Of a stretch of DNA of 48,479 nucleotides, positions 1 through 48,479 are shown in pieces. The notes below the pieces were generated by a model. The model had not been told where the DNA came from, ran no database searches, and saw only the letters and a program-made list of their open reading frames with translations. This stretch comes from Candidatus Dadabacteria bacterium. GTDB lineage: Bacteria; Desulfobacterota_D; UBA1144; Nemesobacterales; UBA2774. Numbering within the stretch: the first letter of the stretch is position 1; each line of letters opens with the position of its first letter. The stretch lies in contig JADLGH010000003.1 in the NCBI GenBank assembly GCA_020849425.1, forward strand, positions 1-48,479, given 5' to 3'. The translations under genes were made by a program, and so were the position numbers.

Positions 1-166
1 TAAGGTCCCATTCGCTCTCGTTCAGCATCATGGTGCGCGGCCTGTCGAACAGGTCCCCGAGGATAATGAGCCGCCCGAAGCTCCTCCGCGCGAGAAGCGA
101 CGCGAGCTCGCCGGCCCTGTTCGAGCCCGAGCCCAGATGCACGTCCGAAACGATGAGAGTAGTCAT
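1..166 (-). CDS. Metallophosphoesterase, N-terminal part (cut by window edge)
   Basis: The reading frame starts at an ATG at 166 and runs off the left edge, giving 55 residues. It carries the first two metal-binding blocks of calcineurin-like phosphoesterases, DVHLG at about residues 8-12 and GDLFD at about 37-41. A strong Shine-Dalgarno, AAGGAGGTG, precedes the ATG. The family includes LpxH-type UDP-diacylglucosamine hydrolases and PlcP-type phospholipases, and the fragment is too short to choose. Upstream at 234-275 lies an 11-bp-period direct repeat array resembling a Pho box, which would fit a phosphate-regulated phospholipid hydrolase; that role is inference. Confidence 0.8.
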   Translation of the reverse strand, partial: MTTLIVSDVHLGSGSNRAGELASLLARRSFGRLIILGDLFDRPRTMMLNESEWDL

Positions 167-233
167 CCGCACCTCCTTCCGTTCATACTCCGCCTGTACA
201 TGATCCGCATCACTCAATATCCTGCGCGGTGGA

Positions 234-275
234 TTTTAAGGCAGTTTTAGGAGGGCTTTAAGAAACGGTTAATCC
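234..275 (-). promoter_or_regulatory. Four direct repeats at 11-bp period (Pho-box-like array 1)
   Basis: On the plus strand the hexamers TTAAGG, TTAGGA, TTAAGA and TTAATC begin at 236, 247, 258 and 269, exactly 11 bp apart. Read on the minus strand they are CTTAA-type heptamers with 4-bp spacers, the layout bound by PhoB/OmpR-family response regulators. Read that way the array points at the metallophosphoesterase starting at 166, and a possible -10 (GATATT or TATTGA) lies within 214-221. A near copy occurs at 5429-5470. Confidence 0.5.
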
Positions 276-338
276 GGGGGCTTTCGAGGAGGGGCATTTA
301 CGCTACCCCGAGCCGTTTAGCCGCCCCCGAAAGCACGA

Positions 339-371
339 GGCCCGGGCGGCCGCGCTGCGGCCGTCCGGGCC
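339..371 (-). terminator. Strong GC hairpin after ilvD
   Basis: A 15-bp stem with a single G-U pair and a GCT loop lies about 30 nt beyond the ilvD stop codon. The minus-strand tail (TCGTGCTTTCGG) has only a weak T run, so it is a probable rather than a canonical intrinsic terminator. It may also block transcription from the convergent side. Confidence 0.5.
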
Positions 372-400
372 CATGAAGTTTCATTACCGGAATGTGATCG

Positions 401-2104
401 TCAGTCGGTCACAGCTCCCTCGGAGGCCGAGGAAACGAGCTTCGCGTACTTGGCGAGCACGCCCTTTTCGGCCTTGGGTTTCGGCTGCTTCCACTGCGAA
501 AGCCTCTTCCTGAGTTCGCTCGCCGGGATTCCGAGGTTAATCTCCCTCGTCGTCGCGTCTATCGTTATCGTGTCTCCGTTCTTGATGACAGCGATGGCGC
601 CGCCGTCGTAAGCCTCGGGCGTGATGTGCCCGACGACAAACCCGTGCGTTCCGCCCGAGAACCTCCCGTCCGTTATTAGGGCGACGTCGTTCCCGAGCCC
701 CTTCCCCATGACGGCGGACGTCGGGGCGAGCATCTCCCTCATTCCCGGGCCGCCCCTCGGGCCTTCGTACCTGATGACTATGACGTGACCCTTTTTAACC
801 TTCCCGCCGAGTATGGCCTTTAGGCTCTCCTCCTCGGATTCGAAGACTATCGCCTTACCCGTAAACGAGAGGCCCTCGTGTCCCGAGATCTTGGCCACGG
901 CCCCCTCCTCGGCGATGTTCCCCCTCAGGATTACTATGTGGCTGTCCTTTTTGAGAGGGTCGGAAACGGGCCTCACTATCTCCTGTCCCTCGGGATAAGC
1001 CCCGACGGATTTCAGGTTCTCGGCCACCGTCTTGCCCGTAACGGTAAGGCAGTCCCCGTGCAGCAGCCCCGCGTCGAGGAGCATCTTCATGAGGGGCAGG
1101 AGCCCCCCTATCCTGCAGAAGTCCGCCATCATGAACTTCCCGCTCGGTTTGAGGTCCGCGAGGACGGGGGCCTTCTTCCCTATCCTCGTAAAATCGTCTA
1201 TCGCGAGCCTGACGTTAACCGCCCTGGCGATCGCGAGGAGATGAAGCACCGCGTTCGTGGACCCGCCCAGCGCGATCGCCGTCACTATCGCGTTCTCGAA
1301 AGCCTTCTTGGTCATGATGTCCGACGGGCGGATGCCGCTCTTTATGAGGTTATAGACGGCCGCGCCCGCGTCCCGACAGTCCTTGTTCTTCTCGGGGGAG
1401 ATTGCGGCCTGCGCCGAGCTGTTGGGGAGGCTCATCCCGAGCGCCTCTATGGCCGAGGCCATGGTGTTGGCAGTGTACATGCCGCCGCACGAGCCCGGCC
1501 CCGGTATCGCCGTCGATTCTATTTTCTTCAGCTGGCCGTCCGAAATGTCCTTGTTCGCGTGAGCGCCGACGGCCTCGAAAACGGACACTATGTCCACAGG
1601 TTTTCCATTGTAATTCCCCGGCATGATGGTGCCGCCGTAAACGAAAACGGCCGGCCTGTTCAGGCGCGCCATGGCGATGAGGCAGCCCGGCATGTTCTTG
1701 TCGCAGCCGCCGATCGCCACCACGCCGTCAAAGCCCTCGGCCCCGGCCACCGTTTCGATGGAGTCCGCGATAACCTCCCTCGAAACGAGGGAATACCTCA
1801 TCCCGGGCGTGCCCATGGATATACCGTCCGACACGGTAATGGTGCCGAAAATTATGGACTTCGCCCCGGCGGCGTCGGCGCCCTTGCCGGCCTCTACGGC
1901 GAGCTTGTCTATGTGCATGTTGCACGGCGTCACCATGCTCCACGTCGAGGCTATGCCGATAACAGGCTTTTTGAAGTCCTTGTCCTTGAATCCTACAGCC
2001 CTCAGCATCGACCGGTTAGGCGCCCTGTCGGCCCCCTCGACTACGAGCGACGAGAACCTCCGAAGCTTATTCGAGCCGCCTTCCGGATTGGATTTCTTAC
2101 TCAC
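401..2104 (-). CDS. ilvD: Dihydroxy-acid dehydratase
   Basis: Cytosolic iron-sulfur enzyme that dehydrates 2,3-dihydroxy acids in valine, leucine and isoleucine synthesis. The 567 residues match the usual family length. Cluster and active-site motifs are visible: [10 protein letters not shown] near residue 130, [14 protein letters not shown] near 200, and the C-terminal TDGRFSGG-H signature. The start is GTG at 2104, set by an AGGAGG seven bases upstream. It stands alone, without ilvBNC next to it, and has its own sigma-70-like promoter at 2143-2171. Nothing unusual was seen in the protein. Confidence 0.97.
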
Positions 2105-2142
2105 GGATTACCTCCTGTCTAAGCTATCATCACGATTGGATA

Positions 2143-2171
2143 ATTATCTATGTATTAGCATTTTATGTCAA
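2143..2171 (-). promoter_or_regulatory. ilvD promoter
   Basis: On the minus strand TTGACA (2171-2166), a 17-bp spacer and GATAAT (2148-2143) form a near-consensus sigma-70 promoter. The predicted start near 2136 gives a leader of about 30 nt that contains the AGGAGG site. It contrasts with the leaderless promoters elsewhere in the window. Confidence 0.75.
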
Positions 2172-2320
2172 TTTCTCCGGCCCCTTAACCTGAAAAATTA
2201 CTTGAAACAGCGGCGGCATGAAGGCTATCATGAAAATTAGAAAGAGTTTGAATTGCGGCACTCTCTGGCTGAGACCGACTTCGGATCTGCAGACTGCATC
2301 TCAAATGAGGAGGTAACACA

Positions 2321-2776
2321 ATGTCAACTTTTCTTGTCACCGTCCTTGCGGGTATCGTTGCGACTTCCGGAATGAGCCTGCTAATGTGGGCGATTACGCG
2401 CTCGGGGATCGCCGAAGCCGACATGATCCGGGCCATAGGGACCATATTCACGAGATCCGGAAAGAGCGCCTTCACGGTGGGGCTCGTCGTGCACTACATC
2501 GTCGGCGTCGTCATAGCCTTCGCCTACGTGGCTCTCATAAGCATAATCGGATACTCCTCCGTCGCCGGGGCCATAGGGCTCGGCTGCCTCATATCTGTCG
2601 CCCACGGCGTCGCTTTCGGGTTCGTGCTCGTCATATCCGTGGCCGAGCACCATCCCATGGAGAGGTTCCGGAAAGCCGGCATGGAGGTGGCGGTCGCGCA
2701 CTTCGCGGGGCACGTCGTCTACGGCTTTCTTATAGGTACGGTCGTCGGACTCACGGGAATAAGATTCTTCGGCTGA
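2321..2776 (+). CDS. Small four-helix membrane protein, unknown function
   Basis: The 151-residue product is almost entirely hydrophobic with about four membrane segments (roughly residues 3-25, 50-75, 80-105 and 123-148). Conserved-looking polar features are VVHYIVG near residue 56, VAHGVAFG near 93, a charged loop EHHPMERFRK at 108-117, and AHFAGHVVYG near 126; the histidines inside membrane segments suggest metal or cofactor contacts. GAGGAGGTAACAC gives an excellent ribosome site. It resembles the short uncharacterised membrane proteins common in environmental genomes. I do not recognise a named family. Confidence 0.8.
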   Translation: MSTFLVTVLAGIVATSGMSLLMWAITRSGIAEADMIRAIGTIFTRSGKSAFTVGLVVHYIVGVVIAFAYVALISIIGYSSVAGAIGLGCLISVAHGVAFGFVLVISVAEHHPMERFRKAGMEVAVAHFAGHVVYGFLIGTVVGLTGIRFFG

Positions 2777-2813
2777 TCATTCGGGCAAGCGGCAGAGACT
2801 CGCGGCGGCCGGA

Positions 2814-3977
2814 TTACGAGCGGCCGGCGAGCGAGTCTATCTCCTCGAAGGCCCGGAGGATTTCGTCTTCGGTATTGTAGAAATGGGGGGCCATCCTGAG
2901 GGCCCCTCCCCTCTCGTTTACAACGATGCGGCGGCTCATAAGGCCCGCCTTCACCCTCTTCGGATCGAACGGCCCGGCAAAGGAAACTATACCGCCCCTC
3001 ATCCCCCTCTCGCGCGGGGTCCTTACCTCGAATCCCCGCCTGTCCGCCTCGCCGATCACGAGATCCCCGAGGTCGAGTATGCGCGAATGCACGCGCTCTA
3101 TGCCCGCTTCGAATAACAGGTCGAGCGCAGCCCCGAGCGCTATTATCCCCATGACGTTATAGGACCCCTCCTCGAACCTGAGTGCGTCTTCCTTGAGCGC
3201 GAGCTCCACCCTCTCGAACTCGGCCTCGTGAACGACGCTCTTCCATCCGACGAGGTTCGGATAAAGCTCCCTCGCCCGCCCCTTCCTGCAGTAAAAAATC
3301 CCCGTTCCCTCGGGCGCGAGCATCCACTTGTGCCCGTCCGCCGAGAGGAAATCGGCCCCGTATTTGTCCACCTCCATCGGCGCCGCGCCAAGGCTCTGGA
3401 TGGCGTCGAGGAATAAAAGTATGCCCCTCCGGCTGCAGAGATCCCCCAGCTCCCCGGAGTCCATCATAAAACCGTTAAGCGACTGGACGGTACTCATTGA
3501 TATGAGCCTCGTCCGCGAATCGGCAAGCCTTTCTATATTTTTTATCGAAATCCTCCCGTCTCCCCCGAGCGGTATGTACCTCACCGAAACCCCCTTCCTT
3601 TCGAGGGCGAGCCAGGGGTATATATTCGTCGGAAAATCCTTCTCGAATATGATGACATTATCCCCGTCCTTCCAGTCGAGCCCTCCCGCAACGATCGATA
3701 TGCCGTGCGAGGTGTTCTTGACGAAGGCTATCTCGTCTCTTTCCGCCCCTGTGAGACGGGCTGAAAGCCCCCTTACCCTCTCGACGCTCTCCATCCACTT
3801 CGCGTATCCGGCAAATCCGAGGGAAGACGCCTCTTTCAGGAATTCGGCGACCGCCGTTCCCACCCTGAGAGGCACCGGGGCTACCCCGGCATTGTCCAGG
3901 TATACATAAGAGTCGGTAACGGGAAATTCCCGCCTGTATTTTTCGAGCCCGGCGTCGTTATCGCTGCCTTTCGTCAT
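2814..3977 (-). CDS. Class V aminotransferase (cysteine desulfurase / isopenicillin epimerase-like)
   Basis: PLP-dependent fold-type I enzyme of 387 residues. Visible marks are YLDNAGVAPVP near the N-terminus (phosphate/cofactor side), KNTSHGIS near 87, the Asp in FLDAIQSLGA that contacts the PLP pyridine, and SADGHKWMLAPEGTG, whose lysine should form the Schiff base. No flexible catalytic cysteine loop of IscS/SufS type is evident, so a true cysteine desulfurase role is doubtful and the substrate is unknown. It lies alone between a small membrane protein (convergent) and the cold shock gene (divergent). Confidence 0.9.
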   Translation of the reverse strand: MTKGSDNDAGLEKYRREFPVTDSYVYLDNAGVAPVPLRVGTAVAEFLKEASSLGFAGYAKWMESVERVRGLSARLTGAERDEIAFVKNTSHGISIVAGGLDWKDGDNVIIFEKDFPTNIYPWLALERKGVSVRYIPLGGDGRISIKNIERLADSRTRLISMSTVQSLNGFMMDSGELGDLCSRRGILLFLDAIQSLGAAPMEVDKYGADFLSADGHKWMLAPEGTGIFYCRKGRARELYPNLVGWKSVVHEAEFERVELALKEDALRFEEGSYNVMGIIALGAALDLLFEAGIERVHSRILDLGDLVIGEADRRGFEVRTPRERGMRGGIVSFAGPFDPKRVKAGLMSRRIVVNERGGALRMAPHFYNTEDEILRAFEEIDSLAGRS

Positions 3978-4037
3978 AGTGAGATAAAGCTAACGCAGGG
4001 CCCCCTTACTGGCAAATTCCGGGATTTCAATACCCCA

Positions 4038-4066
4038 TTGACAAATAAAAAAAAACGTGCCATAGT
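4038..4066 (+). promoter_or_regulatory. Cold shock gene promoter
   Basis: TTGACA (4038-4043), a 17-bp spacer and CATAGT (4061-4066). The spacer is A-rich. The predicted start near 4073 gives a 5' leader of about 30 nt that carries the CCAGGAGGA ribosome site before the ATG at 4104. Confidence 0.6.
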
Positions 4067-4103
4067 AAGCTTTTGAAGCATTATCCAGGAGGATAAAAGT
4101 TTT

Positions 4104-4313
4104 ATGCAGGGAAAAGTTAAGTGGTTCAACAGCTCTAAGGGTTACGGATTTATTCAGTCGGACGAAGTCGGAAAAGACATATTCGTTCACTACAGCGTCA
4201 TCGAAGGTGAAGGATACAAGAGTCTGACCGAAGGCGAAACCGTAGAGTTCGATATTACCGAAGGGCCGAAGGGCCCCCAGGCAACAAAGGTCGTTAAGGT
4301 TTCGGGTCAGTAG
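4104..4313 (+). CDS. Cold shock domain protein (CspA family)
   Basis: Single OB-fold nucleic-acid-binding protein of 69 residues. RNP1 (KGYGFIQ, residues 12-18) and RNP2 (DIFVHYSVI, about 25-33) are intact, and the N-terminal [15 protein letters not shown] block is textbook. It binds single-stranded RNA/DNA in the cytosol and usually melts mRNA structure. AGGAGGATAAAAGTTTT precedes the ATG. The gene is monocistronic, with its own promoter and a UUCG-loop hairpin just downstream. Confidence 0.97.
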
Positions 4314-4324
4314 AATACTTTCCC

Positions 4325-4347
4325 GGCCGTTCGCGGCTCTTCATTTC
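4325..4347 (+). terminator. Probable terminator of the cold shock gene
   Basis: A short stem GCCG-TTCG-CGGC (4326-4337) with a stable UUCG tetraloop is followed by the T-rich TCTTCATTT, starting about 12 nt after the stop codon. The stem is short, so confidence is moderate. Confidence 0.45.
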
Positions 4348-4434
4348 GGGTATTTCTCTTCGAGTTACGTTACCGGACAGTAAATCTTTGCGCTTTTATA
4401 AGCGTGTAATCGACCGGCTGTGCGGTTCGAATAC

Positions 4435-4464
4435 TTGACATGCACTCGGCTTGCCCGCAATACT
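4435..4464 (+). promoter_or_regulatory. Promoter abutting the DUF4159 gene start
   Basis: TTGACA (4435-4440), an 18-bp spacer and AATACT (4459-4464). Only nine bases separate the -10 from the GTG at 4474, and no Shine-Dalgarno is present, so the transcript should begin at or within about two bases of the start codon. Confidence 0.6.
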
Positions 4465-4473
4465 TAAATTCAG

Positions 4474-5235
4474 GTGATTACGAGAAGGAATTTCTTTAAA
4501 ACACTGCTTGCGGGAAGCGCCGGCGTCCTCTCCCTCCCGCTTCTGGGATTCTACGAAGGCTCCAAATTTCACTTCGCCCAGGTTTCGTACGCGGGCGGCG
4601 ACTGGGATCCGCGCCCGAGGGACTACAAGCGGCTCATGAGCGCGCTCGAGCTCAGGACCAGCGTTGTAGCATCCTACGACAGAAAAGTCGTCTCGCTCTC
4701 GGACCCCGACCTTTTCAACTACCCGATGCTCTACCTCGCGGGCGACGAGGCCTTTACTCCTTTCGCCGACGAGGACAGGAGAAGGCTCAGGAAGTTTTTA
4801 AAGCTCGGCGGCACGCTCCTCGTGGACGACGCCACCGGCTCCGAGAGCTCCCCCTTCGACGCACAGATAAGAGAGGAGCTCTCCCTTACGATCCCCGAGA
4901 CGCCCCTTCAGCGCCTTTCGCGGGAGAGCGTCGTATTCAAGTCGTTCTACCTCCTCTACTCCGCCGGCGGGAGGAAGATAATCAGCCCCTACCTCGAAGG
5001 CGTGACGTTCAGCGGCGAGGACCGTACGGCGGTCATCTATTGCCGGAACGACCTCGGCGGCGCGTGGGCCGAAGACGAGTTCGGTAAGTGGGAATTCGAA
5101 TGCGTGCCCGGGGGGGAATCCCAGAGGGAGCTCGCCTTCAGGCTCGGGATAAACATTATCCTCTACGCCCTCACCGGCAACTACAAGAAAGACCAGATAC
5201 ACGTACCGTTCATAAAGCGGCGGCAGCTTCTCTGA
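4474..5235 (+). CDS. Tat-exported DUF4159 domain protein
   Basis: The 253 residues begin with a twin-arginine signal (TRRNFFK at 3-9, then a hydrophobic stretch to about residue 25), so the protein is probably exported folded to the periplasm. The body matches DUF4159: FHFAQVSYAGGDWDPRP near 32, MLYLAGDEAF near 89, LKLGGTLLVDDATG near 109 and the terminal FRLGINIILYALTGNYKKDQ. The fold is class I glutamine-amidotransferase-like, usually found in MoxR/BatA-type gene clusters, but here it stands alone. The start is GTG with no Shine-Dalgarno. Function is unknown. Confidence 0.85.
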   Translation: MITRRNFFKTLLAGSAGVLSLPLLGFYEGSKFHFAQVSYAGGDWDPRPRDYKRLMSALELRTSVVASYDRKVVSLSDPDLFNYPMLYLAGDEAFTPFADEDRRRLRKFLKLGGTLLVDDATGSESSPFDAQIREELSLTIPETPLQRLSRESVVFKSFYLLYSAGGRKIISPYLEGVTFSGEDRTAVIYCRNDLGGAWAEDEFGKWEFECVPGGESQRELAFRLGINIILYALTGNYKKDQIHVPFIKRRQLL

Positions 5236-5319
5236 CGTAGCCGCCCCGTCCTCGATCCTAAGATACGCGCAAAGGTTTCGACACATATTTTCCGCGCCGC
5301 CGTTGATTCGCTGCGCCCG

Positions 5320-5354
5320 AAAAAGACCGGGGGCGATCTGACGATCGCCCCCGG
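5320..5354 (-). terminator. Intrinsic terminator, minus strand
   Basis: Perfect 12-bp inverted repeat with a 4-nt loop, followed on the minus strand by TCTTTTTC. The plus-strand side has no T run, so it does not serve the upstream DUF4159 gene. Confidence 0.75.
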
Positions 5355-5405
5355 CAGCCAAGAAGGACCCAAGGTGTTAGGGAGGGTAAAGCCGGATAAA
5401 AGGTG
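5320..5405 (-). ncRNA. Candidate small RNA (Pho-box-associated)
   Basis: Inferred minus-strand transcript of about 86 nt. Array 2 (5429-5470) is followed 11 nt later by TACTGA (5417-5412) as a possible -10, giving a start near 5405. The transcript ends in a perfect 12-bp stem (5327-5338 with 5343-5354, loop TGAC) and the tail TCTTTTTC, a canonical intrinsic terminator. No minus-strand protein gene lies between promoter and terminator. The 5' half contains the C-rich stretch ACCCTCCC, complementary to Shine-Dalgarno sequences. It could instead be a stray terminator. Confidence 0.4.
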
Positions 5406-5428
5406 GCATCATCAGTACACCACCCCGG

Positions 5429-5470
5429 GATTAAGGCGATGTTCAGAAAAGGTTAAGGCAAGGTTAACCG
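5429..5470 (-). promoter_or_regulatory. Four direct repeats at 11-bp period (Pho-box-like array 2)
   Basis: Plus-strand hexamers TTAAGG, TTCAGA, TTAAGG and TTAACC begin at 5431, 5442, 5453 and 5464. The order, period and the trailing CGGGGG match array 1 at 234-275. Read on the minus strand the repeats are CTTAACC-type heptamers with 4-bp spacers. The array points toward the sRNA candidate; in the other direction a TATAAT for the EamA gene lies 28 bp away, so both could be controlled. Confidence 0.5.
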
Positions 5471-5498
5471 GGGGATTATTTTTCACCCCGCATATGGA

Positions 5499-5504
5499 TA
5501 TAAT
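5499..5504 (+). promoter_or_regulatory. -10 element before the EamA gene
   Basis: Consensus TATAAT with only a poor -35 (TTATTT, 17 bp upstream), as expected for an activator-dependent promoter. The repeat array ends 28 bp before it. Confidence 0.45.
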
Positions 5505-5560
5505 AGGAGATACCGCCGGCCGGTAAAAACGGCCGGGACCGATAGAATACGGAGACGAAA

Positions 5561-5971
5561 ATGGACAGATGGTACACCATGATAATCCTCGCGATAGTGT
5601 GCTTCGCGGTCGGGAGCTTCCTCGGGAAGCTCGCGTCGTTTAAAGACATTCCGCACCGGGTCTACTTCTTCGAAGGCGTGGGCACGCTCACCGTGTTTAC
5701 GACGTTCGTGCTCTACAACCGAGGGGTCATATTCGACAATTTTTCATTCAACGCACCCGCCCTTCTCATGGGGCTCACGTGGGGAATAGGCACAATCCTC
5801 TTCATCGCGGCGCTCAAATACGCCAAGCTCTCCGTGACCGTGCCGCTAACGGCCGTCTACCCCGCCCTTACGGTCATACTGGCGCTCATATTCCTGGGGG
5901 AAAAGCTGAGCCCGAGGGAGATAGCCGGCATCCTCCTCGCAATCGGGTCGGCGGCTCTTCTGGCAAAATGA
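5561..5971 (+). CDS. Half-size EamA/DMT transporter
   Basis: The 136-residue inner-membrane protein has about five hydrophobic segments and one EamA repeat, half the usual ten-helix DMT transporter. Marks are GSFLGKLA near 18, the GLTWGIGTILFIAALKYAKLSVTVP-type stretch (residues 71-95) and the end ALIFLGEKLSPREIAGILLA, which is typical of the second EamA half. Such half-size members act as homodimers or pairs; the substrate cannot be told. It is downstream of array 2 and convergent with the glycerophosphodiesterase, hinting at lipid or phosphate-linked regulation (inference). Confidence 0.85.
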   Translation: MDRWYTMIILAIVCFAVGSFLGKLASFKDIPHRVYFFEGVGTLTVFTTFVLYNRGVIFDNFSFNAPALLMGLTWGIGTILFIAALKYAKLSVTVPLTAVYPALTVILALIFLGEKLSPREIAGILLAIGSAALLAK

Positions 5972-6029
5972 GGCGCGTCCCGGCCAGTCTCCGGCGCGCC
6001 CGGGTGAGGATACAGGTAAGGGAGCGGAA

Positions 6030-6734
6030 TCAACCCCCCGGAAGAATGTCCGGTCTGTTCGTCACTATTCCGGTCACGCCCATGTCCCTGAGTGCCCTCG
6101 CCTTCCCCTCGTCGTCCACGGTCCATGTAAACGTATAGAGGCCGCGGCTCCTCGCCCTTTCGACCAGCCCTTTCGTTATAAACCACCTGAACGGCGCGAC
6201 CGCGTCGGCCCCGCACCTCTCGGCGAGCGCGACCGGGTTCCCCGATGCGAACATTATGAGCCCCGTTCTCATCCCCGGGTCGAGGGCTTTTACGAGCCTT
6301 AGCCTGGGCGCATTGAACGAGACTATAAACACGTCGTCCCCGAGCCCGCGCGCGCCTATCTCGCGGATGACCTTCTCCTCTATCCCGCTTTCCTTCAGCT
6401 CTATGACGAGCTTCGCCCTCCCGGAGCACGCGTCGAGCGCCTCCTCGAACGTAGGGATTCTCTCGCCCTTCCCGGCGTCGAGCTCCTTCAGCTCGGCGAG
6501 GGTTTTCCCGGCGACCGGGCCTTTCCCGCCGGTGGTTCTATCGACCTTCGCATCGTGTATCACGACGAGGCGGCCGTCGAGCGACTGCCTCACGTCGAAC
6601 TCCACCATCTCCGCCTTCATCCCTATCGCCCTCTCGAAGGAGCGTATAGTATTCTCGGGCTCGTACGCGCTCGCCCCGCGGTGGGCGATTTTTACGAACG
6701 TAGGCGATTCCCTTCCGGCATCTCTCCCGGCCAT
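6030..6734 (-). CDS. Glycerophosphodiester phosphodiesterase (UgpQ/GlpQ type)
   Basis: TIM-barrel enzyme of 234 residues that cleaves glycerophosphodiesters to glycerol-3-phosphate and an alcohol. The catalytic blocks are complete: HRGASAYEPENT (first His and the metal Glu), EFDVRQSLDGRLVVIHDAKVDRTT (residues 39-62; metal-binding Glu/Asp and the second His) and GKGERIPTFEEALD. No signal peptide is visible, so it is probably cytosolic like UgpQ. It ends convergently with the EamA gene and starts divergently from the UbiA-like gene. Confidence 0.93.
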   Translation of the reverse strand: MAGRDAGRESPTFVKIAHRGASAYEPENTIRSFERAIGMKAEMVEFDVRQSLDGRLVVIHDAKVDRTTGGKGPVAGKTLAELKELDAGKGERIPTFEEALDACSGRAKLVIELKESGIEEKVIREIGARGLGDDVFIVSFNAPRLRLVKALDPGMRTGLIMFASGNPVALAERCGADAVAPFRWFITKGLVERARSRGLYTFTWTVDDEGKARALRDMGVTGIVTNRPDILPGG

Positions 6735-6788
6735 GAATCTAATATACCTACGCCCGCCGAGCCTTTTCTATATCGAATAAAAATATAG

Positions 6789-6794
6789 TAGAAT
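6789..6794 (+). promoter_or_regulatory. -10 element next to the UbiA-like start codon
   Basis: TAGAAT lies ten bases before the ATG at 6805. The bases between (GCTTAGCTGA) contain no Shine-Dalgarno, so the leader is probably 3-4 nt. A weak -35 (TTTCTA-like) lies about 17 bp upstream. Confidence 0.45.
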
Positions 6795-6804
6795 GCTTAG
6801 CTGA

Positions 6805-7689
6805 ATGTCCTCTCTTCTTCGGGATATATTCCTTCTCCTCCGGCCCCACCAGTGGGTCAAAAACCTGCTCGTGCTCGCGCCGCCCTTTTTCGGGGGCGTC
6901 CTTTTCACTGGCTGGGGGATGGCCTTCATAATGTTTTTCGCGTTCCTCGCCTTTTCGCTCGCCTCTTCGGCGGGCTACATAATAAACGACATGGTAGACC
7001 TCGAAGCCGACAGGCTTCACCCGAAGAAGAGGCTGAGGCCCATAGCCTCGGGCAAGGTCGGCGCGGCGGAGGCCATGATCATCGCCCTGGCCGTATTCGC
7101 CGGGGCGGCGGTAATTTCCTACAGCCTCGATACCGGGTTCCTCCTGATTATAATCGCCTACCTGGCGCTCAGCGTTCTTTATTCCCTCTACCTCCAGAGG
7201 TTCGCGCTCACCGACTGCTTCGTCATAGCCATAGGATTCGTGCTCAGGCTCGAGGCCGGGGGCATGGCGTCGGGGACGGTAGTATCCAACTGGCTTTTGC
7301 TGACGACATTCGTGCTCTCGCTCCTTCTGGCCCTGGGCAAGAGGCGCTACGAGCTCGCCGCGGCTTCGGCCGACCCGGCGGCGCACAGGGAATCGCTCTC
7401 GGGATACAGCATCGATTTTCTCGATCAGGCGATTACGATATTCGCCACGACGGCCATAGTGACATACGCGATATACGCGCTCGAGGCCGGCTCCAAGATC
7501 TTCCTGTTCACGCTGGGGTTCGCATGCTACGGGGTGCTGAGATACCTGCACCTGGTTCAGAATTCGATAAGCGGCGACCCGACCGAGTCTCTCCTCCGCG
7601 ACCCGCCGCTCCTTGTGTGCGTTCTACTGTGGCTCGTCCTTACCGCCTTCATCATATATCACGATAATATCTTCGGCCTCTTTCAGTAG
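6805..7689 (+). CDS. UbiA-family prenyltransferase, decaprenyl-phosphate phosphoribosyltransferase-like
   Basis: Integral membrane enzyme of 294 residues with about eight helices. The start RPHQWVKNLLVLAPPFFGG and the motif NDMVDLEADRLHPKKRLRPIASG (near residue 58; NDxxDxxxD binds Mg and diphosphate) are characteristic of the DPPR-synthase branch, which joins phosphoribosyl diphosphate to a polyprenyl phosphate, the first step to polyprenyl-phospho-arabinose in mycobacteria. The DprE1/E2 epimerase genes are not adjacent. Its 3' end overlaps the convergent TMTC-like gene by 66 bp. The start lacks a Shine-Dalgarno. The exact donor is inferred. Confidence 0.85.
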   Translation: MSSLLRDIFLLLRPHQWVKNLLVLAPPFFGGVLFTGWGMAFIMFFAFLAFSLASSAGYIINDMVDLEADRLHPKKRLRPIASGKVGAAEAMIIALAVFAGAAVISYSLDTGFLLIIIAYLALSVLYSLYLQRFALTDCFVIAIGFVLRLEAGGMASGTVVSNWLLLTTFVLSLLLALGKRRYELAAASADPAAHRESLSGYSIDFLDQAITIFATTAIVTYAIYALEAGSKIFLFTLGFACYGVLRYLHLVQNSISGDPTESLLRDPPLLVCVLLWLVLTAFIIYHDNIFGLFQ

Positions 7690-9405
7690 CGCCGGGGGGA
7701 GGCCGCTCTTTATCGCCGTCTTCGCTTCGCCGACAGCCTTCCCGCGCTCCCCGGTCTTGAGATAGACCTTGGCGAGGACGAGATTCGCGCGCCCGAACGT
7801 GTAATAGTGCTCGAAGACTTTCTTGAGATACATTTCCGCGTCCGCCAGGCTTTCCGGCGAGCCCGTAACGTCCGCCTTTATGTAGCTTATGAGCCCGAGG
7901 TGATAGTAGGTCCTCCCGTAGCCCCCGTCGAATTCGAGCGCCCTCCGGAACCATTTTTCGGCCTCGGGATAACGCTCCATCCGGAGATATTCGAGCCCGA
8001 CGTTGTTCGCCGTCACGGCCTTCCCCCTCGCGCTGTCGTTCATCCCGGGGGAGAGTGCTATCGTGTACTCCCTCAAAGCCCCCTCGCTGTCCCCGGCCGC
8101 CGAAAGGGCGAGGCCGTAATTGGAATGAGGCAGCGGATGGTCCGGGGATTTTATCGACGTGTCGGCCCAGAGCGAAAGGTCGTCCGCCCACACGGCCTGC
8201 CTCTGGTACGCGAAAACGGCGTAGAGGGCCACGAGGAGTACTGCGGCCGCTACAGCCGCGCGCCCGTAGCGCCGGCGCTCTGCCGCACGGAATATCCAGT
8301 ATCCGAGGAGTAGACAGAATCCCGCCGAGGGAATGTAGAGATATCTCTCGGCGGCGGGCGTCGAGGCTATTCCGAATATCGAGATTATCGCCGAGGGCCC
8401 GAGCGTCAGGAGAACCCAGAAAATACAAAACGCGCTCACGTTTTCCTTTTTGATCACGGAGACGGCGCACAAGACGGCCAGCGCCGCCGTGACGACGGCG
8501 GCCGAGGCGACGTACACCGTGCCGGGCGGGATACTCGCGATGAAGGCGTTAAAATCGAAGGGGAATACGAGCTTGTTTATGTACAGCGCGTACGCCCCGA
8601 GTACTGTCTTTATGTACTCCAGGTAAACCCCGAGAGCCCCGGCGGCTGCCGGGGCTTCGCCCGCGCCGCTTACGCGCATTTCCGGGATATTGACGAAGGC
8701 CCTCCCCCTTAGATACAGGTAAAGGAGAAGGAGTCCGGCGTACACGGCGTAGCGGAGGACATTCGATTTCCGGCCGAGCCTCCGGCTTATAAGGTCGTAC
8801 CCCAGGACGAGGAACGGGAACGCGACGGCCACCTCCTTCGACATGAGGGCGAGCGAGAACGAGAGCGCGGCGACTATAAGAAAGAGAAGACTTCTGTATG
8901 AGAGAACGTGTGCGATAAAGGCGAGGAAGAAAAAGACGGCGCAAAGGACGTCCGTCCTCCCCGCAATCCACGACACCGATTCCACGTGCATCGGGTGGAG
9001 CGCGAAGAAGAGCGCCGACAAAAATGCCGCCCCTCCGCCTCCCCCCCAAAGCCCCCTCAGCACGAGAAGCGCCGCGAAATAAAAGAGCACGGCGGCCGCA
9101 GCGTTCATAAGCGAATTACCCATGTGAAAGCCGAACGGCGAGACGCCCCAGAGCGCGCTATCGAGCACCATCGACGCGTAAACGACGGGCCTGTAGTAAC
9201 GCTCCTTTTTATTCTTCTCGACGACCGGCACGACGACGTCCACGATATTGGAAGCGTCGAACGAAACGTTACTCTTCGCTATCACCTCGACGTCGTCCCA
9301 CACGAAGCTGTGCTTGAGCGAAGGCGAATAGAGCGCGAACGAAACGAGGAATATGAATACGGCTGAGGAGAGGGCGCTGCCCGCCAGTCTCGAAAAAGGC
9401 TCCAT
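7624..9405 (-). CDS. TMTC-like membrane protein with C-terminal TPR repeats
   Basis: GT-C-like membrane protein with about 10-11 helices followed by tetratricopeptide repeats from roughly residue 430 to the end. Early WDDVEVI carries the acidic pair expected of GT-C enzymes, RYYRPV and HPMHVESVSWIAGRTDVL are the hallmark of the DUF1736/TMTC family, and PSAGFCLL is also typical. Such proteins are thought to transfer sugars from lipid donors to proteins; the activity here is inferred. The frame is open upstream to 9462, but the ATG at 9405 is preferred because a TATAAT ends ten bases before it. Convergent overlap with the UbiA-like gene suggests linked lipid-sugar chemistry. Confidence 0.85.
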   Translation of the reverse strand: MEPFSRLAGSALSSAVFIFLVSFALYSPSLKHSFVWDDVEVIAKSNVSFDASNIVDVVVPVVEKNKKERYYRPVVYASMVLDSALWGVSPFGFHMGNSLMNAAAAVLFYFAALLVLRGLWGGGGGAAFLSALFFALHPMHVESVSWIAGRTDVLCAVFFFLAFIAHVLSYRSLLFLIVAALSFSLALMSKEVAVAFPFLVLGYDLISRRLGRKSNVLRYAVYAGLLLLYLYLRGRAFVNIPEMRVSGAGEAPAAAGALGVYLEYIKTVLGAYALYINKLVFPFDFNAFIASIPPGTVYVASAAVVTAALAVLCAVSVIKKENVSAFCIFWVLLTLGPSAIISIFGIASTPAAERYLYIPSAGFCLLLGYWIFRAAERRRYGRAAVAAAVLLVALYAVFAYQRQAVWADDLSLWADTSIKSPDHPLPHSNYGLALSAAGDSEGALREYTIALSPGMNDSARGKAVTANNVGLEYLRMERYPEAEKWFRRALEFDGGYGRTYYHLGLISYIKADVTGSPESLADAEMYLKKVFEHYYTFGRANLVLAKVYLKTGERGKAVGEAKTAIKSGLPPALLKEAEDIIVIYDEGGKDEPQ

Positions 9406-9415
9406 CGGTGAGCTA

Positions 9416-9421
9416 ATTATA
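9416..9421 (-). promoter_or_regulatory. -10 element next to the TMTC-like start
   Basis: Consensus TATAAT on the minus strand, followed by TAGCTCACCG and then the ATG at 9405. There is no Shine-Dalgarno and the leader would be about 3-4 nt. The same TATAATTAGCT string precedes ftsK. Confidence 0.5.
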
Positions 9422-9503
9422 TCACCGGCGCGAAAACGGGTACACGCGGATTGCGAAACCATATGAGGTGCACGTTCGTTTCAGGGAGTCCGAGACAAGT
9501 GCC

Positions 9504-10283
9504 TCACCTGAAAAGGTCTTCCTCGGGGTCCCTTATAATTTCCCGTGCGCCTGTCCCGCCCTTTTCGTACTCGTAGCCCCTTATTATGACTACGGGCGCC
9601 GACGACGCTTTCTCCATCACGAGCCCCGCCGCCGAGGCGAGCTCGTCGGCGTCGGCCATTACCGTCGCTATGAGAGGCATCCCCTTCGCATCGAGCCCTC
9701 CCCTGAGGTCCCTCATCGCCTTCATGCCGTGGCAGCCTATGGCTATGTCAACGAGCCCGTCGCGCCAGGGCCTGCCCACCGTGTCGGTGATTATGACGGC
9801 CGCATCGACGCCGAACGCACGTTTTATATCCTCGGCCAGCTTCCTCGCGGACTCGTCGGAATCCAGCGGCAGGAGGGTTACGCGGTCTCCGCCCGAGACG
9901 TTCGACGCATCGACGCCGGCGTTGGCGGATATGATCCCGCCCCTCGTCTCCACTATGAGCCTTCCCTTGTCGGGCTTTCTCTGGTCCATCCTTATGACCT
10001 TCGTCGTCTCCGAGAATATCACCTCGACGAGACGCGGGTCCTTGCCGAGGGTCCTGGCGACAGATTCGGCGAAGGGCGAGGGCTCGACCTCGTTAAGATC
10101 GACGATGCGCCCCTCGGCCTTGGACACAATCTTTTGTGCGAAGACCACTATGTCGCCCTCCTCTATTGAGATCCCCGCCTCGCCGGCCGCGGCGGCGAGG
10201 ATTCGCACTAGATCGTCCCCGGGCTTTATCTCGGGTATTCCCGGAACCGGAATTATCGAAAGTTGTTTTGGAAAGCTCGGCAT
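9504..10283 (-). CDS. cofE: Coenzyme F420-0:L-glutamate ligase
   Basis: Adds gamma-linked glutamates to F420-0 using GTP. The 259 residues are close to archaeal CofE length. Marks include IPVPGIPEIKPGDDL at the start, GDIVVFAQKIVSKAEGR near 43, the metal-binding region ETRGGIISANAGVDASNV near 113, and TDTVGRPWRDGLVDIAIG near 165. No nitroreductase-like FbiB domain is fused. Other F420 genes (cofC, cofD, fbiC) are absent from the window. The presence implies F420-dependent redox enzymes in the organism. Confidence 0.95.
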   Translation of the reverse strand: MPSFPKQLSIIPVPGIPEIKPGDDLVRILAAAAGEAGISIEEGDIVVFAQKIVSKAEGRIVDLNEVEPSPFAESVARTLGKDPRLVEVIFSETTKVIRMDQRKPDKGRLIVETRGGIISANAGVDASNVSGGDRVTLLPLDSDESARKLAEDIKRAFGVDAAVIITDTVGRPWRDGLVDIAIGCHGMKAMRDLRGGLDAKGMPLIATVMADADELASAAGLVMEKASSAPVVIIRGYEYEKGGTGAREIIRDPEEDLFR

Positions 10284-10496
10284 ATAAACATCCGCCCCAA
10301 ACCGGATCTCGCTACCGGGAAGATAATAGTCGAGCGCCCGTTTTATTCAAGGCCCGGCCCCTTTTTCCCCCGCGAAGCGAAACTTCGCCCCGCGGTCTGC
10401 ATCCTACATTATGAAAAAGGTTAAAAAAATAGTGCTCCGGACCCGTGAAATAAGTTAATATTTTTTAAACCATACCATTTACAGGGGGGTTATATC

Positions 10497-11240
10497 ATGA
10501 AGGATTTAACTTTAAGGAAATCTTTTTTGTTTTCGGTATTGGCGCTCGTTCTCACATTCGGGCTCTTTGTCATGCCAGCCGTATCGCAGGATTCCCCGCT
10601 GGACTCCGCTAAAGACGCCGTGGATAGCGCGGTAGACAGCGCAGTGCAGGGCACCAAGGAAGCGGCGGACGATGCAGGGAAGACCGTTGAGGACGCCGGA
10701 AATGCAGTTGACCAGGAGGCCGCCAAGAAGAAGGAAGAGATGATGGCCAAGTGGCAGGAATACGCCACCCCGGGCGAGAACCACAAGGCGCTCGACCAGC
10801 TCGTCGGCAACTGGGACTACACCGTAAAATTCTGGGAGACCCCGGAATCCGAGCCTTCGGAATCGACCGGCACGAGCGAAATCGAGTGGATACTCGGCGG
10901 AAGGTACATTCAGCAGACCACCAAGGGCATGGCCATGGGACAGGAGTTCGAGGGTCTCGGGCTCATGGGCTACGACAACGCCAAGGAAGAATACGTGAGC
11001 GTTTGGGTGGACAACATGGGCACCGGGCTTATGACCGGAACCGGGACTTACAACGCCGAGACCAAAACCTTCGAAGACAAGGGGACATTCTCCTGTCCGG
11101 TGGAGGACGAAAAGGACAAGCCCTACCGCACCGTAACGACTATAAACGGTCCCGACCAGTTCACGTTCGAGATGTTCGCCGCCGGGCCCGACGGCAAGGA
11201 AGCCCGCATGATGGAAATCGTCTACAACAGGAAGAAATAA
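10497..11240 (+). CDS. Exported DUF1579 domain protein
   Basis: The 247-residue protein has a Sec signal (residues 1-24, ending PAVSQ), an alanine-, aspartate- and lysine-rich helical linker to about residue 75 that looks like a coiled coil or apolipoprotein-type repeat (SAKDAVDSAVDSAVQGTKEA), and a DUF1579 lipocalin-like beta barrel. Domain marks are HKALDQLVGNWDYTVKFWE near 97, WILGGRYIQQTTKGMAMG and GLGLMGYDNAKEEYVSVWVDN. Proteins of this group are periplasmic and of unknown ligand. GGGGGG upstream serves as ribosome site. It ends four bases from the convergent hydroxylase gene. Confidence 0.87.
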   Translation: MKDLTLRKSFLFSVLALVLTFGLFVMPAVSQDSPLDSAKDAVDSAVDSAVQGTKEAADDAGKTVEDAGNAVDQEAAKKKEEMMAKWQEYATPGENHKALDQLVGNWDYTVKFWETPESEPSESTGTSEIEWILGGRYIQQTTKGMAMGQEFEGLGLMGYDNAKEEYVSVWVDNMGTGLMTGTGTYNAETKTFEDKGTFSCPVEDEKDKPYRTVTTINGPDQFTFEMFAAGPDGKEARMMEIVYNRKK

Positions 11241-11244
11241 GCGC

Positions 11245-12126
11245 TCACCGGCCCTGCTTTTTCTGCGTCTTGTTCCACCTGAACGGCGCGACGAGCTGGC
11301 CTATGAAGGCTTTCGGCATATGCTCCTTTATCCCGAGGGGCCCCACGTGGCGGTCCCTCGGATAATAAAAAGTCCCGAATATCATGTCGAAGAGAAGCAG
11401 GTTCTCCCCGTAGTTGTTGTTCCCTTCCTCGACCTTCTTCGAGTGATGCCACCTGTGCACGTTCGGCGTATTGAATATGTAGTTGAGGACCCCGCAGTGC
11501 AGGTCGATGTTGCAGTGCGTGAGAAGCCCGATGAACGCCGTTATGGAGCTGAAGTATATGAACACGTCGCCGGGGACGCCGAGCAGAAAAAGAAGCGGAA
11601 TGCTGAACAAGAGGCTGTTGAACGTATCGACGAAATGAAATCTCCCGGTGTTGAAAAACCAGAGCTTCTCGACGCTGTGATGGACCGAGTGAAAGCGCCA
11701 GAGGAACGACCACGTATGCTCCAGCCTGTGCGCCCAGTAGAGCCCGAACTCGCTTATAACCATGGCGAGGACCACCTGCACGGCGAGCGGCAGGCCCGAG
11801 GGCCAGTAGGGGCGCGGCGTACTGTCACCCATCGTATGTATGATGCCGCTTATCAGGAGAAGGAAGAGCGCCAGCTGAATGAGCCCCTTGTTTAGGACCG
11901 TGTGCGCGAAGTCCGGGAATTCCTGCCCGTCCGATTTTACCCATTCTTCCCTGTACGGCATCAGCCTTTCGAGGACGAACAGCGTGGCCGCGAGCCCGAG
12001 ATAAGCGATGTTGAAATAAAGCGTCGGCCGGTCGATCCGGATACCGGTGTATACGAGAAAAATCGGCACGCCGAGCAGTATCGGCCACAGGATGTAGGCC
12101 AGTATTTCCTTAGCGATATTTTTCAT
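11245..12126 (-). CDS. Fatty acid hydroxylase / sterol desaturase family protein
   Basis: Membrane di-iron oxygenase of about 293 residues. The conserved histidine clusters are present: HRLEH near 160, FHSVHH near 171, and NVHRWHH near the C-terminus, with about five hydrophobic segments between and before them. Substrates in the family include sterols, carotenoids and lipids; here it is unknown. The frame extends to a TTG at 12144, but the ATG at 12126 gives the typical MKNIAKE start. It is alone on its strand, convergent with the DUF1579 gene. Confidence 0.92.
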   Translation of the reverse strand: MKNIAKEILAYILWPILLGVPIFLVYTGIRIDRPTLYFNIAYLGLAATLFVLERLMPYREEWVKSDGQEFPDFAHTVLNKGLIQLALFLLLISGIIHTMGDSTPRPYWPSGLPLAVQVVLAMVISEFGLYWAHRLEHTWSFLWRFHSVHHSVEKLWFFNTGRFHFVDTFNSLLFSIPLLFLLGVPGDVFIYFSSITAFIGLLTHCNIDLHCGVLNYIFNTPNVHRWHHSKKVEEGNNNYGENLLLFDMIFGTFYYPRDRHVGPLGIKEHMPKAFIGQLVAPFRWNKTQKKQGR

Positions 12127-12176
12127 TTCAGGTTCCCGGTTCAAGTGGTTTTTCAGCTAATTTTAAAGCAAATTCC

Positions 12177-12196
12177 AGCGGCCGGACGAGGCCGCT
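12177..12196. repeat. Perfect 7-bp hairpin upstream of the hydroxylase gene
   Basis: AGCGGCC and GGCCGCT flank a 6-nt loop. On the plus strand the tail is CATATTTT, which resembles a terminator, but no plus-strand gene precedes it. It may be an operator or a leader hairpin for the minus-strand hydroxylase. Confidence 0.3.
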
Positions 12197-12343
12197 CATA
12201 TTTTAACTAACCGCCTGAATATATACCATAGCGTTGTTAAGGAATTTTGAAGCCGGGCTTCCGGCAAACGCTCGTGAGACCCCGACGCACGACAGCCCCC
12301 GCCCTTCCGGCGGCGTAACGAACGCCGTTATAAGCCGTCGGAG

Positions 12344-12898
12344 TTATTTCCACTTGATATTACAGCCTATGCTCGGCGTCTGCTCTTGAGGCACGGTCTC
12401 GCCGCGAAGGATGCTGTCGAGGGCCTTTCTCAAATCCGCGCCGGTCACGGGCCTCCCGTTCCCCGGCCTCGAATCGTCGAGCTGCCCCCTGTAGACGCAC
12501 CCGAGCCCGGAGTCGAAAACGAAGAAGTCCGGCGTGCATGCCGCGCCGTACGCCCTTGCCGTCTCCTGCGTCTCGTCGTAGAGGTACGGGAACGGATACC
12601 CGAGCTTCTCGGCAACCGCCTTCATATTCCCGGGGGAATCGTCGGGATATTTCTCCACGTCGTTCGAGTTTATGGCGACGAAGGAAACGCCCTTCGGTAT
12701 ATAGTCGTTCGCGAGATCTACGAGCTCCCTCTGTACGTGCTTCACGTAAGGGCAGTGATTGCATATAAACATCACCACCGTCGCCCTGTCCGACTTGAGC
12801 TCGCCGAGGCCGTGCTCGCCCCCGCTCACGGGGGACGGCAGCCTGAAATCGGGGGCCCTGGTGCCGAGCGGCATCATGCTCGAAGGGGTAAGCGCCAT
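12344..12898 (-). CDS. Thioredoxin-fold protein (AhpC/TSA-redoxin family)
   Basis: The 184-residue cytosolic protein has the redoxin fold. The active site is FICNHCPYVKHVQRE near residue 52, with a CxxC pair (C-N-H-C) after the first strand, and FVAINSNDVEKYPDDS follows in the usual place. This CNHCPYVKHV form is a recognised subfamily of thiol peroxidase-like proteins of unknown physiological substrate. It begins MALTPSSMMPLGTRAPDFRLP, with the APDF motif of peroxiredoxins. No signal peptide. It is monocistronic. Confidence 0.92.
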   Translation of the reverse strand: MALTPSSMMPLGTRAPDFRLPSPVSGGEHGLGELKSDRATVVMFICNHCPYVKHVQRELVDLANDYIPKGVSFVAINSNDVEKYPDDSPGNMKAVAEKLGYPFPYLYDETQETARAYGAACTPDFFVFDSGLGCVYRGQLDDSRPGNGRPVTGADLRKALDSILRGETVPQEQTPSIGCNIKWK

Positions 12899-13174
12899 TT
12901 TGCCTCTCCTGTTATCTTTACCCGATTTAAATTACGGATGAAATTATATGTTACATGGATATCCCGATAATCACAGTCCGACGCGTGGCGCCGGCCTTTC
13001 AATTCGGCCCCCCGCCAAACCGCCACCCGGCTCGATACGAATGCCGCCGGAGAGCGTGTAAGGATTTATTATCCCGGTGAAGCTCCGGCCCCGTCCCTGA
13101 AAATATCGAGCCCGCGGCTCTTTGCCCCCCGAAGAGGCCTTAAGAGGGGACTTCACCGGCAAAAACAATCCCTC
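12899..13174. other. Gene-free stretch between redoxin and TetR genes
   Basis: Nothing coding is convincing here. The following 36 bp (13175-13210) hold the TetR-gene promoter and operator. Total gene-free length is 312 bp. Confidence 0.6.
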
Positions 13175-13203
13175 TTGACAGACCGGTCTGTCTAGCATAT
13201 AGT
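13175..13203 (+). promoter_or_regulatory. TetR-gene promoter (leaderless)
   Basis: TTGACA (13175-13180), a 17-bp spacer and TATAGT (13198-13203). The ATG at 13211 is only seven bases beyond the -10, so transcription should start at the initiation codon itself. No Shine-Dalgarno exists. The palindromic operator overlaps the -35 and spacer. Confidence 0.7.
13177..13192. promoter_or_regulatory. TetR operator 1 (16-bp perfect palindrome)
   Basis: GACAGACC-GGTCTGTC, a perfect dyad of the kind bound by TetR-family dimers, placed over the -35 region of the tetR promoter, which predicts autorepression. A 12-bp core of it recurs at 13807-13818. Confidence 0.75.
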
Positions 13204-13210
13204 CCATGCC

Positions 13211-13792
13211 ATGAAAAGAACCAGGGAGTTATCGAGCAGGGAAAAAATAATCCGGGCGGCAAGCGAGCTCTTTTTCAAACATGGCTACCATCAAACAGGC
13301 ATCAACCGGATAATCGCCGAATCGGGCGTGGCCAAGGCCACCTTTTACAGCCACTTCAAATCCAAGGAAGATCTCGGCGTCGAATACTTAAGAGAGCGCG
13401 ACCGTTTGGATACAGAGGCGGTAAAGGCCATGATCGACGGCATCGAAGACCCCTACAAAAAATACATGTCACTCGTGAAAGGCCTGAGAGATCACATGAT
13501 CGAGACGGATTTCAGGGGATGCGCCTTCGGCAACATGGCCGTCGAAATAACAGAGCCCTCCCACCCGATGCGTAAGGAAATAAGGCAGCACGACGACAGG
13601 TTCCGCTCCATCTTGAAGGAAATCATCCGGGACCTCAGGGATTCGTCTCCTGAATATAAAAAGATAAACGTAGACGAGACGGTGGACGCCTACCACCTCC
13701 TGGTCGAGGTCGCGCTCACAGCGAGCAAGAACTATCACGACGCATGGCCCATAGACCGTGCCGTCAAGGCAGTGGAAAAGCTGGTCGAATAA
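13211..13792 (+). CDS. TetR/AcrR family transcriptional regulator
   Basis: The 193-residue repressor has an N-terminal helix-turn-helix (REKIIRAASELFFKHGYHQTG, then INRIIAESGVAKATFYSHFKSKEDL to about residue 55) and a ligand domain. Cys104 sits in RGCAFGNMA, a position like the redox/electrophile-sensing Cys106 of NemR, so a reactive-electrophile signal is plausible (inference). It is flanked by two copies of an AGACCGGTCT-type operator, one on its own promoter and one before the methyltransferase gene, so both genes are likely repressed together. Confidence 0.93.
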   Translation: MKRTRELSSREKIIRAASELFFKHGYHQTGINRIIAESGVAKATFYSHFKSKEDLGVEYLRERDRLDTEAVKAMIDGIEDPYKKYMSLVKGLRDHMIETDFRGCAFGNMAVEITEPSHPMRKEIRQHDDRFRSILKEIIRDLRDSSPEYKKINVDETVDAYHLLVEVALTASKNYHDAWPIDRAVKAVEKLVE

Positions 13793-13806
13793 CATACGAT
13801 GGCAGA

Positions 13807-13818
13807 CAGACCGGTCTG
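13807..13818. promoter_or_regulatory. TetR operator 2 (12-bp palindrome)
   Basis: CAGACC-GGTCTG repeats the core of operator 1 and lies 15 bp after the tetR stop and about 30 bp before the methyltransferase ATG, predicting direct control of that gene from an internal promoter. Confidence 0.65.
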
Positions 13819-13849
13819 CACAGAATTTCCTTAAAGGAGGAACGAGAGA

Positions 13850-14923
13850 ATGAGCATTCAGCCAATAATAGACGAGGCGAAATCAGAGGCGTTTTGTGAA
13901 AAGATGCTGGAGATTCTGAATCACGGCGCGCTGACTTCGATGATATCGATAGGGCACAGGACGGGGCTCTTCGACAGCATGAGCGGCCTCGAGCCTTCGG
14001 GGCACGAAGCCATAGCCGAGCACGCGGGCCTCAACGAGCGCTACGTGAAGGAATGGCTCGGGGCCATGGTCACGGGTGGCTTCGTGGAATACGATCCGGA
14101 AAGGAGAACGTATCACCTTCCCCCCGAGCACGCCGCATGGCTCACGAGAAAGGCCGCCCCCAACAATCTCGCCGTGGCCTCTCAGTGGGCCGGGGTCCTC
14201 GGGCCCGTCGAAGACAGGATAATCGAATGCTTCCGCCACGGCGGCGGCGTACACTACGAGGAATTCCCCCGCTTCAACGAAGTCATGGCCGAAGAGAGCA
14301 TGCAGACCGTCATAATCCCGCTTCTCGACCATATACTGCCGCTCGTCCCCGGGATAAAGGACAGGCTCGAGCGCGGCATCGAGGTGCTCGACGTCGGGTG
14401 CGGGAGCGGCTACGCCCTTGCCGAAATGGCCAGGGCCTACCCAAACAGCAGGTTCACGGGGTACGACCTTCTCCCGAGCGCCATCGAAAGGGGGCGCGCG
14501 AGGGCCGGGGAATACGGGCTCACCAACATATCGTACGAAGCCAGGGACGTCACGAAATTCGGCGACGTGAAGAGGTTCGATCTCGTTACGACCTTCGACG
14601 CCGTCCACGACCAGGCCGACCCCGCGAGCGTCCTGTCGCACATTCACAGGGCCCTCAAGGACGACGGCTACTATCTGATGCAGGATATAAAGGGATCGAG
14701 CCACGTCGAGCGGAATTCGGAGAACCCCCTCGCGACTTTCCTTTATACCGTCTCATGCATGCACTGCATGACGGTTTCCCTCGCCCAGGGCGGGAAGGGT
14801 CTTGGCGCCATGTGGGGGAGGGAGCTTGCGTGCGAGATGCTTAAGGATGCGGGATTCGGCAGCGTGAACGTCATGGAGCTCCCCCACGACCCAATCAATT
14901 ATTACTACGTTATAAGCAAGTAG
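13850..14923 (+). CDS. SAM-dependent methyltransferase with N-terminal winged helix
   Basis: The 357 residues comprise an N-terminal winged-helix/dimerisation region (to about 115; RTGLFDSMSG, LNERYVKEWLGAMV) and a class I Rossmann methyltransferase domain. Motif I is VLDVGCGSGYALAEMA near 183, motif II is GYDLLPSAIERGR, and VTTFDAVHDQADP is the post-II acidic block. The overall plan matches the Rv2258c-like family, whose substrates are mostly unknown small molecules. AAAGGAGG precedes the ATG at a suitable distance. It follows tetR by 57 bp with operator 2 between, so it is the probable regulated target. Confidence 0.9.
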   Translation: MSIQPIIDEAKSEAFCEKMLEILNHGALTSMISIGHRTGLFDSMSGLEPSGHEAIAEHAGLNERYVKEWLGAMVTGGFVEYDPERRTYHLPPEHAAWLTRKAAPNNLAVASQWAGVLGPVEDRIIECFRHGGGVHYEEFPRFNEVMAEESMQTVIIPLLDHILPLVPGIKDRLERGIEVLDVGCGSGYALAEMARAYPNSRFTGYDLLPSAIERGRARAGEYGLTNISYEARDVTKFGDVKRFDLVTTFDAVHDQADPASVLSHIHRALKDDGYYLMQDIKGSSHVERNSENPLATFLYTVSCMHCMTVSLAQGGKGLGAMWGRELACEMLKDAGFGSVNVMELPHDPINYYYVISK

Positions 14924-14989
14924 GCGCGCGATAAATTTCCCGTAGAGCGGTGCCGGGAAATCGGGGACCCGCCGAAAGCGGGCCCTACC

Positions 14990-15661
14990 CTACCCCGCGG
15001 GGGCGGGCGATGGCGCGGCCGAGGACTCCCTTACAGGATTGCATGCTGAATCCACCCACTTGCCCTCGTTTACGCTTATATTCCCCGAGGGGGAGACGGT
15101 TATCACGCCGCATTTATCGATCCGCGAGCCGTTTGTCGGGCTTATGGTTACGACCTCATCTTCTGTATCTTCGAGAAAGTCCCTTCTCATCCCGCTCGGA
15201 AGAAAGGCGAAACTCGCGGGGTTCTCTTCGTCTCCCATGTTATCCGAGGCGGCGAAGACGAGGTCGCGCCTGAACTTCCGCGTATGGGAGGACTGTATGC
15301 ACCATGTCGTCGAGCCCCGGTTACTGTCGCCCCTTTCGAACGTTACCGCAATCATGTCGTCCCCCGCCTGGTATCCCTCGTAGCTCGCCGGCGAGGCGCA
15401 TACGGGGCAATCGGCGTCGGAATCGTCCACATTACCGCAGCGTGCGAAAACCACCCTGTACTCCACCCCGTCCCTCGCCGACCTCAGCTTCCCTATCTGA
15501 AGGAGCGAGGAGATGTTATTCGTGGTCTCGTCGACCGAGCGCCTGAGAACCGACATCCCCGAAAGGAACGACGAGCCAAGGGCCAGGACTATGACCATCA
15601 CGGACATAACCACCAGTATCTCGACCATGCTGAAACCGTTCTCTCTCTCGTATATCTTCAT
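14990..15661 (-). CDS. Minor pilin of FimT/GspH type
   Basis: The 223-residue protein has a type IV prepilin leader: MKIYERENG, cleavage before FSMVEILVVM with the Glu at +5, then a hydrophobic helix. The C-terminal domain has several cysteines and a Pro/Ala-rich end. It is the last gene of the pilV-pilW-pilX-pilY1 cluster, twelve bases after pilY1, in the place of PilE/FimU in Pseudomonas-type clusters. It should be processed by PilD and prime pilus assembly at the inner membrane. Confidence 0.88.
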   Translation of the reverse strand: MKIYERENGFSMVEILVVMSVMVIVLALGSSFLSGMSVLRRSVDETTNNISSLLQIGKLRSARDGVEYRVVFARCGNVDDSDADCPVCASPASYEGYQAGDDMIAVTFERGDSNRGSTTWCIQSSHTRKFRRDLVFAASDNMGDEENPASFAFLPSGMRRDFLEDTEDEVVTISPTNGSRIDKCGVITVSPSGNISVNEGKWVDSACNPVRESSAAPSPAPAG

Positions 15662-15673
15662 GCCGTACCCTGC

Positions 15674-18600
15674 CTAGAGAATCTCCTCCCAGAAAAGCGT
15701 CTGCGTTCGCGTGGGCAGCGGCGGGAGCTCCCACACGATAAACTGCGAGCCTCCCGCGACGGGGCCGCCGGTAAACGCGACCGACATCAGCACAGAGCCC
15801 CTCGCCCCGAACGTCAGCTGGGCCGGCGTTGGCATTCCCTCGGCCACGGTAACCCCGGCGGCGACGCTCTGCTGGGCGCTCGACCCTTTCAGTATATCAC
15901 TTTCCTTAACGCCGGGTATGCGTGAAAGCGCGGCGGATCCCGTGATGAAATCGAGTGCGAATATTCTTCCGAATCCCGTTCCGCCGCTGCAGGGGTCTTC
16001 CGATTCTATCTCGGGGGCATAGGTCGTGAATATGAGCACCCTGTTTATAACCACCGGCACGCCGAAGCCCTTCTCCCCGAGCTCTTCATCCCCGAGGTTA
16101 CTCGGGAATATGACCAGGAATTCGCCCTGGTCCGACTGGAAGCTGCCGCCCGACGACGAGACGAACTGCCCGTCCACGCCGGACTGCTCGCCCAGCTCTA
16201 TCACCTGCCCCGCCGAGACGAGGTAAGACGCCGTTTTTATGGTCTGTCCCCCCGCCGCCGTTCCGCCCGCCAGGAACGCGGGGATGTAATCGTCTATGAA
16301 GTTATAAAGCTTTCCGTATTTGAGAACGCTGCTCGGGTCCCTCCTGTCGCCCGTGGCGAATATCACGTGACGCCTGCCGAGGTCGTCGAGAACGATAGTA
16401 GGCGCGAAATAAATCGGTTCGAGATCCCGGCTCGGTACGGCGGGGCTGTTCCCGGCATCGAAACACTCGGCATCCGTATTCGCGCAAAACGCTACCTGCC
16501 CCGACCAGTCTTCGGCCACTATCGACACGTTCCCCGAAGGGCCGCTTTCGGCTATGCTCCCGTCCACCTCTATCGGCATCGAAACGTCGAACCTCCACAT
16601 ACGCCCGCATGTATCCCCGAAGTAGGCGAGGTCCGTGTAGCCGTCCGAGTTTATATCCACCGACGCGACCCTGCTCGGAACGTCACAAACCATGTCGCCC
16701 ACGTTGGGAAGCGCCGAGCCGCCCGAGGGGATCGGATTCGTGGGATGGAACTTGAATATCTCCTTACCCGTGCTTATATCGACGACGACGAAAGCGTTAC
16801 CGAATTCGACGCCGTCGCTCGGGTCCGTATCCGTTGGATCGAGGCCGCCTCCGACGAACATCACCCACCTGTCTACGAGAGCCGAATCCTCGTCGTCCGT
16901 AACCCTGAGCCTTATCCTGCCCATGGACGGGGTAGACCACGTGTTGCCGAAGTCGCGGTCGAACAGGGTCCACATGTGCTTCGGGTATTCGAGAGTATCC
17001 CCTCCGCCCTTTATATGCTCGTCCAGCGAGTCCGCGCCGCCGCAGTCCTCGCCGCAGGCCGGGTTCGTAACGTCGAGCGCGATGTAGGCCCCGCCGCCGT
17101 TTTGAGAGCCGGCGAGCAGCACGGTATGCCACTCCCTTCCGCAGACGTCTATCTCCCCGTCGGCCGTGGATACCGATTCCTCGCACTCCCCGGGAGAATC
17201 TTCCGTCAGGGATATGCCGTTCGGGGAGCCGTCTATGAACACGTCCCCGATGACGGGCGACCCGTCCGCGAAAGACCTTTGCGTAAAGTTATCGAGGACG
17301 AATGTTTTGAAGTCCCCTGTCCTGTAATCGGGCGGAGGCGGAGAGCCGAATATCATTTCCGCGGGAGAGCTCGCAAGGCTCGTCGGTGTGGCGAGGGAAT
17401 CCGCGAGGAATGTCGGCACCGTAACGCCGAAGAGCTCGTATCCCGTTCCTTCGCTGAAGAAGGGGTATTCCTCCACCTTCAGCGTAAATGGATTCGTCTT
17501 TTCACCCGGCCCCGCGCCCTCGGCGTTCGGATCCTTGAACTCCCCGGCGTGGAACGCGTGGACAAATCCGTCGTTCGCCCCTACGTACACCACTGCGGAG
17601 CGGTCCCTGAACTTGACAGCGAATGCCTGATAGCCCGCGTCGAAGAAGAGCGGCGACGGCGAGCCCACTACAACCGGGTTCGAATGGAAGATGTCTCCGA
17701 GACGGACCGAGCACGTGGTCAGCTCCCCGAAGCTGCCGTCGTTGTTTTTATCCTCCGGGTCGGGGCAGTTATACCCCATGGATGTAAACGGGTCGGCCCC
17801 GCCCGTCTGCGACGGCGCCGCTCCGAGCGAAGGCTCGCCCATGGGGTCAGACACAGTCGGGATTTCGGTATTGCCGACGAGGAAGTCTACGATCTCGTCC
17901 CTCATGCATTCCTTTACGCACGTCCGGCAATCGTCGGTCGTAACGTCCGAGCAGCTGAATATGGCCGTAGAGCCCTGGCACTGCGTCGAGCTCCCGCCGG
18001 CCGGTACGCAGTATTCGGGTATGGGGTCCGTAACGTCCGCGTCACTGATACCGAACTGCCCGGGCTCCAGCGGGTCGTCGGGATCGTCGAACGGAACCAG
18101 CGGTCCCTTGTAGAGAATCGAGTTCGCCGTGATGAGATAATCGCTTCCGCCGAAAGGCGGGTCTGCTGCCCCGTCTTCGGGAATGAGGTCGGGGGACCTC
18201 ACCGTCAATAGATTCCTGGGCGAATCGACGATGTTCCGTTCGGTGAGTCTTTTACCCGCCTCCCAGAAAAACTGCTTCGCGTTATTGTTCAGCGTGCCGT
18301 CCTCGTCGAAGACCGCGAGGCTCCTGACGACCGATTCGCTTTCCAGGTCGGACCCTGCCGGGGGCTTTCTGATAACTTCTTTACTGCCCGGGTTTCCGGG
18401 AACGTCCACGAAGCCGAACAGGGCCAGGCGCCCCTGCCAGAACCTTCTGGTAGTTATCGGCGTCAATATGGACATGAATATCCTGTCCCTGAGCGCGACG
18501 GCGGTAGAGGACTGCGGGGCCGTCGGCGAAACGCCCGACGTGCTGTACACGTTTATAGTGCCGGCGATGTCTTTAAGGGCCTTACTGAGCTCCTCGGCGC

Positions 18601-20533
18601 TGTCGACGAAGAAAGCGAAATTTTCGAGCCGCTCGTCCGTGGAATTGAAAGGGGCCCCGGAATCGAAAAAGTTATTATTGAAAATGTTAACGTTCTGAAA
18701 CGAGCACTGACCGTTCTCCCTCCTCTCGGAGGACGTGTTCTTACATCCCTGGAGCTGTGCGAAACCGGGACTCGTATCTATATACCTGGCCTGGGCGAGG
18801 TCTTTATATATCTGGAAGCTCTCCCCCTGCGGGAATACGTCCGGGTTGTTTATATTGACCGAGCTCACCACCTCCTTGCCGTCCGGCCCCGTGTGCTGAA
18901 TGATTCCCTGGGTATGCGTACCCCCGACGAGGGCCATGGCGTTCAGCGTCCTCCTGGCCTCGGGGTTCTTTATACCTATCCCGATAACGAACACGAGCAC
19001 CTCTTTCGGCTCCCCGCGGAGGGGATTCCTCGCGTAATGCGTCCTCAGGTTGCTGACGGCCTGTATAGAGCTCCTCCGGTTCGCGTTGGTGGTGAGGCTG
19101 CCGGATGTCTGCCCGCTTCCGGACGGCCCGCTCGACTGCCCCGCGCATGTATCCTCGCCGTCCGTGACAACTATCACGAACTGCGGCCTGCAGCCTATCG
19201 CCGGGTCGGTCTGAAGGTCGGATTTAAAGGCGTAAATTGCGTCGTTGACTATCGTGTTGCCGCCCGACGTGTTCGACCCGCTGTTATCGTCGAACCCGAG
19301 AACCCACGCTAGCGGCGTGCCTCCGCTGGCGCGCTCCTTTCTGAAAAAATCCCACGTCTCTCTTATATTCTTTCCCGGCTCCGAGAACGGCTTGTCCAAA
19401 AGCCTGAACGTGCTCGACGAAGTACAGGAATTCCACCTGCCGGCTCCGGAATACTGGAGCGCGCGGAGCCTGACGCCCAGCTCCTCGGCGTCTTCGATCG
19501 TAAGCTCGTCTATGAGCTTCGTATCCGCGCCGCCGGTTATGGGCAGGAGACGCGGCGATCCCGTGCTTTCCTCCCTCGCGATCCTCCTCACGTTCCTGAA
19601 GGGCGTATACATGTAGTCGCGGCAGGTTATCGAGCCGCTCACCCCGTTGAAGAGCATCGAGGGATCGTCGCACATCTTGTCCGCGAGCGAATCGTCGGCG
19701 TCGAGAAAATCGAACAGCACGCTGTGGAGCATGTCCACACGGCTGCTCCCGAACTGCGGCGCGCCGGTGCAATTTTCCTCGCCGGAATTGGCGCAGTTTT
19801 GCGTTTGGTTTTTGGTGATGGCCTGTACCGCCCGCATACAGCTTTTGAGGTTGTTGTATTCAGTCGAGGTATCGCACGCCCTGGTGTTACCGCTGCCGCT
19901 CGCATTGCAATACACGGAAGCGCACTGCGTGAACCCGGCCTGCGCGTCCATGGCGGCGGCGGCCTCGGCGTATTCGTTTCCGCTGCAGTCGTTTATCGTT
20001 TCCGTCAGGTTGCCGTTGTTATTTCCGCAGAGCTGATCGTAAATTACACTCATCTGGTAACTCGACAGCCCCGCCGCCCCGCCGCCCGGAGGGCTCTCTA
20101 TACAGCTCACGAAGTTGAGCATTTCATCACGGTTCGAGACTATGCCGCTCCCGCCCGCGTTCCGCGACCCGCATACCGACACGCCGGCCACGTTTTCGAT
20201 ACAGTGCGCCGCCAGCCTCCTTCCTTCGGTGCTGTTGGTCGAATAGATATCCTCGCAATCCTCTATTACGCCTTCGTCGTTATCCTCGTCCCAGTTTCCG
20301 GCCTGAGTGCCGGCCCAGCCCCTCAGCATCGAGCCCGAATAGTCCGTTATGATGAGCACGTTCGGCTCGCCGCCGACTATCTGGGATATGATGATGTTGA
20401 GGTCTTCCACCTCGTTCTTCCTCACAGGCTCGCCCTGCGCCCCCGTAACCAGGAGCAGGAGCAAAACGAGGCTGAGCGCCTTTACCCTGTGCATCATGAG
20501 TGCAGGTTTTATATTTCGTATCCTTTTCGCCAT
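15674..20533 (-). CDS. pilY1: PilY1-like type IV pilus tip adhesin
   Basis: Very large (1619 residues) exported protein. It has a signal sequence (hydrophobic stretch at about 18-33), then a von Willebrand A-like region starting with the MIDAS motif DYSGSM near residue 64 and continuing with VVTDGEDTCAG near 430. The C-terminal half is the PilY1 beta-propeller, with VVYVGANDGFVHAFHAGE and a calcium site DINSDGYTDLAYFGD near 1340. Cysteines are numerous and probably form disulfides. PilY1 controls pilus extension/retraction and surface sensing. All key motifs are intact. A second start at the MMHRVKAL methionines is possible. Confidence 0.94.
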   Translation of the reverse strand: MAKRIRNIKPALMMHRVKALSLVLLLLLVTGAQGEPVRKNEVEDLNIIISQIVGGEPNVLIITDYSGSMLRGWAGTQAGNWDEDNDEGVIEDCEDIYSTNSTEGRRLAAHCIENVAGVSVCGSRNAGGSGIVSNRDEMLNFVSCIESPPGGGAAGLSSYQMSVIYDQLCGNNNGNLTETINDCSGNEYAEAAAAMDAQAGFTQCASVYCNASGSGNTRACDTSTEYNNLKSCMRAVQAITKNQTQNCANSGEENCTGAPQFGSSRVDMLHSVLFDFLDADDSLADKMCDDPSMLFNGVSGSITCRDYMYTPFRNVRRIAREESTGSPRLLPITGGADTKLIDELTIEDAEELGVRLRALQYSGAGRWNSCTSSSTFRLLDKPFSEPGKNIRETWDFFRKERASGGTPLAWVLGFDDNSGSNTSGGNTIVNDAIYAFKSDLQTDPAIGCRPQFVIVVTDGEDTCAGQSSGPSGSGQTSGSLTTNANRRSSIQAVSNLRTHYARNPLRGEPKEVLVFVIGIGIKNPEARRTLNAMALVGGTHTQGIIQHTGPDGKEVVSSVNINNPDVFPQGESFQIYKDLAQARYIDTSPGFAQLQGCKNTSSERRENGQCSFQNVNIFNNNFFDSGAPFNSTDERLENFAFFVDSAEELSKALKDIAGTINVYSTSGVSPTAPQSSTAVALRDRIFMSILTPITTRRFWQGRLALFGFVDVPGNPGSKEVIRKPPAGSDLESESVVRSLAVFDEDGTLNNNAKQFFWEAGKRLTERNIVDSPRNLLTVRSPDLIPEDGAADPPFGGSDYLITANSILYKGPLVPFDDPDDPLEPGQFGISDADVTDPIPEYCVPAGGSSTQCQGSTAIFSCSDVTTDDCRTCVKECMRDEIVDFLVGNTEIPTVSDPMGEPSLGAAPSQTGGADPFTSMGYNCPDPEDKNNDGSFGELTTCSVRLGDIFHSNPVVVGSPSPLFFDAGYQAFAVKFRDRSAVVYVGANDGFVHAFHAGEFKDPNAEGAGPGEKTNPFTLKVEEYPFFSEGTGYELFGVTVPTFLADSLATPTSLASSPAEMIFGSPPPPDYRTGDFKTFVLDNFTQRSFADGSPVIGDVFIDGSPNGISLTEDSPGECEESVSTADGEIDVCGREWHTVLLAGSQNGGGAYIALDVTNPACGEDCGGADSLDEHIKGGGDTLEYPKHMWTLFDRDFGNTWSTPSMGRIRLRVTDDEDSALVDRWVMFVGGGLDPTDTDPSDGVEFGNAFVVVDISTGKEIFKFHPTNPIPSGGSALPNVGDMVCDVPSRVASVDINSDGYTDLAYFGDTCGRMWRFDVSMPIEVDGSIAESGPSGNVSIVAEDWSGQVAFCANTDAECFDAGNSPAVPSRDLEPIYFAPTIVLDDLGRRHVIFATGDRRDPSSVLKYGKLYNFIDDYIPAFLAGGTAAGGQTIKTASYLVSAGQVIELGEQSGVDGQFVSSSGGSFQSDQGEFLVIFPSNLGDEELGEKGFGVPVVINRVLIFTTYAPEIESEDPCSGGTGFGRIFALDFITGSAALSRIPGVKESDILKGSSAQQSVAAGVTVAEGMPTPAQLTFGARGSVLMSVAFTGGPVAGGSQFIVWELPPLPTRTQTLFWEEIL

Positions 20534-20569
20534 AAGCGGCAGTGCTCCTTCGGGCAGTCGATCATATCG

Positions 20570-21238
20570 TCATTGCGAATACATCTGGTTTGCGTTTCCG
20601 GGTATGAACGTTTCGAATCCGACCGCGACTTCCGTCCCGGTGTTGACGGAAGGATTCTCATCGTCCGGGTCCTTGTCCATCCTGTCCTTGCCGGTAACGA
20701 GGAACGTAACGGGAACGAGCCCGGCCCCGCCCGAGGCGCTCGTGGACATGCTCGTATTCTTGAGCGGCCTTTGAATCGTCTTCGTAATCGGCGGGATTTC
20801 TATCAGCTGCCCGCCGTCGTCGTCGAGCACCCTCGGCCCCGAGCGGCACCTCGCGCACGAGAGCGGATTGTCGTCCGTTCCGCAATCGCCTATATCCTCG
20901 TCGAGCACGAGAAGGTCTCTCGCGCCGCCGTCACCGAGGCTCACCGTGTCCTTGTTCTGTAAAAGGAAGTAAAGCACCTCTATACCCACCACTTCGAACC
21001 TGTTCCTTCCTAGCTGTATGCACCTTTCGGCCGCGAGAAAGGCCTCCTGGCCGCGTTTGTAGTTCGACATGGCCTGGTAATCGTTATTGGAGTTAAAAGA
21101 AACCGTCGTGGCGATTACGGACATCACGAGCAGCATTATAAGCGCCAGTATGAGCGCTATCCCTCCTTCGTCTTTTATGGAGGGCATGCCGCGCCCGTGT
21201 GAAGAAATCCTTTTCCCCGGTTTTATCGTCTGGCTCAA
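20570..21238 (-). CDS. pilX: PilX-like minor pilin
   Basis: The 222-residue protein has a short basic N-terminus then EGGIALILALIMLLVMSVIATTVSF, the PilX N-terminal membrane helix (cleavage after the GG). A region with CGTDDNPLSCARCRSG carries paired cysteines. The TTG at 21238 is preferred over the ATG at 21187 because AAGGAGAGG stands before it at a good distance. It follows pilW by 12 bp and precedes pilY1 by about 36 bp, the standard order. Confidence 0.87.
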   Translation of the reverse strand: MSQTIKPGKRISSHGRGMPSIKDEGGIALILALIMLLVMSVIATTVSFNSNNDYQAMSNYKRGQEAFLAAERCIQLGRNRFEVVGIEVLYFLLQNKDTVSLGDGGARDLLVLDEDIGDCGTDDNPLSCARCRSGPRVLDDDGGQLIEIPPITKTIQRPLKNTSMSTSASGGAGLVPVTFLVTGKDRMDKDPDDENPSVNTGTEVAVGFETFIPGNANQMYSQ

Positions 21239-21250
21239 TTCCGCCTCTCC

Positions 21251-22495
21251 TTAACCGAATTCCTCTCTCGCGTGGTTTCTCATGTATATCGTCGTCGAAA
21301 GGAGACGGTACGTGAACCCCTCTTCGGGCTCGTTGGTAACTCCGGAAGGCGATTCTACGGTCCTTTCCGGGACGTCGCCGATCGCGGGGATTACCTGCTT
21401 TACCTCCCCGCCCTGCATGGTGCGGGGCTTGGCCTTCGATTTAACGACCAGATAAATCTCGACGGAGCGAATGTCCTGCTCCCTCCCGATCAGGGCCGAA
21501 TCCTGAAAATCGGGGAATGCTCCGTTGAGCGCGGAGCGGGGCACGCCTATTTTCGTTATGCCGCCGTTCGCATCCTGAAGGTTGAAGACGAGCTGAAGAT
21601 CCGCTATCCCCGGGGCGTCGGGGCCCCCGGCTATGGGCCTGGCCTCGCCGCCGTTCTGATCGAGTAAAAGCGCCTTGTTCGCGAGATCGACGCTCAGGGT
21701 TTTTTCACCGACGAGAGTCATCTCGGACGGCATGGAAGAGAATGTCTGAAGGAATCCGTAATTGACCCCGTTCACCGTAACCCCGTTTACGAAATCCGAC
21801 ATGCCGCTGAATGTCTCCACCGGCAGATTGTGGACCAGGATGTCGCCGGCCGAATCTACGGTCGCCGTCTTCGCGGCCCCGTCCACCTCGGCCCTCATTA
21901 TCACGGAGCACTCCGTGCACCTCGAAGGATCGAGGTTGCAGTTAACCGTGTCGTCGGGACTGCAAAGGGCGGTACGCGAGCGGAATCCGAGTAGTATCTC
22001 GGCATCCTCTTCGGTCTCGCCTATAAGGGTGCTTCCGCCGCCGGGAAACCACTCGCTCGGCAAAAGAAGAACGAGCGGCTCGTTCTGCATGACCTGTATC
22101 AATCCCGGAACGGAAGGCAGGTATCCGCCGTCCTGTCCGCGCGTTATGTCCCACGTGTATATGGTGACGCAGTCAGGGGGCGAATCCGCCGAGCCCGCGT
22201 CGGACGTGTTTTCGGTGCAGGGATCGTTCCCGCCGCTCCCGCCGTTAAAGAACCGTATGGCGAAGCTCTTCCCCTGCCTCGCCCCGGCGTTCCTGATCTC
22301 GGACGCCAGAAAGTCGAGCGCGGACCTCGCCGTCTGGTCGACGTCTACCGCCTCCTTGGTCATCCTGAACTGCTTTTGCTGCTGGTTAAGGGCGACGGTC
22401 ATGCCCGTTATTATCAAAGCGAGGATAGAGACCGAGATCATGAGCTCGATCATCGTAAACCCTCTATCGCCGTTCTTTATTCGAGGTGTCGTCAT
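21251..22495 (-). CDS. pilW: PilW-like minor pilin
   Basis: The roughly 414-residue prepilin has the leader NGDRG cleaved before FTMIELMISVSIL, with Glu at +5, then a large soluble domain. FLASEIRNAGARQG near 90 is typical of PilW. Two ATGs are possible (22501 and 22495); the second is favoured because GTGAGGAA, overlapping the pilV stop, is eight bases from it. The coupling suggests joint translation with pilV. Confidence 0.88.
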   Translation of the reverse strand: MTTPRIKNGDRGFTMIELMISVSILALIITGMTVALNQQQKQFRMTKEAVDVDQTARSALDFLASEIRNAGARQGKSFAIRFFNGGSGGNDPCTENTSDAGSADSPPDCVTIYTWDITRGQDGGYLPSVPGLIQVMQNEPLVLLLPSEWFPGGGSTLIGETEEDAEILLGFRSRTALCSPDDTVNCNLDPSRCTECSVIMRAEVDGAAKTATVDSAGDILVHNLPVETFSGMSDFVNGVTVNGVNYGFLQTFSSMPSEMTLVGEKTLSVDLANKALLLDQNGGEARPIAGGPDAPGIADLQLVFNLQDANGGITKIGVPRSALNGAFPDFQDSALIGREQDIRSVEIYLVVKSKAKPRTMQGGEVKQVIPAIGDVPERTVESPSGVTNEPEEGFTYRLLSTTIYMRNHAREEFG

Positions 22496-22505
22496 ATTCA
22501 TTTCC

Positions 22506-23207
22506 TCACGGAACGTGCGGAACGTTCACGTTGTTCCAGGCCGGTATGAACTGGCTCCAGTCCTCCCCGTGGGCGCTGAAAACGAGGTTTTGTATCGCGA
22601 TCGTGTCTCTTATGGTAAGGTCCTGAAAACCGGTATCCGCAAACTGGTTTTTGGTCTTGACCGCATATGTAACGGTCAGGGTGGTAATATCCGGCTCCGC
22701 ACCCGTCCCTTCAACGGTTTCCGAGTCCACCCTCTTCACCACTATCATGGATTCGCTGTCCGCGGCGGCGGTGCAGATCGGGGCCTCCCGCGAGAAGCTC
22801 ACCTTACCGGGATCGAAGCTGTAGGGGTCTACCACTGCGCAGGACGTTATGGTAGGCGCGGCCGGGTCCGGGGTTACCTCCGCGAGCGGGTCGCAGGGGC
22901 ACATATCGCACATCCTGTCGGGGTTACCCGACATGCAGTGCTGGAGATGAGACTCGATCGGCCGCCCCGCCTGCGCCTCGACGAACGCTATGGAGTTGAG
23001 GAGATGAGCCCTTTTGACCTCCTCCATGTCACGGTCGGCTATGAACTGTATAACGTTGGTCGCGACGGTCCCCTGCTCGGCCCTCTGCTTTTGCCTGAGA
23101 GACAAATACTGCATCTGGGCCATGGCGAGGAAGCCGAGCGCCATTATGGATATGGCGATTATTATTTCGGTGAACGTGAAGCCGCGCTGGTTCCGTAATA
23201 AGGACAT
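22506..23207 (-). CDS. pilV: PilV-like minor pilin
   Basis: First gene of the minor pilin operon, 233 residues. Leader MSLLRNQRG is cleaved before FTFTEIIIAISIMALGFLAM, with the Glu at +5. The AxGFLAMAQMQ stretch is typical of PilV. A CDMCPCDPL cysteine cluster lies mid-protein. AGAAGG seven bases before the ATG serves as ribosome site. A consensus TATAAT on the minus strand at 23273-23278 is the likely promoter for the whole five-gene operon. Confidence 0.87.
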   Translation of the reverse strand: MSLLRNQRGFTFTEIIIAISIMALGFLAMAQMQYLSLRQKQRAEQGTVATNVIQFIADRDMEEVKRAHLLNSIAFVEAQAGRPIESHLQHCMSGNPDRMCDMCPCDPLAEVTPDPAAPTITSCAVVDPYSFDPGKVSFSREAPICTAAADSESMIVVKRVDSETVEGTGAEPDITTLTVTYAVKTKNQFADTGFQDLTIRDTIAIQNLVFSAHGEDWSQFIPAWNNVNVPHVP

Positions 23208-23272
23208 AGCTATACCTTCTGAATACTATGGCAATTATGATGCCACCACCATCATATACGCAACCGGTTCTA

Positions 23273-23278
23273 ATTATA
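23273..23278 (-). promoter_or_regulatory. -10 element of the minor pilin operon
   Basis: Consensus TATAAT on the minus strand, about 65 bp before the pilV ATG. No good -35 lies 17 bp upstream, suggesting an activator. About 40 bp further upstream is the dyad at 23319-23331. Confidence 0.4.
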
Positions 23279-23318
23279 GATTTATTTTCCGGGAAATGAG
23301 AAAATCGGCTGGCTCAAA

Positions 23319-23331
23319 GGCAAAATTTGCC
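23319..23331. promoter_or_regulatory. Palindrome GGCAAA-A-TTTGCC upstream of the pilin operon
   Basis: Perfect 6+6 dyad about 40 bp upstream of the -10 and near a second one, TTGCGCAA (23336-23343). Its location suits an activator or repressor site. The regulator is unknown. Confidence 0.35.
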
Positions 23332-23412
23332 AGGATTGCGCAAATTCTTGCATATATCGAGCAGGCCATTACGGCCGAGGTCACACGTCGGAGCGTCCGG
23401 CAAAGGAGGCGG

Positions 23413-24948
23413 TTAGCCCTTCTCTCCGTACCTCGGGAAGAGGCCCGCGCCTTTTTCCACCTTTAATCCCGGCTCGACTATGCCCCACGAGCGGGCGGCT
23501 TCGAGGCTCGGCTTCATCCCGCCGAGGCCGAGGCGTTTAAGTATCTCGCCCGACGTCCGCGGCATGAACGGGTGTACGAATATCGAGACGACTGCGATGG
23601 ACTGGGCCACGGTCCATAGGACCGTATCGAGCCTCTCGTCCTTCCCTTCCTTGGCGAGGGTCCACGGCGCCTCGTCGTCGACGTATCTGTTGACGAGGGC
23701 AATGTAGTCCCACACGGCCGAAAGGGCCTTGTGAAACGCTATCTCGTCCATGGCCTTTTCGACCTGCTCCGAAAGCTCGATAGCCCCTTTCTTTATATCG
23801 TCGTCGGCAGGGAGCGGCTCGCCCGGGGCGGGGACGCTCCCCCCCCTGTACCTCTCTATCATGCCGAGGGTCCTGCTTACGAGGTTCCCGAGCCCGTTCG
23901 CGAGCTCGCCGTTCACCCTCGATACTATGGCGCTCTTCGAAAAATCGCCGTCCTGCCCGAAGGGGATTTCACGGAGGAGGAAATACCTGAACACGTCCGG
24001 GCCGAATTCCTCGGCGACCTGGTAGGGATCGACGACGTTTCCGCCCGACTTCGACATCTTCTCACCCTCGACGGTCCACCACCCGTGGGCGAACACCGCC
24101 CTCGGGAGAGGGAGCCCGGCCGACATCAGGAACGCCGGCCAGTATACGGCGTGGAAGCGGAGTATGTCCTTTCCGACGAGGTGCACGTCCGCGGGCCATA
24201 TGCGGGCGAACCTCTCCGGGTCGTCAGGGAAGCCGGCCGCCGTGATGTAATTCGTAAGTGCGTCGAACCACACGTATATGACGTGCCTCGGATTACCCGG
24301 GACGGGTATCCCCCAATTGAATGTAGTACGGCTGATGCTGAGGTCCTTGAGGCCGCCCTCGACGAACCTTGCGACCTCGTTCATGCGGTAGGACGGCTGG
24401 ACGAACTCCGGGTGCTTTTTGTAGTGATCGAGGAGCGCGCCGCCGTACTTAGACAGCCCGAAGAAGTAGCTCTCCTCCTTCACCTTCTCGACGTGCGGCC
24501 TCTTGTCCTCGGGGAGGCTCATTATCTCCTCGTACTGGAGATCGGTTATGTACGCCTCGTTCCGGACGTCGTACCATCCCTCGTACTCGCCGAGGTAAAT
24601 GTCCCCGGCCGCCTCTATCCTCTCGAATATCTCGACTACGGCCTTTTCGTGCCTCTTTTCGGTCGTCCGTATGAAATCGCTGTTCGTTATGTCGAGCGCC
24701 GGGGTGAGGTTCTCGAATCTCTTCACGACGCGGTCGGCGAGCTGTATAGGCGTCTCGCCCCGCGACTCGGCCGTCCTCTCTATCTTCTGCCCGTGCTCGT
24801 CCGTCCCCGTGAGAAAAAAGACGTCCTCGCCCTTGAGCCTCTTCCACCGGGCAATGGCGTCGGCCGCGATCGTCGTATAGGCGTGGCCGATGTGGGGCAC
24901 GTCGTTTACGTAGTATATAGGGGTCGTAACGTAAAAGGTCTTGGCCAT
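23413..24948 (-). CDS. metG: Methionine--tRNA ligase
   Basis: Class I synthetase of 511 residues. HIGH motif PHIGHAY near residue 19, TGTDEHGQKI near 47, WFDALTNYI near 228 and KMSKS in GEKMSKSGGNVVDPYQ near 300. The CP1 zinc-knuckle cysteines are missing (WYDVRNEAYI where Cys is common), so it is the zinc-free form, and it lacks the C-terminal tRNA-binding/dimerisation domain. It begins immediately after the holB stop codon, so translation is coupled, and is the last gene of tmk-holB-metG. Confidence 0.97.
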   Translation of the reverse strand: MAKTFYVTTPIYYVNDVPHIGHAYTTIAADAIARWKRLKGEDVFFLTGTDEHGQKIERTAESRGETPIQLADRVVKRFENLTPALDITNSDFIRTTEKRHEKAVVEIFERIEAAGDIYLGEYEGWYDVRNEAYITDLQYEEIMSLPEDKRPHVEKVKEESYFFGLSKYGGALLDHYKKHPEFVQPSYRMNEVARFVEGGLKDLSISRTTFNWGIPVPGNPRHVIYVWFDALTNYITAAGFPDDPERFARIWPADVHLVGKDILRFHAVYWPAFLMSAGLPLPRAVFAHGWWTVEGEKMSKSGGNVVDPYQVAEEFGPDVFRYFLLREIPFGQDGDFSKSAIVSRVNGELANGLGNLVSRTLGMIERYRGGSVPAPGEPLPADDDIKKGAIELSEQVEKAMDEIAFHKALSAVWDYIALVNRYVDDEAPWTLAKEGKDERLDTVLWTVAQSIAVVSIFVHPFMPRTSGEILKRLGLGGMKPSLEAARSWGIVEPGLKVEKGAGLFPRYGEKG

Positions 24949-26004
24949 CTAGGCTCTGTCTCCGATGTTCGCGTGGCGCCGGTCCGGATTCCCCGAAGGA
25001 GCGGGACCTCCACCCTGTTTTCGCGCAAGCTTTATAAACAGGTTCTCGAGCGCGAGCCTCGTGTTGGCGTTCGCGCGGACTATATCATACCAAGTTTTTT
25101 CCACTTGTCTCTGCCTTTCCATGAGCGAGGCGACGTCGATGCCCTCGGCCAGGGCGGCCAGCTCGTCCTTCATATCGACGTTACTTAGGTCGCCCGAGCC
25201 GATTTTCAGGAATGCGATATCCCGTAGCCAGAGCGAGATGAACCTGAACGCGAGATCGAGCCTCGCCTGGTCTCCCGAAGCACTTTCGGAAAGCTGCTCG
25301 GCAAGGGAAACGATGTCCGAGGCCGAGCCCGCGCTCATTCCGCCGAGGGCCGAGAGGAGCTCCCTCCTCCATTCCATCGTCTCGGCGTCCAGCCTGAGCG
25401 CGGCGCCGAGGCTACCCGAGGAGATACGTGCGTAGAGCCCGGCCTCGTCCGGCGGCAGCCCCGCCTTCTCCGCGAGCACGTCCGCTATGTAGCGCTCGGG
25501 GAGGGCGCCGAAGTTAAGCGGCTGGCACCGCGACCGTATCGTCGGCAGGAGAGCCCCCGGCCGCGACGTGACGAGTATGATGATCGACGCGGGCGGCGGC
25601 TCTTCGAGCGTCTTGAGGAAGGCGTTCTGTGCGCTGTTGTTGAGCTTTTCGGCCTCGTCTACGATGACGACCTTGAACCTCCCCTCGAACGGTTTTAAGT
25701 AGAGCTTCTCCTCGATCTCGTCCCTGACCTGGTCGACCTTGATGTTCCTTACGCCCGCGAACTCGACCATGGCGACGTCCGGGTGAATGCCCTTTTCGAC
25801 CTTCCTGCACGAGCCGCAGCCGCATTCGCTTGGGCTCCCGCCGCCGGAAGTGCAGTTGACTACACCGGCGAATTCGAGCGCGACGAGCCTCTTCCCGACG
25901 CCGTCCGGCCCCGAGAAGAGATAGGCGTGCGAGACCACGTTCTCGGCGGCCGCGCGCCGCAGTATCTCTCTCTGGAATTCGTGCCCTGCAATGTTGGTCG
26001 TCAT
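24949..26004 (-). CDS. holB: DNA polymerase III delta' subunit
   Basis: Clamp-loader AAA+ subunit of 351 residues. Walker A is FSGPDGVGKRLVALEFA near 31, followed by a zinc module (C-x-C-x2-C in ECGCGSCRKVEKG), the sensor/Walker B region VVIVDEAEKLNNSAQNAFLKTLEEPPP near 112 and the SRC-type motif in IRSRCQPLNFG. Loads the beta clamp in replication. It lies between tmk and metG, an arrangement seen in many bacteria. Confidence 0.93.
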   Translation of the reverse strand: MTTNIAGHEFQREILRRAAAENVVSHAYLFSGPDGVGKRLVALEFAGVVNCTSGGGSPSECGCGSCRKVEKGIHPDVAMVEFAGVRNIKVDQVRDEIEEKLYLKPFEGRFKVVIVDEAEKLNNSAQNAFLKTLEEPPPASIIILVTSRPGALLPTIRSRCQPLNFGALPERYIADVLAEKAGLPPDEAGLYARISSGSLGAALRLDAETMEWRRELLSALGGMSAGSASDIVSLAEQLSESASGDQARLDLAFRFISLWLRDIAFLKIGSGDLSNVDMKDELAALAEGIDVASLMERQRQVEKTWYDIVRANANTRLALENLFIKLARKQGGGPAPSGNPDRRHANIGDRA

Positions 26005-26058
26005 GGATAGAGCGCTTCCGGCAAACCTCCCCGGATAAAAGAAAATATCATAAAGCGG

Positions 26059-26673
26059 TCAGGAGGTTAAGCGGAGAAGGACGGAGTCCCTGATTTCCTC
26101 GTGTATGGACACGGCGTCGCGGGCGGCGTTTATCTTGATAATCCTGTCCGGATCGCGGCGCGAAAGGAGGAGGTAGCCCTGCCTTATGAGCTCGTGAAAC
26201 TCTACGGGCTCTTCGTCCATCTTCGTCGTGCCGCCCCTTCCCCTTAGCCTCGAAAGCCCCTCCCTTACGGGCAGATTGAGGAGGAACGTCATGTCCGGCG
26301 TCGTATCGCCGGCCGAGGCCCTGGCGGTCTTGGTGACGAACCTCATGTCGAGCTTCCTTCCGTAGCCCTGATAGACTATCGTCGAGTCGAAGAACCTGTC
26401 GCAGATGACTATCTCCCCGTTCCTGAGACGGGGTTCTATGTAATCCTTTACGTGCTGGGCGCGGTCGGCGCAGAAGAGAAAGAGCTCGGCGAGCGGGTCG
26501 AGCTCGAGGTCCCTGTCCTCGAGAATAATCGTGCGTATCAGGTGTCCCAGCTGCCCCCATCCGGGCTCGCGGGTCAGGGTAACCTTGTACCCCTTCTCCA
26601 CGAGCGCGTCTCTCAGCATATCCGCCTGCGTGCTCTTACCGCTCCCTTCTATACCTTCGAATGTTATTAGCAT
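26059..26673 (-). CDS. tmk: Thymidylate kinase
   Basis: Phosphorylates dTMP to dTDP. The 204 residues are normal length. P-loop FEGIEGSGKSTQ at 4-15, DRFFDSTIVYQGYGR near 92 with the DR[YF] motif, and LID-type arginines in LSRLRGRGG near 150. The DR- and TMP-binding REPG motif is present but is followed by WGQLG instead of the usual GTxLG. First gene of the tmk-holB-metG group. Confidence 0.94.
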   Translation of the reverse strand: MLITFEGIEGSGKSTQADMLRDALVEKGYKVTLTREPGWGQLGHLIRTIILEDRDLELDPLAELFLFCADRAQHVKDYIEPRLRNGEIVICDRFFDSTIVYQGYGRKLDMRFVTKTARASAGDTTPDMTFLLNLPVREGLSRLRGRGGTTKMDEEPVEFHELIRQGYLLLSRRDPDRIIKINAARDAVSIHEEIRDSVLLRLTS

Positions 26674-26803
26674 GTGTTCCGGATTTCCTCTCGGGTGGAC
26701 GAATCGTCTATAGGTCAGGCTACGGGCATATCGAATCCCGGCGGATACAGGCGCGTCCGCACTTTCAGAGAATGTACCATAATAGATGAAAGATAAAAGA
26801 GGC

Positions 26804-27532
26804 TCATTTCTTCCTGCCGGCGGCTTCCATGAGCGCCCCTAACTCGCGCTCGCGCATGTTCCTCCACTTCCCCAGCCGGAGTCCCCCCAGCTCGACGGGG
26901 CCGACCGCTATGCGCTTTAAGCGCCAGATCCTGTGGCCGAAGGCCTCGAAGAACCTCTTCACGAGGTGGTTCCTACCCTCGTGAAAGGCTATCTCGAAGG
27001 TCGTAAAGCCCTTTCTCCTCTCGGTAATCTTCACGGAATCGGGCCTCGCGGGACCGTCTTCGAGCTCGGTCCCCTGCATCATCGAACGGGCTACGCTTTC
27101 AGGGACGTCCCCCCGAACGACCGCCCTGTAGACCTTAAGGAGCTCATATCTAGGATGGAGGATTTTGTTGGCCAGCTCCCCGTCGTTAGTTAGAATGAGA
27201 AGCCCCTCGACGTCGTAATCCAGCCTGCCCACGGGATAGACCCTTTCCGGAACGTCCGGTATGAGCTCGTCTATCGTCTTCTTGTCGTCCTGTCCCTCGC
27301 CTATCGCCGTGACGTAAAGCCTCGGCTTGTTGAGGACAAGATACCTGTGCGTCTCGGGGGCTACGGTGAGGCCGCCCACCTCTACCCTGTCCCTCTCGGG
27401 GTCTATCGTCCGGCCGAGCTCCTTCTCGACGACGCCGTTAACCTTCACCCCGCCCGAGGCTATGAGATCGTCCGCCTTCCTCCGGGACGCGACCCCGCAC
27501 ATGGAGAGGTACTTATTGAGCCGGAGCTTCAA
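26804..27532 (-). CDS. rluB: Ribosomal large subunit pseudouridine synthase B-type (RsuA family)
   Basis: The 242-residue protein has an N-terminal S4 RNA-binding domain (LRLNKYLSMCGVASRRKADDLIASGGVKVNG) and the RsuA/RluB catalytic domain with the aspartate motif GRLDYDVEGLLILTNDGEL near 101, plus EGRNHLVKRFFEAFGHRIWRLKRI. It converts a uridine in helix 89 of 23S rRNA, or an equivalent site; RluB versus RluF is not certain. It sits upstream of tmk on the same strand, about 130 bp away. Confidence 0.9.
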   Translation of the reverse strand: MKLRLNKYLSMCGVASRRKADDLIASGGVKVNGVVEKELGRTIDPERDRVEVGGLTVAPETHRYLVLNKPRLYVTAIGEGQDDKKTIDELIPDVPERVYPVGRLDYDVEGLLILTNDGELANKILHPRYELLKVYRAVVRGDVPESVARSMMQGTELEDGPARPDSVKITERRKGFTTFEIAFHEGRNHLVKRFFEAFGHRIWRLKRIAVGPVELGGLRLGKWRNMRERELGALMEAAGRKK

Positions 27533-27586
27533 AGGCCGCCCCCGGCGCAGGAATGCGAAAGGGACTCGGCGGGCGTTCCCGCCCCG

Positions 27587-27952
27587 TCACTTCGCATATA
27601 TCGCCTCACCCCTGGCCCAGTACTGCCCCTCGCGTCCCCTGAACGCGAACTTCACGTAGTCCCCGCTCTTGTCCATCATGTAAACCTTCTCGTTCCCCGT
27701 GAGCTGTATGCAGCCCTCCCCTTCGGCGATGCTCCGCGCGAGGGCGTCGCTGCCGCTCTCGACGAACTCGTAGTACTTCTGGATCGCCCTTTTGTCCGTG
27801 CAGGCCGGATAACCGCTTGCGGTGAAACACTCCTTATCCATGAGCCTGCAGGGAGTGTTATCCGGCAGGGCGGCCACGGCGTAAAGACAGACGAGCCCGA
27901 AAAGCAGGAGAAAAACCGAAGCCCTTAAAGCGCCTGAAGACGAATCCGACAT
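27587..27952 (-). CDS. Small exported protein, unknown function
   Basis: The 121-residue product has an N-terminal signal-like helix (about residues 9-28, ending AVAALP) and a soluble part with four or five cysteines (PCRLMDKECF, YPACTDK, GEGCIQL) likely to form disulfides in the periplasm. No family recognised. It lies between rluB and the DUF4412 gene on the same strand. Confidence 0.75.
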   Translation of the reverse strand: MSDSSSGALRASVFLLLFGLVCLYAVAALPDNTPCRLMDKECFTASGYPACTDKRAIQKYYEFVESGSDALARSIAEGEGCIQLTGNEKVYMMDKSGDYVKFAFRGREGQYWARGEAIYAK

Positions 27953-27985
27953 TTCATTCCTCCAACACGATAATGCGGCCGGTTT

Positions 27986-28792
27986 TTACTGAAGGGCCAT
28001 GCTCTGCTTCGTGTAGTCCGATGGCGGCGCGAACTCCGAGGCATCGACGGTCGTCTTTTTCGAAGAAGAGAACGTCGATACGGACTCCTTCTCGCCGTCG
28101 TCGAAGTCGATGGTCTCGACGGGGAAGCCGTTCAGCTCCCTTAACTGGGAAAAGACGTTCTCCTCGAACTCGACCTGCGAGCCCACGGGGCTTCCGGGAA
28201 TGGAGAACGATTTCATCATTTTGTCCATGGAATCGGCCATCTGCATCATGAGGTTCATCATCTCCTGCCCCCCTTCGATGCTGCTCCAGGGGGTGACGCA
28301 GTATTCCCTCACCCTTTCGGCGCCTTTCAAAACATCGTACTTCTCGCAGGCAACGCCGTTCACCTCCCCCTTGCCCGTTTTCTTGAGGACGGGCTCGACG
28401 TAGTCGCCGCCCCCGCCCATGCCCATCATCTGCTTCATCTGCTCCCTCTGGTCGGGCGGGAGGCTCTTTAACTGCTCCTCCATCTGGCTCATCATCTGCC
28501 CGAGCTGGGCCGCGAGCGCCGACATAGTGGCCTCGTCCAGGACTACGAACGTCTTGTCGTCGTGGTCGATCATTATCATTTCCTTGCTCGCGCCCTTGTA
28601 AATCATCGATCCGTCGAGCTTTCCGCCGTCCTCGTACATGTCCATCCTGAGGTCGCTGCCCTTGACCTTGCCCTTTATCTGCCCCGTGGACTCGGGGTTA
28701 AGCTCCTTCTGCTCGATCTCGAAAACGACGTCGGCGTACGCCGAGGCCGTGAATAAGAGTGCAACCGCGAAAGATGAAACCAGTCTCCTCAT
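27986..28792 (-). CDS. Exported DUF4412 domain protein
   Basis: The 268-residue product has a Sec signal (MRRLVSSFAVALLFTASAYA) and a DUF4412 body with FEIEQKELN, KGKVKGSDLRMDMYEDGGKLDGSMIYKG (residues 37-64) and DFDDGEKE-type stretches, followed by a Met- and Gln-rich segment near 90-125. The frame is open to 28810, but GGAGGATCCACG before the ATG at 28792 fixes this start and restores a clean signal peptide. Function is unknown; LolA-like beta folds are common in this group. Confidence 0.82.
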   Translation of the reverse strand: MRRLVSSFAVALLFTASAYADVVFEIEQKELNPESTGQIKGKVKGSDLRMDMYEDGGKLDGSMIYKGASKEMIMIDHDDKTFVVLDEATMSALAAQLGQMMSQMEEQLKSLPPDQREQMKQMMGMGGGGDYVEPVLKKTGKGEVNGVACEKYDVLKGAERVREYCVTPWSSIEGGQEMMNLMMQMADSMDKMMKSFSIPGSPVGSQVEFEENVFSQLRELNGFPVETIDFDDGEKESVSTFSSSKKTTVDASEFAPPSDYTKQSMALQ

Positions 28793-28876
28793 CGTGGATC
28801 CTCCAGCCATTTTTTGCCCTCTATTCTAACACAGAAACAACTCCCGGCGGAGCCCCCGTACACGGCGTCCGGATTC

Positions 28877-28904
28877 TTGACAATTCCCCGTTACCACTTA
28901 AGCT
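28877..28904 (+). promoter_or_regulatory. nuoA promoter (leaderless)
   Basis: TTGACA (28877-28882), a 16-bp spacer and TAAGCT (28899-28904). The GTG start at 28911 follows six bases later and there is no Shine-Dalgarno, so the nuo mRNA should start at or next to its initiation codon. Confidence 0.6.
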
Positions 28905-28910
28905 AATTCT

Positions 28911-29267
28911 GTGCTTAACGATTACGTTCCCGTCTTATTAATTCTCATACTCGCTATAGTACTCGCCGCCGCAATGCTGGGGCTGTCCGCCCTGCTCGGC
29001 CCGAAGCGTAGCTCGAAGAGAAAGCTGGCCCCGTACGAGTCGGGGATTCCGCCTACGGGCGACACGCGCGGGAGGTTCTCGATCAAGTACTATCTCGTGG
29101 GCGCACTGTTCATACTGTTCGACATAGAGGCCGTGTTCCTCTTCGCATGGGCGGTCGTGTACAAGGACCTCGGGATGCTCGCATTCATAGAAATACTGGT
29201 TTTCCTCCTCGTCGTTCTCGGAGGATACTTTTACATCGTAAAGAAGGGAGCCCTCGAATGGGAGTAA
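28911..29267 (+). CDS. nuoA: NADH-quinone oxidoreductase subunit A
   Basis: Three-helix membrane subunit of complex I, 118 residues. The loop [21 protein letters not shown] and the second helix [16 protein letters not shown] are invariant family marks. Starts with GTG at 28911. Its 3' end overlaps nuoB by ten bases, indicating tight translational coupling. First gene of nuoABCD. Confidence 0.95.
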
Positions 29268-29743
29268 ACGCAAGCCCCGCTCTCGGCGGAGAGGGGTTTC
29301 TTACGACAAAGATAGAAGCCTTCGCCAACTGGGGAAGGAAGAACAGCCTGTGGCCGATGCCGTTCGGTACGGCGTGCTGCGCTATCGAGATGATGGCCGT
29401 GTTCGCCTCGAGGTTCGACCTTTCGCGCTTCGGGGCCGAGGTCGCGAGGTTCTCGCCGAGGCAGGCCGACCTCATGCTCGTATCGGGCACCATAACCTAC
29501 AAAATGGCCTCCGTCTGCAGGCGCATATACGACCAGATGCCCGAGCCGAAATGGGTGATTGCAATGGGGTCTTGCACGTGCGGCGGCGGGCCCTTCGACA
29601 GTTACGCGGTCGTACAGGGCATCGACGAATTCCTGCCCGTGGACGTTTACATAGGCGGGTGCCCCCCGAGGCCCGAGGCCGTCATCGACGCCGTAATGAA
29701 GATACAGAAAAAGATCGAGCTCGAAGGGGCCCCGATTTTATGA
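29258..29743 (+). CDS. nuoB: NADH-quinone oxidoreductase subunit B
   Basis: Carries the N2 [4Fe-4S] cluster next to the quinone site. The 161 residues from the ATG at 29258 contain the cluster cysteines: [17 protein letters not shown] and GGCPPRPE. The longer open frame starting at 29147 is ignored because family N-termini match [15 protein letters not shown]. It overlaps nuoA by ten and nuoC by four bases. Confidence 0.96.
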
Positions 29744-30264
29744 GCCTCGATATCGACTCCTTAATATCCGCACTCAACGAGGAATTCCCCGGAAGCGTCA
29801 CCGAAAAGCTCAAATGGAGGGGGGAGACCACCCTAGTCGTGGACAAGGACCGTATAAGGGCAATCTGCGCGCGGCTCAGGGAATCGCACGGTTTCGCCTT
29901 CCTGGCCGACCTCACCGCCGTCGACTACCTGACGGTCAGGAGCCCTCGCTACGAGGTCGTCTATCACGTGCACAGGTTCGGCGAGGAGTACGACGAGAAC
30001 GTGAGAATAAGGCTCAAGGCCGGGGTCGAAGACGCGGACTCGCCCGAAATAGACTCTGTCGTGCCCGTGTGGAGCGGGGCCGACTGGCTCGAAAGGGAGG
30101 TTTACGACATGTTCGGCATCGTGTTCAGCGGCCATCCGGACCTAAGACGCATACTCATGCCGGAGGATTACGAGCCCTTCCCGCTCAGAAAGGATTTCGA
30201 CGTCAGGGACAGGGAGGCCTCGAAGAGGTCTTTCCAGAGGGCGCTCGAAGAGGGTGACGACTGA
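29740..30264 (+). CDS. nuoC: NADH-quinone oxidoreductase subunit C
   Basis: The 174-residue peripheral-arm subunit shows the signature [21 protein letters not shown] and ends with the FPLRKDF block. It is not fused to NuoD, unlike the enteric NuoCD. The start ATG at 29740 overlaps the nuoB stop (ATGA) and its own stop overlaps the nuoD ATG. Confidence 0.95.
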
Positions 30265-31493
30265 TGGAAAGGGTCGAATTCGTAACCGAAGATTCGGTCG
30301 TAGACCCGATAACGGGGCTCAAGTCCGAAACAATGATGCTCAACATGGGCCCTCAGCACCCCGCAACGCACGGCGTGCTAAGGGTCGTGCTTCACCTGGA
30401 CGGCGAGGTCATAGTCAAGGCCGTCCCGCACATAGGCTATCTCCACAGGGGGATAGAAAAGCTCTGCGAGCACATAACCTACCAGCAGTGCCTCCCCTAC
30501 ACCGACAGGATGGACTACCTGGCCTCCATATGCAACAACATAGGGTTCGTCCTCGCCGTCGAGAAGCTCCTCGGCGTACAGGACGCGATACCCGAGAGGG
30601 CGAAGACGGCCGAGGTGATACTGTTCGAGCTCGGGCGCATAGAGTCCCACCTCGTCGGCATAGGCACCAACGCGCTCGACCTGGGCGCGATGAGCGCATT
30701 CCTCTACTGCTTTAAGGAAAGGGAGAGGATATACGAGATACTCGAAACCGTATGCGGGGCGAGGCTCACGACTTCATACCCGAGGGTGGGGGGTCTCCCG
30801 CTCGACCTGCCGGACGATTTCGAGGAGAAGGTAAGGAATTTCCTCAAGGTGTTTCCGAAAACGCTGTACGAGGTCGACAAGCTCCTCACCAGGAACAGGA
30901 TATGGATCGATAGGACCAAAGACGTCGCATATATAAATGCCGAGGACGCGATAGACCTCGGGCTCACCGGCCCTACCCTAAGGGGAAGCGGCGTGCCCTA
31001 CGACGTAAGAAAGGCCACCCCATACCTAGGATACGAGAATTACGACTTCGAAATACCTGTCGCGACAGAGGGCGACGCATATGCGCGCTATCTCTGCAGG
31101 TTCGAGGAAATGAACCAGAGCCTCCGGATAATAAGGCAGGCAATCGACAACCTTCCCGACGGGCCCTACGCGGCCGACCTTCCGGACGTGGTTCTTCCGG
31201 AGAAGAAGCTCACCTATACAAAGATGGAATCCCTCATCAGGCATTTTGTCCTGGTATACGAAGGCTTCAAGCCGGAGCCGGGCGAGGTGCAGCACGCTGT
31301 CGAAAACCCCAAGGGCGAGCTCTCATATTATCTCATCAGCGACGGCTCGGGAAAGCCCTACAGGATGAGGGTCAGGGGGCCGTCCTTCGTCAACATGCAG
31401 GCCCTTTCAAAAATGGTCGAGGGGAGCCTCATCGCCGACGTTATCGCCGCCATCGGGAGCCTCGATATCGTCCTGGGCGAGATAGACCGCTGA
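30264..31493 (+). CDS. nuoD: NADH-quinone oxidoreductase subunit D
   Basis: The 409-residue quinone-site subunit, related to [NiFe] hydrogenase large subunits. Marks include MLNMGPQHPATHGVLR, HIGYLHRGIEKL and GKPYRMRVRGPSFVNMQAL near the C-terminus. The start ATG overlaps the nuoC stop (TGATG). The nuo operon ends here; the remaining genes except nuoN are outside the window. Confidence 0.96.
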   Translation: MERVEFVTEDSVVDPITGLKSETMMLNMGPQHPATHGVLRVVLHLDGEVIVKAVPHIGYLHRGIEKLCEHITYQQCLPYTDRMDYLASICNNIGFVLAVEKLLGVQDAIPERAKTAEVILFELGRIESHLVGIGTNALDLGAMSAFLYCFKERERIYEILETVCGARLTTSYPRVGGLPLDLPDDFEEKVRNFLKVFPKTLYEVDKLLTRNRIWIDRTKDVAYINAEDAIDLGLTGPTLRGSGVPYDVRKATPYLGYENYDFEIPVATEGDAYARYLCRFEEMNQSLRIIRQAIDNLPDGPYAADLPDVVLPEKKLTYTKMESLIRHFVLVYEGFKPEPGEVQHAVENPKGELSYYLISDGSGKPYRMRVRGPSFVNMQALSKMVEGSLIADVIAAIGSLDIVLGEIDR

Positions 31494-31600
31494 GCCCGAA
31501 ATTCCCCGTATAGTCAGCCTGGTTATAAAAATCGCTTGCGAGGCGCGTCCGGCCGCGGCTGCGCGCTTCCACTTCTATACATCCGGAGTATGCTCGAAGA

Positions 31601-31927
31601 TCAGAGCGACGACCAGCACTTTGTCGCGAGCGGGTTATAGTCGCCGTTATGGACGTGGACACAGAGGCTCTGCCCGAGGTTCGTCCGGGCGAGGATAATC
31701 ACCTGCTCTGCGATGGACCTGGCTTCGGCGGCGTCTACCCCGTCCGCGTATACCCACAGGTCGAGCGGCGACTGCCACGACGCCTGTATGACGTTGGGGA
31801 GCGACTTGACCTCGGCAGCGAAGTTTTCCTGAGCCTGGTTCACGGTGTACGCGCGGGAGACCGCGGGCATGGCAAGCGCGAGTACAAACGCCGCCAGAAG
31901 GAACATATCGAGAATGCGGAGCCTCAT
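31601..31927 (-). CDS. Small exported protein, unknown function
   Basis: The 108-residue product has a Sec signal (MRLRILDMFLLAAFVLALAMPAVSRA) and a small soluble domain with VIQASWQSPLDLWVYADGVD and a late Cys-Cys pair (SLCVHVHNGD, KCWSSL). No recognised family. It reads toward nuoD's end on the opposite strand; its start lies about 40 bp downstream of lolA. Confidence 0.72.
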   Translation of the reverse strand: MRLRILDMFLLAAFVLALAMPAVSRAYTVNQAQENFAAEVKSLPNVIQASWQSPLDLWVYADGVDAAEARSIAEQVIILARTNLGQSLCVHVHNGDYNPLATKCWSSL

Positions 31928-31965
31928 GGCCCACCCCCTGCACCCGCACCGTTACCGGCCCCCCA

Positions 31966-32646
31966 TTACTGACCCATGGAGGGGGGCTTTATGACCTCTA
32001 CCCCGTCGGGTGCGTTGAAGACGAAGAGCGAATCCGGAACGCCCTTGTCCACGGATATATCCGACAGGTTCACCGTCGTCAGGTTACCGTACGGATCGTA
32101 GAGGTACATCGTATTTACGAGCATCGTGTTTTTATCCACGGCGATCGTAACCTTATTATACCCCTCTTCCTCGGTTTTCGGCTTGAGGTCGAGCAAATAG
32201 CTCCCGGCTCCGTCGAGCCCCTCGGTCTTCGCGAAGCTGACGTCGAAGAGCTCCTTTATCTTCCCGAGCCCGGAAAGGAGCGTCGATGTGGTTTCGGTGT
32301 CCGAGACTTTGCTCAGCGGGGATTCGATGACCTGGTTTTCCTCCTGGCTGTAGTACCAGAGGGTATTCCCGTCAGAGACTATTTCGTCCTTTGCCGGCGT
32401 ATGGTAGTTCCATCTCATCTTGCCCGGCTTTTTGAACCAGACCTCTCCCTCGGCCTTCTGGACCTTGTTAAGGGCCTTCACCTCGGCTTCCTGCGAAAAG
32501 TCCGCGTGAAAATCGCTTATCTGCTCGTACTTTTTCTGGACCCTGTCCACGACGGAATCGAGCCCGCCATCCGCAAGGGCCGCACGCGGGACGGAAACGA
32601 GAAAAGCCGCGGCGAGTATGAATACGATCTGTTTCATTTTTTTCAA
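31966..32646 (-). CDS. lolA: Outer-membrane lipoprotein carrier protein LolA
   Basis: Periplasmic chaperone that carries lipoproteins from LolCDE to LolB. The 226 residues have a Sec signal and the LolA beta-barrel marks GLDSVVDRVQKKYEQISDFHADFSQ (27-51; YxxxxxFxAxFxQ pattern), WFKKPGKMRWNY and GNTLWYYSQEENQV. The frame starts with TTG at 32646 overlapping the ftsK stop, with GAGAGG eight bases before it; the ATG at 32637 is the alternative. It is translationally coupled to ftsK, a common order. Confidence 0.93.
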   Translation of the reverse strand: MKKMKQIVFILAAAFLVSVPRAALADGGLDSVVDRVQKKYEQISDFHADFSQEAEVKALNKVQKAEGEVWFKKPGKMRWNYHTPAKDEIVSDGNTLWYYSQEENQVIESPLSKVSDTETTSTLLSGLGKIKELFDVSFAKTEGLDGAGSYLLDLKPKTEEEGYNKVTIAVDKNTMLVNTMYLYDPYGNLTTVNLSDISVDKGVPDSLFVFNAPDGVEVIKPPSMGQ

Positions 32647-34937
32647 TTCGTGCGCCTCTCGTCAAGCTGACTTGGATCTATGAAAACCTCTCTCGGCTTG
32701 CCGGCGACCTCCTGCGGGCCGACGACGCCTTCCTTCTCCATTATCTCCACTATACGCGCCGCCCTGTTGTATCCGATTTTGAGCTTGCGCTGGAGCATGG
32801 ATATCGATGCCTGCCCCGTTTCGGCGATAGTGCGAAGGGCCTCGAAGTAAAGCTCGTCCTTCTCGGCGTCGAGCTCGTCCGAATCCTCGCGGGCCTCGAT
32901 GAACGTGATCTCCTCGTTGTAAACCGGCGCCCCCTGGGATTTGACATGCTCCGTTATCGCTTCCCTCTCCCCGTCGGATATAAGAGCCCCCTGTATACGG
33001 AGGAGCTTCGACGTTCCGGGCTCGAGGAACAGCATGTCGCCCTTCCCCAGGAGCCTTTCCGCCCCGCCCGCGTCGAGAATTATTCTCGAATCTATCTTCG
33101 ACGACACCAGGAACGATATCCTCGCCGGGAAGTTTGCCTTTATAAGGCCGGCCACGATGTCCGCCGACGGGCGCTGCGTCGCGACGATAAGGTGTATGCC
33201 CGCGGCGCGCGCCTTCTGCGAGAGCCGCGTTATCGACTCCTTTATCTCGCTCGGGGCTATCATCATGAGGTCGGCGAGCTCGTCGAGCACGATGACTATA
33301 TACGGGAGGAGCTTCTCCCACTTGTCCTCGGTCTGGAGCCTTTCGACGTTCCGGTTGTGCGTTTCTATGTCGCGGACGCCTTCTTCCGAAAGAATCCTGT
33401 ACCTCTTTTCCATCTCCTCGACGGCCCACTTGAGCGCCGCGGCCGCCCTCTTCGGCTCCGTCACGACAGGATGGAGGAGGTGCGGTATGTCTTCGTATAC
33501 CGAAAGCTCCAGCATCTTGGGGTCGATCATTATGAACTTGAGCTCGTAGGGGCTCGCCTTGTAGAGCATGCTGGTTATTATCGCGTTTAGGAGGACGCTC
33601 TTGCCCGAGCCCGTAGTGCCCGCTATCATGAGGTGCGGCGCGCGCCTGAGGTCCATGTAGAACGGCAGGCCCGAGATGTCCTTTCCGAGCGCGAGCGTAA
33701 GCATGGACTTACGCCTCGAGAATTCGGAGTCTTCCAGGAGCTCCCTCAGGACCACCGTCTCCCGGGTCGCGTTCGGGACCTCTATTCCTATGACGTCCTT
33801 CCCCGGTATCGGGGCGATGATTCGTATGCTGAGCGCCGAGAGTCCCATGGCGAGGTCGCCTTCGAGGGCCGCTATCCTGTTTATCTTTATGCCCGGCGCG
33901 GGCTTGTACTCGAACATCGTTATCACGGGGCCGGGCCGTATCTCGGTCACCTTGCCCGAAACGGAAAAATCGCGGAGCTTCTCTTCTATGAGCCTCGCCT
34001 TCTCGTACACGGCGTCCCTGTCGAGGACGACCCCCGAATCTACCTTGGAGTCGAGAAGGTCTAGCGGGGGGAGCTTGTAGTCCTTGTGTATGACTTCTTT
34101 CTTGGGCATGAAGTCTTCGAGCTCCTTGGGTTTCGGGTGCTCGAACACTATCTCGGGCACTTCCTCGATCCCGGCGTAGGCTTCGTCCTCGTCCCCTACG
34201 TAATCGTCGAAGAAACCGGGGGATTCGGCGGACTTGTGCTTGCCGTTAAGCCGTACGGAGCCGTTCGCCTTCTTCTGGACGGTCATGGAAGCCTGCCTGG
34301 GCCTCGGCCGCGCGAGGGATTCCCTGAGCTCGGACAACGATTCCCCGAGCTTGTACAGGAGGTATCTCGTTCCGGCGTATGTCATGCCTGCGACGTACAT
34401 GGATGCATCTCTTACCGCGCCTATTATGTCGGACAGTCCTATGCCCGATATTATTATTAAACTCACGATCAGGAATAGGGTTACAATCAGGTACGAGCCC
34501 ACGTTCCCGGCGACGCCGTTACGGAGCAAATCGGCAAGCGCGAATCCCGCAAATCCCCCCGCCGGCGCGAAGCCCAAAAGGGCCTCCTCCCCGTACAAAA
34601 GACCGAGGAGCGCCATCACCGCGAGCAGCAGCAGGAACGCCGAGATCGTTTTCCTGTAGAGGTTCCCCCCCAGGCTGTTCCTGAAGACGATGATGGACGT
34701 GTAGAACAGCACCAGCGGGAACGCGAAGGCGCATACGCCGAACGCCTTCCCGAGAAAACCCGATATGTAGAGCCCGACCGCGCCCATGGCCCCCCTGACG
34801 TCGGTGCCGGTCTCGGCGCTGTAGAAGACGAGGCTCAGGGCCGAGAAAAGTCCGATTGCGAAGAGTAGCGCCGCTACGATCTCGCGCGCCACGAAGTCCG
34901 GCGCGTCCTGGCGGGTATTTATTTTCTTTCTAGCCAT
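32643..34937 (-). CDS. ftsK: DNA translocase FtsK/SpoIIIE
   Basis: The 764-residue chromosome-segregation pump at the division septum. Four or five membrane helices occupy residues 15-185, a short variable linker follows, then the alpha/beta motor with Walker A TTGSGKSVLLNA near 440 and Walker B IVIVLDELADLMM, and a C-terminal gamma winged helix (DELYFEALRTIAETGQASISMLQRK) that reads orientation sequences. The linker is short compared with E. coli FtsK. lolA follows immediately. Confidence 0.96.
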   Translation of the reverse strand: MARKKINTRQDAPDFVAREIVAALLFAIGLFSALSLVFYSAETGTDVRGAMGAVGLYISGFLGKAFGVCAFAFPLVLFYTSIIVFRNSLGGNLYRKTISAFLLLLAVMALLGLLYGEEALLGFAPAGGFAGFALADLLRNGVAGNVGSYLIVTLFLIVSLIIISGIGLSDIIGAVRDASMYVAGMTYAGTRYLLYKLGESLSELRESLARPRPRQASMTVQKKANGSVRLNGKHKSAESPGFFDDYVGDEDEAYAGIEEVPEIVFEHPKPKELEDFMPKKEVIHKDYKLPPLDLLDSKVDSGVVLDRDAVYEKARLIEEKLRDFSVSGKVTEIRPGPVITMFEYKPAPGIKINRIAALEGDLAMGLSALSIRIIAPIPGKDVIGIEVPNATRETVVLRELLEDSEFSRRKSMLTLALGKDISGLPFYMDLRRAPHLMIAGTTGSGKSVLLNAIITSMLYKASPYELKFIMIDPKMLELSVYEDIPHLLHPVVTEPKRAAAALKWAVEEMEKRYRILSEEGVRDIETHNRNVERLQTEDKWEKLLPYIVIVLDELADLMMIAPSEIKESITRLSQKARAAGIHLIVATQRPSADIVAGLIKANFPARISFLVSSKIDSRIILDAGGAERLLGKGDMLFLEPGTSKLLRIQGALISDGEREAITEHVKSQGAPVYNEEITFIEAREDSDELDAEKDELYFEALRTIAETGQASISMLQRKLKIGYNRAARIVEIMEKEGVVGPQEVAGKPREVFIDPSQLDERRTN

Positions 34938-34952
34938 TGATTCTTAAAGCTA

Positions 34953-34981
34953 ATTATACAATATTCGGGTTAAGTTATCAA
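34953..34981 (-). promoter_or_regulatory. ftsK promoter with very short leader
   Basis: On the minus strand TTGATA (34981-34976), a 17-bp spacer and consensus TATAAT (34958-34953). The ATG at 34937 is 15 bases beyond the -10, so the leader is about 8 nt and has no Shine-Dalgarno. Confidence 0.65.
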
Positions 34982-35122
34982 AATTGTTGATTTTAAATAT
35001 TACACGAGTTCTCGGGCAGATAAAAGAGGGGCCTGGGTTCGAAAACCGTCGGAAACAAAGCGCCCCGGGATCGCCCGAAGTCTGCGAAATATCGAGTTTT
35101 CAGAGATGCTTAGGAACGATTT

Positions 35123-36586
35123 TCAGCCGCTGCCAAAGGCGACCAGCACGGAGCCGGCAGCCTTGAGAGCGAGGTCCCACGAGTCGAGCGGGAATACGCC
35201 GAGGACGAGAGTCCCCACCGCCAGCACCACGAGGGCGATCGACGACGCAAGCTTAAACGACGGGAAGGAAACGGTTTCCTCCTTCATGTAAGCGTAGACG
35301 AGGACCCTGAGATAGTAGTACGCCGATATCACGCTGCTAACTATGCCTATAACGGCGAGCCAGTAAAAACCCGCCTCGACCGCCGAGAGGAACACGCGGT
35401 ACTTGGCGAAAAAGCCGATGGTCGGCGGTATGCCCGCGAGCGAAAACATGAAGACCCCGAGCGCGACGGCGACGAAAGGCCTTCGGCTCCAGAGCCCCGC
35501 TATATCCTCGAACGTCTCGCAGTCCTTTCCGTCTCGCGACAGGTAGGAGAGTACGCCGAACGCCCCGAGGTTCATGAACGTGTAGGCGAAGAGGTAATAG
35601 ATAACGCTCCCGAGGCCGAGCTCGCGCCCGCCGTAGGCCGCGACCACGCCGACTAGGACGTATCCCGCGTGGGCTATGCTCGAATACGCCAGCATGCGCT
35701 TTATGCTCTTTTGAGTAATGGCGGCGATGTTGCCGACGATCATCGTGAATACCGCCACTATCCAGAGGACGGGCATGATGCTGACCTGCATCTGGTAGAG
35801 GCTCTCGAATATGACGCGGAGGAGTATCGCGAAAGCGGCGGCCTTCACCCCGACGGACATAAAGGCAGTGGCCGTCATCGGCGCGCCTTCGTATACGTCA
35901 GGCACCCACTGGTGAAGCGGAAACGCCCCTATCTTGAATATGAATCCCACGAGTACGAGCGCGCTGCCCGCGATGAATAGCGGGTTCCCGGCGTCGTATT
36001 TCGAAAGTATTTCCGAGAAGTAAATCGAGCCCGAAGCGCCGTAAAGAAGCGCTATGCCGTAAAGGAGTATTGCCGACGAGAAGCCGCCCAATATGAGGTA
36101 CTTTATGCCTGCCTCCGTCGAGCGGACGGACTCGCGCTGAAAGGCGGAGAGCACGTAAACCGATATCGACATTATCTCGAAGCCGAGGAAAAGCGACATG
36201 AACTCGCGCGCCGAGACGAGGATCATCATGCCCGACGTCGAAAGGACTATCAGGGCGTAGAATTCCGTCGTGTAGTGGCTTATGTTCGAGAGATAATCCT
36301 TCGAGAATACTACCGCGATAAAGGCGCCCAGGAGGAATATTACGTTAAAATAGGCGGCGAACTGATCCAGCGAAAGCGCCCCTGCAAAGGCCGTTTCGTC
36401 TATTCCGAAGCGCTTCAGGTTAAGCGCAAAGGCGACTCCGAGGCCGATAAGGGCGAGCCAGAACAGGTTTTTTTTCGCCCCGCCCCTTAGCAAGGGGTCG
36501 ATCACAATCAGGACGACGCCCGTCAGTATCAGTGAAACTTCGGGCCCCAGAAGTAGAGTGCTCTTAAAAACCTCGCTCAAATTCAT
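35123..36586 (-). CDS. nuoN: NADH-quinone oxidoreductase subunit N
   Basis: Proton-pumping antiporter-like subunit of complex I, 487 residues with about fourteen helices. The catalytic stretch FEIMSISVYVLSAFQRES, the lysine/proline block FKIGAFPLHQWVPDVYEGAP and IKRMLAYSSIAHAGYVLVG are all present. It stands alone on the minus strand, 3.6 kb from nuoABCD and away from nuoLM, so complex I genes are scattered. Confidence 0.95.
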   Translation of the reverse strand: MNLSEVFKSTLLLGPEVSLILTGVVLIVIDPLLRGGAKKNLFWLALIGLGVAFALNLKRFGIDETAFAGALSLDQFAAYFNVIFLLGAFIAVVFSKDYLSNISHYTTEFYALIVLSTSGMMILVSAREFMSLFLGFEIMSISVYVLSAFQRESVRSTEAGIKYLILGGFSSAILLYGIALLYGASGSIYFSEILSKYDAGNPLFIAGSALVLVGFIFKIGAFPLHQWVPDVYEGAPMTATAFMSVGVKAAAFAILLRVIFESLYQMQVSIMPVLWIVAVFTMIVGNIAAITQKSIKRMLAYSSIAHAGYVLVGVVAAYGGRELGLGSVIYYLFAYTFMNLGAFGVLSYLSRDGKDCETFEDIAGLWSRRPFVAVALGVFMFSLAGIPPTIGFFAKYRVFLSAVEAGFYWLAVIGIVSSVISAYYYLRVLVYAYMKEETVSFPSFKLASSIALVVLAVGTLVLGVFPLDSWDLALKAAGSVLVAFGSG

Positions 36587-36705
36587 TGAGTGATTCTCCG
36601 CCGATACCGAATGTGTGCAGGTGACTGCTAGATGGACATGAAAACGAGTTTAGTATGTGGGAGGTCCGGGGGGTTGTCAAGCCGCCGCCGGGGGCCACGC
36701 CCACA

Positions 36706-36756
36706 GGAATTCGAAGTGGTATCGCATTGCTATTACCGCCCGCCGCGCCTCCACCC
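36706..36756 (+). repeat. Palindromic repeat copy 1
   Basis: Begins GGAATTCGAAGTGGTATCGC and continues through CATTGCTATTACC to GCCGCGCC. Shares with copies 2-4 the core TTCGAAGTGG, a central TTGCTAT-type block and a GCCGC end. Confidence 0.55.
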
Positions 36757-36760
36757 ATCT

Positions 36761-36798
36761 GTCATTCCCAACAATTCCGAGCAAGCGAGGAATCGGAC
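36761..36798 (+). repeat. ATTCCGAG / GAGGAAT near-palindrome
   Basis: GTCATTCCC, then ATTCC-GAGCAAGC-GAGGAAT. The stem pairs ATTCC with GGAAT and GC with GC, separated by tandem G-A mismatches. Similar intergenic elements occur in many bacterial genomes. Confidence 0.5.
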
Positions 36799-36888
36799 GC
36801 CGTTCCCTTATCTCGCAGACGTTTATCCGGTACCGCTCGCAACTTACTTTCTTTAACAACAAGCTTGTACCTGCCGCGGCGAAGCTTT

Positions 36889-36930
36889 CTTGTCCGACGT
36901 AGCTTTAGCGAAGTCGAAAGCGAAGCCGGG
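36889..36930 (+). repeat. CGAC-GT-AGC / GC-GTCG dispersed repeat
   Basis: Core GACGTAGCTTTAGCGAAGTC pairs its ends (CGAC/GTCG and AGC/GC). It is followed by AAAGCGAAGCC. It looks like a dispersed intergenic repeat of the kind seen between genes in this type of genome. Confidence 0.4.
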
Positions 36931-36941
36931 TCGGGAATCCA

Positions 36942-36998
36942 GCACGAATCTGAAGTGGTAGCCTCCCTGTTATCGCCTGACGCACTTCAAGTGATTCT
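36942..36998 (+). repeat. Palindromic repeat copy 2
   Basis: GAATCTGAAGTGGTAGCC ... GACGCACTTCAAGTG. Here the outer arms GAAGTG and CACTTC form a perfect inverted repeat. Confidence 0.55.
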
Positions 36999-37060
36999 GG
37001 CAACTATGGAGCTAGCCAAAGAAAGACACTACGTGTCCCCGACCCGGCGGCTCGCAACCG

Positions 37061-37121
37061 CACGCATTCGAAGTGGCAGCGCTTTTGCCATTGCCATCCG
37101 CCGCGCTTCAGGTGCTTCGAG
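37061..37121 (+). repeat. Palindromic repeat copy 3
   Basis: GCATTCGAAGTGGCAGCGC ... TTGCCATTGCCATCC ... GCCGCGCTTCAGGTGCTTCG. Outer arms GAAG/CTTC and inner GGCA/TGCC pair. Confidence 0.55.
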
Positions 37122-37320
37122 TCTCCAAACCCGCTACGCCGAAAATCAATATTGCAAGCTGCGTAAGCAGCGCGGCAATACCCCTCCGGGCCGTCAAAAT
37201 TCGCGTTAAGAAAATCGAGTGGATGAGCGTTAAAAATCCGATGTGGGGCTGCGGGCCGGTGGAGGATTTAGCGAAGGAACGATGATTTTTAGCAGAATTT
37301 TTCCCGGCCCGTGATTTTTG

Positions 37321-37344
37321 CTACTTTTCATCAAGGAAAAGTAG
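37321..37344. repeat. Perfect 9-bp hairpin CTACTTTTC / GAAAAGTAG
   Basis: Arms 37321-37329 and 37336-37344, loop ATCAAG. The plus side lacks a T run after the stem. It could be a dispersed repeat or an attenuated terminator. Confidence 0.5.
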
Positions 37345-37418
37345 AGAACACTTTCTCCATATCTACCAGCCGGCACCGAACGTCCCCCGCAAGGCCGCCA
37401 ACCCCGCAGCCTCTACCA

Positions 37419-37475
37419 GCTTTCGAAGTAGCAAGGCATTGCTATAATCTCCAGCCGCACTTCCGGTGGTTTCAG
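37419..37475 (+). repeat. Palindromic repeat copy 4
   Basis: CTTTCGAAGTAGCAAGGC ... ATTGCTATAATC ... GCCGCACTTCCGGTGG. Inner arms TAGCA and TGCTA and outer GAAGT and ACTTC both pair. Confidence 0.55.
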
Positions 37476-37518
37476 AAACTTCGGCGCCTCGCCGAGAAAC
37501 ACACGTACGTTCTCCGCC

Positions 37519-37935
37519 TCAGTCCTCGAAAATCTCTATCGGCGCTTCGTTGAACCTGGAGTCGAAGTCTTCGAGTACCCATGCCCGGGCGTCGTTGTAC
37601 CTGCCCCCGTTTATTGAGAAGATGAGGTAAACCCACTCCGGCCAGGCGTTCACCCTGTCCGTCTCGGACGCAATGGAGGGATGGTCCGGGTGCGAATGGT
37701 AGACGCCGAGGATTTCGAGCCCCTCTTTCCTGGCCCACTCGTCGGCTTCCTTGAACGATACCGGGTCGAGCTCGTACCTGTCGTGTGCCCTTTCGGTGTT
37801 TAGGTTACGGCATTCGCGGAAGCTCGTTATGCGCCCGTCGCGCCCCAGGAGAACGCCGCAGATCTCGTGCGGGAATCCCGCCTCCGCGTGTTTTATCATG
37901 CCGTCGTATGCCGACCTCTTGATCTTTACCACCAT
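37519..37935 (-). CDS. M67-family JAMM metalloprotease (Mec-like)
   Basis: Zn-dependent JAB1/MPN-fold isopeptidase of 138 residues. The catalytic Glu lies in PHEICGVLLG near 23, and the zinc motif HSHPDHPSIASETD (H-x-H-P, then S and D) is intact. In Mycobacterium the homologous Mec releases cysteine from the sulfur-carrier CysO. Here its ATG overlaps the cysteine synthase stop by ten bases, supporting a role in sulfur-carrier-based cysteine synthesis. No CysO/ThiS-like carrier gene is next to it. Confidence 0.9.
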   Translation of the reverse strand: MVVKIKRSAYDGMIKHAEAGFPHEICGVLLGRDGRITSFRECRNLNTERAHDRYELDPVSFKEADEWARKEGLEILGVYHSHPDHPSIASETDRVNAWPEWVYLIFSINGGRYNDARAWVLEDFDSRFNEAPIEIFED

Positions 37936-38876
37936 ATGCCTCCGCTCAGATATCTATATCCACCGTCGGGGAAAAGAGTGACGAGTACGCCTTCCTCGAG
38001 CTTCTTCGCGTATTCGAGCGTGGCGTAGGCGACCGCGCCGCCGGAGTGCCCGACGAAAATCCCTTCTTTCTTAAGGAGGGCCTTCATAACGTCATAGGCG
38101 TCTTCGGTCTGAACCCCTACGAGCTCGTCGGGAAAGGAAGCGTCGTAAATGCCGGGGATGATGGACGAGGGCATGTGCTTCATGCCTTCGAGGCCGTGGA
38201 GCGCCTCGGCGGGTTCCACGGCTATGCCCTTTATTTCCGGATTGAACTCTTTCAATCTCCTGGTAGTGCCCATGAACGTGCCGCTCGTGCCGAGCCCGGC
38301 GATAAAATGGGTCACGCGGCCGCGCGTCTGCTCCCATATTTCGACGGCCGTGGAATCGGCGTGCGACTGCGGGTTCATGGGGTTATTGTACTGGTCGGGC
38401 ATGAAGTACTTTTCGGGCTCTTCGGCCTTGAGCTTTCGCGCGAGCCTTATCGCGCCGTCCGAGCCTTCGAGCGGATCCGAGTATATTATCTCGGAGCCGA
38501 ACGCCCTTAGGGTGTTTTTTCTTTCGATGTTTATGTTCGCCGGAATAACGAGCTCCACCTTATAGCCCAGCGCCGCCCCTATCATGGCGTAGGCTATCGC
38601 CGTGTTGCCGGACGAGGAATCCATGAGAACCTTGTCGCGCGTGAGCTCGCCCCTGTCTATTCCGTCGAGCACCATCCAGAGCGCCGGCCTGTCCTTCACC
38701 GACCCCCCGGGATTGAACCACTCCGCCTTGGCATAAACCTCCACCCCCGGACCCAGTCCGGCCGTGACGTGGGTGAGCTTTATGAGAGGCGTATTTCCGA
38801 CAAGTTCGATTACCGATTGAGCCTGCTTTAATCTGGTGTCGAGAGCTTCTCTTCGCGCTTGAACAAAATTCATCAA
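37926..38876 (-). CDS. Cysteine synthase (CysK/CysM family)
   Basis: Fold-type II PLP enzyme of 316 residues that joins sulfide or a thiocarboxylated carrier to O-acetyl- or O-phosphoserine. Marks: IELVGNTPLIKL near 22, the PLP lysine in NPGGSVKDRPAL near 55, DSSSGNTAIAYAM near 86 and GLGTSGTFMG near 195. The GGYRYLSGGIWW tail resembles CysM of the CysO pathway. Between tusA (4-bp overlap) and the JAMM protease. Confidence 0.92.
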   Translation of the reverse strand: MMNFVQARREALDTRLKQAQSVIELVGNTPLIKLTHVTAGLGPGVEVYAKAEWFNPGGSVKDRPALWMVLDGIDRGELTRDKVLMDSSSGNTAIAYAMIGAALGYKVELVIPANINIERKNTLRAFGSEIIYSDPLEGSDGAIRLARKLKAEEPEKYFMPDQYNNPMNPQSHADSTAVEIWEQTRGRVTHFIAGLGTSGTFMGTTRRLKEFNPEIKGIAVEPAEALHGLEGMKHMPSSIIPGIYDASFPDELVGVQTEDAYDVMKALLKKEGIFVGHSGGAVAYATLEYAKKLEEGVLVTLFPDGGYRYLSGGIWW

Positions 38877-39109
38877 CGACGCTCGATGAGGAGTTTGAAG
38901 AAGCTGCCCTCCTGGCTAACGGCCAGGATCTTATGACCCTCGGCCTTTATGCTCTTGGGGACGTTCACGAGTGGCTCCCCGTCACGGAGAAGCACCTCAA
39001 GAACCTGGCCCGACGTCATGGTTTCGAGCTTCAGCTTCGTCTTCACGTATGTCATGGGACATATCTCTTTCGTAATGTCTATCTGGTTATCCGCTTTATG
39101 AGTTTCCAT
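38873..39109 (-). CDS. tusA: TusA-family sulfurtransferase
   Basis: Small persulfide carrier, 78 residues. The active cysteine is in KEICPMTYVKTKLKLE (C17, followed by P), and the SGQVLEVLLRDGEPLVNVPKSIKAEGH block (33-59) is the family fold. It starts ATG at 39109 and overlaps the cysteine synthase by four bases. As first gene of tusA-cysM-mec it may deliver sulfur to the next enzyme; that is inference. Confidence 0.92.
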   Translation of the reverse strand: METHKADNQIDITKEICPMTYVKTKLKLETMTSGQVLEVLLRDGEPLVNVPKSIKAEGHKILAVSQEGSFFKLLIERR

Positions 39110-39206
39110 CTTCCGTAAGTACCCTGCTACCCCTTACAAACATTTGATATTTGATACATTGAAGGTTACCACACGTACTTTTCCTCTACAACATTGGGAA
39201 TGCATT

Positions 39207-39229
39207 CCGCGGGCGGCCGTATCCCGCGG
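39207..39229. terminator. GC hairpin between pur genes and tusA
   Basis: CCGCGGG/CCCGCGG, 7-bp stem with a 9-nt loop, about 40 nt past the end of the small protein gene on the minus strand. No T run follows, so it is only a weak terminator candidate. Confidence 0.3.
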
Positions 39230-39268
39230 CGCGGAACAGCCCGGGCGGAAAACACCGGGAAAATGCGC

Positions 39269-39415
39269 CTATTTATCCTCGGGAGTTATGTCTATGACGG
39301 GGCTTTTGAATTCCTTTTTCCCGTCGGGGGGAGGGACCTTCTTTTTCGATACGGACATCTTTCCCAGCCAGAAAGCCAGCATGATTATGAGCGCGAGGAG
39401 TACGAGCTTCGTCAT
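39269..39415 (-). CDS. 48-residue single-pass membrane protein
   Basis: Starts with hydrophobic [19 protein letters not shown], then a basic patch SVSKKK and a Pro/Asp/Lys tail ending VIDITPEDK. The ATG overlaps the purQ stop (TGATG), giving strong translational coupling. One membrane anchor with cytoplasmic tail is likely. It is too short for automatic callers. Similar short membrane proteins follow pur or ccm genes, but the role is unknown. Confidence 0.65.
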
Positions 39416-40161
39416 CAGGCGTCCGCCTTCATCGCGTGGATTTCGGCCCTCTCGCGCCTGCCTTGCCGCGAGCCCAGCCACGAGAGCAGCGACTCGAATA
39501 TAAGCCTCCCGTCCTCTCCGCCGAGTATCTCCTCGGCGCATCGCTCGGGGTGCGGCATCAGCCCGAGGATGTTGCCCCCTTCGTTGCAGATGCCGGCTCT
39601 GTTGTCTAGGGAGCCGTTCGGGTTCGCCTCGTCGGTCGCCTCGCCCCCGGGCGTCACGTACCTGAAGACGACCCTCGATTCGTCTTTCAGCTCCTTGAGC
39701 CCGGCCTCGGTCGTAAAGTAATTCCCCTCGCCGTGGGCCACCGGAATCCTGAGCACGTCGCCCGCTTCGAGGTTGCATGTAAACGGCGTATCGTTCCTCT
39801 CGACCCTTATATCCACCCACTTGCACACGAACCTGAGCGACGAGTTCCGTATGAGCGCCCCCGGAAGGAGCCCCGCCTCGACGAGTATCTGAAACCCGTT
39901 GCATATGCCTATGACCGGCCCGCCCTTCGAGGCGAAGTCGGAGACGGCCTTCATCACCGGCGAGAGGCTCGCAATGGCCCCCGTCCGGAGATAATCCCCA
40001 TAGGAAAATCCGCCGGGCACGATAACGGCGTCGAACCCGGAAAGGTCCTCCTCCTCGTGCCACACGAATTCGCACCCTTCGCCGAGAACGTGCTTTACGG
40101 CGTGGTAACAGTCGTGGTCGCAATTGGACCCGGGGAATACTATGACGGCGAATCTATACAT
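39415..40161 (-). CDS. purQ: Phosphoribosylformylglycinamidine synthase subunit PurQ
   Basis: Class I glutamine amidotransferase subunit, 248 residues, supplying ammonia to PurL in purine synthesis. Marks: [10 protein letters not shown] near 9, [15 protein letters not shown] near 51 and the nucleophile in [17 protein letters not shown] near 86; the catalytic histidine and glutamate lie in [14 protein letters not shown]. Eight-base overlap with purS upstream. Confidence 0.95.
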
Positions 40162-40414
40162 TCTTTTCTTCTACCTTGACGTCGAAGTTCTCTATAACGG
40201 GGTTCGACAGCAGCTTACGGCACATTTCGGTCACGCGCTCTTCCACGTTCCCCGAGTCGCCGTCCTTTATAGTGAGCTCGATGAGCTTCCCTATGCGGGC
40301 GTCCTCTACCTCGCCGAACCCGAGGTTCCTGAGCGCCGACAGGACGGACTTGCCCTGCGGGTCGAGGACGACGGGCTTTAACTTCACTTCCACCTTCACT
40401 CTATATTCCTTCAT
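40154..40414 (-). CDS. purS: Phosphoribosylformylglycinamidine synthase subunit PurS
   Basis: Small bridging subunit of the three-part PurLQS enzyme, 86 residues. Marks: [26 protein letters not shown] (8-33) and [12 protein letters not shown]. Overlaps purQ. purL is not in the window. It follows parB by 25 bp, so the pur pair may be co-transcribed with parAB. Confidence 0.93.
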
Positions 40415-40439
40415 GAATTCCGGCTCTCTTTTCGATCTT

Positions 40440-41288
40440 TTATTTATTCTCCAGGAGGAGTGCGGCGAGCCTTTCGAGCTCGTCCGTGGAATAGTAATCT
40501 ATCTCGATCCTGCCCCTGCCGTTATTATATACGATTCTCACCTTGGTGCTGAGGGCGCGCTTGAACTCGTCGGCGAGGCTCCGGATAAAGGGGTCTTCCT
40601 CCTGCGCTTCCCCTGACTTCGCCGCATTCTTCGCCGCCCCCGACATCTTCTTCACTAGGGCTTCCGTATTCCTGACGGAGAGCTTCTGCTTTCGTACCGC
40701 GTCGAGCGCCGCTTTCATGTCGGACGCCGACTCCAGCGATAGTAGCGCGCGGGCGTGTCCCGCTGATATCCCGCCCTCGACCAGGGCCTTCTGCGCCTCT
40801 TCGGGGAGCCTGAGGAGCCTCAGCTGGTTCGTGACGGTGGACCTGTCCTTGCCTATGCGCGCGGCTACGTCCTCGTGCGTAAGGCCGAAATCTTCTACGA
40901 GATGGCGGTAGCCCGTGGCCTCTTCTATGGGGTTTAAGTCCCGGCGCTGGAGGTTCTCTATAAGCGCGAGCTCGAGCGCCTCGCCGTCCGTCGCTTCCTT
41001 TATTATTATGGGGACCTTGTTGACGCCGGCCTTCTGTGCGGCGCGCCACCTCCGCTCGCCGGCGATGATCTCGTAACCCTGGCCCGAGCGCCTGACGATG
41101 AGAGGCTGTAGAACCCCCTTTTCCTTTATGGAAAGGGAGAGCTCCGAGATCGCGTCGTCGTCGAATTCCTTTCTCGGCTGGCGGAGGTTCGGACGAACGT
41201 CGTGTATGGATGCAAGTATGAAACCCGTCGGGGCGGTTTCCTTGGGGATGAGCGCGTCGAGCCCTCTACCCAGTGTGGCTTTCTTCAA
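40440..41288 (-). CDS. parB: Chromosome partitioning protein ParB
   Basis: Centromere-binding CTPase clamp of 282 residues. Marks: GRGLDALIP at the start, the CTP-binding GERRWRAAQKAG near 77 and the ENLQRRDLNPIEEATGY block near 110, followed by a helix-turn-helix (LTHEDVAARIGKDRSTVTNQLRLLRLP) and a C-terminal dimerisation segment. Its start overlaps parA by 23 bases. Confidence 0.94.
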   Translation of the reverse strand: MKKATLGRGLDALIPKETAPTGFILASIHDVRPNLRQPRKEFDDDAISELSLSIKEKGVLQPLIVRRSGQGYEIIAGERRWRAAQKAGVNKVPIIIKEATDGEALELALIENLQRRDLNPIEEATGYRHLVEDFGLTHEDVAARIGKDRSTVTNQLRLLRLPEEAQKALVEGGISAGHARALLSLESASDMKAALDAVRKQKLSVRNTEALVKKMSGAAKNAAKSGEAQEEDPFIRSLADEFKRALSTKVRIVYNNGRGRIEIDYYSTDELERLAALLLENK

Positions 41289-42072
41289 TATTTCCCCCTC
41301 CGTTTCGTGCTATTACTTCCCGTGCGAGCGATATGTAGCTCTCGGCCCCCGTGGATTTTATATCGTAAAGGATAATGGGTTTTCCGTGACTTGGGGATTC
41401 CGCGAGCCTTACGTTCCGGAAAATCACGGATTCGAAAACCTCTTCGTTGAAATACGCCCTGAGCTCGTCGGCGACGACGTGGCATATCCTGTTCCGTGAA
41501 TCGAACATCGTCAGGAGGTACCCCTCGACCTTGAGGCCGGGGTTAAGCCTCTGCCTTATGAGCGATATCGTCCTCTGGAGCTGGCCGAGCCCTTCCATCG
41601 CGTAGTATTCGCACTGTACGGGGATGAGGACCGAGTCGGCCGCCGTGAGCGCGTTCACCGTGAGTATGCTGAGCGACGGCGGGCAGTCTATCAGTATAAA
41701 GTCGTATTCGTGGGCGACCTTTTCGATCGCCTGCTTCAGCCTCCACTCGCGGTCTTCGAGGTGAAGGAGCTCGACTTCCGCCCCCGTGAGCTCGGGCGTC
41801 GCGGGGACGACGGAGAGGAACCCGCCCAGGGCCTCGGGCTCGATGTCTATCTTGATGTCGGCTATGTCGGCCTCGCCGATGAGGGCGTCGTATATGCTCC
41901 TCCGGACCTCTTCCTTGTCCACCCCTACCCCGCTCGTGGCGTTCGCCTGGGGGTCGAAATCTATGAACATGGTCTTCTTCTGGGCGGCCGCGAGGGACGC
42001 CGCGAGGTTTATGGCCGTAGTCGTTTTACCGACGCCGCCCTTCTGATTTGCGATACATATGACCTTTGCCAT
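41266..42072 (-). CDS. parA: Chromosome partitioning ATPase ParA/Soj
   Basis: Deviant Walker-A ATPase of 268 residues. Marks: IANQKGGVGKTTTAINLA at 7-24, FIDFDPQANATSG near 37 and YDFILIDCPPSLSILTVNAL near 118. With ParB it segregates the origin region. Two DnaA-box-like sites lie in the 305 bp upstream. No full parS palindrome was seen in the window. Confidence 0.95.
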   Translation of the reverse strand: MAKVICIANQKGGVGKTTTAINLAASLAAAQKKTMFIDFDPQANATSGVGVDKEEVRRSIYDALIGEADIADIKIDIEPEALGGFLSVVPATPELTGAEVELLHLEDREWRLKQAIEKVAHEYDFILIDCPPSLSILTVNALTAADSVLIPVQCEYYAMEGLGQLQRTISLIRQRLNPGLKVEGYLLTMFDSRNRICHVVADELRAYFNEEVFESVIFRNVRLAESPSHGKPIILYDIKSTGAESYISLAREVIARNGGGNIEESHTG

Positions 42073-42377
42073 ATTCCGCCCGAATGCACCTGAATCTACC
42101 CGGCTGCGGGTTTTCCAGCTCCGATGTATTGGCTGTGGATAGCAATGCGATGTATAACCCCGAACCTGTGGATATTACCATATTATCTTTTAACACCCCT
42201 CGCCGCAAGACTCGCGGGAAACGAAAAAGGCGGCTTTTCGGGATCGCCGGACTTTTTCGGAAGTTTCGGCCGGGGGTTGAATTCGGGATTCAGAATATGT
42301 AAGATAGCTTTTCTCTGGACTTACCTGGTGGTTGCCCATTTGGGTCTTGTCTACCAAATATTCTCGAGGAGAGGTGC
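42073..42377. other. 305-bp divergent region upstream of parA, with DnaA-box-like sites
   Basis: No protein gene. TGTGGATAG (42134-42142) and TGTGGATAT (42167-42175) each match the DnaA-box complement TGTGGATAA at eight of nine bases, same orientation, 33 bp apart. An AT-rich run follows (42171-42197). A possible origin-related region or a DnaA-regulated promoter. Confidence 0.45.
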
Positions 42378-43208
42378 ATGGATAAGGATCATCTTACCAT
42401 TATGCTGATTGCTCCGGGAAGTAAGGGCCCTAAGGCGCTTAATTTAAAAATTTCCCACCTTAAATTCATCTTTTTCGTATTCGCCGTTTTTACAGTCGCT
42501 TCAATCCTGTCTTTCGCTTCCACTTACACCTATTACAAAGATTCGGAATCAAAAACCAAGTCGGTCAAAAACCTGTCGTCCACCATAGACAGGCTGAGCG
42601 AGAACCTGACGGAGAACATGGCGACCGAGGCCGACCTCAGGGGCAGGATGCAGGACATAGAGGCAAAGCTCCTCGAAATGCAGGACATGCTCGACAAGAA
42701 AGGCATCAAGAGAGACCTGGCCGTCGGGGGCGAATTCATACCCACCGACAGGCTCAGCCTATCCTACGTCGATTACGTGAAGAGCGACGTCGATGTGCTG
42801 TTCGATACGATGAAAAATCTCCCGCTCGGTATCCCGCTCGAAGGCAAGATAAACTCCGCCTTCGGCTACAGGAAAGACCCGTTTCGTTCGAGGGTCGGTT
42901 TTCATTCGGGTATAGATATAGACGCGAACCAGGGGGACCCGATAGTCGCCACGGCGGACGGCGTCGTAAAGAAGGCCGGATGGCAGAGCAGCTACGGCAA
43001 GGTCGTGGTGCTCGTCCACAAGGACGGCTTCGAGACGCTTTACGGGCACCTTTCGAAAATTACGGTCGAGGAAGGCGACGAGGTGAAAGTAGGCGACGTC
43101 ATAGGCAAGGCGGGGAGCACCGGAAGATCCACGGGAACCCATCTTCACTACGAAGTGATGAAAGACGGGAAGAGAGTCAACCCGACCACATTCCTTTCAC
43201 TTAAATAA
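42378..43208 (+). CDS. M23-family peptidoglycan endopeptidase
   Basis: The 276-residue protein has one N-terminal membrane helix (about 32-52), a coiled-coil region (SSTIDRLSENLTENMATEADL) and a lysostaphin-type LytM domain. Zinc ligands are in FHSGIDIDANQGDP (first His and Asp) and THLHYEVMKDGK (HxH). All catalytic residues appear present. It cuts peptide cross-links in the periplasm, or activates amidases. GAGGAGAGG precedes the ATG. A candidate structured RNA follows directly. Confidence 0.92.
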   Translation: MDKDHLTIMLIAPGSKGPKALNLKISHLKFIFFVFAVFTVASILSFASTYTYYKDSESKTKSVKNLSSTIDRLSENLTENMATEADLRGRMQDIEAKLLEMQDMLDKKGIKRDLAVGGEFIPTDRLSLSYVDYVKSDVDVLFDTMKNLPLGIPLEGKINSAFGYRKDPFRSRVGFHSGIDIDANQGDPIVATADGVVKKAGWQSSYGKVVVLVHKDGFETLYGHLSKITVEEGDEVKVGDVIGKAGSTGRSTGTHLHYEVMKDGKRVNPTTFLSLK

Positions 43209-43213
43209 ATTAA

Positions 43214-43423
43214 GTCCAACACCCCGCCGGCTAGGCTAGGCAACGCCTTACCGTCCGGGGCCGAAGTTAATCAGATACATCCGTAAACCAGGGGACTATC
43301 CCCCTTTCTGCAGGGGTGAGTTCTGCCACGTGAGTGAGAGAAGAGGCCCGCCCCGTGTGACGCTCCATGACGCACATACTTCACGGAAGCAGCCAAGCAG
43401 CTATCCAAATTGGACAGGTTTTT
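43214..43423 (+). ncRNA. Candidate structured RNA, about 210 nt
   Basis: The gene-free stretch between the convergent M23 and PCu(A)C genes folds by eye into nested helices in register: 43214-43219 with 43410-43415, 43230-43237 with 43391-43398 (one A-A mismatch), 43247-43254 with 43383-43389 (one bulge), and 43256-43261 with 43350-43355. A side hairpin lies near 43356-43375. The apex has competing pairings (GGGGA/TCCCC versus CCCC/GGGG). The end is followed by GTTTTT. Size and rod shape recall 6S RNA, but no conserved sequence proves it. Confidence 0.35.
43401..43423 (+). terminator. Terminator after the M23 gene / structured RNA
   Basis: CTATCC-AAATT-GGACAG stem (one mismatch) followed by GTTTTT. 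Confidence 0.55.
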
Positions 43424-43482
43424 AGAGGAGGTTGTTTGGAGGGCCGAAGCCTGACTGTTCCCCGGCCCCGAATATTAATGCT

Positions 43483-43947
43483 TCAGTGGTGGTGGCTGTG
43501 ATCCTGGTGCGGCTGTTTATCCATTCCCTTGACAGGGGCGCTGACGGTTACTTTCCCGGCGTTTTCGAAGTCGAGGACCAGCTCTACGCTCTCCCCGTCC
43601 TTAAGCGGCTCCTTAAGCCCTATGAGCATGACGTGATAGCTTCCGGGCTTGAGCTCGGCCGTGCCGCCGGCGGGAACCGTAACCCCGTCCGCCTTTTCCA
43701 TCTTGGCAACGCCCTTGTCGTCGACGGAGCTGTGGTGGATTTCCGCCGTTTCCGCCGCGGTGGACGAGATGCTCACGAGCTTATCGTCTTCGCTGCCGTT
43801 GTTGGCGATCTTCATGTATGCGGCCGTTATCGTGGACGCCGGGGGGACCTGCCTTACCCATGCGTCCGTAACGGTTATAGTATCCTCAGCGCGCGAATAG
43901 CCAAAAGCGAAAAGCGTAATCGCAACCGCCATAAGCAAACTCTTCAT
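43483..43947 (-). CDS. Periplasmic copper chaperone PCu(A)C
   Basis: The 154-residue exported protein has a Sec signal ending at YSRAE and a cupredoxin-like DUF461 domain. Copper ligands follow the family pattern: Met in AAYMKIAN, the His pair EIHHSS, Met in GVAKMEKADG and HVMLIGLK near the end. A His-rich tail HQDHSHHH adds metal binding. It delivers Cu(I) to the CuA site of cytochrome oxidase together with SCO1, which is the next gene upstream. Confidence 0.93.
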   Translation of the reverse strand: MKSLLMAVAITLFAFGYSRAEDTITVTDAWVRQVPPASTITAAYMKIANNGSEDDKLVSISSTAAETAEIHHSSVDDKGVAKMEKADGVTVPAGGTAELKPGSYHVMLIGLKEPLKDGESVELVLDFENAGKVTVSAPVKGMDKQPHQDHSHHH

Positions 43948-43996
43948 CTTGTTCTCCTCACCACGATTTTTTTAGCCTTCTCCATGTAATTTCACG

Positions 43997-44608
43997 TCAG
44001 AGTATTTTTTCCAAATCCCCCGCTATGGATTTAGGATCCATCTTGTCCTGCGGGTATCTCAATACTACTTTCCCGCTTTTATCCAGAAGGTACACGGCGG
44101 AAGTGTGCCCCATGAGATATCCGGCTTCCGAGTCGGACTCCTCCCTCATGTAAAAGGCCCGGAAGGAGTTGGCTACCTCCTTTATTTCATCCGGAGTGCC
44201 GGTGAGTCCGGTGAAGCTTTCGTTGAAATAGGGGACGTAATTCCTGAGCGTCTCGGGATCGTCCCTCTCGGGGTCTATCGTGACGAAGAGGACCTTGAAT
44301 TTATCCTTGTCCGCTTCGCCGACTTCTTTAGATACGCCGTTCAGGACTGAAAGCGTGATGGGGCAGATGTCGGGGCAGTGCGTGTAGCCGAAGAAAAGAA
44401 AAACAGGCTTGCCGCGGAAGTCGCTCAGGCTGACCTTCCCGCCGTTCTGGTCCGTGAGGGTGAAGTCCGGTATATCCATTTCGAGCGAGTTCCCGTAATA
44501 ATCGTCCTTGGTCTTATGGTCCCAGAGCTTATAGAGGATCACCCCCCACCCGGCTGCAACCAGGAAGAGCACCGCGAACGAAGCGATTATTATATTTTTG
44601 CGTTTCAT
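43997..44608 (-). CDS. SCO1/SenC copper-chaperone/thiol-redox protein
   Basis: The 203-residue membrane-anchored thioredoxin-fold protein (one N-terminal helix) has the CPDIC copper/redox motif in FGYTHCPDICPIT near 80 and the conserved His in YLMGHTSAVYLLD near 168. Needed to assemble the CuA centre of cytochrome oxidase. It precedes PCu(A)C by about 50 bp on the same strand, a classical pair. Confidence 0.95.
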   Translation of the reverse strand: MKRKNIIIASFAVLFLVAAGWGVILYKLWDHKTKDDYYGNSLEMDIPDFTLTDQNGGKVSLSDFRGKPVFLFFGYTHCPDICPITLSVLNGVSKEVGEADKDKFKVLFVTIDPERDDPETLRNYVPYFNESFTGLTGTPDEIKEVANSFRAFYMREESDSEAGYLMGHTSAVYLLDKSGKVVLRYPQDKMDPKSIAGDLEKIL

Positions 44609-44740
44609 AATGTTATTTCCGGTGGAACGGCAAAAATACCTCCAACAGGACTTATATATTACCCACTAATATTTTCAGCGTCTAAGAAAGAATTATGCGC
44701 CGGGGTGGACGCAAATCGTGAACCGGGGAGCCGCGCGCTC

Positions 44741-44833
44741 ATAAAACAAAAGGGAATGCCCCGATTGTCTCGCGGGCATTCCCTTTTTAAAGGAGGATGG
44801 AGGATGAATTGTTAAGTCTTGCGGTTAAGATTA
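44741..44833 (-). ncRNA. Candidate sRNA with double anti-Shine-Dalgarno motif
   Basis: A minus-strand promoter (44840-44868) predicts a start near 44833, and a perfect 13-bp intrinsic terminator ends the transcript near 44741, giving about 93 nt with no protein gene inside. The 5' half is A/C/T-rich and contains CATCCTCCATCCTCC, two CCUCC units complementary to Shine-Dalgarno sequences and predicted unpaired. Such motifs typify trans-acting sRNAs that block translation. Not similar to any sRNA I can name. Confidence 0.5.
44749..44788. terminator. Strong bidirectional intrinsic terminator
   Basis: AAAGGGAATGCCC (44749-44761) and GGGCATTCCCTTT (44774-44786), 13 bp perfect, 12-nt loop. TTTTT follows on the plus strand, TTTTGTTTTAT on the minus strand. 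Confidence 0.85.
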
Positions 44834-44839
44834 GTAATA

Positions 44840-44868
44840 AAAATAAAGTATTTTACTTAAGGTGTCAA
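44840..44868 (-). promoter_or_regulatory. Promoter of the sRNA candidate
   Basis: TTGACA (44868-44863), a 17-bp spacer, TATTTT (44845-44840) on the minus strand. There is no minus-strand protein gene downstream before the terminator. Confidence 0.6.
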
Positions 44869-45035
44869 GGGGTATTTTTTCGGCGTCTCAACAATACCGC
44901 AAGCCGCTGATATAACTATATAATATTTTTACGGAGCCGCGCTTCACACGCCGCTTTTCATTCCCTAGGGTGAGAAGGTATAAAAATTTGATTTCCGCCT
45001 GTATCGCTTCTTTCGGCCTGGAGCGTTCGCGAGAC

Positions 45036-45063
45036 TTGAAACTTGACGGGCGCGTGATATATT
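45036..45063 (+). promoter_or_regulatory. Promoter of the tRNA gene
   Basis: TTGAAA (45036-45041), a 16-bp spacer and TATATT (45058-45063), about 70 bp before the tRNA. Confidence 0.45.
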
Positions 45064-45132
45064 TGAAGACTTCTGACGGGCGGGCCGGCAACCTTTCCCG
45101 TGTAAACTAGGGCATTTCAACCGCAAAAATCA

Positions 45133-45207
45133 GGCGACGTAGCTCAGAGGCAGAGCAGGGCTCTCATAAGGCCCGTGTCGGTGGTTCGATTCCACCCGTC
45201 GCCACCA
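45133..45207 (+). tRNA. tRNA with CAT anticodon (probably elongator Met)
   Basis: 75 nt including encoded CCA. Acceptor stem GGCGACG/CGTCGCC is perfect, D-arm GCTC/GAGC has a 7-nt loop, anticodon stem GGGCT/GGCCC carries the loop CTCATAA (anticodon CAT), and the T-arm GGTGG-TTCGATT-CCACC is normal. Acceptor and D-arm resemble elongator methionine tRNAs; an isoleucine tRNA reading AUA through lysidine cannot be excluded from sequence alone. Confidence 0.93.
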
Positions 45208-45304
45208 CCCCCGCCCGTTTTCTCCCCACAGCCGGATAATTTCAGGTTCTTCACACGGAATAAATAGTACCCCTGTATGCTTTCCTAAAAAAGACAGGTG
45301 ACGA

Positions 45305-47230
45305 ATGGAATCCGTGAACAAGTTGGGCGGCCCTCCGGGAACGGGCATCGGGTGCGCGGCCGGCGATGGACAATCGAAAGACGGGCTACTCAGGCTTATA
45401 CGCCTGCTCGGCGATATACGGGGAGAGATGCTCCGCTTCACGTCGGATTGCCGTGGCGCGGCGCTCGGGGACACCGACCCGGCATATGCGAAAAGCGCCG
45501 AGAACCTCCTTCACTACCTGGCCTTGAGACGCCACGACCTCCGGCAGCTCCAGTCTGAGCTCGCGGGGCTCGGCCTTTCCTCGCTCGGGCGTTCGGAGTC
45601 CCACGTAATGGCCACCGTCGAAGCGGTGCTCGAGACGCTCCGCCGGCTGGCCGGCTGCTCTCACGAAGTCCCCGAAGATACTGCTACGCTCGATTTCAAA
45701 TCGGCAAAACTGCTCCTCGAAGAGCATACCGAGAGGCTCCTCGGCCCCGCGCCCGAAAGGCGTAACGTTTATATAATGGTGACGATGTCGAGCGGCGCGG
45801 CGGAGGACTACGCACTTGTCCGCGGCCTCTTGGAGAGCGGCATGAACTGCATGCGCATTAACTGCGCCCACGACGTCCCGGAGGAATGGGCCGGCATGAT
45901 CGGCAACCTGGGGCGCGCCCGGGAAGAAACGGGAAAGACCTGCAAGATCATAATGGACCTCCCGGGCCCCAAGCTCCGGACAGGGCCTCTACGCCCCGGG
46001 CCGTGCGTTCTTAAATATCGCCCCGTGCGGGACGCGTACGGCAGGGTAACGAAACCCGCCAAGATATTGCTCAGGGCCGAGGGAGCGCCGGAGACGGAAG
46101 ACAGAGGCGCTTTCGCCGCCGTCCTGACAGTATCCGGCGAATGGCTTAAGAAGATCCACCTGGGCGGCACGGTCAGGTTCGTAGATGCCCGTGGCTCCAG
46201 GCGCTCGATGAGGATTACGGAGTGGACGGAAGAGGGGTTCCGGGCGGATGCCGTCAGGACGGCCTACATAACCCCCGAAACGCTCCTTCGCCTGAAAAAG
46301 AGAGACGGCCTCGGCGAGTGGAGGACAAACGCTGCGGGCATAGCCCCACAGGAAAATTTCATAACCCTCGGCGCGGGCGACACGCTCATACTTGCGGCAA
46401 GCTCCGGGCCCGGCTCCCCCGCGGAACGTGACGCCGACGGGAGGGTGACGTCACCTGCAGTAATCGGCTGCACGATCCCTGAAATACTAGGCTCCGTAAA
46501 CGCGGGCGATCCAGTCTGGTTCGACGACGGGAAGATAGGGGGCGTCGTAGAGGAGAAAACCGGCGGCGGGCTCAGGATTCGCATTACCCATACGAGCTCA
46601 CGGGCTGCAAAGCTCGGAAGCGGCAAGGGGATAAATCTTCCGGGGAGCAAGCTCGACCTGCCGGCGATTACGCCCGGGGACGTTTCGATCCTCGAATTCG
46701 CCTCGGAGCACGCCGACATAGTCGCCATGTCGTTCGCGAATACCGCCGAAGACGTGAAGTCACTCCTTGCCCACATAAAACGCCTGGGCAAAGGCGAGCC
46801 CGGGATCGTGCTCAAGATCGAGACGCACCGCGGTTTCGCGAACCTCCCGTCCATGCTTCTCGAAGCGATGAAGAGCCCGTCCTGCGGCGTGATGATCGCG
46901 CGCGGCGATCTCGCTGTCGAGACGGGATTCGAGCGCCTCGCCGAGGTTCAGGAGGAGATACTCTGGCTCTGCGAGGCGGCGCACGTGCCCGCGATATGGG
47001 CGACTCAGGTGCTCGAAAGCCTGGCCAGGCAGGGCTCGGCGACGAGGGCCGAGATAACCGACGCCGCCATGGGGCACAGGGCGGAGTGCGTCATGCTCAA
47101 CAAGGGCGCTCACATCCTGGACGCCCTGGAAACGCTAGACGACATATTGAAACGCATGCAGTCACACCAGGTGAAAAAGACGGCGATGCTCCGGGAATTG
47201 AGACTGGCATACAACTTCCCGCACGAGTGA
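45305..47230 (+). CDS. Pyruvate kinase-like protein with N-terminal extension
   Basis: The 641-residue protein has a helical N-terminal region of about 150 residues that is not in classical pyruvate kinase, then the PK barrel interrupted by a large B domain. Marks: TMSSGAAEDYALVRGLLESGMNCMRINCAHD (158-188), MDLPGPKLRTG, the catalytic lysine in IVLKIETHRGF near 520, MIARGDLAVE, ATQVLESLARQGSATRAEITDAAMG. The C-terminal regulatory domain is missing. RINCAH replaces the classical RLNFSHG. It belongs to a recognised long pyruvate kinase-like group; activity on phosphoenolpyruvate is not certain. Confidence 0.87.
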   Translation: MESVNKLGGPPGTGIGCAAGDGQSKDGLLRLIRLLGDIRGEMLRFTSDCRGAALGDTDPAYAKSAENLLHYLALRRHDLRQLQSELAGLGLSSLGRSESHVMATVEAVLETLRRLAGCSHEVPEDTATLDFKSAKLLLEEHTERLLGPAPERRNVYIMVTMSSGAAEDYALVRGLLESGMNCMRINCAHDVPEEWAGMIGNLGRAREETGKTCKIIMDLPGPKLRTGPLRPGPCVLKYRPVRDAYGRVTKPAKILLRAEGAPETEDRGAFAAVLTVSGEWLKKIHLGGTVRFVDARGSRRSMRITEWTEEGFRADAVRTAYITPETLLRLKKRDGLGEWRTNAAGIAPQENFITLGAGDTLILAASSGPGSPAERDADGRVTSPAVIGCTIPEILGSVNAGDPVWFDDGKIGGVVEEKTGGGLRIRITHTSSRAAKLGSGKGINLPGSKLDLPAITPGDVSILEFASEHADIVAMSFANTAEDVKSLLAHIKRLGKGEPGIVLKIETHRGFANLPSMLLEAMKSPSCGVMIARGDLAVETGFERLAEVQEEILWLCEAAHVPAIWATQVLESLARQGSATRAEITDAAMGHRAECVMLNKGAHILDALETLDDILKRMQSHQVKKTAMLRELRLAYNFPHE

Positions 47231-47336
47231 GTCGGGCAATAAGGCATTCATGGCCCCGGCGCGGGCTATTTAAGCACCGCGCATGATCTTCCAATCCACC
47301 CATACCTGTTTGCTCTACATACGATTTTAATAACCG

Positions 47337-47738
47337 CTACTCGACGAATACATTTAAAGTACAGTTAACGGAAAAACTCCCAAAATCTTCCGAAACGAGA
47401 TCGAACGAGAGAAAATCCGAATCCCGTGAACCATCCAGATTTATAATGCTTCCTGTGCCTCCTTCATCCGCCTGAAATTCGAGGCTGCGGCAGCCCGAGC
47501 GCTGGTACGTGAAGAACCCGATATCAAAAGGCTCGATGCCTGTACCATCCACGTACAATGCGAACTCAACCATCGTATCGCAGATCCACTCTGAATGTGC
47601 CGTATCGAAATCGGGCCCGTTTAGTACTCTATCGAGGTTAAAATCGCAGTTTTGACCCCCTCCCCCTCCGCCGCATCCGCCTGCACTCAGGAAACTTACG
47701 GCGACGACAAGCACGACGAGAGAAAATACTTTTTTCAT
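47337..47738 (-). CDS. Putative lipoprotein, unknown function
   Basis: About 133 residues from the ATG at 47738, which is preferred over the upstream open frame (to 47804) because GGGGAGGTGGTT precedes it and it begins with a clean signal MKKVFSLVVLVVAVSFLSAGGC. The lipobox cysteine is followed by a Gly run, then a small domain with four cysteines. Probably an anchored surface or periplasmic lipoprotein. No family recognised. Confidence 0.7.
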   Translation of the reverse strand: MKKVFSLVVLVVAVSFLSAGGCGGGGGGQNCDFNLDRVLNGPDFDTAHSEWICDTMVEFALYVDGTGIEPFDIGFFTYQRSGCRSLEFQADEGGTGSIINLDGSRDSDFLSFDLVSEDFGSFSVNCTLNVFVE

Positions 47739-47856
47739 AACCACCTCCCCTATTGGTAAAATAGCAATTTCTATCTTAACAGAAAACTTATTTAAAATGA
47801 ACATGTAATAACGACGGAACGCAGCACGCCCGGCTGCAAAACGGGGAAAGGAGATT

Positions 47857-47862
47857 TATAAT
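47857..47862 (+). promoter_or_regulatory. -10 element before the terminal lipoprotein gene
   Basis: TATAAT with a weak TGCAAA-type -35 about 16 bp upstream. The leader from about 47869 contains the CCTCC/GGAGG inverted pair described at 47870-47904. Confidence 0.45.
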
Positions 47863-47869
47863 TCCTTAT

Positions 47870-47904
47870 CCTCCGCCGGAAAGGCGGCAGGACAGGAGGC
47901 GGAG
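47870..47904 (+). promoter_or_regulatory. Leader hairpin that can hide the ribosome site
   Basis: CCTCC (47870-47874) pairs with GGAGG (47895-47899), the Shine-Dalgarno of the gene at 47906; shifted by one base, CTCCGCC (47871-47877) pairs with GGCGGAG (47898-47904). An alternative hairpin pairs CCGCC (47873-47877) with GGCGG (47883-47887) and would free the site. The mutually exclusive pairings suggest translational control. Confidence 0.4.
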
Positions 47905-47905
47905 C

Positions 47906-48479
47906 ATGGAACCGTTGGACGAAAGAATCACAATACGGATTAGAGGGATGAGAGACGCCGCGCGTGTAGTTTTAGCCTTACCGCTCGCATTCCTTCTACT
48001 GCTCACGGCGTCGTGCGATGAAGGCAGTGGCGGGAGGAATCGCGGCGAGCCCGTAGCGTCGGTCGTCGAGCGCTCACGCGACGCGAATCAGACTAACGAT
48101 TTTCTGAGATTGATATTCCTTCCGGCGGACGTGACGACCGATACGCTCGGAAGGCCCGGCGCGCTCAGGGTGTTCGTGAGCGTGGCCTCTTATTTCGAGC
48201 CTCCCCTTTCGCTTTTCAAGACGGCCGACTTCTTCGGCATCCCCGTCGGCGAGGCCCAGAGGCAGATGGACCTCGTCGCGCTCAGGTGCCTTCCCGAGGA
48301 CCCGGCCGTTATCGACCCCGGCCTCGCTACGTGGCCGCGCGTGTTCGAGCTTCTGGCGTCCGACCTCGGGGGAGAATTCACGTGTCCCCCCGATCCGGAT
48401 TCGCCCGTAAACGAGCTCTACTGCCTCGCTGCCGGGTTCGAGGACGTCCCCGGTGAGGACGTCTCGGGAACCATCGAGA
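47906..48479 (+). CDS. Putative lipoprotein, partial (cut by window edge)
   Basis: At least 191 residues from the ATG at 47906 to the window end, no stop reached. A basic N-terminus precedes a hydrophobic signal (VVLALPLAFLLLLTASC), with the lipobox cysteine near residue 36, followed by a Gly/Ser/Arg-rich linker. The later part contains GIPVGEAQRQMDLVALRCLPEDP and two further cysteines. AGGAGG six bases before the ATG fixes the start; an internal ATG 14 codons later is possible. No family recognised. Confidence 0.7.
   Translation, partial: MEPLDERITIRIRGMRDAARVVLALPLAFLLLLTASCDEGSGGRNRGEPVASVVERSRDANQTNDFLRLIFLPADVTTDTLGRPGALRVFVSVASYFEPPLSLFKTADFFGIPVGEAQRQMDLVALRCLPEDPAVIDPGLATWPRVFELLASDLGGEFTCPPDPDSPVNELYCLAAGFEDVPGEDVSGTIE

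Follow-up and report, generated by a model that had tools for sequence, protein, structure and literature searches.

The window analyzed here is a stretch of 48,479 nucleotides from a Candidatus Dadabacteria genome. No protein gene was found in it between the end of a DUF4159 gene (4474-5235, plus strand) and the start of an EamA-family transporter gene (5561-5971, plus strand). The minus strand of this interval carries a candidate small RNA (sRNA) locus at 5319-5468, with the following features:

5429..5468, minus strand: Pho box of four half-sites with exact 11-nt spacing (leave-one-out motif score; the pstS and phoB arrays are alike)
5468-5462, minus strand: half-site 1, GTTAACC
5457-5451, minus strand: half-site 2, CTTAACC
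5446-5440, minus strand: half-site 3, CTGAACA
5435-5429, minus strand: half-site 4, CTTAATC
5411..5422, minus strand: core promoter TGGTGTACTGAT, with the -10-like TACTGA at 5417-5412 (88% mean column identity)
5320..5409, minus strand: putative sRNA gene of ~85-90 nt, start inferred near 5409 (covariance model, 14/16 family genomes)
5401..5409, minus strand: 5' segment ATGCCACCT, candidate seed A (conserved; mostly unpaired in single-sequence folds)
5380..5387, minus strand: ACCCTCCC run with a CCCTCCC core (varies in one genus)
5356..5374, minus strand: segment D, CCTTGGGTCCTTCTTGGCT, candidate seed D and the best-conserved part (96% mean column identity)
5319..5355, minus strand: intrinsic terminator with a 13-pair stem including the closing pair, a 4-nt loop and TCTTTTTC (six compensatory pairs)

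The terminator hairpin CCGGGGGCGATC/TGAC/GATCGCCCCCGG occupies 5327-5354 and forms a perfect 12-bp stem with a 4-nt loop. It is followed 3' on the minus strand by TCTTTTTC at 5326-5319, while the plus strand lacks such a T-run. TACTGA is a weak -10 element located 11 nt from half-site 4, and about 55 nt without strong structure separate the TACTGA region from the hairpin. Within segment D, UCCUUCUU is complementary to Shine-Dalgarno sequences of the AAGAAGGA type. The original prediction had described an 11-bp array, TACTGA and a perfect 12-bp hairpin with a T-run, with no protein gene between them; all were found on the minus strand where it had placed them, and the ~90 nt concerned are gene-free. 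Its estimate of an ~86-nt transcript was slightly corrected to about 85-90 nt, and the 5' end it had put at 5405 was moved to ~5409. The start of transcription is likelier near 5409 than 5405, although its exact position is not fixed.

A perfect 12-bp hairpin with a loop of 3-8 nt occurs only once in the window and was found in none of 40 dinucleotide shuffles. With a motif model trained on other genomes, the source genome being left out, the array at the sRNA promoter scored 34.6, compared to 10.9 for the best of 40 shuffled windows and 10.5 for the runner-up in the real window. The predicted fold of the RNA was better than that of all 200 shuffled sequences (z = -3.8), with the terminator contributing most.

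A DNA search identified the locus in 12 further members of the same family. We then used a covariance model (R1) of the transcript alone, with the promoter left out. This model matched a single copy in each of 14 of the 16 family genomes (E 1e-15 or better) and had no match in the other 42 genomes of the phylum. Nor was an sRNA seen next to EamA in other families. Two family genomes lacked a match. In G001 the contig starts inside the neighbouring EamA gene, i.e., at a contig break, while in G002 the 118 nt that separate the EamA and VOC genes contain no such RNA, which is a true loss. In a third genome, G013, the array was found to be shifted and damaged and segment D decayed. No PhoB orthologue was found in the 90%-complete G013 assembly, and pstS of this strain keeps its box; the sRNA locus of G013 looks like a case of decay, with an assembly gap being possible. 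Because the sRNA is lost in G002 and seemingly degenerate in G013, it appears to be dispensable. A pattern scan with the promoter plus the 5' end matched Dadabacteria records as well as three that carry the label Deltaproteobacteria or Thermodesulfobacteria. The remaining matches were from unrelated phyla and were put down to chance (~7 expected by estimate).

The four half-sites and their spacing, the -10 region, the two unpaired segments and the terminator were kept together in 13 of the 14 carriers, so that the predicted outline of a response-regulator-controlled sRNA (array, -10, transcript region and terminator) holds for the sequences of nearly the whole set. Mean column identity was 51% in both the upstream and the downstream flank, 80% in the array and 88% in the -10 region, where TGNTGTANT was invariant in the 13 aligned genomes. 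Within the RNA it was 93% for the 16-nt 5' segment, 87% for the CCCTCCC region, 96% for segment D and 87% for the hairpin. The best-kept unpaired segment was GGGTCCTTCTTGGCT, and the 5' ATGCCACCT was likewise conserved. By comparison, ACCCTCCC, which had been singled out as an anti-SD run, is replaced by ACCCACCC, ACAAACCC or ACACACCC in one genus and does not stand as a feature of the family. Since its CCCTCCC core is changed to CCCACCC, CAAACCC or CACACCC in that genus, this core is unlikely to be the key of the sRNA.

Six pairs of the terminator stem showed compensatory changes, in 17 cells, a result equalled in none of 500 shuffles, and the alignment of the stem was 98% paired, compared to 31-55% for slid controls. 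The array and terminator, on whose conservation in relatives the original prediction had been staked, are therefore both kept while the flanks have diverged, and the covariation of the hairpin that it had proposed to look for is present. Two further helices suggested by RNAalifold, GCCA/UGGC and AUCC/GGGU, had no compensatory changes and were partly broken in G006 and G007, and we regard them as unproven. In two genomes of one genus, a 20-nt insertion in the sRNA folds into a long additional hairpin (L048:1501-1613 and L049:1501-1613). The extra hairpin differs in a compensatory manner between the two genomes, and the GGGTCCTTCTTGGCT segment stays nearly intact.

By the published definition, a PHO box consists of direct repeats in tandem, each 11 nt long, in which seven positions are conserved and four are less so (PMC4415409). 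The array has tandem 11-nt repeats, shares its motif with Pho genes and is followed by a -10 element at 11 nt, compared to the distance of about 10 nt expected for a box that replaces the -35. In the source genome the array pattern occurred 55 times, compared to 18 times for the reversed control. An array of the sRNA type was found upstream of all 13 testable pstS orthologues. It lay 46-51 nt before the 11 that were scored with a motif model built from sRNA promoters alone, and became visible for the remaining two after correction of the start codon. PstS was identified by PF12849 and by TIGR02136, the latter above cut-off, and the array was absent from distant PstS paralogues (40-41% identity). 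The array was also found between the gene for a PhoB-type regulator and that for a phosphate-selective porin (PF07396), and it was present upstream of phoB in every case where the contig covers this region. In the source genome, a 5'-nucleotidase-like gene has the array in front of it as well. The name PhoB rests partly on this context, as the best model for the regulator, TIGR02154, gave 239 bits and is below its cut-off of 296. As the same array type is found at pstS (13/13) and beside phoB, the sRNA array is a Pho box, and the phosphate link of the original prediction is supported.

Having its own promoter and its own intrinsic terminator, and no conserved ORF, the locus has the make-up of a stand-alone intergenic sRNA gene. 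No gene was constantly found downstream, as would be expected for a cis-acting leader or riboswitch, and Rfam gave nothing in the sRNA region at the gathering cut-off (top sub-threshold match 16.5 bits vs. 43). In nine carriers a VOC/glyoxalase-like gene does follow on the same strand, about 100 nt past the terminator, and the conserved RNA could be the 5' leader of this gene, its terminator acting conditionally as in an attenuator or riboswitch and the product being a protein, not an sRNA. However, the RNA is kept in G000, G006, G013, and G015 without a downstream VOC gene, G002 has retained the VOC gene with the RNA gone, and covariation supports no alternative antiterminator helix. Because RNA and VOC gene occur independently of each other, in both directions, we rejected a VOC-gene leader, which we find very unlikely. 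It is also highly improbable that the transcript, whether purely an mRNA or a dual-function RNA, encodes a small protein from a leaderless ORF that starts at the conserved ATGCCACC. The ATGCCA is invariant, the transcription start is inferred to be at or near it, and the opening codons read MPPxI or MPSxI. The putative ORF, however, varies from 10 to 50 codons, is shifted in frame by indels, ends in unrelated C-termini and in several readings passes through the terminator. This explanation was rejected since length and frame are inconsistent across the family. The Pho box could instead serve the EamA gene (5561, plus strand) alone, in which case the minus-strand hairpin would be incidental. 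Every carrier has EamA as a syntenic neighbour, but it is the minus side that is conserved, including the core promoter, the array spacing and a 90-nt stretch made up of unpaired sequence and the terminator, whereas the sequence from the array to EamA is unconserved. EamA orthologues outside the family, and that of G002, had no strong array upstream, and we give this possibility hardly any weight. Judged from the comparative sequence data, the locus is very probably a real sRNA gene under the control of a Pho box.

With respect to the mode of action, neither Hfq (PF17209) nor ProQ (PF04352) was found in any of the 58 genomes of the phylum, while the controls were positive, so that, by this search, the host of the sRNA lacks the chaperone on which an Hfq- or ProQ-dependent base-pairing sRNA relies. 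Given two conserved, mostly unpaired pyrimidine-rich segments and no Hfq or ProQ, chaperone-free pairing to ribosome-binding sites would be the likeliest mode. A search of the family for the complement of segment D (19-mer, three mismatches or less) recovered the sRNA gene and otherwise only scattered sites in coding regions, and three of these that recurred in one genus represent one conserved coding stretch. AAGAAGGAC before ATG was not enriched over the reversed control. The start of metK was matched in the target search, with G003 as the only genome compared. The start of nusG, ATGGATAATAGGTGGTAT, pairs well with the 5' segment in one genus and less well in the other genera tested. We rejected nusG as a target, since the match is explained by the conserved NusG residues RWY and persists in G002, which has no sRNA. 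No candidate with conserved complementarity to the sRNA survived the searches with segment D, AAGAAGGAC and the 5' segment. This lack of a specific mRNA, together with the resemblance of segment D to an anti-Shine-Dalgarno sequence, would fit a PhoB-induced RNA that titrates a protein or ribosomes instead of pairing with specific mRNAs. Segments A and D are, however, conserved well past the anti-SD core, and the RNA showed no recurring motif for protein binding, for example GGA loops. Titration is therefore unlikely, and action of the sRNA by base pairing seems likely.

We infer that phosphorylated PhoB would occupy the four tandem half-sites when phosphate is scarce. The bound PhoB would substitute for a -35 element and bring RNA polymerase to the weak -10, resulting in an RNA of ~90 nt that ends at the intrinsic terminator. 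The two conserved and largely single-stranded pyrimidine-rich segments (5' AUGCCACCU and GGGUCCUUCUUGGCU) would bind the purine-rich ribosome-binding regions of target mRNAs by base pairing, with neither Hfq nor ProQ taking part, and the targets would be translated less for as long as phosphate is short. Altogether, we favor, with a probability of about 0.83, a stand-alone, PhoB-activated Pho-regulon sRNA gene of one Dadabacteria family, acting independently of Hfq and ProQ and lowering translation. Chances are about even that a PhoB-activated sRNA which silences translation through two conserved seeds, without Hfq or ProQ, counts among the core outputs of the phosphate response in the whole family.

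A search of the open-access literature gave no paper on a Dadabacteria sRNA. Phosphate-linked sRNAs are a known but sparsely populated kind, and the Dadabacteria sRNA family is new. RsaE of Staphylococcus aureus and FsrA of Bacillus subtilis are sRNAs with C-rich seeds that do not rely on Hfq. They resemble the Dadabacteria sRNA in having unpaired C/U-rich stretches able to reach Shine-Dalgarno regions, but the latter reaches no Rfam cut-off and its CCCUCCC is unconserved.

EsrL of enteropathogenic E. coli is described as a phosphate-induced sRNA with a reported PhoB site upstream (Jia et al. 2023, cited in PMC10294691), while PhoB binding at esrL was not seen in K-12 ChIP-seq (PMC10294691). 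As described there, EsrL is alike in being a small RNA with a reported upstream PhoB site and a phosphate response. It belongs to another phylum and to a host that has Hfq, and the likeness is one of description. For the Dadabacteria sRNA, by comparison, 13 genomes keep the box, which matches the pstS box in kind. In Sinorhizobium meliloti many sRNAs are described to change level upon phosphate limitation, some of them Hfq-bound; these were found by expression (PMC8829014). The PHO boxes of E. coli, S. meliloti, B. subtilis, and Streptomyces are alike in consisting of tandem 11-nt repeats that replace the -35 element (PMC4415409). The Dadabacteria half-site is (C)TTAAC or TGAA in four units, as opposed to CTGTCAT or GTTCACC in known PHO boxes (PMC4415409). 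Direct PhoB control of an sRNA is rarely argued for, and the one E. coli case that was found, EsrL, is disputed. The box of the Dadabacteria sRNA has been kept in five genera and matches that of pstS in kind, so the phosphate link of this sRNA rests on evolution and not on one strain. As neither Hfq nor ProQ was found in the host lineage, the sRNA may belong to a pathway that works without a chaperone or with some other helper. If the proposed reading is true, the Pho regulon would include an sRNA arm in a lineage without any described regulatory RNA.

Pho-type arrays were also observed at other loci. A weaker array (score 4.8) is located in the window at 232-276 on the minus strand, immediately before a gene that is truncated by the start of the contig. 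The product of this gene contains MTTLIVSDVHLGSG and looks like a calcineurin-type metallophosphoesterase, and the array is probably the one that the original prediction counted as its first. In many carriers EamA is adjoined by a glycerophosphodiester phosphodiesterase gene (6030-6734 of the window, minus strand), which is a common Pho-regulon function; no array was noticed upstream of it. Arrays near position 1500 of L056, L057, and L053 (G000 C78, C18) were found before a glycosyltransferase gene, before an ORF without a Pfam match and near a DinB-family gene. A strong Pho-type array with a GATTAT -10 was found at L054:1497-1541 (G000 C37), before an ORF of 195 aa without a Pfam match that is divergent from pstS and may represent a new Pho gene.
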